Below, piece after piece: positions 1-64,000 of a stretch of 64,000 nt of DNA. Positions within the stretch are counted from its first letter, which is position 1. Each line of letters starts with the position of its first letter. This DNA is from Cloeon dipterum (Eukaryota; Arthropoda; Insecta; Ephemeroptera; Baetidae): the NCBI RefSeq assembly GCF_949628265.1, contig NC_088787.1:30928501-30992500 (forward strand), read 5' to 3'. Made by a program: the position numbers and the translations under genes. The notes under the pieces were generated by a model. The model saw nothing but the letters and a program-made list of their open reading frames with translations. It did no database searches and had not been told where the DNA came from.

Positions 1-827
1 TTAATGAACTAATCTAGTGATTAGCTTTTTTCATACTGTGCCTAAAATAAGACTTTAAGAAAATGGAAATAATATATTTTTATGGATTTAGTTAAGTCAA
101 AATAGCCTGCTTAAATTGCTACCGAGTTGAATATAAATTTTAAAAGTTAATACATGGATTTAAATTTTTCTGCTGGATTTTTTTGCTGTGCACTTAAATA
201 CGATCAGATCAAATTTAATTCAAACTTCAGTTAAATTTTTGTATATGCTCCTATTTTGATCCGCAGCCCTGTTAAACAAAACACCGATAAAAAAGACAAA
301 TGGATAAAAAATTAAAGGACATATGTATTGATGACGTAAAACTAAAATTTTTAATGAAAATCATAGCTCGGTCAAATTTTTTTGGAACCGTTCTCAGCGT
401 TTAGCAGTCAAGCGCTAGAGCTAGACAAAGAGCGGCCATACTGTGACGTCATCAGTGTCATAGCCGCGGTGTTCAGAACACACCGCCGATTACTAGTTGG
501 TTTAAAAAGCTATAGGACCAAAGCTGCGTACTTGGAGACTGATTCCAAAATTCCTCTTAATAATACAGAAACTAAACACGAAACTAAAAAATAAATTTAA
601 TTTGCGTCCAAACCAATCAATAGGCAAAATGCAACTGAACATCAGCGGCCATGACACCGATGACTTCACAATATGGCCGCTCTCTTACTTTCTTACGCGG
701 ATGCCGATTCCGATTGCGAGAATTCACACACTCCTCTGAGTTCCAGAATTCACCTAGCATTTTTTCCCTTTAAACTGCTTTTCCCCGAATAGCAGGCACT
801 CAACTTTTATTGATGTGAATTTCGCAG
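1..827 (+). other. 3' part of the last Shc intron
   Basis: This is AT-rich non-coding sequence ending in a TTCGCAG acceptor directly before the Shc SH2 exon. No exon was recognised in it. It holds a small inverted-repeat element (429-683), described separately. The open frame at 382-594 runs through one arm of that hairpin and has no codon bias or family resemblance, so it is not called as a gene. Confidence 0.6.
429..683. repeat. Short hairpin element (MITE-like) in a Shc intron
   Basis: The arm at about 429-478 (starting AGAGCGGCCATA) recurs in reverse complement at 635-683 (ending TATGGCCGCTCT) with only a few mismatches over about 50 bases. The spacer is about 155 bases of AT-rich DNA. 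A clean target-site duplication was not found, so the element class is open. Confidence 0.6.
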
Positions 828-971
828 GTGCGTACAAAGGACAAGATGTTTGAGAGTGTGAGCCACCTGATAAACTACCACAGTGAGAAGAACATGCCCA
901 TCATATCAGCGGAGAGTGCGATCGTATTGCGACGGCCGGTGCCGCGCGACGGGCCACTCAAGAGCCTCTGA
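828..971 (+). CDS. Shc: Shc-family adaptor protein, C-terminal SH2 exon (partial)
   Basis: This is the last coding exon of a phosphotyrosine adaptor gene whose other exons lie left of the window. After a TTCGCAG acceptor it encodes 47 residues and ends at TGA. The reading [18 protein letters not shown] followed by [16 protein letters not shown] matches the end of the Shc SH2 domain, including the conserved [10 protein letters not shown] and PIISA segments. Shc proteins carry an N-terminal PTB and a C-terminal SH2 domain and link activated receptor tyrosine kinases to Grb2/Sos and Ras at the plasma membrane. The tail after the SH2 (about 10 residues, proline- and arginine-rich) differs from vertebrate Shc. 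An AATAAA at 1163-1168 gives a 3' UTR of roughly 200 bases. Identity is strong despite the short fragment because the motif order is family-specific. Confidence 0.85.
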
Positions 972-1162
972 GCGCCGAGACAATTAAGAGAGCATTTAAT
1001 CGACTTCCTCCTGCCAAGCATTTTTATCGAACTAACTTTTTTTCTACTCGGCTAGGAAGACAGTGTCGCCGCCGCCAAGGTTTTCCCCATCAAGTTTTAG
1101 TTCTCTTCAGATTTTTGTTCTAGTGAACATTGGCCAAACTTTGGTTGCATTTGCCACGTACA

Positions 1163-1168
1163 AATAAA
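1163..1168 (+). terminator. Polyadenylation signal of Shc
   Basis: AATAAA lies 192 bases after the Shc stop codon, in an AT-rich 3' UTR. It is the first canonical signal downstream. Confidence 0.6.
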
Positions 1169-1360
1169 AATAATATTTTTCGTCAAGTACTTGTATGTTG
1201 GAATGGCGCCCTCTCGAGGAAAAGGAATTTTGCTAGCAATTAATGAGAACAAAAGTGTCACAAATAATGTTTCATGTGTCCCTCAAATATGTGATCCAGA
1301 AATAGGTACGAATAAATAATTAAATTTATATAATTACACTACTGTTATTAACCAATATCT

Positions 1361-1610
1361 GACGGAATGTCTCGGGTCGCAGGACAAAATTAGTAATATG
1401 CAAAATTACACCAGAAATAGGGAGAAATCCAATGCACGACCTATTAATCAAATTCACACCACATGCAGATTAAATACTAAGGTCCCAAAGTTTTCTTAAA
1501 CGCTGAAATATGATTTTTTTAATTTTTACTAGAAAAAAAACTGACTTTGCTGGCATTGAAAGCGACATGTCCTCATGCCGATTTTGTTCTGCGACCCGCG
1601 ACGTTCGGTC
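1361..1610. mobile_element. Non-autonomous inverted-repeat element, 250 bp
   Basis: The left end (1361-1390, containing GGGTCGCAGGACAAAAT) recurs as the reverse complement at 1581-1610 (ATTTTGTTCTGCGACCC), giving terminal inverted repeats of about 30 bases with a handful of mismatches. ATCT flanks the element on both sides (1357-1360 and 1611-1614), a possible short target duplication. There is no coding capacity. The superfamily is undetermined. Confidence 0.55.
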
Positions 1611-1973
1611 ATCTCTAACACTGCTGACAAATTCTGAGTATTAAATTAAATCACTGATTGCTTGCGACTAAGAGTAAAGTACCAATAATCAATTTCATAC
1701 TTTTCCTGAGTCGGTTTGCGACTGTGAACCACGCCGCTGTGACTTGCGCGTGAAAACAAACAGAGAAATGAATTAGACTCGCGTTACTAAATGGATTTTA
1801 CTCTGGATCGACCACAGCTGTGTGTCCGTCGTCTATTTGACTACCTTTGTAAGTGTGCAAGTTTACTGATAAAAAGTGTCATATTTTTAATACCCACAAT
1901 CGAGGTCATATCAAACTCTTTAAAAATGAAAAACTATCATTAATAAGCATATAATATTTAAAAGTACATATAC

Positions 1974-1975
<2 letters not shown>

Positions 1976-2034
<59 letters not shown>
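1976..2034. repeat. AT dinucleotide microsatellite
   Basis: An uninterrupted alternating AT run of about 59 bases lies in the spacer after Shc. The surrounding DNA from 1615 to 2844 is AT-rich and shows no gene; the open frame at 2147-2371 has no recognisable product. Confidence 0.95.
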
Positions 2035-2036
<2 letters not shown>

Positions 2037-2852
2037 TAAGATTATCACACAAACACACGTTATATACCTATTCTCTCACGCGCGAATACCACATGTAGGA
2101 CTCTTATACTTGCGAAACTTCTATTTTTGCTTCTACCGCAGACAAGATGTTAACAAACAAATTCTCCTCTTCTTTCAAAGAGCTAAATAGAGTTTATAAA
2201 TTATCCGTCTTAGCAATGCTTTCCAGCAGAGCACTTTACATACGCAGCGAGGCAGTCTTTTTACTCTGCTATTATTTCAAAGGCCATTGTTTTTTAATAA
2301 ACAAACTTGTCTCCCTACTACTCGAATTTTTATTTCTCTTCCTTATAGGTATTCCAAATCGCCTGAAATAGTATTTTCGTGAAAAATTACGTATGATTGG
2401 TGACGATTGGTGAGAATTTAAAAAAAATTTAATGCAAAATCGACTTAGAGTTATCCAAATGCAAAAGATTAAATTACCAATTAAAAGATATAGAGCAAAG
2501 GTTTTATTATGCAGGTTGTAAGAGATCTATACAGTCATGCCGATCACACGATTAAAAATTATTTCCCTTCATGGAACAAACGGTCCTACAGAGGGGTGTA
2601 GTTTATTTGTGAAACTAAATTAAAATTCTTTTGAGTCACATATATTTGAATTATACCTGGGACGGCCCCAGGGCACAGTTTTCGTATGGTGCGCCCAGAT
2701 TCGGTCGACACCGAATACATGCATGGATGAAATTCCAGCTAAATTGTTAACTCATTAGTAATATATTATAACTATATTTGCTGCACTCTGATTACGTGAC
2801 ACAAGCGTGACGATGCTGTTGGTTGCTCATCTCCACAATAGGACCTCCAGAG

Positions 2853-3676
2853 TAGTGCGTTCTTCGGGAGCAAATTTTTCTCCCTGGGAGTCCCGCTCCC
2901 GAAAAAATGTTTCCTGTTACCGGAATTTCCTGGTGCCCTTACCAAATATTTTTCCCGGGAATTCCCGCTCCCGACTCTTATTTCCCGATTCTTCCCGCTC
3001 CCGATTTCCCGCCAAAAATTTTAAAATTGAAAGTAGACACCATGTGCGTTGATAACTTTATTCTTAGCTCGCATATTTACAAATACAAACTCACTATATT
3101 ATGCTCTTTTATTTTTCCTTGTTGAAGTTATAAATAATACTTTGGGTTGAAAGTATAAAAACTCAAGGAGGCAATTTTTACTGGGCCACGTTAAATAAAT
3201 ACTACGTTCCAAATAAAATTCAATTTTTGTAGAAATGCATAGATTACTAAAACAAACCATAAAAATGCATTTTATTTAGATCAAAAACTATTCTCCCGAC
3301 TTTTTTTAATTGCGAGAATCATCACATGTCAATGAAAGAAAATTATGTAACATTTTTAGTAATAGTGAATGACAAAAAAGAAATATTACTGCTTGAACTC
3401 CGCAAATTGAAATTAGGACAGTTAATAAAGTTATCAAACCGTGAAAAATATCTAATATAAAAAACATTCCTAACAATTTTTTTAATCATTCTATGAAAAT
3501 TAAAAGCGAGTTGTGAATTTGAATTTTGACTAGGTTCCCGGGAATTTCCGCTCCCGGCAAAACTTTCCCGCTCCCGTCCCGACCGTGACTCCCTTCTAAA
3601 AATTTGGCTCCTGGCGCCGGGAATTCCCGGGAGATTCCGGGAGTCCTGAGACATTCCCGTCCCGGCGAACGCACTA
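2853..3676. mobile_element. Non-autonomous hAT-type element, 824 bp, with intact 8-bp TSD
   Basis: The ends are perfect inverted repeats, TAGTGCGTTC at 2853-2862 and GAACGCACTA at 3667-3676. They are flanked by the same 8 bases, CTCCAGAG, at 2845-2852 and 3677-3684. An 8-bp duplication and a TAG-type terminus are hAT hallmarks. The subterminal regions (about 2865-3010 and 3535-3665) are filled with short GGGAATTCCCG and TCCCGCTCCCG motifs in both orientations, as expected for transposase-binding repeats. No transposase is encoded; the open frames inside come from these repeats. The intact duplication suggests a fairly recent insertion. Confidence 0.85.
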
Positions 3677-4615
3677 CTCCAGAGATTAAAAAGGTCCCCA
3701 TTTTTTGGGAATTTGAACAGACTTGGATTCTCACCGACAGATAATGTTTGGTTCTGGCTCCGCTTTCTTTTGCATACTTTGCAGATATGCATTTCTAGGA
3801 GTGGGTTCCTATATACTATCATAAATTAGAATAAAGCACAATATAACTATAGACCAAGTAATCAATTAGCTTATATGCTGGAAGAAATGTTTACCAAACA
3901 ACTCTAGATAGCAAATTCCTTAATAAACTAAAAAAAAATCTGGCCAAATTTTTCAATTTGAATAATTTTGCTGCTTGTTTATCTATAGCTTGTAAGGCAT
4001 GTTGATATCAGGCTTGGTTAGTTGTGATTTACCAACTTATATCATTCGCAGAATTTTAAATTTGGTAATTTAACATTTCAATTTTGCTCGAAAGAATTTA
4101 ATTATTGAAATTTTAGAATAATTAGGTAACAAAAATATTTAGTTACAGAATAATTCAAATAAAATTACTGTAACTGAAAATTCGTATTTATAGTTTTGGT
4201 CAGGAAATTTAATTCAATTTTAAAATTATATGGTTCAAGTAAAAACGCTCAGAGCTGGTTGTCGAGCATGCTAGGCTCTCTCGGCAAAAGCTCCACAGGC
4301 AGACGCAGCCATCTTATGTTGCCTCCGCGGCCAGCAGCAGCGGAGAGCGGGAAAGATGGAAGGCGAGTGAGGTGAATCTGGACGCGATTTCGGGCAGGCA
4401 GAACTCCGTCTCGAGCAGTGTGCACAGCCTCGACTTCATCATGGGAAATTGCATGGAGGACAGCTCTGAATCGCCCACGTCTCCAGCAAATGAGGCTACA
4501 TTTAATTTAAAATCAAGCAATTTAAAAAAACTAAATATTAAATCAATTTTTACTGCAGCTTGTAAATTTAATAATTTTTTCTTTTTTGAGAGGCAGTAGT
4601 AGCCTGACGAAATTT

Positions 4616-5290
4616 ACTAAAATTTTCTATTAATTTCACCTTTTTCAATCGATTGCGCCGTCTCGATAAACATCTGCAGGTCTTTCAAATTGGAGAAGGC
4701 AGCCAGGCATTGGTTCAGGGATTGAGTTTCGCCTAGCAAATCCTTGCTCTTCAAAGTGGCAGGAGACTCGGTGGCGGCGGCGGCAGCCTCTGTTTGCCGA
4801 AGAGACCTGCTCTCTCTGGTGACAGGAAGTGCCACGTCAACAACATTTTCCTAGCCTTTATTCTACTGCCTCTTCTTCAGGGTCTCTTCAAACCCCTCCT
4901 TGGCGTCCAGCAGGCCAATGTCTCTGATCATGTTCTTCCTCATGGAGATGTTTCGCTCGCGTATAATTTCCAAGTCACTCATTTGCACCCTGGCGGGGCA
5001 TCAGGGTCATCTTCTTCCGACATTTTCATCTGCTTAACCTGAGCAGTTGCAGTTGTTTTAGTAGGTTTGCCTCTGGTGCGCTTGACCACCTAATGAAATA
5101 AATGAGAATTTTTAACTTTTAACAGAGGAGAGTCAGCATTTTTTACAGTTTGGGCAGCGACGGAGGTGACTGCCTCGATGTCCGTGTCCGTCGTGTCTAT
5201 AGTTCTAGTTCTTCCGAGGAGGAGCCCGTTGAAATTTCATTTACCACCTTTACCTGCTGGAATATTGGCAGAGGCTCCTTTTCATATAGA
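4616..5290 (-). pseudogene. Possible decayed coding segment, unidentified
   Basis: Read on the minus strand, several stretches look coding but are broken by stops and frame changes. They run from an acidic serine-rich segment near 5290, through a basic KRTRGKPTKTT segment near 5090, to an acidic EEDDPDAPP segment near 5010 and then to RERNISMRKNMIRDIGLL near 4930. The last 72-residue open stretch ends at 4617. The order basic, acidic, then a charged helical segment is maintained across the breaks. That suggests one ancestral gene or a retrocopy rather than chance, but no family was recognised. It could also be a real gene with unusual splicing. Confidence 0.3.
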
Positions 5291-5679
5291 AAATAATAAT
5301 TTTAATATTAATCTAATAAGGTTAATAATTAATTAATAAGGTTAGACACATAAATAGGGTTGGGAAACTTAGACTGTTTTTTTGTACAAAATAGTCGACT
5401 ATTTTTAGACGCTTTTTGCCCTCAAAAAGACTGTTTTTTAGACGGTTTTTGGTGATTTAGACTGTTTTGAGAAGGCTAATTTCTGGTGCCAATTTCATGC
5501 ATTTTCAATATTTTTTCAGTTTTTCTTTCTATTATTAAAAATATTGGCCAAGTAATTTACTTAAATATTACCAAAGTTTCTTGGAAAAAGCGGGAAAATG
5601 TTACTTATACAAATAATTTTTATTATTTTTGTCATACAAATGACACCACCGACGACACAACTAATAGAGCCCTGCACGG

Positions 5680-6183
5680 TAGTGCTTTGCGCGGGTTAGG
5701 GATCGGTACTTGCGCCAAAAACGATATCAAAAATCTGATATTGATATGATATTCTAAATATCTTCGATGATATTGATATTTTACACCAAAATATCATGAT
5801 ATATCAGATATTTTTCAGAAATATCAGCTGATATTTTCTGATATTCAAAATATCAACGATGATACTATTGATATGATATTTAAAATATCATATATATGAT
5901 ATTTAAAATATCATATCAAAATTGATATATCAAGGTTGATATACCGAACCCTAGCGCGGGTACAAATTTTCAACCCAAACCCGGACCGAACCCGCTTATT
6001 TCGTACCGCACCCAAACCTCACCCAGATCTTTTTTCAAAATTTGAACCCGCACCAAACCGCACTACGCCAACCCGCACCCGCAATCCGCCATATTGGATT
6101 TGCAAAATCTTGACCCGCACCCGTGGGTTTGGTGCGGGTTTTGCGGGTTCAACCCTCAAACCCGCGACCCGCGCAAAGCACTA
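5680..6183. mobile_element. Candidate outer transposon interrupted by a smaller hAT-type element
   Basis: GTAGTGCTTTGCGCGGGT begins at 5680 and its reverse complement (ACCCGCGCAAAGCACTAC, with a mismatch) ends near 6183, so the two behave as terminal inverted repeats. The right half (5954-6170) is packed with GCGGGT/ACCCGC motifs, resembling subterminal repeats of hAT elements. No matching 8-bp flank was seen, so either the ends are longer than noted or one flank has been lost. A second element sits inside it at 5697-5953. Confidence 0.45.
5697..5953. mobile_element. Nested 257-bp hAT-type MITE with ATATC-rich interior
   Basis: Inverted ends TAGGGATCGGTA and its near-complement TACCGAACCCTA are flanked by an exact 8-bp duplication, GCGCGGGT, at 5689-5696 and 5954-5961. 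The interior is almost entirely permutations of GATATC, TGATATTT and ATATCA. Because the duplicated 8 bases belong to the GCGGGT-rich outer element, this copy inserted after that one. The same type of ATATC interior occurs in the larger element at 40158-41504. Confidence 0.8.
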
Positions 6184-8182
6184 CACGTGTTGCCCGCTGT
6201 TGCTGTCGAGGGCCGCAGTCCAGTTGTCCAGGGTTTTCAGCAACATTGTCGTGCACGAGCGCCGCTCGCGGAAGCCGTGCTGGCAGTCTGGCAGGGAATT
6301 TATCCTCTCAAAGAAGGCTGCAAGCTGGTTGCGGACGTGCTTCTCCAAGAGTTTTCCAACGAGCGAGGTGACGCTGATGGGGCGGTAATTATTGAAATCA
6401 TTTTTGTTACCTTCTTTTGGGATCGGCGTCACCGCTGCACCCTTCCAGTCGGCCGGCAAGTCGCGTGTCCGCAGCGAAAGGTTGAAAATGTGGGCGAGGC
6501 TGGGGCAGATCGTCTCAGCGCAGTTTTTGAGCAGCACTGCAGGGATGCCGTCCGGTCCTGCGGCACTTTTGGCGTCCAGGACGTGCAGCAAGGCGCTGAC
6601 CTCGCTCGCCGTGATATGCAGCTTGCTCATCTTCTCATTTTGGACGGGCGCGCGGCGCACGAACGGAAAATCAGTGGCGAGAAGTTCTGCTTGAAAGTGG
6701 CGAGAAATTGGCTAGCGACGGCTGCAGGCTCACTGAAAATACGGCCGTCAGCTGAAAAAGTAGTCGTGTTAATCGGCACTTTTGATTTAGAATAAATGAA
6801 TTTCCAGAACACAGCTGCCCCTTGTGGTCCACGGCCGAGATTCCAAAACCATCACAGTCTTTAGCCAGTCTGACAGCGCCTTGGGTCGCCTTTCTCGCCG
6901 TCTCAAAAATGCTTCTTGCCTCATTGGTTTTCTCGCTCCTCCACTGCGCGAACAGATCATCTTTAATTTTTATTAACTTTTTTAAATTTTTATCGAGCCA
7001 GGGGAGCAGCTTCCTCTTAGATCGCGTCCTTCTGGTTGGCACACACTCCTCGACGCATTCGAACAGCGCTGTCTTCCAGGCTGTCCAGGCTTTAAAGAGG
7101 TCATCTTCTTGCGTCACTTCTTGCAGCTTCACCGCGAGTTGGTCGTTGAGAGCCGGCCAGTGGGCGCGCCGCCAGTCCGGAAGTGTCATAGACACAGGTG
7201 GCGGGCGGCGGGGGTCCACCTTGAGGCCGATCAACAACGCGTCGTGGTCGCTAACGCCGGCGATAACCTCGCTCGTGGAGACTAGATTCGGCGTGTCGCA
7301 CAGGAACAAGTCGATGGTCTTCTCGCTCGTGGCCGTGGTTCTCGTTGCGTTTTTTTATCAGCTGCGCAAAGGCGAAATTATCAAAGGCGTCGACGAATTG
7401 TTCAGCAGGTGCAGCTCTCGGCAGCGGCGTCTCAGTGTTCCAGTCTACGTCCAAATTGAAATCGCCCATGACAAAGCACTCGTCTTAATTGTGCTGCTGC
7501 TCGGCGGCCAGCGCAAGCGAGCGAAGCAGCTCATCGTTTTGCTCCGGCGTTCTGTTTGGTGCTCTGTACACCGAGGCGATGAGGAAACGCAAATTCGAGA
7601 CCGTCACCTCGCCCCAAACGGCCTCAGCAGTGGTCCCGAGCTGTGTCTGTCGGCGCCGCAGAAGGTGTGGAAGAATGGCCAGCAGGACACCGCCTGCTGG
7701 TCTACGGCCGCCAGTTCAGTCCTTTCGCATCACAACGTAGTCTGTCGGGATCACCTCGTGGTCAAAGATATCAGGCGACAACCATGTCTCGTTATAATAG
7801 CTAGAACGTCCGCAGGATGACACTCGAGAAGACCAGCAATGTCAGCAGCTCTTTTCCTGTTTTTTAGTGACCGCGCGTTAAAGCACAAAATTGCAGCTGA
7901 TTTTTTATTGTTTTGATGCTGCTGGGAACTACTCGCTCGAGTTGGACGCAGCGGCTCGGGAACGCTCCAGAAGGAATCATTCATCATTGGCAAAGAGCAG
8001 GGCCAGCAGCTAAAATTATTCTTCTTTTTGTAATCGTTAACCTCTTTCTCGCTCATTTTTGTGTATTTGAGGAGGATCGTTCTGTGAAATTCCAGCAGGC
8101 AATCGTTGCATCTGATAAATACGGCGTTCTTGCGGCCGGCTTTGTCACAATAAAAGCATAAAGAGGGTGGCATCTCTAGCAT
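6181..8182 (-). mobile_element. Decayed non-LTR retrotransposon (CR1/L2-like), 3' truncated
   Basis: The minus strand encodes fragments of one polyprotein in order, spread over several frames. First comes a cysteine/histidine finger near 8140-7990 (CFYCDKAG, CNDCLLEFH, CWPC), then an endonuclease beginning near 7880 with CFNARSLKNR, ETWLSPD and GDFNLDVDW and ending with SDHDALL near 7245. The start of reverse transcriptase follows, with SAAGPDGIPAVLLKN and NYRPISVTSLVGKLLEKH near 6560-6340. The copy stops inside the reverse transcriptase at 6181, so the catalytic YADD region is absent. Frameshifts are visible near 7712 and 7490. The sets of motifs fit apurinic-endonuclease LINEs of the CR1/L2/Jockey group; clade is inferred, not tested. 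It cannot be autonomous. Confidence 0.8.
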
Positions 8183-8552
8183 TTGAAATGGTCCAGGTGG
8201 TAGTCGAAATTCAGCGCTGCTCCCTAGGGGTTTTTATGGAATCCTCGTCACTTCTACGTAACCAGCTCTTTAGAAATTCCTCCAGTGATTGGGCTTACGT
8301 CAATGGGAAAACTAATTTAGCTATTTTCCAATCAACTGGGCAGTATTCAGGGACGCCTCCGCGCGACAAGGTCGGCGGGGGCGACAAAGAAGCTTTGCCA
8401 GTGGGCTCGCCGGCCCAAAACCTGAAACAACGCCCGGAGGCAGGAATACAGCAGAGACAGATTCTTTGCGTGCACACTCGATGCTAGCTTACCTCCTTTA
8501 TCCAATATAAAGAGAAAGGGTACAAAGTTTAGAACTTGTTTTAGACAGGATG
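8183..8552. other. Sequence between the two retroelements, identity unclear
   Basis: This stretch lies downstream (minus-strand sense) of the gypsy polyprotein and could include its 3' untranslated region or a long terminal repeat remnant. No matching second copy was found near 12.2-12.8 kb, so an LTR cannot be called. No gene is seen. Confidence 0.4.
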
Positions 8553-11451
8553 TCACGCTTGATAACGGTCCAAAAATCGTACACGCCGACCTGATCTGAT
8601 TACAACCTCAGGACGTGGAAGTGGCGGTGGAGGTAACGGTGGAGGTAACCGTGGCTGAGTCTGCCGAGATGGTCTCTGAGTGTGGACGGTTGGTGTGTCG
8701 TCAGGCAGACTGTATGCGGGTTTGAGGCGATCCTTAGAGACCACGACTTCCTTCTCTTTGATCCGAAGAGTAAAAGTTTTCTCGGTCTTCGCCAGCACCT
8801 CGTACGGGCCAGTGTACGGAGGCTGTAGCGATGTCCGAACCGCGTCTGTTCTAAGGTAGACCATGGGTGCGGTGTCCAAGTCTTTGAAGATGAAGACTTT
8901 GGCTTTAGCGTGGTGAGCAGCAGGAACGGGGCGGAGTGTGGAGAAGTTTTGCCGAAGCTGACGCAGCAGCTCAGAGGCGCTGATGTCATCGAAATCGGTT
9001 TTTGCAAGAAATTCGCCAGGCAGACGCAGGGGTTCACCGTAGACGAGTTCTGCAGGGGTCGCTTTAATGTCTTCCTTGTAGAGGCAGCGGAGACCATGAA
9101 GGACGAGTGGCAAGCTATCGTGTGGTCAGCGGTTGCGTCTTCTTAAGGTATTGCCTCACACCAACGAGTGAAGCGGTCCACGATGGTTAGGCAGTATTTG
9201 TATCCGTTAGCTGGTGGGAGTGGGCCAATCAAGTCCAGGTTGAGAACTGCGAATCGAGCTTCAGGGAGGGGGTGAGTCTGCCACGGAGTCGTTACGTGCC
9301 GAGAGACCTTAGAGAGTTGGCAGTCTTTGCAGGCCCGAGTCCAGGCAATGACGTTCTTCCTGAGGCCAGGCCAGACGAAACGTTGCGATACCAGCCGCAC
9401 AGAAGCTTTGATTCCCAGGTGGGCAAGTCCATGAAGTGCCTTAAATGCGGGAAATCTGAAATCAGAAGTCAAGAATGGGTGGTTACGACCAGTAGAAATG
9501 TCGCAGTAGAGCGATTGGTCTTTTCCAGGGATTTGGATTTGTCGCAGCTGAAGCGTAGTCCCTCCTTTAAGAAAGCTCTGTAGCTCAGGGTCAGTCTCTT
9601 GAGCCAGCACCAGGGCCGAGAAGTCCACTGGAAGTGTTGACAGAGCCTCGATCTCGATGCGGGAGAGAGCGTCGGCCACGATGTTTTCTTTTCCAGGCAG
9701 GTAGCGGATGTCCGTAGAGAATTGTCCGATAAAGTCGAGGTGTCATATCTGACGGGGAGAGCGGTTCTTTCCTTCTTTGAAGGCAGATGCTAGAGGTTTA
9801 TGATCGGTGTAAATGGTGAATGGTCTTGCTTCAAGTAGATGACGAAAGTAGCTGATGGTTGATTAGATGGCGAGCAGCTCACGGTCGTAGGTCACGTACT
9901 TCTGTTGAGCCGGGTAGAGCTTCTTCTAGTAGAAACCTAGAGGTTGCCAAGCTCCATCCACAAATTGCTGAAGAACGCCACCCATGCCAATGTCCGAAGC
10001 GTCGATAACAATGCTTAAAGGACAATTTGGCTGAGGATGAGCGAGTTTGGTGGCTTCAGCCAGCTTCTTCTTACAGGTGTTGAAGGCTTTGATGGCTTCA
10101 GGAGTCATGTTGATTTTTGACTTGTTCTTCAGGTTTGGTTGTGCCAGGATTGCGTTTTGATTGGAGCCTGGTCCAGGGCAATGTGAGGCATCCAGCGATG
10201 ATATAAGTTGAGGAGGCCAAGGAAACGGCGGAGTTGGTCGACCGTCTGGGGCACAGGAAAGTCGACGATGGTCTTGATGTGCCTGTCCAGAAGAGGATAC
10301 CGTTCGCAGAAACCTTGTAGCCCAGGAAGTCAATCTCTGACGCGCCGAAGACGCATTTGGAGACGTTGAGTACCAGGCCATAGTCCTGAAGACGCTGAAA
10401 CAGAGTGTGTAGATGTTCTGCATGCTCCTTCTCGTTTCGTAAGAAGACGAGAATGTCGTCAATGTATACAAACACGAAGGGAAGTTCTCGTGTTACTTCT
10501 TGCATGCAGTGTTGAAAAGTTTGGCTTGCATTCTGAAGTCCAAAAGGCATACAGAAATTCGTACAAACCAAATGGTGTCGTGATGGCCGTCTTTTGGATG
10601 TCCGGTGGGTGGACAGGGATGTGGTAGAAGGCCTTTGGGATGTCCAGGACGGAGAAGATGCTGCAGCCAGCGAGTTTGGCAGTGGTATCTTGGATATTCG
10701 GGACGGAGTAGCGGTCGGGCTCTGTCCTAGCGTTGAGCATGCGGTAGTCTCCGCAGTCCCTCCAGGTTCCATCATTTTTCTTGACAGTGTGGAGAGGTGA
10801 AGCCCATTGACTGCGCGAGGGACGCATCTTGCCAGACTTGATGTAAGACGCGAAACGTTCTCGAGCAGCAGCTTCTCGTTGTGGATCCATTCGTCTAGGT
10901 TTGGTGAAGACAGGTGGTCCATCGGTTGTTTTGATGTAGTGGACGGTATTGTGCTTGATGATCTTGTCGTGGGAAGGCAGGCGGGTCAACTTCAGGAAAG
11001 TCTTTGAGGATGTCGAAGAAGGGGCCAGTGCCGGTGATAGTTTTCACGCTGGGCCAGTTACATGTTGGCTTGATACCAATAACGGAGCAGCTGGTGAGGT
11101 TGTCAATGAGTTTCTGCAGTCTGATGTCCACCAGGAGGTCTTAATGAGTTAGAAAGTCGACACCGATGATTGGTTTTCCTACGTCCGCAACGACAAAGTT
11201 CCAAGAAAATTCTCGTCGCAGCCCGAGGTTGAGGTTGATGTTAAGCACACCGTATAGATTTTGATTGCAGATCCGTTGGCCGCAGTCAGGTCCAAGAAGG
11301 TTTTAGCGAGGGAGTCAAGGTTTTTCACAAGGTTGCGTGGGAAAACACACACGTCAGAACCTGTGTCAACCAGAAATTCAATATTTGTTTGCCTGTCTTT
11401 GATGAAGAGGCGGCCGGATGGAGAGGAGCAAGTGGTTGCCGCCTCTAGCAC
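8553..11451 (-). pseudogene. gypsy pol pseudogene (protease, RT, RNase H, integrase)
   Basis: Visible landmarks are an aspartic protease DTGSD motif near 11350, the reverse transcriptase FVYIDDIL box near 10480, an RNase H start with IVIDASDIGMGG near 10000, and an integrase HHCC-type zinc finger with CKDCQ near 9340. After LDLIGPLP and DRFTRWCEA near 9160 the frame is lost. The text resumes with a segment normally found about a hundred residues later, so most of the integrase catalytic core has been deleted around 9115-9150. Stops interrupt RNase H near 9925 and 9870. The last part (9113-8553) is the proline-rich integrase tail ending at a stop. The protein cannot be functional. Confidence 0.85.
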
Positions 11452-12165
11452 TTGCTGTTTATGTTTCCCGACTGGAAGAATTTACATCCTTCGAGACATT
11501 TCCGTGCCTTGGGGCCAAATTCTCCGTGGTAGAAGCAGGTGCCGTCGGAGTTGAAGCGAGGACGAGATCGGCTGCGGTTGCGGCGACGATCGAATTTCTT
11601 GCTGTCGTCCACTCTGTCATCTGAACATAGTCCTGGCGTTGAGGGCTTCGTCCCCGGTCTTGTTTCAGGCTTATGGCCAAGGACTGGATGCTGTCCAGCA
11701 CACCAGACACCAGTTTTGCATGTCGCGCTCTGGTTATTTTCGATGAGGCGTCGGTAGTCGTCATATGGATCAAGGGCCACTAGTGGTGGGCGGGTCGCGG
11801 TTGCTGCAAAAGTGTACTGTTGTTTGCCAAGAATGTTCCAAATGTGATCTGCGGTCTCTGCTTGGTCCGTCAGGGAGCAGGCGGTCTGTGTGGCAAGGAG
11901 CTTGCGGATTTCGTTTGGAAGCCGGTTGATCCAGATCGTGCGCAGCATGTCGTCAGTGCCTTCCTTATCGGCGAGACATTGCAATTTGCGGAGAAAGGTT
12001 GAGGGCTTTTGGTCCCCCAGTTCTTCTCTCGCCAGCAGCTGTTGCAGTTCTAGCGGGTCTTTGGTTGGACCAAAAGCCGTTTCAAAATTTCCGCCTTTAC
12101 GTGTTTATAGGCGTCTGTTTCTGGTAAGTTCCTGAAGATGTCGCGCGTCTGCACGTAGAAATTAA
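11445..12165 (-). pseudogene. gypsy gag pseudogene
   Basis: This fragment is a retroelement capsid: it starts abruptly near 12165 in a helical segment (NLPETDAYKHVKAEILKRL) and continues through FNG-like LADKEGTDDMLRTIWINRLP near 11960. It ends in an atypical zinc knuckle of the CxYHxxFGxxARxC type (CFYHGEFGPKARKCLEGC, near 11490) rather than CCHC. A stop and frame change occur near 12055. The upstream end of the open frame is formed by the neighbouring foldback element, so the true gag start is gone. Confidence 0.75.
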
Positions 12166-12207
12166 AAATAAATAGATTATTTAAATGCAAATTACCTTGT
12201 TTGTTAA

Positions 12208-12680
12208 AGGCCCACTTTGACGAAAATTTTGAGCACACGAATCGATTCCTGAGGGTCGAATTAGGTAAATTTGATATTTTTACCGACCAAAAAGTTCAGC
12301 GTGACGTGCGTAGCACTCGCGGAACCTTTTTTTGCCGCCAAATAATATGAACCTTTTTTGCGCGAACTACGCATGCGTCAGATCTGGTGGGGCGGCCGGC
12401 CAGCCGACACAGATGGAGAGGGGGAAATAAATGTGCTTCGCATCTTGTCAGCAGGCGAGCGGCGAGAGAAAATAATGTGCGTCTGCTGGCCGGCCGCCCC
12501 ACCAGATCTAACGCATGCGTAGTTCGCGCAAAAAAGGTTCATATTATGTGGCGGCAAAAAAAGGTTCCGCGATGCTAAGCACGTCACGCTGAACTTTTTG
12601 GTCGGTAAAAATATCAAATTTACCTAATTCGACCCTCAGGAATCGATTCGTGTGCTCAAAATTTTCGTCAAAGTGGGCCT
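12208..12680. mobile_element. Foldback element with ~200-bp inverted arms and TTAA flanks
   Basis: AGGCCCACTTTGACG begins at 12208 and its complement CGTCAAAGTGGGCCT ends at 12680. The arms match for roughly 200 bases each way (to about 12410 and from about 12480) with few mismatches, leaving a core of about 70 bases. TTAA lies on both sides (12204-12207 and 12681-12684), as for piggyBac-type insertions. A TA duplication with ends two bases longer (mariner-like) is the alternative. There is no transposase. The symmetrical open frames on both strands here are artefacts of the palindrome. Confidence 0.8.
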
Positions 12681-13272
12681 TTAATTGACTATTCACTATA
12701 ATAATAATGTGTATAGTATTTGCCATTTTGAAAATAAAATATATTCGTTCAGTTTTCAGAATGTGTATTTCAGGGTCTTTTATGATTTAAGATTAACTGC
12801 ATGGACAGTAAAAATAAATCTCTAGAAAATAAATTAAATTGTATTAACTTTTACTTAAAAATATAACGAAAACCATGTTAGATTTTAAATATCATTTTCT
12901 TAAATTGTTTTTGTAAAATAAACAGGTTGGAGCAGAGAGGAGAAAATTTTGTGATTTAAAAATAACACAAAATGTTTCAACATCAAAGGAACTTATATTA
13001 ATTAACTAAAAACTCTGTTGTGAGTGCGAATTCCAAAACGAAATGGCGTGGAGGAAAGGAAAAGTGTCACGCACGGCGCTAGATTTGGGCTTTTTCTCTC
13101 TTTCGCGGTGACCCGCTGCGAGCTGCGAGTAAGCTGTGTGGTGAGTGTGTTCGTGCGACCTCAAAAGTGACGCAATCGGCTCTGCGTTCGGCGGGGGAGG
13201 GGGCCAAGGAGGGGACCACCAGGCTTCAATGCATCCTTCAGGTTGCCGCCGCCGGCCGGAGGAGAAGGAGAG

Positions 13273-13480
<208 letters not shown>

Positions 13481-13643
13481 AGACTGCATACCGAAGCGAG
13501 CAACAAGTTGTCATGTCTGTCTTGGAGTATCTTTGCTAGGTTAGGTGCGGCGGCAGCGGCAGTTGTGTGCAACCTCCAGTCCACCTGAGACCCGAGAAAA
13601 GCGCGGCGCGAGCAAAGGAGCAGAGTGTTTCGGAAAAGTCGGC

Positions 13644-16600
13644 ATGGCCTTCCACGGACCAGCGTACGGCCTCAGCAGGGAGTGCCAGATGAAGGTACAC
13701 ACGCCGGATTTTCCGATTCAAAAAGGGTCCAGCACCTGCACCTGCAGCCGTGCGCGCGAGACAAAAAAAATGAAAGAAAGGAAGGCAGGGTCACGGTCGT
13801 CCACGCTCTTGCTCGGAATTTTTTTCTTACTTCGCGTTGCCCGCTTTTATTTATTTGCTATTGCCTCGGAGCGCGGCCAATTCGCACATTTTTGCGGACC
13901 GTTGGCTTTTGTTCCACTGATTTGCGCGAAGGTGGTTTCTAGAAAGAGCCAATCGTGAATCACTCGATGACTCGATTGCTTGCATTTAATTTTCCTCTAC
14001 ATCTCGCTCAAATTGGGCATCTCGCATAAATTACACGAGGAAAGTGAAGGGGTTGAATCTAGTAGTGTGGCACAATTTTCACCTATAACCGCAATTTTTG
14101 GATTTATAGTAAGCAATAAATATAATTATTAAGAAGTAAATCACCGCGGTGAAAAATCTGGGTGAAAAATCCACTGAAATTAAATAATTATTGTATCATT
14201 CAGAACATGCCTTAATTTCTAAATTTATAATAAGCTATAGATCACTTTTTTTAAATAGTCTGACTGAAAACGATGAACTGTGTAGCCTTTAGAAACCTAG
14301 TGGTGTGACACAAACCAAATAATCACGTTTTCGCTTTGCAGCCAGCTAATCGTACAGATAGGATTTTTGATAGGACAGTATTCAATTGTGTGCCCTAAAT
14401 TCCGTTCCTGAGCGCCCTGATGGCTTCCAAAGAGCACACCGTTGGAAGATCGAACCAATAAAGAGCGCGTGAGGCGTCGTTAAAATGGGAATTCAATTAT
14501 CCCAATCCCTCCAGGGCTACCCTGACGCAAGGGTTTGATTTCTAGCTGTTCTGGTGGTCTAGTCTGACCTCAGGGGTGATACCAAGCATGTTCTGAAGGT
14601 AAAAATCAAGCAATCACGCAGTTTCGATTTTCTCAAATTTACCCTGAATGCCGTTTTTCAACCTTGGACCATTTGTATCCCTTAAACTGGAAGTTTCCAC
14701 CATCCTTAAAGTTTCGAGGCATGTTAAACACACTTGCAATTAGAACAGTATTTTATTCAATTAAAAAAATACTAAAAAAAAATATTCTCTAAAATAATCC
14801 AAATTTGAACAATTCCAGAGCATTTTCTGCAAAAAATGCTTCCAGTTAGGCATCTTTTGGCGCAAAGACCAATGTTCTTACTTCATTAGAAATTAGAACT
14901 CTAGATAATCCTATATTGGTAAGCTCCGAGAGGCCTCTTATTAATTTTCCTGTAAGTTTGGTTATTTCAACAACTCGATCAAAATGGTGCTAAACCATAA
15001 GTTGGAAAAAACGCAGCCTGTGATAAAACTGATTTTGCTGCAGCTGTGCGCAGAGAAACGAAGAATCTGCCGGGGGCGTCGGTATTTAGCGAATGAAGCA
15101 ATTAATTGAAAAATAAAACAGACGACGGTGCGGTTTCATGCGCCGCTGGCTGACTCGCTGGCTCGCTTCGGCTTGACAATAACTCGGCGGTGGCGGCGAC
15201 AGACCTCTGTCTGTCGCTCCTCGGCAGGCTGGTTTTTCGGCTTGTGTGAGAATGTGTGTGTGTGTGTGCGACGCGAAGACGAAGGCAACGCACCATTTGG
15301 CCGTTTTATTTGTGTTTGGTTTGCACTCAAGTTAGTCTTTGCCCGAGGAGCGAGATAAGCAAGCCTGCAATAATTGTGCCTGAAGGGTGGAGAGCAGAGG
15401 AAATGAAATCAGATCAGCCAACTCATTTACGCAGCCGTTTCTTTTTTATTTTAATTCAGTGTAATTTCGTTTGATTGTCAGTGACCGAATAAATAAATGA
15501 AAGAACGACATGAGCTAATAAAAACCCTTTTCGACACTTAGTTGGTAGTAAAAGCTAGCTATTTGTGCCGCGAGCGAAGAATCCAAAGTGAGGTCAACCC
15601 TCCCCCCTAGACACCGACCCCAGAACCCCGTAAGCGCGCGCGAGCGCGCGGACCAAGCCTCGCGATACCCGTCGGCACAATTGACATCATTCCTTCTCAC
15701 ATTTCCTGTTTATTATAAATATTTTTTTTGCCCCTCTGAGTCATTCCACGGGGTTGAAACAACCGATGACGGGCTTCGGGCTTGGCAGAATGTTTTTCTT
15801 TGAGAAAAATTAAAGGCAAAAAGCGAATTTGTAGCGCTTACACGCAGCGACTTCCTTAGATACGAGACGCGCGCGTGGTAAATCTGCTGCGGTTGACGCA
15901 CCAACAAACATCCATTCATGGTGCAACTTAAACAGGCTTTCACAGCTTGCTTTGAATTCTCTTTTATTTCAAAATAACAACTTGTTTACTGTGATAATCC
16001 ATTTGGTTTCAATCATGAATCATGATGATAGCCACACAAGCCCCGTCTTACAATATATAATGCACTGTTTGTTTCCCATCAATTTGTTTTTTGAAACATT
16101 TTTTCATAAAAAAACAAAGGCCATCTCCGTTGTTTTCGCTATCAAAACTGTGACACGGATGTCTAGGGATTATTAGGGAAAACTAAGTTTTGCCGTGTCA
16201 CAGCGGCTTGGCGCCAAATGGGCGCCTTAGCCTGAGAGGATAGCCTGTTCAAGCTTGGCGGTTGCCCCAAATGGGGGCTTCCGCTAATTTAGCTACTCTA
16301 GCTTCTACTGGCCGCTGAGCGTCGCCAGAAGCCGGGCACTAGCAAACCCCTATTGCCAAATGGGCCGTTGGGGCAGCTGTGTTTCCTCGAGTCTCCACCA
16401 CTGCCAGAAGGGCGAGTGTAAAAGGGAGAATTACGTAAAGTAATTAATGATAAGTTGACACTCACGTGGGACCAATCTCGACATTAATTATACAACTCAT
16501 TTCTTTACACCCATATGTTTATTGTGAAGCTCGCGTCTCGCCGTCTCTGCGGCTCTGTACAGAATGACCACCTCTTCGCCTCAGGGCGCAAGGAGGTGGC

Positions 16601-19600
16601 GACTAAAATAAATTGTAGTGGGGGACAATACTATATTGGCCACTGCAAAACAATTTTTAGGTTAAAATTAAAGTGTTCTGATTGTTGTTATTCAGTCCTG
16701 ATCTAATCATCAAAATTGATTCAAGCTGCTTTGAATTCTCTCAGCCTTTTCTTCCTCGTCCAACTATCATATTTTCGTCGAGAATATTCCAGGATGTAAC
16801 CAGGAGGTACGTGCACCGTTTCCCGTTCAGCAAATTAATTATTCAAAATGGATCCGGACAAAGAACAGGTTGCTACGTGCGATTCTAAATCCAGGATTTC
16901 AATTATTTTTCATCTCTGTTCCCCCTGAGCTTGCTGCGATATGTTATATCATATTTTCTTCATCTACCTGCTTGTGTGGTATATATTTATGAGGGAGAGA
17001 AATTCCCTTCGGCTTATAGGAGGGTGTGTGGCGTGATCTTTTGATGCCTTCGTCCAGTGTGGGATTGTACAGGAGGGGAAAATTCTTAAAAGGTCGTTGT
17101 ACGCCTGCCTGTCTCGCACACACTTTGATATAAAAATTTAAAAGCATTTTTTATTTGTTTCGCGCCGTCAAAATACTAGTTTATGTTTCAGCTATGAATG
17201 AATTTTCGAATCAATCAATTTCAGTTTTTCCTTGCTACACACTATTTAAATTTCCTACATTTTGGAAAATTCAGGAGGTTGACCAATAAATTTTCGATTA
17301 TTTTTAAGGGTTTTTGAGTGTAAAATTTTAAAAATTCTGAAGCAAAAAAAAAAGGATAAATATCTTTCTCTGATATTGTGTGTTGCTGCAAATTATAGAT
17401 AGACATTTTTTCTTCTTTTATTTCGGCCATGTTTAAAAATGGTTCTCCTGATAAATTTTAAACTTAGTTCTCTTTTTTTGTAAAATTTGAAATTCTTACA
17501 TTAGGACATCGACCATTTTATCTGATTTTGAGCATATCAGGGTGTTTCCTGAGCGTTTCGATAGCTTCCAAAGGGTCGAATTATTGATACTTGGTCGTTT
17601 CAACGGTGTGCAAAAATTAAAGGATTTAAACAGACAGCACAAGAATTCGGCGGATTATTTCAGTGAAAATTGCCAAATGTCTTGAAATTCGTGGTTGGTT
17701 TAAAACGTTCATTGCTCTATAGAAAAATGTTTTTAAAAACAAAACACGCGCAGATCTCAATAACTTATTATTGTGGTCTCTTTCTTTAAAAATAAATCGT
17801 GCGTGCTTTTAGAAAACAGGTTGTGAATGTCAAGCAACTCGAAGTGGCCCAAAAAAGGCATACAAAGATAATTTAATTTGTTTTCCTGGAAAGAGATTCA
17901 CTGCCGGGCCGACAAAATACGTGAATGGAGTGGTGATGAGTGGCTGGAGAATCGCTCAATTAGCTCGTCCATGATTTAATTACTCCACTGTTTAGGGCTT
18001 AATTGCGATATCGTTTTGTGAGACGAGATGCTTCGACGGACCGCTAATATGGGTTGAAAGCGTGTAATTAGCATGCCGAGCGCGTGTTGAATTTTGTTTC
18101 GCCCATGCCACGCGGCCGAGACTTTTTTGGCTTCGGCCAGGCAATTAACTCAGCGGTTTATGTATTGTTTTTCGCAGGCGCAGGCAAAGTTCAGCCTGGA
18201 AAGAGCGCTCGAGTGCGTCTCGTGGGTGGAAGACATGATTGGACGCCGCCTCGACACCCCCGACGGCGGCCACAACATCAAGGACCAGCTCGATTTCGCC
18301 TTTGGACTCAAGGATGGCATCACTCTCTGCGAGTGAGCGTTTTTTAATAAATATATATACACAAAAACATATTCGGATTTTAAGAACTCGCTTTGATTTG
18401 GGCAATAGAAAAAAGTCGGGATTGCATTTTCTTAGCACACCCCAGGATTTGCTCGCTGAATTTAAAGTTTTATTTTTTAAATACACTTGGTTTGAAAGTT
18501 TTTTTGGCAAATTCACATTTTCCGGAGAAATTGTCATTTTTGTCAGTTTCATCAGACTTCATTAGAAAATATTTTATATTCAGTAAAGAACCTTGAAAAC
18601 TTCTATTAATTTTGTCCAGACGAAGCCAAGCGCACGCAAGCATTAGATTTGCTTCTCACTGCGCGTGCGCATACTTTGTGACGGATAATATTGTTCTAGA
18701 GAGGCGTCGGCCAATTCGCCCTTCTAGCCTTTAGAAGAAAATTGCCAAAATTAATTTTTAAAGATTTTATAATAAAATTTAAAAAAAAATTGTACATTCA
18801 TTAGTGCACGCTAAAGCTACGAAAATTGATATTTTTTTAAAAAAAATTAATTCACATTATCCTACCGACGCAAAGAAATCTCCCTGCTTTTCAGTCACAC
18901 ATATATACAGTAATTTTAACCTATTAACTTGTTTACCTGTTCACACCTCTTTGTTAACGGCGTGCTGTGTTAAGAGCTGCAAATTTAACACGTGTGCTTG
19001 CACGTAATGTGTGTTTTAGGCTGATAAACAGGCTGGAGCCAGGCACCGTGAAAAAGATCAATACCATGAAAGCACCCTTCAAACAGGTTTGCGTTTTAAA
19101 ACCTTTTGACTTTTTTAATATATAAGCTATTAATCCTTTTCTCTGCCGCAGAGGGAAAATATCGAGATGTTCCTCAAAGGCTGCATTTCCTACGGGCTCA
19201 AATCTCAAGACTTGTTCCAAGTCAATGACCTCTACGAGCATAAAAATATTTACATGGTAAATGGGCCGAGTTAAAAATAATCGATTTGAAAACCAAAATT
19301 CGAAAACTTTATTTTTCAGGTGGTTGACTGCCTATTTTCGTTAGGAGGGCTGGTGAATTGATTTTTCGAGATACGATAAGAACTTTTCTAAATTTTTCAT
19401 TGCTCGCAGGCCCAGAAAAAGGAATTCGACGGTCCAGTACTCGGTGTGAAAGTGGCCAATGAAAACAAACGTTCGTTTACCGCTGAACAGCTGAACGAGA
19501 GCAAGCGAATAATTGGGCTGCAGTACGGCAGCAACCAGGGCGCCAGCCAGTCCGGAATGACCGCTTTTGGTCACACCAGACAAATCCTGCCAGACGGTAA

Positions 19601-20085
19601 TCAGATTTAAGTGTTCAAAGCCAACAAAAGACGGCGCCACAGTATTTTAAGGCACTGCCGTTTTTGCCTCATGTTGCGAGGGAGAACATAAATTTGCTCT
19701 CTTCCCTTAAATGATGTTTGGTGCAGCTACAGAGTTGATACATCGATTTATTAACACATTAAAAGTCGATTTGAAAATGGATTGAACTGCGAATGAAAAC
19801 ACCCAAATCGGAAAGTGCAATTAAAATTGTTTGCTCCAAGAATCCTTGATACTAAATGTAGCTGTTGCTAGGCAACCTCAGTTAGTTGTTGACATGCATC
19901 AGCCAATCAGCGTCGACGATTTTTAGTGCAAACTATTTAAACTGCATAATAAGTTTCTGCTATTTTAAATTGATCGATTGACTGCAGCGGAAAGTGCCTC
20001 TCAAATGGTGGCGCCACCTGTTGGCGGCTTCTAACGCTACGGGGCTAACGAAATATTTATGTTTGCAGAGTTCATGAGACGCTGA
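13644..20085 (+). CDS. Calponin/transgelin-family actin-binding protein (myophilin-like)
   Basis: Seven exons join into a 204-residue protein: 13644-13694, 18178-18332, 19020-19086, 19152-19256, 19320-19352, 19410-19596 and 20069-20085; every junction keeps frame with GT-AG sites. The start [17 protein letters not shown] is typical of this family. A single calponin-homology domain spans about residues 20-135 ([53 protein letters not shown]). A single calponin-type repeat, [17 protein letters not shown], lies at about 171-187. One CH domain plus one repeat in about 200 residues is the transgelin/Mp20/myophilin layout: cytoplasmic proteins that bind and stabilise F-actin, often in muscle. The first intron is 4.5 kb and the last exon adds only five residues. 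The second-exon acceptor could also be six bases downstream. CSN5 lies tail to tail on the other strand. Confidence 0.9.
13695..18177 (+). other. Large first intron of the calponin-family gene
   Basis: No exon or transposon end was recognised. A moderately GC-rich block at about 16180-16440, with several GCCAAATGGG-type motifs, stands out from its AT-rich surroundings and could be an old repeat. A short CA/TG run lies near 15255-15275. Confidence 0.5.
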
Positions 20086-20270
20086 ATGAGGAGGCGAGTT
20101 GTGTACAAGTCTAAATTAAGCCTTTCACTACACGATAACATTAGCAATTAAGACGAAAGAACTACGACGTTTGGAACCTCAAAAATTAATCCCATGCTGT
20201 CTTCTAACCTGCGGTTCACTTTTTATACTATTTATTTTGTAAGCATAAGCAAATAGAGACTCTTGCCAAG

Positions 20271-20276
20271 AATAAA
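20271..20276 (+). terminator. Polyadenylation signal of the calponin-family gene
   Basis: AATAAA lies 186 bases past the stop codon and 69 bases before the end of the convergent CSN5 coding region, so the two 3' UTRs probably abut or overlap. Confidence 0.6.
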
Positions 20277-20344
20277 ACTGTATATTCTGTGTGTCATAAA
20301 AAACGAAAACCAAAAATGAATTAAATTCTTACACGCATTTTAAT

Positions 20345-21703
20345 TCAAGCCTTGTTTTGGTTTGGGTTGCAAGAGTTGCTGGGGTAGTTAAACAGCCTGT
20401 CCTTGATGACCTGCGCCACGAGGCCGTGGATGACCTCGATGGACGTCTTGCAGCTGTCCTTGGTCGCCTTGGACAGTTTGTCCTCGGTCCGCTTGTCGTG
20501 CGGATCCAACATCATGTAACTGCTCCTTCCGAGCGCGTTCTCCGCCTGCTCCAGCTTATCCGACAGATCAAAGATTTGGCCTGTTGTGTAGTCAGCGTTC
20601 TGTTTATATTTAAATTAGGTTCGATTCAGGAAGGGTATTCATGACATTTACAGTGAGAAGAGATGAGGAACCAAGTGTGTTGACCCAGTAGCGGTTCCAC
20701 AGTGAATCGAGCAGCTTCCTGTCCAGACTCGACTTGAAATAAGTTACGTCCAGCGCGTAATACTGCTTGCAGTGCACACCAAAATCTTCAATCTTGTTCA
20801 GGGGGATGGTCTGGTACTCTGAGGGCTCGTCATTGGCAGCCTTGTAACCCTGAAATCGAATTGCTTGGTGAAAAATAGCTCATTATTAAGAATTGTTTTG
20901 AAAAGAAGTCAAGAAAATTATTGAAATTTTATTTTGTTTTTAAGAAAAATTTGCCAACTGCCACAGCATAACACCTGATTTTAAATAATAAATTTGAACT
21001 AACGAACTTTTAAGCTGATTCGCATGCCAGTTTGGTAAAAATGGCGTCAAATACCTTGGGGTAAGTCCTGAAGGCGGCCAGGTTGACTTTGCCAGCTGAA
21101 ATGGTCCTCACCGGATCGATCACAATCGCGACAAATGGCTCCTGGAAATTCTGGTTGAGCATTTGCGTGGAGACGTCAATGCCGCTGAGCCAGCAGCCGT
21201 AGCCAGGGTGGCTGTGGTACCAGCCGATGGCGTTCTCCAGCCGGCCCACCTTCTTTGCCGACTCCATGTACTGGGTCATGTACTCGTAGGCCTGGGCCTG
21301 CGCGTTGACCCTGGTTTCTGTGCCTTCCACCGGCAGGGCGAACGAGTCCATCACCACCATCGTGTTGCCGTCCACCTTGCCGACGAGTAGACCCATCACC
21401 TCGAGGGTGCCTCCGGAACGGGCGTGCATCACCATTTTCAGCAGTGCTAGAGCTGAGATGCGGATGTCTTTGAAGAAGTAAACGCTGCAATTTTTTTCAA
21501 TCGATTATTGTTGTAAATCGATAATATGTATGCGTATTTTACTCTTTATCCCATGGTTTGGCTGACTGGATGTCTTTCTGCTGGTTTTCGTCGTAGCGGT
21601 ACACTTCGTCCATCGTGTTCACGCTTTCAATGTTGTTACTCAGCTCCCATGTTTTCAGCGCGATTTCGCTTTGACTCGTGCTGGCGGTACTTGTGCTCGC
21701 CAT
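20345..21703 (-). CDS. CSN5: COP9 signalosome subunit 5 (JAMM deneddylase)
   Basis: Four exons (21543-21703, 21055-21484, 20652-20849, 20345-20599) give 347 residues. CSN5 is the zinc metalloprotease subunit of the COP9 signalosome and removes Nedd8 from cullins, controlling cullin-RING ubiquitin ligases in nucleus and cytoplasm. The full JAMM signature is present: Glu82 in LEVMG, then [14 protein letters not shown] giving His144, His146, Ser154 and Asp157. The C-terminal half also follows the family ([19 protein letters not shown], then YWVNTL and [12 protein letters not shown]). Length is close to the 334 residues of human CSN5; the extra residues are in the serine/threonine-rich N-terminus. 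The start MASTSTAS precedes the conserved WELSNNI segment. All catalytic ligands are kept, so it should be active. Confidence 0.97.
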
Positions 21704-22874
21704 TTCTTCAAATAATAAAAAATTCAACGTTCGAAAAACAACTTTAGAAAACCAACTCACTCGGGAAATATCAGCAGAAGAGAAACGTGACGAGTCGAAA
21801 TTTATTAGTATACTCGAAAGCAGCTCACCTGTTTTGTTCACTCTAATGCAGCGGCCATGAGCTAACTTAAGCTTTCTTATTGTTAGAGTAGCTGCTTTTA
21901 GAATAGAGAATTTTTACTGATGCTGACCCAGTCTGGACCCACACCCAGTCTAGCCCCTGGCGCCCCTGCTCACTCATAATAATATGGCGCGTAGTAATGG
22001 TCAAATAAAAATCGATTTTATTTTTTCTGACAATATTTATCGATATTTTTTGTTAGCTTTATATTGGTTATGTAGGACGATATTTTACCATCGATATTTT
22101 TCAGGCGGTATATATCGATAAATATCGATTTTCAAAAATATTTACGCGCCATCGGCGCGTAAATGCGCCAGCTAAGAAGTTCAGCATCCACTGGCAGGTG
22201 GCAGGTCGATAACTTTTTCAGCCAATCAGATGGCGTCTTGGAGTTTGTTGCCTGTTACGCCCACGAAAAACTCTGACACTGTCGACACACGCCCCTCTTC
22301 GCCTCCCTCTGCACGTGTTTGGTATCGCGTCGAGCATATATTTTTCAGCCAATCAGAGACCGTAAATGGGAGGTGGGAGAGATTAAAAACATTGCGTTAC
22401 GCGTCTGGAAGAAAAGTAAATTAATAGTAAATATATGCATTGTGCGTCAGCGAACAAATGGTACATCTGTCAAAAGGTAAATCGTGCAAACGGTAAATTT
22501 TGCACTTTTGACGCAAAACGATTTTATTCCACCAATGAAAAATTTGGGTCGAAACTCGAAATACATGGGGTGACGTTCATTTTTGCATCACTAGTGTCAT
22601 CTATATTAATTCAAGTAAAGGACAATTTTAATTTATATTATAGACTAGACTGACAAAAGGTGTCATTTGCAAAAATCTGTGAAAAAGGTGAAAATCAACA
22701 AATTTTTGTCCAGGGATCAATGGACTTCGAAGAAATTTTTTTGCGCAAACTTTGCCTTAATTGACCGAGAAAATAGTTGAGTTAACTCCGAATTTCTAAT
22801 TTTTGCGGGTTTTGCGGGCGTTCGAAGCTCAAAATCTGGGAATTTTGAGTAATTTGTAACTTTGCTCAGGGTGG
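21704..22874. other. CSN5 upstream region and intergenic spacer
   Basis: No gene is visible. Two blocks around 22215-22360 each carry TTTTTCAGCCAATCAGA (a CCAAT-box sequence), with GC-richer DNA between, suggesting a duplicated promoter-like or repeat segment. At 22005-22150 ATCGAT-rich AT sequence recurs several times. None of this could be assigned to an element family. Confidence 0.4.
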
Positions 22875-22882
22875 TTCTAGAA

Positions 22883-23931
22883 TAGAGTGTATTTCAAGAC
22901 CAAATTTTTGTATTGTCTGGAACTTTTCTTGACGAAACTGGTATTGTTCTGGTATTGTTTCTAAAAGGAATATTTAAAATTTTCTTGTCTTGTATTGTTT
23001 TTCAATCCTTCTTGTTTTGGTTCTGATTTTCTGACAAAAAAAACTTGTTTCGGTATTGTTTTTTTTTTTTGAAAAAAATTCTTGTTTTTGGAATTTTTTC
23101 TGGAAGACATCTTTTTTAAGTTTTATATTACCAAATCTTGCTTTGGCATTTAAAAAAATTGTCATTTTGCTTGATTAAATATATTTTAAAATTGAAACAT
23201 TTGGGACAGGGATTACAGGATTCCCGTCCCGTCCCTGAGGGACGCGGGTTGAATTTTTAATTTCAAGACAGAGATGGGACGAGACAGAGACAATCTTCAG
23301 CGGGACGAGGGACAGTTTTATCGGCAGCAATGGCAAAGTGCTTCATTAAAAGCCTAAAGATTCTTACTTCGTCAACTCGAGGAGGAAAGAAAGCAATTGG
23401 GGTTCGCCAAATTTGCAATACTAAAAAATGCAACAGCAACACTGGTTTTTTACGCAAAAATTGACAGCTGGAAAACACCTAGTTTTGTTTTTGTCCGCAT
23501 TTTTCCGAATTTTACCCCGAAAGAGTCATATATTTCGTGCCAAAATAGTCAGAAATTTTGGAATATTGCGATGAGAGATAAAATTTTCGGTCTCTTGGTA
23601 TAACCAGTGCAGGGTTCGCAAAAACACGCATTTTTTCGGAAAAAACCCAACTGCATTGCATAAACCTTTTTACGGATGTTTCTGCAATTTTTATTGAAAA
23701 TAAAAAATTTACACGACCAAAAATAGGGATTTTTAAAAATTAGAAGATTTTTTTCTATGAAAATTTCTCTACCACCATAAAGAATTCAGGAAAAAACAAT
23801 ATTCTTGTATTGCATTTTCCAGTATTGTTTGGTATTGTTCTGGTATTGAATTTAGAAAATAATCCGGCAAAACAAGAACAATACCGGAAATCCGGTATTA
23901 TTTTTCGGTCTTGTTCTTGAAATACACTCTA
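22883..23931. mobile_element. Non-autonomous hAT-type element, 1049 bp, TSD TTCTAGAA
   Basis: The ends TAGAGTGTATTTCAAGA (22883-22899) and its reverse complement (ending at 23931) are flanked by an exact 8-bp duplication, TTCTAGAA, at 22875-22882 and 23932-23939. The duplicated octamer is itself a palindrome. Subterminal repeats of a GGTATTGTTCTGGTATTG motif occur near 22940 and 23830 in opposite roles. Interior ORFs are short and encode no transposase. A GGGAC-rich patch at 23205-23310 may be an older insertion inside it. Confidence 0.8.
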
Positions 23932-23954
23932 TTCTAGAACAAAAATTAAAAAAC

Positions 23955-24625
23955 CGTTTAACTCGTCTCAACAAGGCAAACAACTTTTATATTGACCTCA
24001 AAGTGGTAGGTCAAAGGTCAAGGTCATAAAATTGATTCTTGATTTAAAACTCGAATTTGAAATTGAAAATACCGGTCACTGTCGTGACACGACTCTGGCC
24101 TGATTTGCCCTAACAAGCACCTGCAGACCTAAGGCGCGGCGCGCGGCCGCCGGACGCTCCGGCCGCTAACCTAGAACCACACCATTTTATGTATAAAATT
24201 GGTCTTTCAGCACGCTACGACCGGTCTGGAAAATACTGAAATTTTTTATTTTTTTCAGAGCCATTTTTGTAGAGTACAAAAAATTTAGTTAAAAACATTA
24301 AAATTTGGATTGGAGTTTTTCCTCATTTTATTAAAAAAAAAGGAAACGTCGAAAACCCTTGTTTTTCGAGGTTGTTAAAAAACGATGATCGACTAAATCT
24401 CGACTTCTAATCATCTGCCCTGCCAAAAATCTTCATTAGCAAATGGACCACTAAAACCCGAGATTCGGGTGGCACAAAGTTCCAGAGGTAGAAAAAAGCA
24501 GAAATTGGGGTTGGTGGGTGACCACCCCTAAAACCCGTTGGCTGTCTAGGGGAAGTTGAGACGAGCCAAACGGTTTGAAATTTTTGCAATTCTGATGGCT
24601 CAAATCCGAGATTTGGTGATGCGTT
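23955..24625 (+). repeat. Dispersed repeat family R1, long copy
   Basis: This copy begins with AACTCGTCTCA and continues through CTCAAAGTGGTAGGTCAAAG, a TGTAGAGTACAAAAAATT block and AATCTCGACTTCTAAT. It ends with a TGAGACGAGCCAAACGGT block and CCGAGATTTGGTGA. The same ordered blocks occur near 47.8, 50.4-51.1, 57.1, 58.9 and 61.4 kb. A GC-rich insert (about 24075-24185, GGCGCGGCGCGCGGCCGCC) interrupts this copy. No coding capacity and no terminal inverted repeats were seen, so the class is unknown. Confidence 0.65.
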
Positions 24626-25539
24626 TTATTTGATAAAAGAGAGGTTAAGTTGCGACACAATTTATCAGAGTGCTTCTTGGATAATGCACGAAAACTTTGC
24701 AATTTATTTTTGATAATTTGCTGTCAACAGATGTCGCCACCTCAAATTACAATCGCTATTTTAATTTAAGAAACGAAAAACGACGCGTTCCAGTCTCGTA
24801 TTTTTTTCCAAGTCAAAAATCGACAGATTTCTTTCTTATATTGGTTTTTTAATTCATTAAATACCGGTCGTATTATGTAGTTAAATCGGTTGGCATTGAT
24901 AGCTCAAAAAAAGTTCTGTGTCGTGGAAATCGGTTTATCAGCTTCGCTTTCTATTTTAATTTTGAAATTTGATCGATTGATTTGCTGGCTCTCGGGCATG
25001 CTGGCAGAGAAATGTGCCATTTCTCCGTTTCTGTTGCATGTATCAAGTATCACGTCAAATCATTTTTTGAAATGAGCGGCATTCAGTCTCAAATTTAATG
25101 TCTGGAGTCGTTTAACCGATTAGTTTTAGGTAACGTCAGTAAAAAAATAAAACCTCCTCCTGTAAAATCGTGAAAAGTGCAGGTTTACCTTTTGTTCGCT
25201 GACGCAGAATGCATAAATTACTTTTTTCCGGACGCGTAACGATTGCCGGCTTTGGATTAGCTTAAATTGTTCGACGTGCCACCAGCGAGGGGGTTGGAAC
25301 TATTTTCTTAAGGTCGTTTGTTAAAGGATGAACAGGGAAGGTACAGCTTTGGATATTTTTTGTGTATACTTGCGCACGACGCTGCCAGTCGTGGTAAAAA
25401 TAAAAATTCACGCACCAGAAGAGGCGTGTCGCGAATTGTTAATGTTGACGAACTCATTTGATGGATTAAGTTATCTCAAGATTCAATGAATTACTTAGAT
25501 TTTGTTAAAAGAAGCATCTAGTAGAAAAAAGCCGACAGT
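24626..25539. other. Intergenic spacer before Pex11
   Basis: This is AT-rich DNA with no recognisable gene or repeat. The Pex11 promoter should lie in its last few hundred bases, but no definite element was identified. Confidence 0.4.
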
Positions 25540-26275
25540 ATGGAAGTGCTCATCCGTATAAACAATCAGACTGCCGGCCGTGACAAACTTGCAAGGTTTA
25601 TTTTTAATACATAGTACATATGCAAAAATATTCTGAATTAATTAACTCAATATCCAGGCTGCTCCAGTACATGAGCAGAGCCCTGTGGGCGATTCTGGAG
25701 GGCCGGCCTCGAGTGGTACACAAACTTCAGGGTCTCGAGTACGCCCTGTCAACGTTCCGCAAGCTGCTTCGGTGGGGTCGGTGCATCGAAGCCCTGCACT
25801 CAGCCCTGCAGGCCTTTTCGCACCCTGACGTGGTGCAACGCACCCTGCTTGCCATCGGACGCATTTCCAACGCGTGCTTCATGTTCGCCGACCATCTTTT
25901 GTGGCTCGGCAGGGCCGGGCTCGCCAAGGTCGACGCTAAAAAGTGGACTAGCATCTCCAACAGGTGACATATTTTATTTTGCCACATATTGTCCCTTATG
26001 TAAGAGGGAAATTTAATTCCAGGTACTGGCTGTACTCTCTGACGGTGAACCTGGTGCGAGATTTTATTGCCCTGAAGGAGGCGAAAGAGCGCAAGGGCTC
26101 GATCGTGAGCGAAGGAGCCTGGATTGTGGATACTGTTAAAAACAGCTGCGACTTGCTCATTCCCCTGACGGCCATGAACCACCTGAAACTCGGCCCAGCC
26201 AGCATTGGTCTCCTGGGCGTGGCCTCCTCGATCGCGGGCCTCCTGCCCATGGTGCATGCGCCGTTTAAAATCTAA
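25540..26275 (+). CDS. Pex11: Peroxisomal membrane protein PEX11
   Basis: Three exons (25540-25595, 25658-25963, 26023-26275) encode 204 residues. PEX11 proteins sit in the peroxisomal membrane, bend it through an amphipathic helix and start peroxisome elongation and fission. The family pattern is clear: an N-terminal NNQTAGRDKLARLLQY segment, then RKLLRWGRCIEALHSAL, ISNACFMFADHLLWLGR and SNRYWLYSLTVNLVRDF. A hydrophobic C-terminal segment, GPASIGLLGVASSIAGLLP, ends the protein as in animal PEX11A/B. It is somewhat shorter than vertebrate PEX11 beta (about 259 residues), the difference being the linker before the last helix. The splice joining exon 1 to exon 2 reconstitutes the KLARLLQY motif, which supports the model. 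SMC6 is convergent, 171 bases away. Confidence 0.93.
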
Positions 26276-26328
26276 ATGATTTTTAATTATGCTTGTTGAT
26301 TTTGCTCATTTTATACTTTTGTTACAAA

Positions 26329-26334
26329 AATAAA
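26329..26334 (+). terminator. Polyadenylation signal of Pex11
   Basis: AATAAA lies 54 bases after the Pex11 stop codon, inside the 171-base gap separating it from the SMC6 stop on the other strand. Confidence 0.6.
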
Positions 26335-26445
26335 TTTAAGGAACGGTTATAGCAAACGCTGTGATGTATTCAATTTAACGAATAGCAAATTTATCAACTA
26401 GAAAACTACAGAAATAAATTCAATTTTGTTGGCATGGAATGTTGT

Positions 26446-29400
26446 TTAGGAAGCACGAGGATCAGACAACCTAGAATATTAAATAGTTAAGTAAGCCCTT
26501 GTACAGAAATTAAGCGAGCCTTTGCTAGGGCTAGACAAACTTACTTGTGAATGGTGATGTGGGGCTGGGCAGCTAGGTTCAGTTCTTGAGGCGTGAAGAA
26601 GATGAACTGATTAGTGGGACGGCTGTCCGCCTCCCTCAGCAACATGTCCGTTGCTTTGCGCCTGTTGAAAAGATAAGTCACAACTAAAAATAATAATTTA
26701 CTAGAGGGTCAGACCTGTTGGCCATGTCCATGAACACGTCAAACTCGTCGAGCATGTAGAATGGAACGAGCAGTTTGTTCCAGACGGCCAGCACCAGGGC
26801 CACGGTCGTGAAGGAACGTTCGCCACCTGATAAGTTTCTAGCGCCCTCGCCTGATCTTCCCTTGAAATTGGTCGAGATCGACATGGTCTGTTTCTCAAGA
26901 TTGACCTCCAATTTTCCCTGAAATCAAATCATCACACACCAGTCACATTTAAAATTATTTGACGCGCACCTCGATTGGTTGCGAGCCGAAAAGGTTGGAG
27001 AAGTACAGGTTGATGTGAACAAAGGTGTTCATGACGGCATTCCCGTAGAAGGAGACACGCTTTTTCATGCTATCTTCCATCTCGGCCAAGTTTTTGGCCA
27101 CCAGCTGCAAGTTTTCTGTGTCTTTGGCAACCTTTTCATCGAGGCGTTCCACCTCGGCCTTTACCACGTCCACATCCTCCAGCTCAGCGTTCAATTTCTG
27201 CAAATAAAGCAAAATTTGTGTGATCATTACACCTTTCTTGGCCTATTTTCTGCCCATTTCTACAGCCTGATTTTTAATTCTTCAAAATAACCGACCTTGA
27301 TGACCGAATTCTGGCGTTCAATCTCCCTCAAAATGCTGCTTCGGTCCTTCTGAGTGTTGACACGCTCTCCGACCACGTTGGCAGCAGCCGCAGCATCGGC
27401 AACCTTCTTTCTCTGGGTGGTCAGTTCCGCCTCCAGCTGCACTCTCTTCTCAGCCATCACTTTCTGACGCTGCTTGCGCCTCTGAGCATTGTCCTCCTCG
27501 TCCTCAAGCTTGCGCTCCAACTGCCGCTTTCGCATCTCGCATTGACTGCATTTCTCATCCAACACCTCAAATTAAATATCAAAACACTACTTTCAATACG
27601 GCATCATATTTGAGTTAAAAATTTAGGACCAAGGTTCAGAAAAATTTCTGAATTTTCTGATTATTTAGCCTTCAGGGTAAATTAATGGCTCCTCCATAAA
27701 TTCTAAACTATTTTTAATAAACAGAAATCATTTGGTTTTAAAAAAGAATTAAAAAGTTAGTTATTTTTTAGTCACCTTCATTAAGATTATCATAAATTAA
27801 AAAATTCACCTTTCAACAGGTTTGTCTTTTCAATTTAATATGAAAATAATAACCATTTGAAGTTAAGAGTTAGCGAACAGCAGAAGCTCCCATCCGGAGC
27901 AACCGCGGCTCGAACAGGCATACTCTAGACTGAGGTGCCCATGCGACACTGAGGGCCGTTGTAACACAGGTTAAATTCAATTAACTTTATTTCCAAATCA
28001 TTCCTTAGACGCCCGAGAGTTGTTGATATAAATTTATAAAAAAAAAAACTTTGAAGTGGTGGTCCAGAGCGGAAGTTTTGATACGTTCTTGGCATCAAAA
28101 TTCTTAATTTCTTACAGTCAATATATATAGTTTAGAGTTACCCTAAATTCTGCAGCGAGTTGTTTCAGTTCGACCTCATACTGCTTCTTTATGGCCTCTT
28201 GTTCACTTCGGGCCTCGGAAGCGTGTTCCCTTTGTGACTGAATCTCTGCAATTTTCATCTCGTTTTCTTCCAACTCTTCTTGCTGCGGATTGACGATAAA
28301 TTGGAATGAACAAACCAAACAATTATACACACCAGGGTTTGCAAGTTGTCAACCGAATTGACCGGTTGCTGGTTTTCTGCGACGCGAATGGCAGCCGTCA
28401 GTCGCTCCACGGTTTGATCCAGTTCCTTGCGTCGCGTCTCGTGAGCAGCGACTTGCTCCTTGTGCTTTTTGTAGTCGTCCTCTCTCTGCCGCCACTCTTC
28501 CTCGGCACTCTTTCGCTCCTCAGCAGCCTGAGCCACGCGTTGCTCGTACAAGGCGATGTTGGCTTCCGTGCTTTTGACCAAGATTTGCACCTAAATTTTT
28601 CAATAAATTACCTAATCACACAGGTTGGCTTTTAAAATGCATACATCTCCCTCCTTGCCGTAGACCTTGAAGTTGGGAGAAGGAAACACCTGCTCTGCAT
28701 CCTTGGTCACAATCAACGAGCAGTTGCTAGGCACCCTGCAAAATTATTCTTAAAAATGCTGCAAAATTTTTAATGTTTACTTCCTTGAAACAAAATTGAA
28801 TCGGTTCTTAACCTATTGCTATTTTCTCGCCAGAAAGAATTTTCAGCTGTTTTGTTTTAATTATTTTGACATTTCATAACTTGATATTAGAAATTCAGCA
28901 CAAAACCGTTCCAAGGATTTTTTAACTCTCGGTTTAGTGATAAACTCCAACTCTTAATTTGAATAATGCAACAAAGTGGAGCATCCAGGAATGAACCTTT
29001 ATTCAAATAAATGACTTTAAAAATATGCTAAGAATTGTGCTGAAAGAACCATGAAAATTGGCTCAAAAGCCAATCAATATTAATCCGAAGCACTTTCACG
29101 AATCTAATTCAATGGTGCAATATAACTTACGTCTCACTACTCTGCATCATCTCAATGGCCTTCCTAGTGTCAGCGCAGAGCAAAACGTTTTCTACACGAC
29201 GTTGGTCAAGGAAGAAATTGAACAGTCTGGGATCCTCAATGTCAAGAATGTCGAGCAGACTGAGCAGGCCCTGCGGAGGGAACGGTAATCTTCCCTTCGT
29301 AGGAATTATTTAATTTGCATACAGGTGGTGCAACTGCCTTGGTGTTCTGAATGTCAAAAGGATGGTCAAAGAATTTGCTGACGACGCACTGCACGGGCCG

Positions 29401-31724
29401 CCCAACGATCCTACGCGCCAGGCCGTCCAGCACATTCTTGTCGTCGAAGTTGTCGCAGAAGAAAACCTGCATTTCCGATCTCAGCAGGTTTTCCACGGCC
29501 AAACTCCAAGAGTAATCCTTCAGCTTCAACTGATACAACGCAGTCAATGACGGATTCTCGGATCTGGATTTCTGAAGTGCTTACGTGCAAGCCAATCGGC
29601 CCAACAGGTTTGTGCTTGAACGATCCCTGTTGAGCGGCACGGTCCACTTCTCTCAACAAGTCAGGCATTTTGGGTCCGAAGACTGGTGGAATCGCAGAAG
29701 CGCTGCTCTCTCGACGTACACGTGCGAAGTTTTGCTCAGCATTTCCTAAGAATTTTTGTAAACCAAACTTGATTACAAAACTGACTTCTGAACGCATGAA
29801 AATTCTAAATTAAAATCAGGTTTTGCTTAAGCCACAGCAACGTTTTAAATAACATTGATATAGTTTTCATAAAAATGATGAGTAAAAAATATTGAAAAAA
29901 GGAACAGGCAAAAATACAAATCCCTGATTAATTTATGTCCCAGGTTAAGGCAGTTTGTTACCCGGCAACAACTTAAATATATTTTGGTCTCATGCCATAA
30001 GTTTGATGTAGAGGGAATTATTCAGCCGAGAGAAGAGAAATTGGCTGTCATTATTCAGTAGTTGCTTTCAAAACACTGGACAAGCAACTAAATTAATATT
30101 ATTTAATTAATAATATGAATGAGACGTGAATAAATATTACTGAGTCCACTTCTGGTTGATTCCATGTGTTCTTTGGCATTGGCGGCCCAGTGCTGCAGAT
30201 CTCTCATTTGACGCCTTTCTACGTCGAGCTGTTCCACAAGCGGCGTGAGTTCCTGAAGCGCCGCTGCAAGATTGCTTTTATTTTGTTCCAGCTGCTCCTG
30301 TTCCCTGGCCCTCTTCCTAGTCTCCGCATCACTCGACCTGGCAATTGAGAATTAATATGAGGGAGCAAGCCCAAAGGCGAATTCTCACTGATTGGCAATT
30401 CTTGCAATTTCCGCCTGCAGGTCCTTCCTCTCTCTGTTCAACACACTGATCTGTCCATCGAGAGACTGCATCGACCGACGTAGTTCATCAATCCTGTTTT
30501 GGGCATCCAGGTGCATCTTGTACTTGAGGTCCTTGTCCTGCTTTTTCTGGGTGTACAAGTTCCTAGCGTTCCTCCAGTCTTCGATCTCCAACCTGACGCA
30601 GAGAGAGTTTTCAATAAATTGGACATCATTTTCGAGCTTTTAATACTTCAGCTGATCTTGGACTTTGCTCCTCTCGTCTGCAAGCTTGTCGATTTTGGTT
30701 TGGAATGAATTCTGCTCAGAGCAGAGGGCATCCAGTCGGCCAGACAGCTGCAGCTCCTTTTCCTCCTCCTCTCGAACACCAGCCCAGGCCAGTTCCAGCT
30801 GCAACCTTTCTAGTTTTGACGAGGCCTGATGAGTTTTCTCGTGCTGCTTCACTTTCTGCTTCCAAGTTTTCAGCTCTTCTTCCACTCGCTTCAGACTAGC
30901 CGCCATTTGCGACTTCTTTTTGACCAGACCAGACACCTGATTTATTTTTTAACAATAAAAAACCGATTAATCTATTCAATTTTCTGCGCAATCAGGATAC
31001 TATACCTTATCCTTCAGTTCAGCCAATCGGACCTTGATGGCAGAGACTCCAGTTCCCTGCTCGATCAATGTGAACATTTGGCTCGGTTTGTTGTTGTGCA
31101 GAAACGTCTTCATCGTCTCCTGAGTAAGCAGGGCAAACGGGTTGGGCAGGTTGATGTTCAACGCCTGCAGCACCTCTCCCAGTTCAGATTTGGAGCAAGT
31201 GACTACGTTCCCAGAGGCCAAACCCACCGTCAGTCGGTTTGCTCCTTTGGCTGATAGAAAAAATTGCACTATTTTAAAATTAACTCAAGCTAATGTGATC
31301 CAGACCTGCGATGGTTCTGGTGAGGACAATGAGCAGTCCGTATCTGTCCATCTTGTACGAGTTGGGTCCCTGATTGGACAGCGTGATTTTCACGACCGCC
31401 TGTCGGCAGCCCAGCTTGACAAAGGCGGCCAGAGAACGACCACGCGCAGTGTCCGACGCCTTGGTTCCTAAGACCACCATCAGGGCAGCCATGATGGCGG
31501 ATTTCCCGCTGCCGTTCTTGCCAACCACCATGTTCACCCTAGGATTCAGTTCCAGGACTAGGTGACTGTGGCACATGAAATTGGTCAGTTCCACCTTCTT
31601 GATGATGCCGGCTAAGCCCTGATTATGTATATCAAAAATGTTAAATTGTTAGAAAATTAATGTGTAAAGCACATACTTGTGCATCTCGCCGGCTCAACTG
31701 AGAAGATTTACCCTTTCTGGACAT
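26446..31724 (-). CDS. SMC6: Structural maintenance of chromosomes protein 6
   Basis: Seventeen exons keep one frame for 1045 residues (human SMC6 has 1091): 31677-31724, 31306-31618, 31006-31250, 30647-30936, 30389-30592, 30141-30337, 29585-29745, 29323-29529, 29131-29270, 28645-28735, 28333-28590, 28142-28282, 27296-27565, 26970-27197, 26715-26917, 26545-26661 and 26446-26470. SMC6 pairs with SMC5 and the Nse proteins in a nuclear ATPase for recombination repair and replication-fork stability. The Walker A box GKNGSGKS is at residues 49-56, after VELTNFMCHSHLVLELNP, which is SMC6-specific. Coiled coils flank a hinge near 430-600 (GPKMPDLLREVD, GPIGLHLKLKDY). The signature LSGGERS is at about 960 and Walker B FYMLDEFDVFMD at about 984. 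The last exon is only 25 bases and supplies the typical basic/acidic end KLSDPRAS. All ATPase motifs are intact. Confidence 0.95.
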
Positions 31725-33166
31725 TTTGGTACAACCTAGAACGAAAAATGTACATATGATACATAAAATTGGAAAATTTCGCACACTTTAAAATATGTAA
31801 CAATAACGCATTGTACATTTTTACATAATGTTATTATTTCGTGACATTGCATACATACATTGACCGATGACATTGTATGTAATTTTAAGTACATAATTAT
31901 TATAATTAACAAAAATTTTGGGCCCATACACGTTCATTCACTCAAGTTATAAAATGGGAAACCAATTATTATGCTTGATTAACAACATGCACACTTCTAT
32001 TTTTTTTTATCTCTGATTGAATTGCAAGCCTGGATTCACCTTTATCACTGCAGCTGAATTTAATTCAAGCAGAAAACTCAACGCTGATTGTGAGCCTAGC
32101 CATTCCTCAATAACAAGCCAGCCAGATGGCCAAAATTGAGCTGATTGAGGATTGAGCTAACTTTTCAATGGAGAATTCCTCAAGACTGGCGTGAGTCGCT
32201 TGGCTTCGCTTCCTTCTCTATAATCTGCTGCTCTGTTCAGTTCAGACAACAGGAAATGGCAGGCGCTGGTTTGCTGCGACAGTCCCTAAAACTGATTGAA
32301 ACCGAACCGAACCGAAAAAAATCCTCTTGTTGACAAACGGGTCATGCTGCCTGCAGAAGGCGGGATGCGGAATTCCAGCAACACGTAGCCAATCAGAGCG
32401 CTGGAAATGTTTGATGCGCAAACCCTTCAGCTGATTGTTGTTGTGAGTGTGAGCATGAGCAGCGCGAAAAGTGACTGTGACTGCAACGCAACGGGCAACC
32501 GGTTATAATAAAAAATTAGCGAAAATTAGCTTAATGTACAGAACTAGAGTCCTTAGGACTCTAACAAGAACGAGTGCGATTGAACATCGAAAATCGAAAA
32601 TTCTGTTGCGTATCATGACCAATGGCTGACTCTCAGTCAGGGTTGCTACAAATCGCACTTCTTATAATAAAATGTAGTGTAGAAATCGTTTTTTTTTCAA
32701 TTTTTACTAGTTTCTTGCTGGCAATATTTGCACCTGTTTTCAATAATTTTCTAATTATTATTAGATCATGACCTCGACTTAAAAATTGTCAGAAATTTTT
32801 GGAGAAATAGAGGCAGAAAATAGCAGTTTTAAATAATATATTTATGCTCAGTAGAGAAATTTTTGACAACTCTGACTGCCAATTTCAAATTTTCACAGGA
32901 GGAAAATTGAACAATTCATTTCTTGCGCAAGAAAAAGGTAAAAATCTTGAGGTTAAAACCAGTGGATAAAAACTCTGCTTGCCTGAGTGGACTCGTTCCA
33001 CTCCTACTGACACTAGAAAATGCTATTGCAATTCATGATTTTTATTTCATGGGCGTTTCTTTAAAAAAAGCTCGATTTTTATGAAAGAATTAAGTTTATT
33101 ATTTGAACTATCAGATCATTCATTTGGAAATTTAAAATCACACAAACCGATTGATATAAAGTAACA
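31725..33166. promoter_or_regulatory. SMC6 upstream region
   Basis: A TTCTAG acceptor just before the SMC6 ATG suggests a 5' UTR intron, placing the promoter further up. A CCAATCA box at 32389-32395 in a GC-richer patch (about 32340-32490) is the best promoter candidate. At 32688-32820 lies a repeat copy shared with 61.9-62.2 kb. The remainder shows nothing recognisable. Confidence 0.4.
32688..32820. repeat. Dispersed repeat R2, uninterrupted copy
   Basis: The segment with AGTTTCTTGCTGGCA followed by TTTTCTAATTATTATTAG, ATGACCTCGACTT and AATAGAGGCAG is repeated, diverged, at 61886-61940 plus 62156-62245. There the two halves are separated by about 215 bases. This copy shows the pre-insertion arrangement. 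Confidence 0.6.
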
Positions 33167-34101
33167 TCATGTTGTTTGATTATAGGAACCGCTCTTTTCA
33201 TCTCTCTCTCTCAAAGACACATAATTGTGAAGCGTTGGTGGCAACCTATTCCTCAGGCTTTCAATCTTTTGAAACAACTCCTGCCCACTCGACGAACTGC
33301 AACCAATCGAACTGCGGAGAGCTATTCTGCTCAACTGCTTTAGAGAGCTGGGCTTGCGGCGCATTTGTTTCAGAAAGCCTTGCCACGTGCCTTCGTCATT
33401 TTCTTGATACAGTTTCATTTGAATTACATTCTCAATGAAGGTTTCAATTACAGAGCAAATTCTTTTTCCATGGGGAAGACCAAATTCAATCAGCATTGGG
33501 AACAGAAATTTAAAATATTCCACCTTGCGTCCGATCACGCTGTCCAGGACGTACACAGGACTGGGCCACCAGTACATCAAAAGGTTTCGTAGGAGGGGCA
33601 CGCAGCGAGCAAAGACGGCCAGAGATATTGCGTCCGGGATGGTGTACAGAGATCTGAAAACAAAAATGCAAAAGTTGTACCCCCATATATACGTGCTTGC
33701 ATAGTCACAAAGCTGCACTCTTTTAACACGCACCTGCACGATATTCTTGACACAAAAGTTGGCTCTGCTCCATTTTCGATCAGCATTCGAGCCATGCGTA
33801 AAATTCTGTCGGCGTGTAAGGGGTTCCTCGACTGCCAGGCAAGGGCAGTAAGGGGTGGGATGTCGCCGTATGTGGTGTTGCAGTTCTTCGAGAGCAGATC
33901 CCTCAGCTCGTCCTCAGTGTGCTCATTAATATTATACATCAATAAAAATGACACAAGGCTGGCACTAGTCCACATGATTTTTTGATCATTGTGTTCAGGA
34001 CGCATGGTGTCGGAGACATCCACCAAACATCCATCGAAGTCACGTGAACGAAGTTGATAATTATTCGTCAGGAAGCTCGTCGAAACTGTTTGGACGTCCA
34101 T
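33167..34101 (-). CDS. Ankyrin-like protein with C-terminal SOCS box (ASB-like)
   Basis: Two exons (33734-34101 and 33167-33653) encode 284 residues. The C-terminus reads PSSLKQLSRIALRSSIG and then RLPPTLHNYVSL. That is the pattern of a SOCS box: an elongin-BC binding helix with S-L-x-x-L-x-R, and a proline-containing Cul5 segment ending in L-x-x-Y. Upstream, PLTALAWQSRN and ARMLIENGAEPT are ankyrin-repeat-like but irregular, and VLDSVIGRKVEYFKFLFPML could be a further degenerate repeat. ASB proteins act as substrate receptors of cullin-5 ubiquitin ligases in the cytoplasm; that role is inferred. The start ATG at 34101 was preferred because the upstream extension has only a GTG. The gene is divergent from the Cep152-like gene with 840 bases between starts. 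The specific family member is not recognised. Confidence 0.6.
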
Positions 34102-34699
34102 TATGCAGTCTTCTAGCTCGTGCACGAGTGTTCAGTTAAGACTGAAATATTTAAAAAAAAATTTCATTGATAGTTATCAATCACAACCAAAAAATATATA
34201 CATAATATAATATATTATTTGAAAATAGTACATAATACGACATAATATATCATACATACGTAATGTGCAATGCACGAAAAAATATTTAAGAGAAACAGAA
34301 CGATATCTGTTATATATATATATGTATATATTTTCTTTTAAATAAGGAATTCCAGAGATTAGCTACGCTAATTGAATGCGTGAAAAGTAGATTATATTAA
34401 TTTAAATTAGCGGATTCAACAAAAATAGGTATGTATTTGCGCAATATCCCTCTTATTACCATAGGTCAGCGAACGAGCGAAAAACAATCACATTATCAAA
34501 CAAACAAACAGTTATTACATAATAATCACTTACCCAAATGGAAAACGAGATTAAAGATCGCCGTAATTAAGCGGACGAACCAATGCTGGATCGCAATATT
34601 AATTAATTTGAGAGTAAATCTAAAAATTCCAAGGAATGGCGGTCCCACGTGTAAGGAGTGAGGAAGCGTCGATGTTACCATGTGAGTTGTGACTGTTGA

Positions 34700-34830
34700 G
34701 GCTCAAAACTATCAGTTGCTATGCGCAAGCGTCGAGAGCCAATCACCGCGCGTCCAGTGCGCTTGTTTCCTGATCATCCAATCACAGTGCGAGTAGCTTT
34801 GGCGCGCATCACATTACATTGATCACATGG
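34700..34830. promoter_or_regulatory. Likely bidirectional promoter with two CCAAT boxes
   Basis: CCAATCA occurs at 34739-34745 and 34778-34784 within a GC-richer patch containing CGCGCGTCC and GGCGCGCATC. It lies between the divergent ASB-like (start 34101) and Cep152-like (start 34942) genes. No TATA box is evident. A shared promoter is an inference from position and composition. Confidence 0.45.
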
Positions 34831-34941
34831 CTCTCCATTCTCAAAACAAAACATTCGTGTTTGTGTTTATGTTTTTTGTGGCTCTAATATTTTGGTCATT
34901 TTCCGCGTATTTATGAGATTGCAGAAAAATTTTGAGGCGCA

Positions 34942-37900
34942 ATGAATGGGCCAGGAATTAGTTTGTTTCAAGGCACTGAACTCAGGTTGAATCAAACAAA
35001 TCCTGAGGAGGAGGAGGCCGAATTAGCTGAGGAGGAAAAACGGAAGAATGCGGAGGCAAGTCATTTTGCTCTGCCCTTCACTGACGCCTGATAAATAATC
35101 TCTGTTGGTCTACATACAGCTTCGAAATCTGCTTAACGGTGCCTTTGATGACTTGGACATTAACGATGCAGACCTCAGTTTCACCAGCAGCAAAAATCTG
35201 AATGACTATTCACTTCCGGCAGGTAAGATTTATTTTGACAGAAGTTTTCCAAGAATTAATGTTTAAATTTTCAGGAGGAGCCTCTTCAGAAGAAGATTTG
35301 TACCAAGTTAATCCCAAGAGATCAACCAATGGGCTTTCCAATGGCCATGGGGATGGTACCGAATTGTCCGCTCATTACAACCACTGCTACCACAACAAAG
35401 GTTCCTGCGTGGACTCGTCTGCAAGCTCAAGCCCTACCAAGCGGAAAGTCACTGCATCAGGTGATGCCCAGCAGCTGGCTGTTATGTATGAGGTGCGGAT
35501 GAGAGAAATTGTAAGGCTGCAAGACATGTTAGAAGCCAACAAAAAAGAGGCAAATGACAGAATCGAGCGCCTTGGCCACAAGATTTTGCAGTTGGAGGCT
35601 GAGAGAGTGGCTACCAACAGCTCGCTAACACAAACTCAGACTCTTCTTGGTAGTTTTATTTGATTTTAGTGTAAATTTTGCTAATTATTTGTCAACAGTG
35701 TCTGCTAAAGAACAAGTTCAGGGGCTAAAAAAGGAGGTGGATTCGCTAAGAAAACAAAATCAGGATCTGGATGAAATTCGAGAAGAGGTTAATCTACTAT
35801 ATTTTTTAATTATTGAATTACACTAATTTCCATATTTGTTTTATTTCAGCTCGAGCAAGACCGGCTGATCATGAGAGCAAACATGGAAAGTCTTAACTCC
35901 AAACTGGCCGCAATGGAAAAAATCTCAGCTGAAACGTCAGGCGCTCAGCAAGCAGACATGATTATCAGGTCGTTGGAGGAGCGGCAACGCAAGGAAATTA
36001 TCTCATACCAAGTACAAATTGAAGAGATGAAAGAAAAGCTAAGCTACGCGGTACATATACAGTTTGCGAAAATTCTTTTTATATTTGAAAATATCCAATC
36101 AACAGGCTGACAACATCCGAAGCCAAGAGCGACGCAATGCAGAGCTTTCGAGACAGCAGGAAGTCATGTTGCTAGAGAAAGCTGACACGATAAATGGTCT
36201 ATCTAGAGCGCTGGCTCAAAGTCAACAGCACTGCCAGGAACTTATGGCGGCTGACAGAACCAATTCTTCTGTGGAGATCAGGCGTTTGAAAGACACTTTG
36301 AAGCAGCAAGAAGTATTTGATCATCATCCTGAATATTCAGATTGAACTAAATTATTTCTGTTGTTCACAGAGTGCGATTGAAAAGTACAAAATGGACATC
36401 GACCACTTGGAAACCATGGTCGGCTTGAATGTCTTGACGTCTGACTCTGCTGCAGTCACCAGTGGCAAGGCGAGTTTTTACAAGACTGGCCTCGACTCTG
36501 TGGACAGTCTGAGAGAAGAGCTGGCTAAATCTCTGCGCTACCACGAAGCCCGCAGAGCTGAGATAAAACAGCTTCAGTACACAATTCAGGAGAAGGAAAA
36601 TTCTGCAAAGGCCTGGTTGCAGCAGGAGGACCGATACAAAAAGGAATTAACTGAGTTTAAGGTTTGTTAACAAAATCACTTATTTCCCACTTCATTTTTT
36701 GTGAATTCAATTTAATTAGTTTCACACAGCTAAATTTTTCTACTTGTAAATTCATCATATTGGATGGAGCAGAGCTGTTAATTGTACTGAAATAATAAGA
36801 AATTAGGATTTTTGTGATGGCAAATTTTGAACGGTTGAAAAAAAATTTAAAATATGTGACTAAAATTTCGTTTCAATGGCTTTTTCTAAGTGAGCTAAAT
36901 AAAATTTGCGTAAGGAATTTTTTTTTAAACTGACTGGGTAAAATCTGGAAGAAATGCAACCCTGTATCAAAGAATCATCCGATTCGTTTGAAATATACTG
37001 AAACTATCAAATACTAATATAAATTTGTTCTTGCCTGCATTTATCACAAAATTCCCATTTTTTTTACAGACAATGGTTAATATCTTTTCTATTTTTAGTT
37101 AAAATCGATGACAAATTAACGATAAAGGAAAAGGCTAGGAATGGAACAAATATTTTCCAAATTAACTTTAAATAGATTACTCAACTTGTTCGGTTCTCTG
37201 AAAAAGATAACGGATTAATTTTAAAGTGTTTTTCTTTGTAAGGTGAATTTAATTTAGTCCCTTGGAATATGCAACAAAAAACCACGTTGACATCTGATTT
37301 TGAGAACGCCTATGTTAATGTTTTAATCCTTATGAAACGTAAAAATAATCATTTGTGATTTACTTTGGTTTTTATGTATCTTTTTAATTTTAGGCCTCTC
37401 ATGCAAAGCTCAAGAAGCTGCAATAAATTGGAAGGGTTGCGTTTCCAAAGCGTAGGATATTAGTGCAAAATTGCATCTATTCTACATTTTACAAGTAGCT
37501 TTTCCTATTTTCATGCGTCTAAAAACAAAGGTTAAAGAGAAAGAGAACTGGGCAATCTTTTTGACAATCTTCCGCATTACTCATTTTTCCAGGGTTGCCA
37601 ATTTATAATATGTCAATTACTTCCAGGCTGAATGTGACAAACTTGCCAATGATCTTGCGAGGACAAAGAATCGACCAAGTGATGACCAGCTGAGGTATGT
37701 GCAGTGAAATACAAAACTTTTGGATTGAAGTCAAGGGGAAGGGTGCAAATGCAAATGAAAGACTGGTTTAGTGTCAGTACAAGTTGGGTGTTTATTCAGG
37801 ATCGTAATGCCACATAGTTATCCAAGTCCAGAAAGATAGGAATTTTTTGTTGTTTGATGCTGGAATCATGAAATATGGGCTCTTATATTTAACACATCAG

Positions 37901-40900
37901 ATCCGATAAAAAATGCCACATCATGAATTAAATTTGAACTACACTATTCAGTCGAGCTATTGGAATCAGTCAAATTGTAAGAGTCAGAGACATTCAAACC
38001 AGTTGAATCAGTCGAGTGGTCATCATCATCTGTCAATTGCTCGTCATCTCCAGATACAGGACCACCAAGGGTGCTATCAGGCATTTGTGTCGGAGAGATA
38101 GGGGCATATACAGGGTTGTACAAAGGAGAATTAGGGGTATACGTAGGAGAGGAAGGAGGGTATGTAGGAGAGGTGGGGGCAAATGCAGGGGAGTGATGGA
38201 TGTACAAAGGAGAGTTAGGGGCATACGTAGGAGAGGTAGGAGGGTATGAAGGAGAGGTGGGGGCAAATGCGGGGGAGTGAGGGTTGTACAAAGGAGAGTT
38301 AGGGGTATACGTAGGAGAGGTAGGAGGGTATGAAGGAGAGGTGGGGGCAAATGCAGAGGAGTGAGGGTTGTGCAAAGGAGAGTTAGGGTTATACGTAGGA
38401 GAGGTAGGAGGGTATGAAGGAGAGGTGGGGGCAAATGCAGAGGAGTGAGGGTTGTGCAAAGGAGAGTTAGGGGTATACGTAGGAGAGGTGGGGGCAAATT
38501 CAGGGGAGCGAGCGTTGTACAAAGGAGAGTTAGTGGCATACGTAGGGCCAAATTGAAGAAAGGTAGGATATGCAGGGGAGGAGGGGAAATCTTCAGGAGA
38601 GCTTGGGTCGTATGGAGGAACGGTGTGGGCGGGTGCAGGTGCGGTAAGGGAAAATTCAGGAGAGCTAGGGTCGTATGAAGGAACGGTGTGGGCGGGTGCA
38701 GGTGCGGTAAGGGAAAATTCAGGAGATCTAGGGTCGTATGAAGGAACGGTGGGGGCGGGTGCAGTAGAGGTAGGTTGTAATCCGGGAGTGGTAGGTTGAA
38801 ATCTGGGCATGTACGAAGGAGAGCCAGGCAAATGAACGCCAGGTGTATAGCCAGGAGAGTAACGTCCGTAAGGATAGTGAGGATCGGGTTCAGGCTCGGG
38901 CTCGGGCTCCTCGTTACTTTGGTTTGGATTCAATTTCCTGGCCAACTTTCTCTCTTTGGCACGTGTTTTGCGTGATTGATTCTTCATCTTCCTGGTTTTC
39001 TTGGGTTGCTCCTCCTCAGGCCCCTTGTCGATTCGGGGCGGCCACCACGACGTCAGTCTCATCTTGGCCAGAGGATCCTCGTCAAGCTGAATCCTGAGCA
39101 CTGTGCCCGCCGGGATGTCAATCTCGCCCATCCTGACGTAATTATCCATCTCCTCAGGCCCGAAGAAAACGCGGTAGTGTCCATCAGGCGCTTGGGACGT
39201 TGTGAAGAACCAGGTTTTGAGAGTTCTGACGTCCGTGTACGGCTGGCACTCGTATGGGCCCAAAACGAGCTCCCCCACAACGTTTCTACCAGCAAATTTG
39301 AGGAAAATGTTTCTCGGAAACGAGTCGCTGTATCTTATCAGGGTGATGCTGTCACCTCTAGTGATGTTGTACGTTTTGAGAGGCAGGCCAGGCTCGATCA
39401 CTCGGCTCGCAACAAAGAGCATCCTCGCTACTTTTCCCTTCTGGGCTGCGAGTTCTTGCTCGAACTTGTTGGGTTCGATCTTTTCGTACAAGACAGACGC
39501 ATTGGCAGTGTCAAAGGCGTCCGAGTCAACTCCCAAGACGAACTCGGTGTTGTCTGACTTGTCGCGAACTACCACGTAACTGAACGAGTTGCTGACAGCC
39601 ACCGAAATTCTCCACCTGGTTCCTTTGACTTCGATTTCGCTCATCATGTCTGTGTCGGCAAGGACGTGTTTGCCACTAAGATACAGAGTCTGGAACTGCC
39701 ACGGGATACCTGTGGCTTTTTGGATGTACGTTTTCACCTTTCTCACAGAGTCCGTAGGATTAAAGCGAACCAAGAAGGATTTTGTGTCCAGCAGAAGATT
39801 GGTTACCCAAATGAATCGCGTTGGAGCCCTGTAAATTATTTGTTTCAGTTATGTGATCATGGAATGCTATACACGCATGTGTACGTACCTTTTCTTATAA
39901 TAAGGTCGGTCAACCATGGCAATTTTTCGTTCATCCTCGTGCCGAAGTGCGTTTTCCCTCGCCAACCTCGTACTCTTGTTGTATTTCTTCACGATCATGC
40001 CACGATATTTGGCATTCAACTTCTTCTTCATCTTGCGGCCCATGATGATGGAAAATCAATCCAACGTCAAAGCAAATTCTTCCTGTCTGTCATGCGGCAA
40101 CGGCAGCTTTGGTTCTGTTAGTGTGTTCTGTGTTGTTGTTTATTTGAATACTTCGAGGGTTGGCAATATCAATATCGATACATCAAAAAAATTTGATATG
40201 TCAAATATCATATCAGTTATCATGGCTGATATTTGATATATCATATCAGGCTGATATTGATATCTAAGTCGGATATCAAGGTTGATATTAGTTGACATTT
40301 TTGACCGACAGATGGCATTTTTCATGCCGGTTTTCGCATAAAAGTTTAGGATCAAACTGTACTTTCCGTCCCCAAACATGGGCGTAACCGATATTGAAGT
40401 TTTCGCAATGCACAAAGGCGCGAAAAATGTCTCAGCTGATCGATCACAGATGATCTCTCAGCTGTGGTCAGCTTATAGTAGCTTTTGTGTTGAATGAAAA
40501 TTATATTAAATTGTTTGTAAACAATGGTCAGCAACGTCAGGTAGGTCAGGTAAAACCCTGACAACAATAAAGGCCACCCACGCCAGCTGATCGGTCACAG
40601 ATGACCTCTGTCAGCTGGCAGTACCACATTTACTTGTTGAATTAAAATGATATGTAACAAATTGTTTGTAAACAATGATTTTAGATTTCAATGGTGAATA
40701 ATTAAGAACTTATTGTAACTAATCCAATCAAAATGTGTACAAATAGCGCAAATAATATTGCGAAAATTGCTCTGATGATGGCATAGCCCCAAATTAAAAA
40801 TTGAAATACTTAATACAAAACAGCTGCTACGGTTTAAAGTAATTTCATTCTGATTTCTCTTATGTGTATCTATTAAACTCAATTATTTATTACCAGATAA

Positions 40901-43533
40901 AGGTTGAAAAGCACATTATGATGTGGAGAAAAACACCCCAATATTTTAATTTGAAGAAAAATTGACGCTCTCACATTATCAGCTGATTTTGTAAACATCA
41001 AACTCAAAAATTAATTTTAAATGGCACAATTAAATTATAATATTTTATTTATTACCTAATAATAGCTATTAATTAATTAATTAGACACCCATGTGGCGGG
41101 TAGGGGGGAAGGGAAAGCAGCCAGATGCAAATTTTGGCGCCATATGGTGGGATCCGACACACCCCCTTCTCAAACATCTGTTTTAAAGGCGCGCAACATT
41201 TAAATTATTTAAATACTCATCCCATATGCCTGCGGAAAACCGCCATTTTTCAAATGTTTTCTTATTTAACCGATATTTATGATAAAACCGGTGAAAAATG
41301 CTTAAAAAATCGGTTTTTAAGCCTTAAAAATAGCCATATCCGGTTTCGGTTCATCCGGCAGCCATTTTTTGATCATCTGGAAATATCATCGTTGATATAT
41401 CAAATTTTGATATTTTTTCGCTGATATATCAGTGATATTGATATTTCAAATATCATATCAAATATCGATAATTGATATTGTTTTTTTCACAAAGTCACAA
41501 CCCTACTTCGAGCGTGTGCGTTGTGCGTGTGCGGGGGAAAAATTTGGGGCCTCGCCCACTTTTTTTAATGGTGCGCGGGAAACAAGCACTAATAGAGTAA
41601 TAATAATAAAATTGCATGCACCGTGCACAAGCCGCTGTGATTCAGGGTTTTAAATAATATATAAAGATAGTTATTTGATATTATTACATATGTACATATA
41701 CCATGCAAATATTATTTTGGAATTTTTAACCACTTTTTGAAATAGATTGTTTTAGAACCTTTTCATTAATGGTTTTTAATCAGCTATAAATGGTGTTACC
41801 CTCAAATTTAGTGTTGATCGTCTTGATTTTAATAAATAATTAATTCTTCTTCCAACTGGTGCCCTATTTAGGAGAATTTAATTTAATTTAACAATTTGTT
41901 GCTATCTTTTGTTTTGAAAAACAAAAATTGCCTTTTTTTCAGCGAGGAAAATTCGGCACTGAAAATCTCGCACTTGGAAACAGCCATTGAACGACTTCAA
42001 GCGCAGAACGTCCAGCTGGCGGAGAGTTCGGTGGAGCTGCAGCGAATTTGTGATGAAGAGAAGTTCAAAGTGATCGACGACCACAGCCGCGAGTATTTGT
42101 GTTTCCACCACGATGCTGTGGCCAAAGCTCGGCAAGAGGAGCGGGACAAAGTGCAGAGCGAAATTCAAAAATTAAAGTAAGATTCAGGCTGAACGCTTAC
42201 CTTTTATCTTTTATACACAATCTAAAACAGGTGCGAGTTGGAATTGGCTCTGGAGGATGCAGACAAGTCGAAGCAAGCGTACATCAACTTGGTCACCACC
42301 AAAAATGCAGTTGCCACGGAGCTGGAGAGCCAGCGCAAGATTTTAGGGAAGCTGCAGAACCAGGTTGGCTCAAATGCCAACCCAAAACACGAACTGGGAG
42401 ACATGCAGCTGGCTGCATACGAGGAGAGAGTGCGAAGGGAGATTGAAAATGGTATTCAGTTTATTTTATTGGTTAGAACAATTTAAAACTGGATTCTTCA
42501 GCAAAGAAAGAAATGCTTGACGAAGTGGTGAAGGAGAAGGAAGCTCTGAAGGCTGAAGCTAAAATTGAGGCCGAGAAGGAACTGGAAATAAAAATCCTTG
42601 AAGCTATTGAGAGTGCTAGAAAGGACTGGCTGAAAGATTCCAATGGGTCAAAAATAAGAGACGAGGTAAATGAAAAAAAAATAAATAAAAATAATTTGAT
42701 CCCTATTGAGCTTTTGAACGGCAATTTCTTGCCATGGCAAACACAACTAAATATATTATTTTTCATTTTTACAGCTTGAAGCAGAAGTGGAGAGACTGAA
42801 ATCCCAGTTGGAAAAGCAGGTGGAAGAGGCAAAACTGCAGAAGAAACAACTGGAAGACCGCCTCTGGTCTCACTTCCACGAAGAGCTGATGCGGCTGGAC
42901 CAGTTCCAGGCTGACTCAAAATTAACACGAGCTTCAGACCAACCGAGCGAGCGACAAAACGAAAATGACACGCCGTTGAGGAAGACGCACTCTCTGAACA
43001 ACCTGGAGACTCGTGCCGAGCTGGAGGAGTGCGTGAAGAAGCTGAGCCACGAACTGGAAGAGACGAAGACAGTGCACTCGCAGCGGCTGATGGAGCTGCA
43101 GGAACTGCTGTTCAACAAGCAGAAGGAAATGGAGGAGTTCAAGCAGCGGATGCTCGAGTACACGAGGAGTTTGCACGAAGGCCGTGAAAAGCAGAATGAG
43201 CAGTACATCGGCGCGCTGAAGAAGGAAATAGAGTGTTTGAATGAAGAACTGAGTAAGAAAGCGCATTCTGAGGATCTCAAGAGGCTGAAACACGAAAAAA
43301 TGAGGGCAGCAGAGGAGGTGGCCAAGCTGAGGAGAGCTGTGGAGAAGTACAAGGAAAAAATTACTCAGGCCAAAGATTACTATGAGCGGAGGGAGGATCT
43401 CATCACAGAGCAGTTCAAACAGAAGGAGCGCGAATACTTCAATTTGCTTCTAAAACTCAAGAATGAGGTTGATTCGTTTGAAATCCTCGCACCGATTTCT
43501 CACACTCAGGAGGAACATCCTGTTAAATTGTAG
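34942..43533 (+). CDS. asl: Centriole duplication scaffold, Cep152/asterless-like
   Basis: Twelve exons give 941 residues: 34942-35055, 35120-35222, 35275-35649, 35699-35787, 35850-36050, 36106-36312, 36371-36661, 37627-37694, 41943-42176, 42231-42451, 42502-42665 and 42775-43533. The N-terminal acidic NAELRNLLNGAFDDLDINDA resembles the Cep152 start, which binds Plk4. A long coiled coil follows; LEKADTINGLSRALAQSQQH matches a conserved Cep152 motif. Other matching spots are HHDAVAKARQEERDK with ADKSKQAYINL, and an ESARKDWL segment. Fly Asterless has 994 residues. The protein would recruit Plk4 to centrioles at the pericentriolar boundary. Intron 1 starts with GC instead of GT. Intron 8 is 4.2 kb and contains another gene on the opposite strand. 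Because coiled coils look alike, another centrosomal coiled-coil protein cannot be fully excluded. Confidence 0.75.
37395..37427 (+). other. Possible alternative terminal exon of the Cep152-like gene
   Basis: After a TTTTAG acceptor, 33 bases in the frame left by exon 7 encode ten residues (ASHAKLKKLQ) and a TAA stop that overlaps an AATAAA. Using it would end the protein after the first coiled-coil half. It may be coincidence; the main model skips it. Confidence 0.3.
37944..40043 (-). CDS. Triple ubiquitin-like protein with RNA polymerase II CTD-like heptad repeats
   Basis: Two exons (39889-40043 and 37944-39828) encode 679 residues. Residues 1-52 are lysine/arginine-rich (MGRKMKKKLNAKYRGMIVKK). 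Residues about 57-130 look ubiquitin-like (FIWVTNLLLDTKSFLVRF, then VRKVKTYIQKATGIP and LYLSGKHVLADT, matching the ubiquitin strand-helix-strand pattern). Residues about 135-218 and 224-302 appear to be two further, more diverged beta-grasp units. A basic stretch (about 328-352) and an EPEPEPEP run follow, then proline-rich repeats. At about 489-626 there are about 20 head-to-tail heptads such as YPPTSPT, YTPNSPL, YNPHSPA and FAPTSPS. The tail is Asp/Ser-rich. No diglycine conjugation end was seen. It lies in an intron of the Cep152-like gene on the opposite strand. Expression and function are unknown; the long open frame through perfect in-frame repeats argues it is real. Confidence 0.75.
38105..38520. 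repeat. 84-bp coding minisatellite (four heptads per unit)
   Basis: The + strand string GGGGGCAAATGC recurs at 84-base spacing (near 38176, 38260, 38344 and 38428), with flanking units degenerating on both sides. Eighty-four bases equal 28 residues, exactly four heptads, so unequal exchange has expanded the array without breaking frame. A second coding repeat of about 22 residues (with TAPAPAHTVP) lies upstream in the protein at about 38600-38740. Confidence 0.85.
40158..41504. mobile_element. hAT-type element with ATATC-rich ends, ~1.35 kb
   Basis: ACTTCGAG occurs at 40150-40157 and again at 41505-41512. The ends read GGTTGGCAATATC on the left and CACAACCCT on the right, that is AGGGTTG-type inverted ends with the left terminus apparently lacking about three bases. 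Subterminal GATATC/TGATATTT arrays lie at 40165-40290 and 41385-41480. The interior has a direct duplication: about 40434-40530 and 40582-40680 share CACAGATGA and AATTGTTTGTAAACAATG. No transposase is encoded. It sits 115 bases upstream of the ubiquitin-like gene's start codon. Confidence 0.7.
41505..41942 (+). other. Remainder of the Cep152-like intron 8
   Basis: AT-rich sequence with no recognised feature; it ends in a TTTTTTTCAG acceptor. Confidence 0.5.
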
Positions 43534-43624
43534 TTAGATGATTCCGTGATGAAAAGTGGGACCAATTTTTACTTTGAAATCAAGGGGCCAGAACAAAAAT
43601 GCTCAGCACTTTTGTCATTGTGAA

Positions 43625-43654
43625 AATAAAAGCAATATATTTCAACAATTTATT
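43625..43654. terminator. Interleaved polyadenylation signals of two convergent genes
   Basis: AATAAA on the + strand at 43625-43630 serves the Cep152-like gene. TTTATT at 43649-43654 is AATAAA on the minus strand for mRpS33. Since cleavage occurs 10-30 bases after each signal, the two mature transcripts should overlap tail to tail by a few tens of bases. Confidence 0.55.
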
Positions 43655-43694
43655 TTTATTAGTATTAATACCTATAGACGCGTTTCACTACAAT

Positions 43695-44045
43695 TTACTT
43701 CTTCTTGGACCTTTTACCCTCTCCAGGGTTTGGCTTCGTCTTTCCTCTCAGGATTCGAAGTCGAACCATTTCTTCCTTAAAATCTTGGTGTTCGTCCCTA
43801 AAGAGACCGTAGTTCCTCAACTGCATCATGAATTTCCACGTCTCTACGTGTCTAGGGTAGTACTGCGTGTATTCCGGATCCTTTTGCCTTGGCAGCTCTG
43901 ACAGCAGGGAAATTACTTTCCAGTCTCTTGGAGCCATTTGTCGCACCGGCTCGTTGAAAATTCTGTTGCTCAGCCGATTCATTCGCTTTGCATAGTTCGT
44001 GGCTACGTTGGTTAGAGCCAGATATTTGTTGATGCAGTTGCTCAT
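43695..44045 (-). CDS. mRpS33: Mitochondrial ribosomal small-subunit protein mS33
   Basis: A single coding exon of 116 residues. It matches MRPS33 through YAKRMNRLSNRIFNEPVR, WKVISLLSELPRQKDPEY, YYPRH and the near-invariant YGLFRDEHQDFKEEM. The basic end RGKTKPNPGEGKRSKKK is also typical. The protein belongs to the head of the mitochondrial 28S subunit and has no bacterial counterpart. A TTTTTCAG acceptor lies four bases before the ATG at 44045, so the 5' UTR is interrupted by an intron. The alternative upstream ATG at 44072 lies inside that intron. The gene is divergent from the DPY19-like gene (285 bases between start codons), implying a shared promoter, and convergent with the Cep152-like gene. 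Confidence 0.92.
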   Translation of the reverse strand: MSNCINKYLALTNVATNYAKRMNRLSNRIFNEPVRQMAPRDWKVISLLSELPRQKDPEYTQYYPRHVETWKFMMQLRNYGLFRDEHQDFKEEMVRLRILRGKTKPNPGEGKRSKKK

Positions 44046-44329
44046 CTTGCTGAAAAATAAGCTTCGGGTCATTTACCTCAAGTAAAGTATGATTTATCTC
44101 TCTTTATATTGAAATTCTTATCTATCTTCCAGCCAAAAATAAAGCGGTAGTAGGATTTAATACCAAATTTACGGTTCCAGTCGCGAAATTTACGTTCTTC
44201 TGGACGCCATGTTGGGTAATGTGGGCGTGGCTGGTCAGCCGTCAGCCGCTGGACGTAAACAAAGGAGACGGCGGGGTTGGCGGCGACATTATGTAGGTCA
44301 AAGTCTAAGGTGAAAGGTGGTGAACAGGA
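44046..44329. promoter_or_regulatory. Bidirectional promoter, mRpS33 / DPY19-like
   Basis: Only 284 bases separate the two start codons. The GC-richer middle (44195-44290, with GGACGCCATGTTGGG and GGGCGTGG motifs) is the likely core. No TATA box is evident. Part of the mRpS33 5' UTR intron must lie in the left half. Confidence 0.45.
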
Positions 44330-47300
44330 ATGGCGGTGAAGCAGGCCAGCGGCGCGGCTGCCGAAAAAAAGAAGCCGATCGCCGTGATTTCGCCCCAGAA
44401 GAAGGAAAAGCCAGTGAAAAGTGGCAGATATGAAAAGGCGAAAGACTCGTCTCGAGCGCAATCGGTCAACAACGCACGACGACTCTACTATGCCATTGCC
44501 ATAGCTTTAAACGGTTCAAAAGGCTGCTTTAATTAACTCTTGAAAGTGCTCATTGATTTTTTTGCCCGACAGCTTTTGGCTTTGCATGTCTGCACATGTA
44601 CCACGTATCAACGATGTTTGAAAACGACAGGCATTTTTCACATCTGTCCAATTTGGAGAGAGAAATGACTTTTAGAACTGAAATGGTCTGTTTTAGCAAA
44701 AAATCTCTTTGCTTTTGTAATGTCATTGATTTTGTAGGGTCTCTATTACTTTTACTACAAAACGATCATCGAAGCCCCAACCTTTAGTGATGGTTTAGTG
44801 CTGGTTTTGAACGACAACGTCACCGAGTATCCCTCTGTTATAAACACCCTCAAGAGGTTCAACCTATATCCAGAGGTAAAAAAAATTTCCTCCCATTATA
44901 AAGACTTTGAATTGAATTAAATGTTAAATGCTTGCAGATTGTGATCGGAGCCGCTTATCGGCTCTTCGCGGACGTGACGGGCTGGCTGCAAATTCCCACC
45001 AAGCAGTGCTGGCAGGTGGAAAGGGGCGGAGGGTTGTCCCCGGTGCTCAGCTGCGAGGGCATTGGCGACCCCATGTACTTCTACTTGCAGGCCGTGTGGG
45101 TGTGCGCCGGCCTCACTGCTGCTCTCATTGTCATCTTCGGCACGTACCTTAGCAAAACCTTTGCTGGAGGACTCATTTCAGTCTTGTGCTTCTTCTTCAA
45201 CCACGGCGAGGTATCTTTTCTTCCATTAGTTTGTGCAAAGGTTTGCTCAAATTTCTGATTTTTCGCAGAGCACAAGGGTGCAATGGACCCCTCCTCTGCG
45301 GGAGAGCTTCGCGTATCCGTTTTTGCTCGCGCAAATGCTCAGTCTCTGCTTCCTCCTTAGAGATGCCAGGATGTGCTGGAAAGAGGTTTATTTAAATTTA
45401 ATATAAATAGGAATTAGGCATTAAATCAAACTGAAATTTTTGTTTTTGCTAGAAAACGTTTTGTTCAACATATTTTAGGTGAAACTGGACAAATTTGGTT
45501 AAAATGTGTGTCGTTCAGGGTCTACTGCTCGCCACCACAACAGTTTGCAGCCTGGTCACCTGGCAGTTCTCCCAATTCGTCCTGGCAACTCAGATCGTGG
45601 CAGTTTTGATCTTGTTTGCTGCTGGCATCGTCAAGAAACACATCCTGCTGCTGATTCTCCTGCTCGTCGCTGTAATTTCCTGCCTCGATTTATTATTTCC
45701 TCAATTTTATGTCGCAATTTTAGGCGGCCGTTCATCACAGTTTGCTGCTGCTGGTCGGCAACGAGCTGCTGGCCTCGTCCTTCCTGGTCAGCCTGCTGGC
45801 TGCCTCGCTGCTGGCCATCCTTCTCCTGGAGCCTACCATCAGGTGTCTGCCGCTGCTCCTCAGGGGCGCGCTCACCCTGATCGTCTGCTCGTTGACCGCG
45901 CTGTTCCTCAGGTCTCGCCTCACCGCTTTCCTAAACTCCAACGATGACGTGAGGGTCTCAATTGCTGCCCACATTTTTTAAATATTGAAAGAAAAATGCG
46001 CAGGCGCACATTCTGAATTTGCTGAGGGCTAAACTGGGAAACTACAAGGACTTCCACACCCTTTTGTACACCTGCTCGCCCGAGTTTGACTTTCTCCCCA
46101 TTAATTATTTAAAGAAAATCGGCGAAACGCTGCTGCTGCCGACAGTCACTGTCGTTTTGCTTGCTGTTGCGGTCCAGTGCATGTCTGCAATCATCAACTA
46201 CTGCTCTCAGGAAAGTCTAACGGATAGTGAACAGAAATCTAAGGTAATTTCTGAGGTTTCCACCGTTTTCTATATATTTTTTTAGGTAAAGATTTAGTGA
46301 TGGAAACTGCAGAGAAGTTCAGCCAATTCCGGGTAGTTTTAATTGAGTTTTTGAGATTTGAAAAAGTTGAAATTAGCATCTTGTACAGTTGAAAAATTAA
46401 ATTATTAGCAAAATTTCTTAAAGGCTCCAATTTTACCAATTACATAGATTTTTCCCACGAAAAGATGTGCAAAAAAATTTAATTTGAACCCATTTTTTAA
46501 TAGATTTTATGGACTAAACATGATTAATTGAACCATTTTTTTGTTCCATCTACCCCTTTTCACTCCTTTAAATGCAATTTTTGTAACTATTGCTCTTTTT
46601 GAATTAAATAAGCAGTATTTCCTCACCCTAAATTAATTTCATGTAAATTTAAAAGATGCCAATTTATGATCAAGGGGTAGATTTATGGGTTGTTTATATG
46701 GTTGATGGTTCAAATGGGCAAATAAAATTAGTTAAGCAATGTTTTATTTCAAGATAATAGTACAAAATCATGATTAAAATTAATGATTTAAAGAAATTCT
46801 TTCCAAGAGTTGATTTTAACGGGATAAATTAGAGTTGAACGGGAAATTGGTTAGCAAGAATTCTTTTGGGTATACAAATAGAACAAATAACTCTAAAATG
46901 AGCCTCATAATAATATACAATTCGATTCGTTTTTGGAGTAAGAACGAATTGAAATTGAGACAAGATACCAAAAGTGTTTTGGGGGTCAATTATGGGCTGA
47001 TGTAACATCTGATGGTCCCAAATTTCTGAGCCTATGTTTTATTTCAAGAAAAGGAATAGTAACTTTGCTGGAATATTATAAATATCAAGGAGGGGTTTTT
47101 GAAGGGGGTTGGATTTGAGTTTCAACCTGAAAAATTGTAATGCAAATAATTTAATTGCTGGTTTGAATTTTAGGAATCGGAAGCAACGAAATGTTCTACA
47201 GACATATCAAAATTCGTTGATGCAGAGGTTCTGTATTTCATCCTTCAAACTGCATTTTTCGCGCTGATGGCCGCCATGATAATGCGACTCAAGCTCTTTC

Positions 47301-49929
47301 TAACGCCAAATCTGTGCATCCTGGCCTCCCTCCTAGCCTCTCGCAAGGTATTTCAACACTTTACAAAGTAAACGACTCGAGTCATTTATTCCAGGACAGT
47401 TTTTCAGCGTGATTAAGTCACGGGCGGTGCACTGGGCCATGATTGCCGTGGTGCTCAGTGGGATGTGCGTGCGGGGAATGCAGAACATGAGCCACCAGCG
47501 CAGCATCATGGGAGAATACAGCAACCTGGCCCTGGAGCAGCTCCTCGACTGGGTCGAAACTGAGACTCCGAGGGATGCTGTTTTTGCCGGGCCGATGCCT
47601 CTCATGGCCAATCTGCTGCTCTCTACCAGAAGGCCCATTGTTAACCACCCTCACTACGAAGATGCTGGACTCAGGTACGCATCTTTCAATTGATTTTTAG
47701 AGTCTTCATGGTAAAAAAGAAACCAGGCCATAGTTGCGTTTTTACGGGAAATTTCGAGTTTTGGGAATTTTAAGTGTTTTCTCCCAAATTTGTTCAAATT
47801 GGTCGTAGAACTAAAATTTGGACACCGTAGAACTCGTCTCATGAAGTGGAACAATTTTCCTATTGAGCTCAAAGTGGCAAGGTCATTAAAATCGAATTTT
47901 CGAAATTTAACTCAAATTTGGAAATTAATATTTTGCATTCAATTCAAATCATTATTTTAAATTTTATATAGCTATCTTGTAGAGCGACAAAAAATGGTTG
48001 GATAAGTTTAAGTCTGAAATAGTGGTATGCTTTAGTATAATATAATTGAAAAAACCCATAAAAATTGGTTAATTTTCGTGTCATGAAAAGATTTAGTATT
48101 AATCTCGGCTTCTATTGGTCAGATTTTCAAAACCCATACACCATTAGACTATTCATAGCCTACCCTAGAATGCCGAGGCAGTCTAAGGGTACCAACCTTT
48201 CAACCCCCTTTTTGCACCTTACAAATCGAAAAATTTTACAATTAGGCTTCATGTCTCGGGAGTGATGCTGGTTTGATATATTATTAATGTGAATTGCAAC
48301 TTAGTCAGGAGTAATCTAGCTGATTAATTATTCAAAAATTTGCCTTTATCTAGAATTACGTTGCAACCTTCGCGTACCCAGGCATTAATTCGGGCCGCAG
48401 GACAGAACTCCCCAGTAGTTACCCTCCCGGTGAAGCCGTGCCCTTTCAGGATTTTTCTGACACCACCAACTTTAATTAGTTCCCAAAGTTGGAAATGGAA
48501 AATTTAGAATTTACTTTAAAGGAATTACTTATTATAAAACAAATGGAATTTAAATATTTAATCTATTGATTTGAAATATGAAACTTAATTTTGATAAAAT
48601 ATGAATTTTAGACGAGCGGTTTTAAGATCGCGTAGTTTCTTTAATTACTAGGGTAAAGCAATGAAAGAGGTGAGTTTGTTACTTACAAACTAAAGTATAT
48701 TGTTGATAGGAACTTAAACGATACAGGAGAAATTATATGGTGTGTATTTGATATTAATATTATTATTCACCGGAGAATTGACTCAATAAGAACAGGATTT
48801 GAATATTCGAATTACTAACAGGAATACAACATTAAATGAATTATTATTTTCCAGAATAGAATTTAAAACAGAAGAAAAATAAGCTCAATTAGATTTTGAA
48901 TTCTCACCACTCACTCTGCCAAATTAAAGATGGAAAGTCAAATAGGACGCTCTCCCACACTTGCCCGAAGTCAATGCGTGGATGAAAAACTCTCAAGTGA
49001 CCAGAGTGTTATTTTGTCAAACATTATATAGTGGCAAGTGGGAGTGTCTTTCGATATAACATACGTGAGGTGAGAGTGAGGGTGCAATAGTTTTACAACA
49101 CTTACTTGTGACCAAATACAATACATCTAAGTGCTCAAGGAGTTAAGTGCTTTAGAATATTAAACAACAAAAAGGAATTACGTTAACATTTAGAATTCTT
49201 CTGTTACTTAAGAAAGATTTGGAATTTCGGTAAGAAACATGGATTTGGTTTCCAAAGTGATTACCGAATGCAGGGGAACAATATCCTTAAAAGTAACGCG
49301 TTTGTCAATTTGGAATGGAATCCATTGTGGTACCATGGGGGATTACTTAACGCGGATTAGCAATACTGGCGTAACTAAAAAGTTCGGAAATTTCCACAGG
49401 TACTGGTACCATAAAGGATTCACATTAAATATTTTTTCAATTTCATGGAAGTCTACACGTTAGTGAGGCAAAAAATTTGGTTTTTGTAAATTTACAAAAA
49501 AAATATATTCTTTCTCTTACGGCCTAAATGTATGAGAAAATTATTTAATTCCAGGGAAAGAACAAAGAACGTGTACACGATCTTCAGCCGAAGGAGTCCT
49601 CAGGAGGTGTACAAAATTTTGTCGCAGATGCGCGTTCAATTTGTCGTGCTGGAAGAGAGCTGGTGCTTTAGAGAGAGCAAGTGAGTCGGTATAATTTTTA
49701 AAAGCGACCACCCCAGTGAGTGTGTTTGTTTTGCAGGAAGGGCTGTGGAATGGTGGATTTGTGGGACGTTGAGGAGCCGGAAAACCGGCACCAGCCGCCG
49801 CTGTGCCCGCGCCTCTTCCTGCAGAGCGCGGCGCCGTTCGAGAAGGTCTACCTGAATAGTGAGTACGTGGTGCTTTGGCTCCACTCTCAGTACGTCGAGC
49901 TGTCTCCGATGAAGGAGTACAAGCTCTGA
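44330..49929 (+). CDS. DPY-19-like protein C-mannosyltransferase
   Basis: Twelve exons join into 736 residues: 44330-44513, 44573-44685, 44738-44875, 44938-45210, 45269-45385, 45519-45671, 45724-45948, 46004-46243, 47174-47347, 47400-47674, 49555-49680 and 49737-49929. DPY19 enzymes are multi-pass ER membrane proteins that transfer mannose from dolichol-phosphate-mannose to tryptophans (WxxW) in thrombospondin repeats and some receptors. Family landmarks run throughout: [43 protein letters not shown], the [17 protein letters not shown] segment, [34 protein letters not shown] and [15 protein letters not shown]. The luminal glutamate in the REMTFR segment expected for catalysis is kept. The start lies in a lysine-rich cytoplasmic tail. 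The first donor (G|GTTCAA) is weak but the only one that keeps frame. Polyadenylation signal at 50116-50121. Confidence 0.93.
46244..47173 (+). other. DPY19-like intron 8
   Basis: AT-rich, no recognised element or exon. Confidence 0.5.
47755..48240 (+). repeat. Dispersed repeat family R1 copy in a DPY19-like intron
   Basis: It carries the family blocks in order: AGAACTCGTCTCA, GCTCAAAGTGGCAAGGTCAT, ATCTTGTAGAGCGACAAAAA, AATCTCGGCTTCTATTGGTC, then ATAGCCTACCCTAGAATGCC and CAACCCCCTTTTTGCA. The 61.4-61.9 kb copy matches this one block for block. The rest of the intron (48241-49554) shows nothing recognised. Confidence 0.7.
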
Positions 49930-50115
49930 GGTAAAGCAAGCATTTGATCCTGAAAAGCCATTATGCATTTCCTTACTACTTATTTCGATGTCTAGTCTGT
50001 GAGTTGGCGATTTTGGCCAAGTAACCGAAACTGAAATGAAAGAGCACTGAACTCGCATGCTTTTGAAAAATGCTGTTCCTTTTGATAATATATTTATGTA
50101 TTTATTTGGATTTTG

Positions 50116-50121
50116 AATAAA
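50116..50121 (+). terminator. Polyadenylation signal of the DPY19-like gene
   Basis: AATAAA lies 187 bases after the stop codon. Confidence 0.6.
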
Positions 50122-50161
50122 ACGGTCGACTTTACAAGCAGCATCGTCTTTATTCAACAAA

Positions 50162-51716
50162 AGTGGCAGCGCCTTTTCCCAGCATAATCGCGTTGGCAAC
50201 CAGCGTCCATTCCCTGGCAAAACCATTCCCAGCATCTTTTTTCCCTGTAACTGCGTTTTGTTGCCAAACATATTTTCGCGCGGATTTTTAAATTTAAGAC
50301 CCTAACCTATCCCCAGATGAAATTTTACGTCATTTGTTTCACTGGAAGCATAATTTATCGCCATCTCTTGTGAAATAAGTGTGTTGACTATTTTAAGCCT
50401 TGCAGAAATCAAAACAATAATCGCCGAAATTGTCATCGCCAAATCTCGGGTTTAATCCATCAGCAGAATTTAAAAAACTGCACACCGTTCAACTCGTCTC
50501 ACTCTTCCCTAGATAACAGAAGGGTTTAGAGGGTGATCAACCCCCATCCCCCATCCACCCTATGCATTACAGCTAAGATAAAAATCGCGTCGCTTTGGAC
50601 TTTCCGGCACTTATTCACTAATCGCAAGTCTCTTAAATGAAAAATGATTTACCCTAAACTCCATTGGCTATCTAAAGGAGAATGAGACGAGTTGGACGGT
50701 GTGCAGATATTGCAATTTTGACACTTATAACCCGAGATATAGCGATCACAATGTTGGCAATAATCAGGTTTTATGTATATATGCGTCCATGCATTTTTGC
50801 TAATATAGCAACCACTAAATCTTGGGTTCTAATACACAGAATTGTACAAAATACACACTGTTAGACTCGTCTTGACCTCCCTTAGGTAGTAAAAGGGGTT
50901 TGAGGGTGATCTACCCTCATCCCCCTATGGTTTGAAGTAACGATAAAAATTGCGATTGTACATACCAACTTTTGGGATGGAGACAAAAAAGGCAAATTTG
51001 GGTTGGTGGGCTAATAGATCACCCCCAAAATCGATCGGCTATCTAAGGGAGGTTGAGACAAGTCGCACGGTGTGCAGTTTTCGTAATCCTTTTTGGTAGA
51101 ACTAATTTGAGATGTTTCGGCGATGGAAAAATAGGCAAAACTATTTATTCATATAATTTTTTAGCACAACGGCAATAAAATATTTTTATTTAATATCAAG
51201 GGATAGGGGTTTTAGGTTAACTGTGGCGATTTCTCTGTACCTACTAAAATTATTAGAGTCGACTCACGCTTTTCCGTTCATTTTAGACTTCTCGGTCTGA
51301 TGCGAAGAATACAAATCTTAGAGTACTATCCTACCGAGAAGTGTGAGTTTGTCGAAAAGTGTGAGTCTTCCAGAACTGTTTTGGTTATTAAAAACTAAAT
51401 TTTATTGCCATTATGTGCGTTTGACATGAAGTGGAAACCTATTGACCCCATATTCTTGAACTTTGGGAGCGAGTAGTTAAGCGCCAACGTAATAAAATCA
51501 AAATAAAAGTATGTACGTCAAAATGTTCATTTCGGTGTTTTCTTTCAATAATATGACAATTTACGCCATCTAGACAGCCAGTGTGTGAACAGCACAGTTT
51601 TTTGTTTCTCCTGTAAAATCCCTATTGGCGCATATGCTGGGAATGGATTTGCCAGGGAATGGGCGCATTGGGCGCTGGTTGCCAATGCGAGATACTGGGA
51701 AAAGGCGCTGCCACAG
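50162..51716. repeat. Inverted-repeat cluster: outer arms plus four alternating R1 fragments
   Basis: A block at 50162-50255 (GTGGCAGCGCCTTTTCCCAG, ACCAGCGTCCATTCCCTGGC) reappears in reverse complement at about 51610-51716 (TGCCAGGGAATGGGCG, GGGAAAAGGCGCTGCCAC). Between the arms, fragments of repeat family R1 lie in alternating orientation at about 50430-50590 (forward), 50640-50770 (reverse), 50800-50970 (forward) and 50985-51130 (reverse). Each carries the AACTCGTCTCA or ACGGTGTGCA block. The stretch could fold into a branched hairpin. No target duplication was found at the outer ends. Confidence 0.7.
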
Positions 51717-54700
51717 CTTAAAATGTATACAGTTCTGCGAGGAGAGATCATTCGTTTTCGTTATTCTGTGTCTATAGAGCAAACAAAAAATGCAAGGTGG
51801 AGGTTTTTTTAATTTTTTTTTTTAATTCCATGCATTGTTGCACCGGAAAGTGCGTAAACTGCCGCGATTAGCACCATTTTCTTTTTAACATTTAACAACT
51901 TTGCCAACAATTTGTTCCGATATATTTATATTCAAATGCATTAGGTTTTAGGTGATACAAATTCGTAACAACTTTTAAAGTGTGTGAAAGTTGCAGGCGT
52001 TGTTTGTCTCTTTTGTTTAGTTTCATGCAGCGCAACCTTAAGCCTACTACAGCGGAAAAAGACGAGAGCAAATTACAAATCAATCGATTGAAACCAGCAA
52101 TCAATCCGAATATCCTTAAAATCACTTTTCGTCAATCACAATTCATTTCCAATTCCAATCACATTTTTTTCAACCGATATCCCTCCCACATGGAGAGAAT
52201 CCATCACCGTGTTTTTATTTTGTTTCCTCACGCACGCGTTTCGAATTTGCTCAAAAATTTCGAGTTGCAATGGCGTGCGCTGACCGAAAATTCTCTCCGC
52301 GCGCCGAACGGCCCGTGTCGTAGATCGGCCCGGGCCAGGTTCATTTTGGAATACGAAAAGTTAAGGCCCCGCTTTGACCAAACCTGGCAAGGGCCGACCC
52401 GCCGATCTCGAGGGCCGAAATTCGCTTTGTTTGCGCACGCCACACTAATCACAGCTGAAGCTAATCAAAAAATGGAACGCATAAATCAGATGAGTGAGAT
52501 CTAAATTGCGAAATCTCTTTGCTACATGACACTTTTCTCAGCTGATATTATTCAACCCTCTAAAATATTGGCGCAACTTTTGCAAATAATTAATTCAACA
52601 TGACTTTTGCGTTGAATGTTAAGTAAGAAGCCACCATCTTTAGACGGAATGAGAATATTTTCCCATGATTGAACTAGTTATTAATACAAAACATAATTTT
52701 CATTAGTACAACTTATATTTCTGCATTAATTTTAAGGGATGCGCAAAAATAAACGATTGATTTAAAAAAAAAAAAATCTCAACATGAATGTTATTTCTGC
52801 GAATACAACTGATCTTTGGGAGAATAATCGGCATCAATTTAGCAATTTGTTACCGTTAAAAGTTAATTCTATTTTTGAACACTTGTTTCTTTGCCACTTA
52901 AAACGGTAAATTTTAAAATTTTTCACTGTAATTTTCAAGTTAAATCCATTATCTGGTTTTGCAGAAACAATTGAAAATCACATGTTGGATTTCAAATTAC
53001 GCTTAAAATAGATTTATAAAATTATTATTGGGTTTGCTTACAATTAGATTAAAATTCGCGGGAAAAATGTTAAAAATATTTTGTGGTCATCTCTTAGAGG
53101 AATGATACTGCAAAAGCCTGGAAAATGCTTGTTGCCAATGCATAACCTCGCCCCTTAGGATTCAGTTAAAGCCTAAATTGACCTAAGGAGCGCTGTAATT
53201 TTTTGAGAAAATTGGCTGGAATGCTTTTCAAATGGTAATGTCTCCTTACTTGAAATCCGATTTAATTTCAAAACCAAGAGTTTCCCCAATAAGTGGCATA
53301 CACCGTTGGACAGATCTCGACGAGAGGAATCGGAATATGCCAAGAAAATATGTTCGAGCACTGTAAATTTTGGAGAAAATTGGCAAAATTTAAATTTTTA
53401 CTGTAGGGAGGTCCTTTTTTATTATTGCAAAGTGTTGAACAAATTGTTTATCGATCAATTGTTTATGGCATCCAACAATTTAAATAATTTTCAATTGTTG
53501 CCCAGTATCATTCCACTTTAAAATATCCGAAATATGTATTAGGACAATTGAATACATAAATAATTGGCAATAGAAGACGGTGGCATTCCATCACTAACAA
53601 TACGCAAAAGATGCAAAAATCGAGTGACAGATAAAGAGTGCATTATTATTATGTGTATGTGTCTATTGCTTCGTTTGTTTTGATAGTTTTGTACCTGTGA
53701 GAGTTAGGAAAAAGAATATCGCGCTTTGTACTCTACCGGAGGAGGATAGTCTACTATTTCGGTGTGCCTTGTTCAAAAAAATCTGCAATGAGGTCCTGTT
53801 TGTCTTCAAAGAACATTATTTCATACAGTTTTACAGTAAATGTTGTGTGTGAATGTGAAATTCATTTTTGACACGAAACATCGAGCATCTAGTACTTTTG
53901 ACTCTGGTATACACTTATGTATATAGGCTCTTCCTGTTTCACAATTAATATACAATAATCTCGTTATAATTAACTCGTAATACAATATGCATCGCTTGCC
54001 AACTCAAAATTTGGACAGGGCCCTAGCGCAGGGAATCCCAAATTTTTTTATTTCTCGAAAAGGCGGTCAAAATTTTTAAAAATGAGTGTTTCTCTCAGAT
54101 GAAAGGATTGTGAAATTCCTGGACCAATTTGGATTTTTTTATTTTTGTAAGCTCTGAAGATGGTAGCTGATATTTAAACTTGAAACAGATTTTGAAATTT
54201 TGATTTCAATAATTAAAAATGTGAATTGTTGGTTAAATAACTGTTCCTAGAGTTAAAATTGCTCCATAAATTATTAAAATTGAATTTTAAATCCCTTTTA
54301 ACTTAATCGGAAATTTACGGGTCCAAAACTGACTTTATGGCGAGAAAATCCAAGTCTCGGATTTTGTAAAAGCGCTTCCTCTCAATTGAAACAATTAAAA
54401 TTTCCAATCCAACATTTTCATCCAAGCCAGAACCCTGCTTAAGTTCAGTAACACACAGTCCGTGGTTTGGAGGTGTTTCGGGCATAATTAGTGAGTGTGT
54501 GTATAATTTATAACAATACAAGAAATGTAAGGTGAGAAATTCTCCATGAAATGTGTGTTCGTTTGTACTGCTGTTGCTGTCTGTGGGTGAGAATGCGTGT
54601 CGTCAAACACGCGGCGAGTTGCATTTCGTAAAAATATAGAAAGAGACTGAGCTTGCCTTGATAAAAATACATATCCACATATTCGCATATTATTGGGCCG

Positions 54701-56703
54701 GCCGAGCGCACCCCAGCAACCCTTTTCGTCATTGAAAAAGCTCTCTGCTAAGATAGGAATCGAGTCGCGAGGAGAGTGCGCGGCGCAGCACTTGTTTCTA
54801 GGTCGGTTTGCTGAGTTTTCGTTGGGCTCGGCCCAAACTTTCTGAATTAAAAAATAGAATGTGTTATTTGCTCCCTCGGGTTTGAGGGGGGGCGAACGAA
54901 TGCGGCCCCCCGGCAAAGTTCGAGCCGGCCCAACCGCGGATGGGACACTGTAAAAAAAGAGCAGGTACACAGATCATCGCTCGGGGGTTGCCTCTATGGG
55001 AAGACTGCCTAAGACTATATCTGCTTTAAAAATAGTAGTATCCCTGCTGGAGTAGAAATTCATTCTGCGCATTTTATCGATTTTTAATCCTTAGGGTGCG
55101 ATCTGAGGGGTCGTTGGAATATTATTCAGTTACATCTGCACATGTATATGGGAGATACAAAATTAAATTCGTTCGCAATTTTGCGTAAGCCCTTCAGTGT
55201 TCGAGGAAGCCAACAGGTGGCGCCACTGTATACTTTATATTTGAGAAAGGTGCACTGGAATTTTATACAATCGAATCCTAAGGGTTGAATCAGGTCAAAT
55301 TGCCAAACATTTATTTTGCGGTTTTTGGTTGGAACCTGTCAAAAAGTGCCTCGAGAAACCTGGCGACCAATCAGAGCGAGCCAAGCTTCAAGGCAGGTCA
55401 GCCAGCAGCTACCGTTGGCTGTCGCGGTGGCGCTGCTGTCTCGAACTGGTCAATCAGAGAGAACAGCTTCCTTTTCTGATTGGTTTTCAGGTTTTAGACC
55501 AAAATCCCGCGAAAATAATGGTTTTTTGACTTTCGTCCCGTTACGTCTGTTGGCCGAGTGATTTGGCTGGCGAACCTTACAAAACCTTTGGGAATCGTTT
55601 GAAGAAAGTCTACAATGGAATTATATTCGAAAATACGCATTGGCGCTACCCTCTGGCAACCTTGGACACTAAAGGGCTTTCGGTGAAAATGTCGAACTTG
55701 CCACTTAAGTCTAGAGGGGTACAGTCGTCATCGCTATAGTTAAACACACGCTGGCGCGAATATTCAGTGTTTGAACAAAAATGTTAGGAAGTCTCGTTTC
55801 AAATTGTGGGAACAAAATCAGGGGGTTGATGCCAGTCGTCTTTTAATCAGCGAGAAATGATCAATGAGATGTGTGTTGCTGGTTTTTGTACCGTGTTTTA
55901 CATCGCAGGGGATGTTGTATTAACTTCAATAACCCTGAGTTTCATTGTTATACATTGTATACAGTATAAGGATAAAGAGAGTTGAACTTTCTTTCTTTCT
56001 TGGAGATAAATTTTTGCATGCGCGTGTTTCGAGAGTATATAATGGCTAATAATTGTAGGTATTTTTTTTCGAAATTGATAAACGCTATATAAAACATGAA
56101 ATATCTCGTCAGAGTGAGTGGGAGAGAGTGCTATGTGGTTTTTGTTTTTCTTGCTCCGTTTGTTTGTGGTATAGAGAGGTGTGTGTGGTTACTTTCGTGT
56201 CGAGTAAAATTTTGTGTTGTTTCACGTACACGTCGTTTTACAAAAAAGCCACGTATCTCGCTACACTTTATGAGGTATTTACGGTTCGTTTTTCATCGAG
56301 TCTAGGACGCCAAAAATGTTTTGTTGCTACACATCTCGCTAAGAAGCAACAACAGATACTTAATTGCTCACGCCGCGCCGGACCGAAATCCGGCGCCGTT
56401 TGCAGTAATTTCAAAATGGGCAATTCAGGTTGCCCATGCAGCACGCAATTTCTAGTAATTTGTATCATTAACACCAAACATTTGGACGTGGGGGATAAAA
56501 ATCTATCTTTCTCTTGAGAGAAGAGAACGTTCCCGAAATGTTAGCGTTTCGTCGTACAGAGAAGTGAACGAGAGACAGAGAAGAGATAGAGAAGAGAGTG
56601 CGTGTGCAGAGAAGAAGAAGGAGAGTATACGTTTGCTGACTGTTTTCCGTTTTCAATAAATGGCAGGACGTTTTCGTTTCTGCGCGCCTCGCGCCGCCCA
56701 CAG
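51717..56703. other. Gene-poor stretch, perhaps partly the long 3' UTR of the BTB-BEN gene
   Basis: No convincing protein-coding gene was found. The open frames at 51980-52504 (+) and 54488-54970 (-) lack homology cues and start or stop in low-complexity sequence. GC-rich islands at 52230-52440 and 54700-54930 stand out. At 55340-55490 three CCAAT or inverted CCAAT boxes cluster (ACCAATCAG, TCAATCAG, TGATTGG). Because it follows the minus-strand stop at 56704, several kilobases could be 3' UTR; the CT-rich start of that (56480-56650) is untranslated. Confidence 0.4.
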
Positions 56704-59700
56704 CTACATCAGCGAGTTGGCCGTGCGTTTCGAGCGCTTCTTCAGTTTGTCCTCGTTGTTGAGCTTGACTCGGATCGCCTCGCGGACCGTGCTGGCAGGA
56801 ACGTCAAACTTCTCCATCACAGTGGCTGCAAAATTATTATTCCTAGTAAATAAAAAAAATCCTCCTACCCATTTTCCAGGAAAAGCTCATTTGAAAATTG
56901 ACTCGTATTTTCCAGCAATAATTGATTTTATGAAAAGTATCATAGGAGCGAAATCAAGGGTCGCAGGACGGTTGTGGTGGCGGCAAGATATCCTGACGTA
57001 GTTCATAAACAATAAGAAAAAATGTTTTAGATTATTGCCATTCAAGTGTCAAATTTCCAAATTCCAGATTTAAAAGAACAAAAAATCGTGACGGTTTAAA
57101 GTATTCACTTTTCGACTCGGTGGATGAATAAGGGTTGGGGGTGAGCGGGTTAGCACCCCAAAGTTTATTCAGCTCAGTAGGGGAAGTTAATCCAAGTCAA
57201 ACGGTGTGCTTTGCAATTCTGACGATTATAGAACCCCAGATTTGGCGCTCACAACATTTGCAAAAATTTGAAAATCGAAGTTCTTGAAAATGAAGCCGAA
57301 GTAGCCGAACACCACCTTGAAATCTTAAACAAGTTCACACGTACCCTGAGACTATTTTTTTAGGGGCTTTTAAAGTATGGTATTGGTAAAAATCCCAAAA
57401 AACACCCGGTCTAATGTTCGAAAATGATCTTTGGAGACCTTTGACCTTGTCCTCATTGGTTCCATTTGATCGAGCTTTACAATAGGAGTTCAAATCTTAA
57501 AATTTTAAATTGCACCAACTCGAAATGAGTTATTCTCAAAAGTCGGCCCCAAAATGTCCCGTAAAATCCGCAAATAATGATAATTCATTCTTGTATTTTA
57601 ATATTTCAACCACTAAAAATGATTAAACTTAAAATAGAAATATTATACCTATCACTCTTGTGACTTTGTCAGTATCCAGCCTGGGCTTGGCACTGCCTTT
57701 GCTGCCGTTGAGGCAGTGCGTGGCGAGCACTTCGCGGCCGAAAACTGCGACCAATAGCATGTTGGTGTACTTCTTGAAGTCCCTACACATGAGCATCTTC
57801 AGTTGCAAGTCCGGAGACAGCGGCAAGCTCAGGGCCGAGGCCGCCATCTGCGGAGGAGGGGGCGCCGCCACCACCGGCTGCTGTCGATTAACCTCCGCTC
57901 GAATCGCCGGCAAAAAATAAAATAGGGTACGACTCACCGGCGGCTGGTGGTGGTTCAGTCCTTCTCGCGGGTGGTGGTGATGGTGGCCGTTTATTTCCTG
58001 ACCGCCATTCGTAATTCCAGGATAATTTGAGCAATCCATTGGGCCGGCATTCATCAGTCCTGCATACAAATTAAATTCATATATATTTAGTATTGGAGTT
58101 AAGATTTTTAAATTTAAAACAAAAATACTAAACCTATTTTGAAGAAAGTTTTGTATTAAAATTTGTATAGCTTTGCAAGACTGTTTATTGTAGCTTAAAT
58201 ATAATCACACTAAAAATGTTAAATTAATGATTTTCACGCACTTTTTCCAAATGATGACTTGATAACTTATTTATTATTTAGTGGAAAATAAACAAACTGC
58301 TATTTCATTGATGGCAGTGGCAAAATTAATAAAAATTTTATCGTTAGGCAGAAACCAATTTTTTAACAGATTTTTTGAGCTAAGAAACAAAAATGCCAAA
58401 CATTTTTTTATAATTTTAGCAAAAATCGGTTATTCTTGCGCATCCGCAGTATTACGAAAGGAAAATTAAACATAAAATTTATATTTTAAGTTTGTGAATG
58501 ATTATATAACAATTAAGCTTAATTTTTGAAGTGACCTGCTTCAGCGTGGCGGAGCCTCTCCATGGCTCTGAGCCGTTCAGCCTCGAGTTTCCTCTGCACC
58601 TGAAGTCGCAGACTCATTTCCATGGAGAGGCGTTGCTGTTGTTCCTCGGCTGCCTTCAGTTCCATCGCAGTGCTCATCGGGGGCACCGTCTTCGGAGGGC
58701 GCGGGGGCACGCAGCGTGCCGGTGTTATGTGCGTCTCGCCAATCACCAGCACGTCGCCCGGCATCATCGCGTCTTCCATTTGACTCACCCGTGTCGCTGC
58801 AACATTTTATTTAATTCTAAAATCCCTGCGATGATTCAAACTCAGACACGAGTCAAAATTTTCATTCCTGGGGGGTTTGCGGGATATTTTAGTTTAATTT
58901 TGAGAGTGCAGTAACTCATTTAGAGAATTTAAGGTGTGAGTTGAACTTCTCTCGTCAAGCCCGGTCAAATGAAAACCAAATTTGAGGTTATCGGTCAAGA
59001 TTAAAGGTCACCAAGCCTAATTTTCAAACATTTCCGAGTGTTTTTTGAAATTTTAAAAAATTGTGATAAAATTTTGAAAATTCCCCAAAAATTGGTCTCA
59101 GGGTACTGCGAACTTGTGTAAAAATTTCAAAGTGGTGTTCGGCTTTGTTTTCGAGAAATTTAATTTTAAATTTCGAAAAACGTAAAATTGTCTTATTTCG
59201 GCAAATGTTGTGATCGCCAAATCTCTGGTTTTAAGCGTCAGAAATGCAAAAACTGCACACCGTTCGACTTGGCTTTCTCTGGAGAGCTGAATAGTTGTTG
59301 GGGTGCTCACCCCTTTTGGTCATGGCATTCCCCCATCCCCCAAGTCTGAAAATACATTTTTTAAATCGTCGCGATATTTTGTTCTTTCATGTCTTTGAAC
59401 ACAGATAGATTTTTGCGTAAAAATTTAATTGACAATAGCTCGAGCGATGCCAAGAGTCTCCACTCCGTGAGCAAAGTTAGGCAATCGGCTGCTCGTCAAG
59501 GTCGCGCCAGTTGCCTGCTTTACATATAATGTTCCACCACCCCTCTCGCTTTGCCCGTGCACCCGGCGCGAAGTGCGCGCCGATTTTAATGCCGCGCGAT
59601 GCGAGACTTATTTATTTGATAGTTTTGTCTGCCTAATCGGTTTTGCCCAACTCACCTATATCGACAGGTCGGTGCGAGCTGCTTGGCAGTGCCATCACCC

Positions 59701-61106
59701 GACCCGGCTGACCTCCACCCCCTCCCTCGTCCGTGTTCGGCCCGTTGAATTCAGCTGCCTCTGCGGAAAAAAAATTCCGTCGTGAATTATTCATGGCTTG
59801 AGCTCAGGCGATTATTCCGAGTTGGATTTTTTGGTTTTCAACTGCTGAACATTCTATAATATCTCCGACTACTTTTTGAATTCAAATGTTGTTTTCGTGC
59901 CAAATAACTGGGGAGGTTTAAGGCGAGTGGCACAAACAAAAATAATGTGCTCAAAAACTTTATGAAATTATTTCAAATTTTTGGAGAAATCCTTTTTCTA
60001 GTTCGATTTTAAATAAAATTAAAACTGCAACATAATTTTCAATGTAAGTAAAACTTTACAGGCCAACACCAAAGAGTATTTTGCATTGCTCAAGTTGGCT
60101 AGTTGAATTTATTGTTTGTGAAATTTAGAAATAGTATATCTCTACAATGAGCAATAATAAAATCAGGACCAACAATCAGTTCAATTTCAGATTTTACCAA
60201 ATTTTCTCAAAAGAATTTGATGTTATCGCTTGATTTCGATCCCTTCTCGTTGCGATCTATACAAAGATATGCGAATTTTTAGGAAACTTCCTTAATCGTG
60301 GTTTTACAATTTATGCTCGCGACTTGATTGGAATGCAAACTTTGGAGCCGATTTGCTCTAAACGGCGCAACCTGGGATATTTTTAGCTTTTACGTCGTTT
60401 TTATTTATTTATTTACTGTTGTTTATTCTCACAGTTAAGTCAATGCATTCATGTTATGGCAGTCAAAACAATTTATAAAATCATTTAGATAGTTAAAACA
60501 GAATTTTCAAAAATCTTCTGAAAAGTCACACCTAAAAGTTTAGGAATTTTTCTCTTCCATCATTTTTATCAAAAAAATTTGTACACTAACATATATAAAA
60601 TTAGTTAAACAAACTGAATTAAGTAATACGTTTTGACAGTGACGTGTTTCACTTTTGTGATTTAATTTTGTTTTAATTATAGAGGAGCAAAAAAGCACAA
60701 ATCAACTCACTCCTTTGCTCGTGCTGCATAAGTTGCTGCTGCATTCGGTGCTGATTGTTGAGGGTCTCGAGGACGCTGGCCACCTGCATTTCCCGGGTCT
60801 GCGCCTCGTAGTCTCGTCCGCTGTCGTCGTCGCCAAAGTCGTTGTCGTCGTCGTCGTCCTCCTCCTCGTCAGACTCTGCCAGCATCTCTCTGGTGGGTCT
60901 CTTGCCCATCCACTGCGTGCTGGGCACCGGCGGCACTTGCAGTTGGTCGCCAGGGCACGGCCTCTTGGCGGCAGGCGGGTGCGCTTCGTCCTTGGGCTCG
61001 CTTTTCATCTCCTCGGCTCGCTTTGCTTCCCTCGTGATCTCGGTCAGGCCGCGGATTTCCAGCATCTCGGCTGTTTTGATTAGCTGAGGAATCTGATCTT
61101 CTGATA
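56704..61106 (-). CDS. BTB and BEN domain transcription regulator, NACC-like (5' end outside window)
   Basis: Five downstream exons are in the window: 60711-61106, 58536-58796, 57938-58059, 57649-57880 and 56704-56825. The first begins in the last helices of a BTB/POZ domain (VSEDQIPQLIKTAEMLEIRG). It continues with an acidic stretch of Glu/Asp runs and a glutamine-rich segment. The middle exons are His-, Pro- and Met-rich with a short charged coil. The last two form a BEN domain: YTNMLLVAVFGREVLATH, then KPRLDTDKVTRVIATVMEKF and VPASTVREAIRVKLNNED. BTB plus BEN is the layout of vertebrate NACC1/NACC2, nuclear repressors in which BTB dimerises and BEN binds DNA or corepressors. The rest of the BTB domain was not found within the window. 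The 57-base gap between exons 3 and 4 is in frame and open, so it may be retained. Confidence 0.75.
57110..57540 (-). repeat. Dispersed repeat family R1 copy in a BTB-BEN gene intron
   Basis: It shows AAGTCAAACGGTGTGC, then CAGATTTGGCGCTCACAACA, a GCCGAACACCACCTTGAAAT block and TTTGACCTTGTCC. The same blocks occur on the opposite strand of 58925-59345. The blocks agree in order with the 24.5 kb copy. Confidence 0.65.
58925..59345 (+). repeat. Dispersed repeat family R1 copy in a BTB-BEN gene intron
   Basis: Read in reverse, it has CGAACGGTGTGCAGTTTTTG, ACCAGAGATTTGGCGATCAC, GCCGAACACCACTTTGAAAT and GTACCCTGAGACCAATTTTT, matching the 57.1 kb copy block for block. The rest of this intron (59346-60710) has no recognised feature apart from a GC-richer patch near 59560-59720. 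Confidence 0.65.
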
Positions 61107-61429
61107 CTATAATCTTGATCAGAGCGAAATATTCTTTTGAAAAAATTTTAAGACACAATTTTTAATTTTCGATTAATATAATTATTATCTATCGACTAAA
61201 ATAAAATTTATAATCAATTTATAAAAATATAAATTAAATATTCAGTGTAAATGGACTTTTGTGTCCGTCTGGAAAATCAATTTAAAAATATTATGACGAT
61301 CATCTAAATGTTTTTTCTTGATTTTTTATCAAAATAAAAAATAGGCTGTCCAGAAAAGGTTTATAGTTCTGGCAGAGGTCTGAGGATTATGATTAATTTT
61401 TTACTGACCGCAAACCCTGAGTTTCTCAC

Positions 61430-61890
61430 ATTGGAGGGCTTTGCAGGTCTTTGGATTTTGAGTTTTCTCGAAATCGGTTCAACTAACAATAAGTGGTAGA
61501 GCAAAAAGGCTGACCTCGTTGAGCCCTTCTCATCGAGTGAAACAACTTTCATGGTGCCCTCAAAGTGGTAAGTCAAAGGTCAAGGTCACTAATATAGAAT
61601 TTTCAAAATGTAACTCAAACTTTACAACTGAAATTGGTGAAATTTTTGTAATTAGGATATTTTCATCTTGTAGAGCACACAAAAATTAGGCTAAAAATCC
61701 TCTAATTTATGCTTAATTATTGCTTTTTTGGATTTTTAAAAAATGTTTACTCGCTTCAATCTCGACTTCTAATTGTCAGATTTTCAAAAACCACATTTAA
61801 ATACCACTAGACTATAGTCTCAGCCTACCCTAGGAAGCCAAATTAGTTTAAGGGTGCCAAAACTTCCACCCCCTATTTGCATTGGTAAAA
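61430..61890 (+). repeat. Dispersed repeat family R1 copy upstream of the BTB exon
   Basis: Blocks shared with 47.8 kb include CCTCAAAGTGGTAAGTCAAA, TCTTGTAGAGCACACAAAAA, AATCTCGACTTCTAATTGTC and CAGCCTACCCTAGGAAGCC. It runs directly into repeat R2 at about 61886, which suggests R1 and R2 may be parts of one longer element. Confidence 0.7.
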
Positions 61891-61940
61891 ATCGTTCATT
61901 TTTTTCAATTCTAACCAGTTTCTTGCAGGCAGTTTCTTTT

Positions 61941-62155
61941 ACAAGCGAAAGTAATGTTTATTGGAATTTTTGTTGTTTCATTATGTATTGTATTTGACTT
62001 GTGATAGCATTAATGTATTATGACTAAGTGTGAGAATAAATATTAATAATAATAATTTCGTGTTATGTTTATAGGTGTCTGCAAAAAGCTTTCCAATTAA
62101 ATAGTGACTCGCTATAATATAAATAAAGATAAAATAAAAATAAATCAATGTTTAC
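61941..62155 (+). mobile_element. Possible LINE 3' tail inserted in repeat R2
   Basis: About 215 bases split a repeat that is uninterrupted at 32.7 kb. They contain TATTATGACTAAGTGTGAG and then AATAAATATTAATAATAATA, a TAA-type tail like those of insect CR1/Jockey LINE 3' ends. The tail is internal, so the boundaries are uncertain. Confidence 0.4.
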
Positions 62156-62319
62156 AACTCGGTTTTCAATTATTTTCTAATTATTAGCTCATGACCTCTA
62201 CTTGTAAAATTGCCGGAGATAAATTATTAGAGAAATCCAGGCAGCAAATGAGAGTACTTCTCCTATGTCAAAAACTTGTAATATTGTTATATATATCCCC
62301 AGTGGCCATCCACGTTGCC

Positions 62320-63400
62320 ACCACGAAACCTCGTCCGTGGATTTTACGTGGATGAATTCCACGAACCTATTTTGCCATTTTTTCTAGTGCACTCGTTTGG
62401 AAATACTTTCCCTTTCGATATTTGACCATTTTTGAGCAGATTTAGTTTGAATTTTTGGGTTTTTAGGGCAAAATTAACGTCCGTGGAACTCACGTGGATG
62501 ATCCCCAATTTCCCAAATTGAGTTTTTGAAGCTCTTTTTGTGCCTAAATTATCGGTAAATGAATTAAGTGCTCCTCTAAAGCTATTTCATTTAATTTTTT
62601 CTTAATTTTTTTGTAAATTTTACTTCGTGGAAGGGTCTCCGTGGATGCTCCGTGGATGTTCCGCGGACGATCCACGGAACTCCGTGGATGCTCCGTGGAA
62701 CTTACGTAGATGATCCCCAATTTCACCAGTCATGTTTTTCATTACTCTTTTGTGTCTAAATTATCAGTAAATGAATTTTAAGTGCTCATCCAAAACTAGT
62801 TTAGTTGATTTTTTTAAATTTTGTAAAATTCCCCATCGTGGAAAATTTTTCGTGGATGCTCCGTGGAACTCACGTGGATGATCCCCAATTTCCCTAAATC
62901 GTGTTTTTAATTCACTTTTTGTGTCTAAAAATTATCGGTAAATGAATTAAGTGCTCCTCCAAAGCTAGTTTATTTAATTTTTTATTATTTTTTAAAATTT
63001 TACTCCGTGGAAAAGTCTTCGTGGATGCTCCGTGGAACTCACGTGGATGATCCCCAATTTCCCAAAAGCATGTGTTTATAATCAATATATGTGTCTGAAT
63101 AATAATCGGTAAATGAATTAAGTGCCTCTCCAAAACTATTTTATTTGATTTTTCTTTAAAATTTTGTGTAATTTCACTTCGTGGAAAGGTCTCCGTGGAT
63201 GCTCCGTGGATGATCCGCGAATGATCCACGGAACTCTCTTAACGCAAAAATGAAAAATAGCATGTATTTGAAGCAAATTGTTCAGTTCATGAGCTGCCCC
63301 TTTTCGCTTTTTTAAATTCATTGGTCATGTCATTCTTGTTTAAATTTCTAAATTTTGGAAATTGGTTAAGTGTCCGTGGAGTTTTCGTGGATGAATCCCC
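62320..63400. repeat. Tandem array, 168-211 bp unit with CGTGGATG motifs
   Basis: The marker GATGATCCCCAATTTC starts at 62498, 62709, 62878 and 63046, giving spacings of 211, 169 and 168 bases. Each unit has a TATCGGTAAATGAAT..AAGTGC middle and ends in repeated CCGTGGATG/CGTGGAACT motifs. The edge units are degenerate. Open frames on the minus strand with HGAST-type repeats reflect the array and are not genes. Confidence 0.85.
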
Positions 63401-63539
63401 GGACACTTAAAACATTTTTGGTTCGTTGGTATTTCCTATAGGTACGTTAAATTGTTAGTATTATTTAATAAACCATCATCAAAGTTAATTGCTAGCTCAG
63501 AAAACTCAATATTTCCAAATATATTCTGAAATCTACACT

Positions 63540-63729
63540 CGCCACCTCGCCAGAATAGCCGCAGCCGTGTTTCAAACTTTTGAAAAGCGCGCGCACTCTT
63601 ACTGGCCGCAGCAAGCCAATGAGCGCTGCCGCTTGCCTGTTGCTGTTTGTTGACAGACGACCGCGAGCGCGCGGACGCGCGAGCCGAGCGCAACGAAAAA
63701 GCCGTTGGACGACGCCGCCGCGTAATTAA
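63540..63729 (+). promoter_or_regulatory. CpG-rich promoter-like patch
   Basis: A GC-rich stretch with many CG dinucleotides (GCGCGCGCAC, GAGCGCGCGGACGCGCGAG) and an AGCCAATGAGCG CCAAT box stands out in AT-rich surroundings. It lies about 110-300 bases upstream of the start at 63836. Confidence 0.5.
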
Positions 63730-63835
63730 TGTCAGTTTTCGGCCACAATTTCGCCACTAAGTCGACCAGCAATGTTCTTAAGTCGGTGATTGCAGTGAAA
63801 TCCGAATCCTGTCCTGTTCAACCCTCCCAGCAAAG

Positions 63836-64000
63836 ATGCCGCAAATCAAAGGTAAGGACTTGGAATTATTTATTTGTTACGTCATGTTCTCGCCGCTGTT
63901 TTAAAGTTCAACTACATAAATATAGTTAATTCAGTTGGTTTTAAGCCAATTTGTTCCGTTGTAATTAATTATCTGGCCGTGTTTTTTGCAGACCTGTGCC
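63836..64000 (+). CDS. First exons of an unidentified gene (3' end outside window)
   Basis: An ATG in good context (AAAGATGCC) opens a five-codon exon, MPQIK plus one base, ending at 63851 with a GTAAGG donor. A TTTTTTGCAG acceptor at 63991 starts the next exon at 63992, reading on as D-L-C. An alternative start at 63729 in another frame runs 41 residues to the same donor and would splice on in phase, so the start is undecided. Too little is present to name a product. If the BTB-BEN gene's first exons lie beyond 64000, this gene would be nested in or interleaved with it. Confidence 0.45.

Follow-up and report, generated by a model that had tools for sequence, protein, structure and literature searches.

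The C-terminal domain (CTD) of RNA polymerase II (Pol II), with its heptad YSPTSPS, has a described imitator outside RPB1. According to passages of PMC4186968, Trf4 carries a short CTD mimic (NIM), and Trf4 and Pol II exclude each other in binding to the CID of Nrd1, which provides a precedent for CTD mimicry outside RPB1. A ubiquitin-like (UBL) domain coupled with a CTD theme is found in the CTD phosphatase UBLCP1, which, as stated in part of PMC5451543, binds the proteasome subunit Rpn1. Part of PMC11094015 presents PIE-1, Pgc and Pem-1 as unrelated animal proteins that repress Pol II in the germ line by acting on CTD phosphorylation. With regard to the heptad itself, passages of PMC11502803 report that CDK7 requires Tyr1, Pro3 and Ser5 of the CTD: CDK7 failed to phosphorylate the variants Y1A, Y1F, P3G, Hyp and S5A, its action on T4G was impaired in part, and phosphorylation of S2A exceeded that of the wild type. 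The same passages describe CTD phase separation as governed by the aromaticity of Tyr1 and by the prolines.

The 64,000-nucleotide stretch of Cloeon dipterum DNA analysed here (the window) contains a well-formed and apparently single-copy gene, whose product joins one certain UBL to a CTD-type heptad array with key positions that look selected. Like Trf4, this gene places a CTD-like sequence in a non-polymerase protein; the yeast NIM, however, as described in part of PMC4186968, is one motif of nine residues in which acidic residues replace Ser5P, whereas the window protein has about 24 heptads. It also shares with UBLCP1 the coupling of a UBL domain with a CTD theme, but UBLCP1 is a phosphatase, whereas Pfam reports no phosphatase domain in the window protein, whose CTD-like part would instead be a substrate. 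The comparison with PIE-1, Pgc and Pem-1 concerns the theme of their role, and a CTD array would fit this theme of germ-line Pol II repressors. Rad23-type shuttles likewise have a UBL near the N-terminus, and the NCBIfam rad23 model gave 14.1 bits (E 0.02, cut-off 207.3), but neither a UBA nor any further Rad23 domain was reported by Pfam for the window protein. In the open-licence literature, the titles and abstract beginnings among the matches listed named no protein in which UBL domains are combined with CTD heptads. Judged from the sequence, CTD mimicry is the best-supported reading and the leading mechanism, and we put the probability that the protein is a UBL adaptor of the nucleus whose tail mimics a Ser5-only CTD at roughly 35%.

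Gene structure and the ubiquitin-like head

The gene consists of two exons on the minus strand, at window positions 37944-40043, and encodes a product of 679 residues; the first-pass annotation had given these coordinates, which proved to be exact, and an open frame, which was confirmed. From the N- to the C-terminus the protein comprises a basic N-terminus, the UBL head, a basic linker, the repeat tail and an acidic end, and direct reading of the sequence confirmed the two basic segments that had been proposed. In the splice model, exon 1 (39889..40043, minus strand) encodes residues 1-51 and is strongly basic, its basic stretch being a candidate nuclear or nucleolar signal. The start codon is flanked by A at -3 and by G at +4, and upstream of it the frame is open for just four codons. 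The intron (39829..39888, minus strand) is 60 nt long and of the GT-AG type (GTACGT...TTTACAG), and reading through it leads to in-frame stops. Exon 2 (37944..39828, minus strand) includes the stop codon; the 679 codons run without frameshift or stop, and the splice sites are canonical. The second basic segment, residues 328-350 (38934..39002, minus strand), is followed by an E/P run and is a candidate nuclear localisation signal, through which the protein would presumably be localised. The acidic C-terminal end, rich in Ser, Thr and Asp, covers residues 640-679 (37947..38066, minus strand). Both of these features were read directly from the sequence.

The 634 open codons of exon 2 have a probability of about 1e-10 at the composition of the exon itself, a value that refers to a single position and to repeats that are not independent. 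For the UBL part alone, with 264 open codons, the corresponding probability at exon 2 composition is 5e-6 (single position). As judged by a codon score trained on 1529 codons from exons picked by eye, the sense frame of the UBL part was the most gene-like of the six (0.166 bits/codon), compared with a 99th percentile of 0.104 and a maximum of 0.533 bits/codon among 2000 random stretches of the window, which itself includes real exons. The sense frame was also the best of six for exon 1 (0.350 bits/codon). In the repeat part, the sense frame scored -0.312, lower than an antisense frame that contains 25 stops (0.017); this part therefore gains no support from codon scoring.

The head had been described as one clear and two probable ubiquitin-like units; the first of these is certain, the third is supported, but the second came out weak. 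UBL1, residues 55-130 (39594..39821, minus strand), is by its sequence certainly a true UBL. The score for PF00240 was 41.9 bits with the whole protein and 33.2 bits with UBL1 alone (cut-off 25.4), the Pfam ubiquitin match spans residues 60-120, and the alignment of UBL1 with ubiquitin was matched by none of 1000 shuffles. A sequence search of solved structures also matched the head to ubiquitin chains, and the best matches of UBL1 in its own genome were ubiquitin and sequence L33, which we take to be NEDD8-like. The gap-free core test carries little information for UBL1, since 123 of 5000 shuffles reached its score. Although UBL1 exceeds the Pfam cut-off for the ubiquitin/NEDD8 family (PF00240), the protein differs from this family in that its units are internal, its head lacks Gly-Gly, and the positions of Ile44 and Arg42 are changed. 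UBL1 has Tyr and Thr, respectively, at these two positions and retains Lys48; because of the two replacements, classical binding of UBL1 to ubiquitin receptors is doubtful. The sole Gly-Gly of the protein lies well beyond the head, at residue 640, and a conjugated (type 1) UBL modifier was therefore rejected as an explanation of the head.

UBL3, residues 220-304 (39072..39326, minus strand), is supported as a ubiquitin-like unit by its alignment to ubiquitin, which runs without gaps from strand 2 through strand 5 and has hydrophobic residues at 11 of 11 core positions, a result equalled by 3 of 5000 shuffles. Its HMM score was reached by 4 of 2000 shuffles, and by none of 2000 when UBL1 was included in the model; shuffles did as well in 13 of 1000 cases against ubiquitin and in 5 of 1000 against whichever of 17 UBLs from the same genome fitted best. 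UBL3 alone gave no match in Pfam, and its search against solved-structure sequences returned no ubiquitin and two non-ubiquitin chance matches. UBL2, residues 131-219 (39327..39593, minus strand), is a weak candidate for such a unit and aligns to ubiquitin in its C-terminal half alone. It scored 11.9 bits against PF00240 (E 0.19), under the cut-off of 25.4. One of 1000 shuffles was as good in the single comparison of UBL2 with ubiquitin, 17 of 1000 were as good against the best of the 17 own UBLs, and the HMM figures were 3 of 2000 and, with UBL1 in the model, 5 of 2000. The gap-free core test is uninformative for UBL2, as 3751 of 5000 shuffles reached its score, and an E of 1.8e-7 in solved structures was discounted, because it came from adding up nine matches, each of them sub-threshold, to a polyubiquitin chain of nine units. 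Among the three units, UBL2 showed no similarity to UBL1 or UBL3 (564 and 807 of 1000 shuffles as good, respectively), and UBL1 and UBL3 showed little to each other (52 of 1000). For the whole protein, Pfam gave two ubiquitin families and one match below the cut-off; matches to PF25358 and PF11479, both under the cut-off, were taken as chance. The genome also has a polyubiquitin gene on contig C3 (L018-L026), where a single open frame of 691 residues contains nine or more ubiquitin units with equal scores.

The heptad tail compared with RPB1

The CTD-like tail occupies residues 384-632 (38088..38834, minus strand). It contains 19 heptads of the strict form [YF]xPxSPx, compared with a mean of 0.39 and a maximum of 3 in 2000 shuffles, and 24 heptads of a looser pattern that is itself defined by restrictions at positions 1, 3, 5 and 6. 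These counts agree with the initial description of about 20 CTD-like heptads that keep an aromatic residue at position 1, Pro3, Ser5 and Pro6. Ser2 had been described as lost, and it is indeed present in 0 of 24 heptads, position 2 being Ala in 7 of them. Position 1 is Phe or His in 9 of the 24, and at most 14 heptads follow the strict form YxPxSP. The core array, residues 482-621 (38121..38540, minus strand), comprises 20 heptads in unbroken register and consists mostly of a four-heptad higher-order repeat of 84 nt (4.5 tandem copies, 94% matches). When these 20 heptads were read with no pattern imposed, Tyr or Phe occurred at position 1 in 18, Pro3 in 17, Ser5 in all 20 and Pro6 in 18. Another repeat, of 63 nt (38584..38764, minus strand; 2.9 copies), holds one YDPxSPE heptad per copy.

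Nei-Gojobori counts between heptads were used to compare the positions. For 18 distinct heptads the pN/pS was 0.23 at positions 1, 3, 5 and 6 and 1.37 at positions 2, 4 and 7, a contrast that in this pattern-chosen set arises partly by construction. This does not apply to the unbroken register, where 14 distinct heptads gave 0.27 and 1.29, respectively; the four heptads of residues 559-586 gave 0.09 and 1.21. It should be underlined that the heptads are not independent, many having been made by the 84-nt and 63-nt duplications, and that the contrast rests on few events. A lack of purifying selection had been named in the first-pass annotation among the signs that would count against its reading, and positions 1, 3, 5 and 6 show a purifying pattern; on these counts they look selected.

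The same repeats suggest a different history, namely that the tail is a disordered Tyr/Pro/Ser segment expanded by replication slippage, the likeness to the CTD being convergent. Such a tail would be unconnected with Pol II and would be a sticky or spacer segment that serves in a condensate, as a scaffold or as a substrate of ordinary proline-directed kinases. We regard this as a real possibility, short of an even chance and about as probable as the CTD mimic, and the tandem 84-nt and 63-nt duplications with their 94% matches are in keeping with it. Slippage alone, however, does not account for changes that are synonymous at positions 1, 3, 5 and 6 while those at positions 2, 4 and 7 alter the amino acid.

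Searches with the tail bear on this alternative as well as on CTD mimicry. A search of solved-structure sequences with 179 residues of the tail gave 23 matches at E up to 1. Chains of RNA polymerase subunits, three of them labelled only 'DNA-directed RNA polymerase subunit', and CTD peptides made up 22 of these; since repeats inflate E-values and disordered proteins are scarce among solved structures, these matches show likeness, not descent. The remaining match was a CDK7 chain (PDB 8p7l_J, its residues 2-24, E 0.043). In its own genome the tail had 17 matches: to itself, to RPB1 with a best E of 1.5e-14, and otherwise weak ones to low-complexity sequence. Fifteen loci derived from them (two matches had no locus), and tandem [YF]xPxSP heptads were present in just this gene and in four overlapping loci (L004, L008, L010 and L015) that Pfam identifies as RPB1 through Rpb1 domains 5 and 7 and PF05001. 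The genome search thus found no protein closer to the tail than RPB1, which argues against slippage and convergence. On the other hand, the CTD repeat profile PF05001, which reported the CTD exon of the own RPB1 with 38.6 bits (cut-off 20.3), did not report the tail even at E up to 10. Judged by this profile the tail is not a CTD, a result that speaks for convergence.

The tail has the heptad period, the aromatic position 1, Pro3, Ser5 and Pro6 in common with the RPB1 CTD, (YSPTSPS)n. It differs with regard to Ser2, which the final CTD exon of RPB1 from this genome has in 16 of 18 heptads and the tail in none of its 24, and in that the window protein has no polymerase body according to Pfam and is joined to UBL units. 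The own RPB1 CTD is made up of canonical YSPTSPS heptads and extends over several exons. Codon choice also differs: the tail uses CCT for Pro (58/76) and TCT for Ser (24/43), and the RPB1 CTD uses CCG (29/50) and TCG (39/84). Recent copying of the tail from the own RPB1 CTD was rejected because of this difference, which is likewise in favour of convergence. Old descent from the CTD and convergence are both compatible with the sequence.

Possible roles of the array

According to the CTD-mimic reading, which we favour, the basic segments would carry the protein to the nucleus, and the tail would present about 14-19 Tyr/Phe-x-Pro-x-Ser-Pro heptads resembling the Pol II CTD minus Ser2. CDK7-type kinases, together with enzymes and isomerases that read pSer5-Pro6, might use this tail, and factors needing pSer2 would be unable to do so. 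The evenly spaced aromatic residues may allow the tail to join CTD condensates, and the UBL head would link CTD-binding factors to a partner in the ubiquitin system, perhaps the proteasome or p97. Any effect of the protein on transcription is one that we infer. CTD mimicry is favoured since the tail keeps the Tyr1, Pro3 and Ser5 needed by CDK7 and is without the dispensable Ser2, as these requirements are given in passages of PMC11502803. The loss of CDK7 phosphorylation in the Y1F variant, reported in the same passages, means that the 9 of 24 heptads with Phe or His are expected to be poor CDK7 substrates. At most the 14 strict YxPxSP heptads would, by analogy, make good ones. The Phe/His heptads therefore argue against a pure substrate role and suit a mixed role as sticker and substrate. 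Ser-Pro sites, moreover, suit any proline-directed kinase.

A more specific proposal is that of a dedicated CTD decoy, a Ser2-less heptad array that evolved outside RPB1 and is tied to the ubiquitin system by UBL domains. It would capture CTD-bound factors and control their turnover or that of Pol II, with selection acting on the residues that matter for CDK7 and condensates. We consider this unlikely; if true, it would represent a novel means of slowing or tuning Pol II on a global scale. A related proposal, also improbable, is a transcriptional brake in which the Ser2-less decoy titrates kinases or readers of the CTD and thereby reduces elongation by Pol II in certain cells or stages, such as the germ line or early embryo, an action comparable to that of PIE-1, Pgc and Pem-1, which are unrelated repressors. 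The single-copy protein, its basic segments, and the absence of Ser2 (0/24) with frequent Ala2 (7/24) are consistent with a brake. PIE-1 carries a CTD-like motif in which Ala replaces serine, and this motif is not known to have a phosphorylatable serine; the tail, unlike that motif, retains Ser5, and Pfam finds nothing but ubiquitin above the cut-off, both of which argue against the brake.

The CTD mimic would connect CTD biology with the ubiquitin system, and the array, if it is constrained outside the polymerase, would be a natural experiment on a Ser5-only CTD code. A known CTD mimic, that of Trf4, is a single short motif, whereas an array is present here. It thereby becomes a testable question whether free CTD arrays are used in nature as bait or scaffold.

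Genomic setting

The genome searched comprises 190 Mb in 10 contigs, five of them of 33-43 Mb. Both DNA and protein searches gave one match for the gene in these 190 Mb; exon 1 had no second copy in the genome (one weak match, E 0.85), and the 3' flank matched only itself. Upstream, an AT-rich high-copy repeat of 1.35 kb (window 40156-41506) ends 112 bases before the start codon. At least 33 further copies extend over 1200 bases with 91-99% identity, as scored for 40 of 64 candidates, and the repeat is probably a young non-autonomous mobile element. It is without a long ORF, and its ends are rich in GATAT palindromes. That the locus might be a recent transposon-derived ORF had been named as a possibility by the first-pass annotation; a repeat-borne ORF was rejected, given the single match for gene and 3' flank and the position of the 5' repeat outside the gene.

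The element could also have removed the promoter, which would leave a dying or silent gene. Its high copy number and its end at 112 bases from the ATG are compatible with such a fate, but the 679 intact codons, the canonical splice sites and start context and the constraint on heptad positions make it very unlikely.

Nesting of the gene within an intron of a host gene had been proposed and is likely. Exons that appear coiled-coil-like by eye lie on the plus strand on both sides of the gene (35202-36661 and 41943-43530) and agree with it, although a phase-compatible junction needs a weak donor: the in-phase junction uses the weaker donor at 36655 (giving ..ELTDEENSALK..), and use of the better donor, at 36662, would not keep the phase. 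Pfam found no family above the cut-off in these flanking exons. No match to the protein was obtained in phage records, and neither the viral contigs (8 pattern-matching stretches) nor the prokaryote genome contigs (64) encode a relative, collections that carry no information on animals. At eight contig ends no TTAGG-type telomere array was seen, TTAGG or CCTAA occurring at most 5 times per 1.5 kb.

Other parts of the window hold further genes and repeats. On the minus strand, ORFs at 8556-12104 contain retroelement-like text (..GKENIVADALSRIE..) and probably represent a Ty3/gypsy-type element, as judged by eye, and ORFs at 6184-7484 resemble a LINE-type endonuclease, also by eye. Exons at 20348-21504 (minus strand) resemble the COP9 subunit CSN5 (JAMM) by eye, and an SMC-family gene at 26687-31648 (minus strand) looks SMC6-like by eye, with Pfam reporting SMC_N and AAA_23 on 31283-31648. 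A 169-bp tandem repeat is present in 3.1 copies at 62683-63210.
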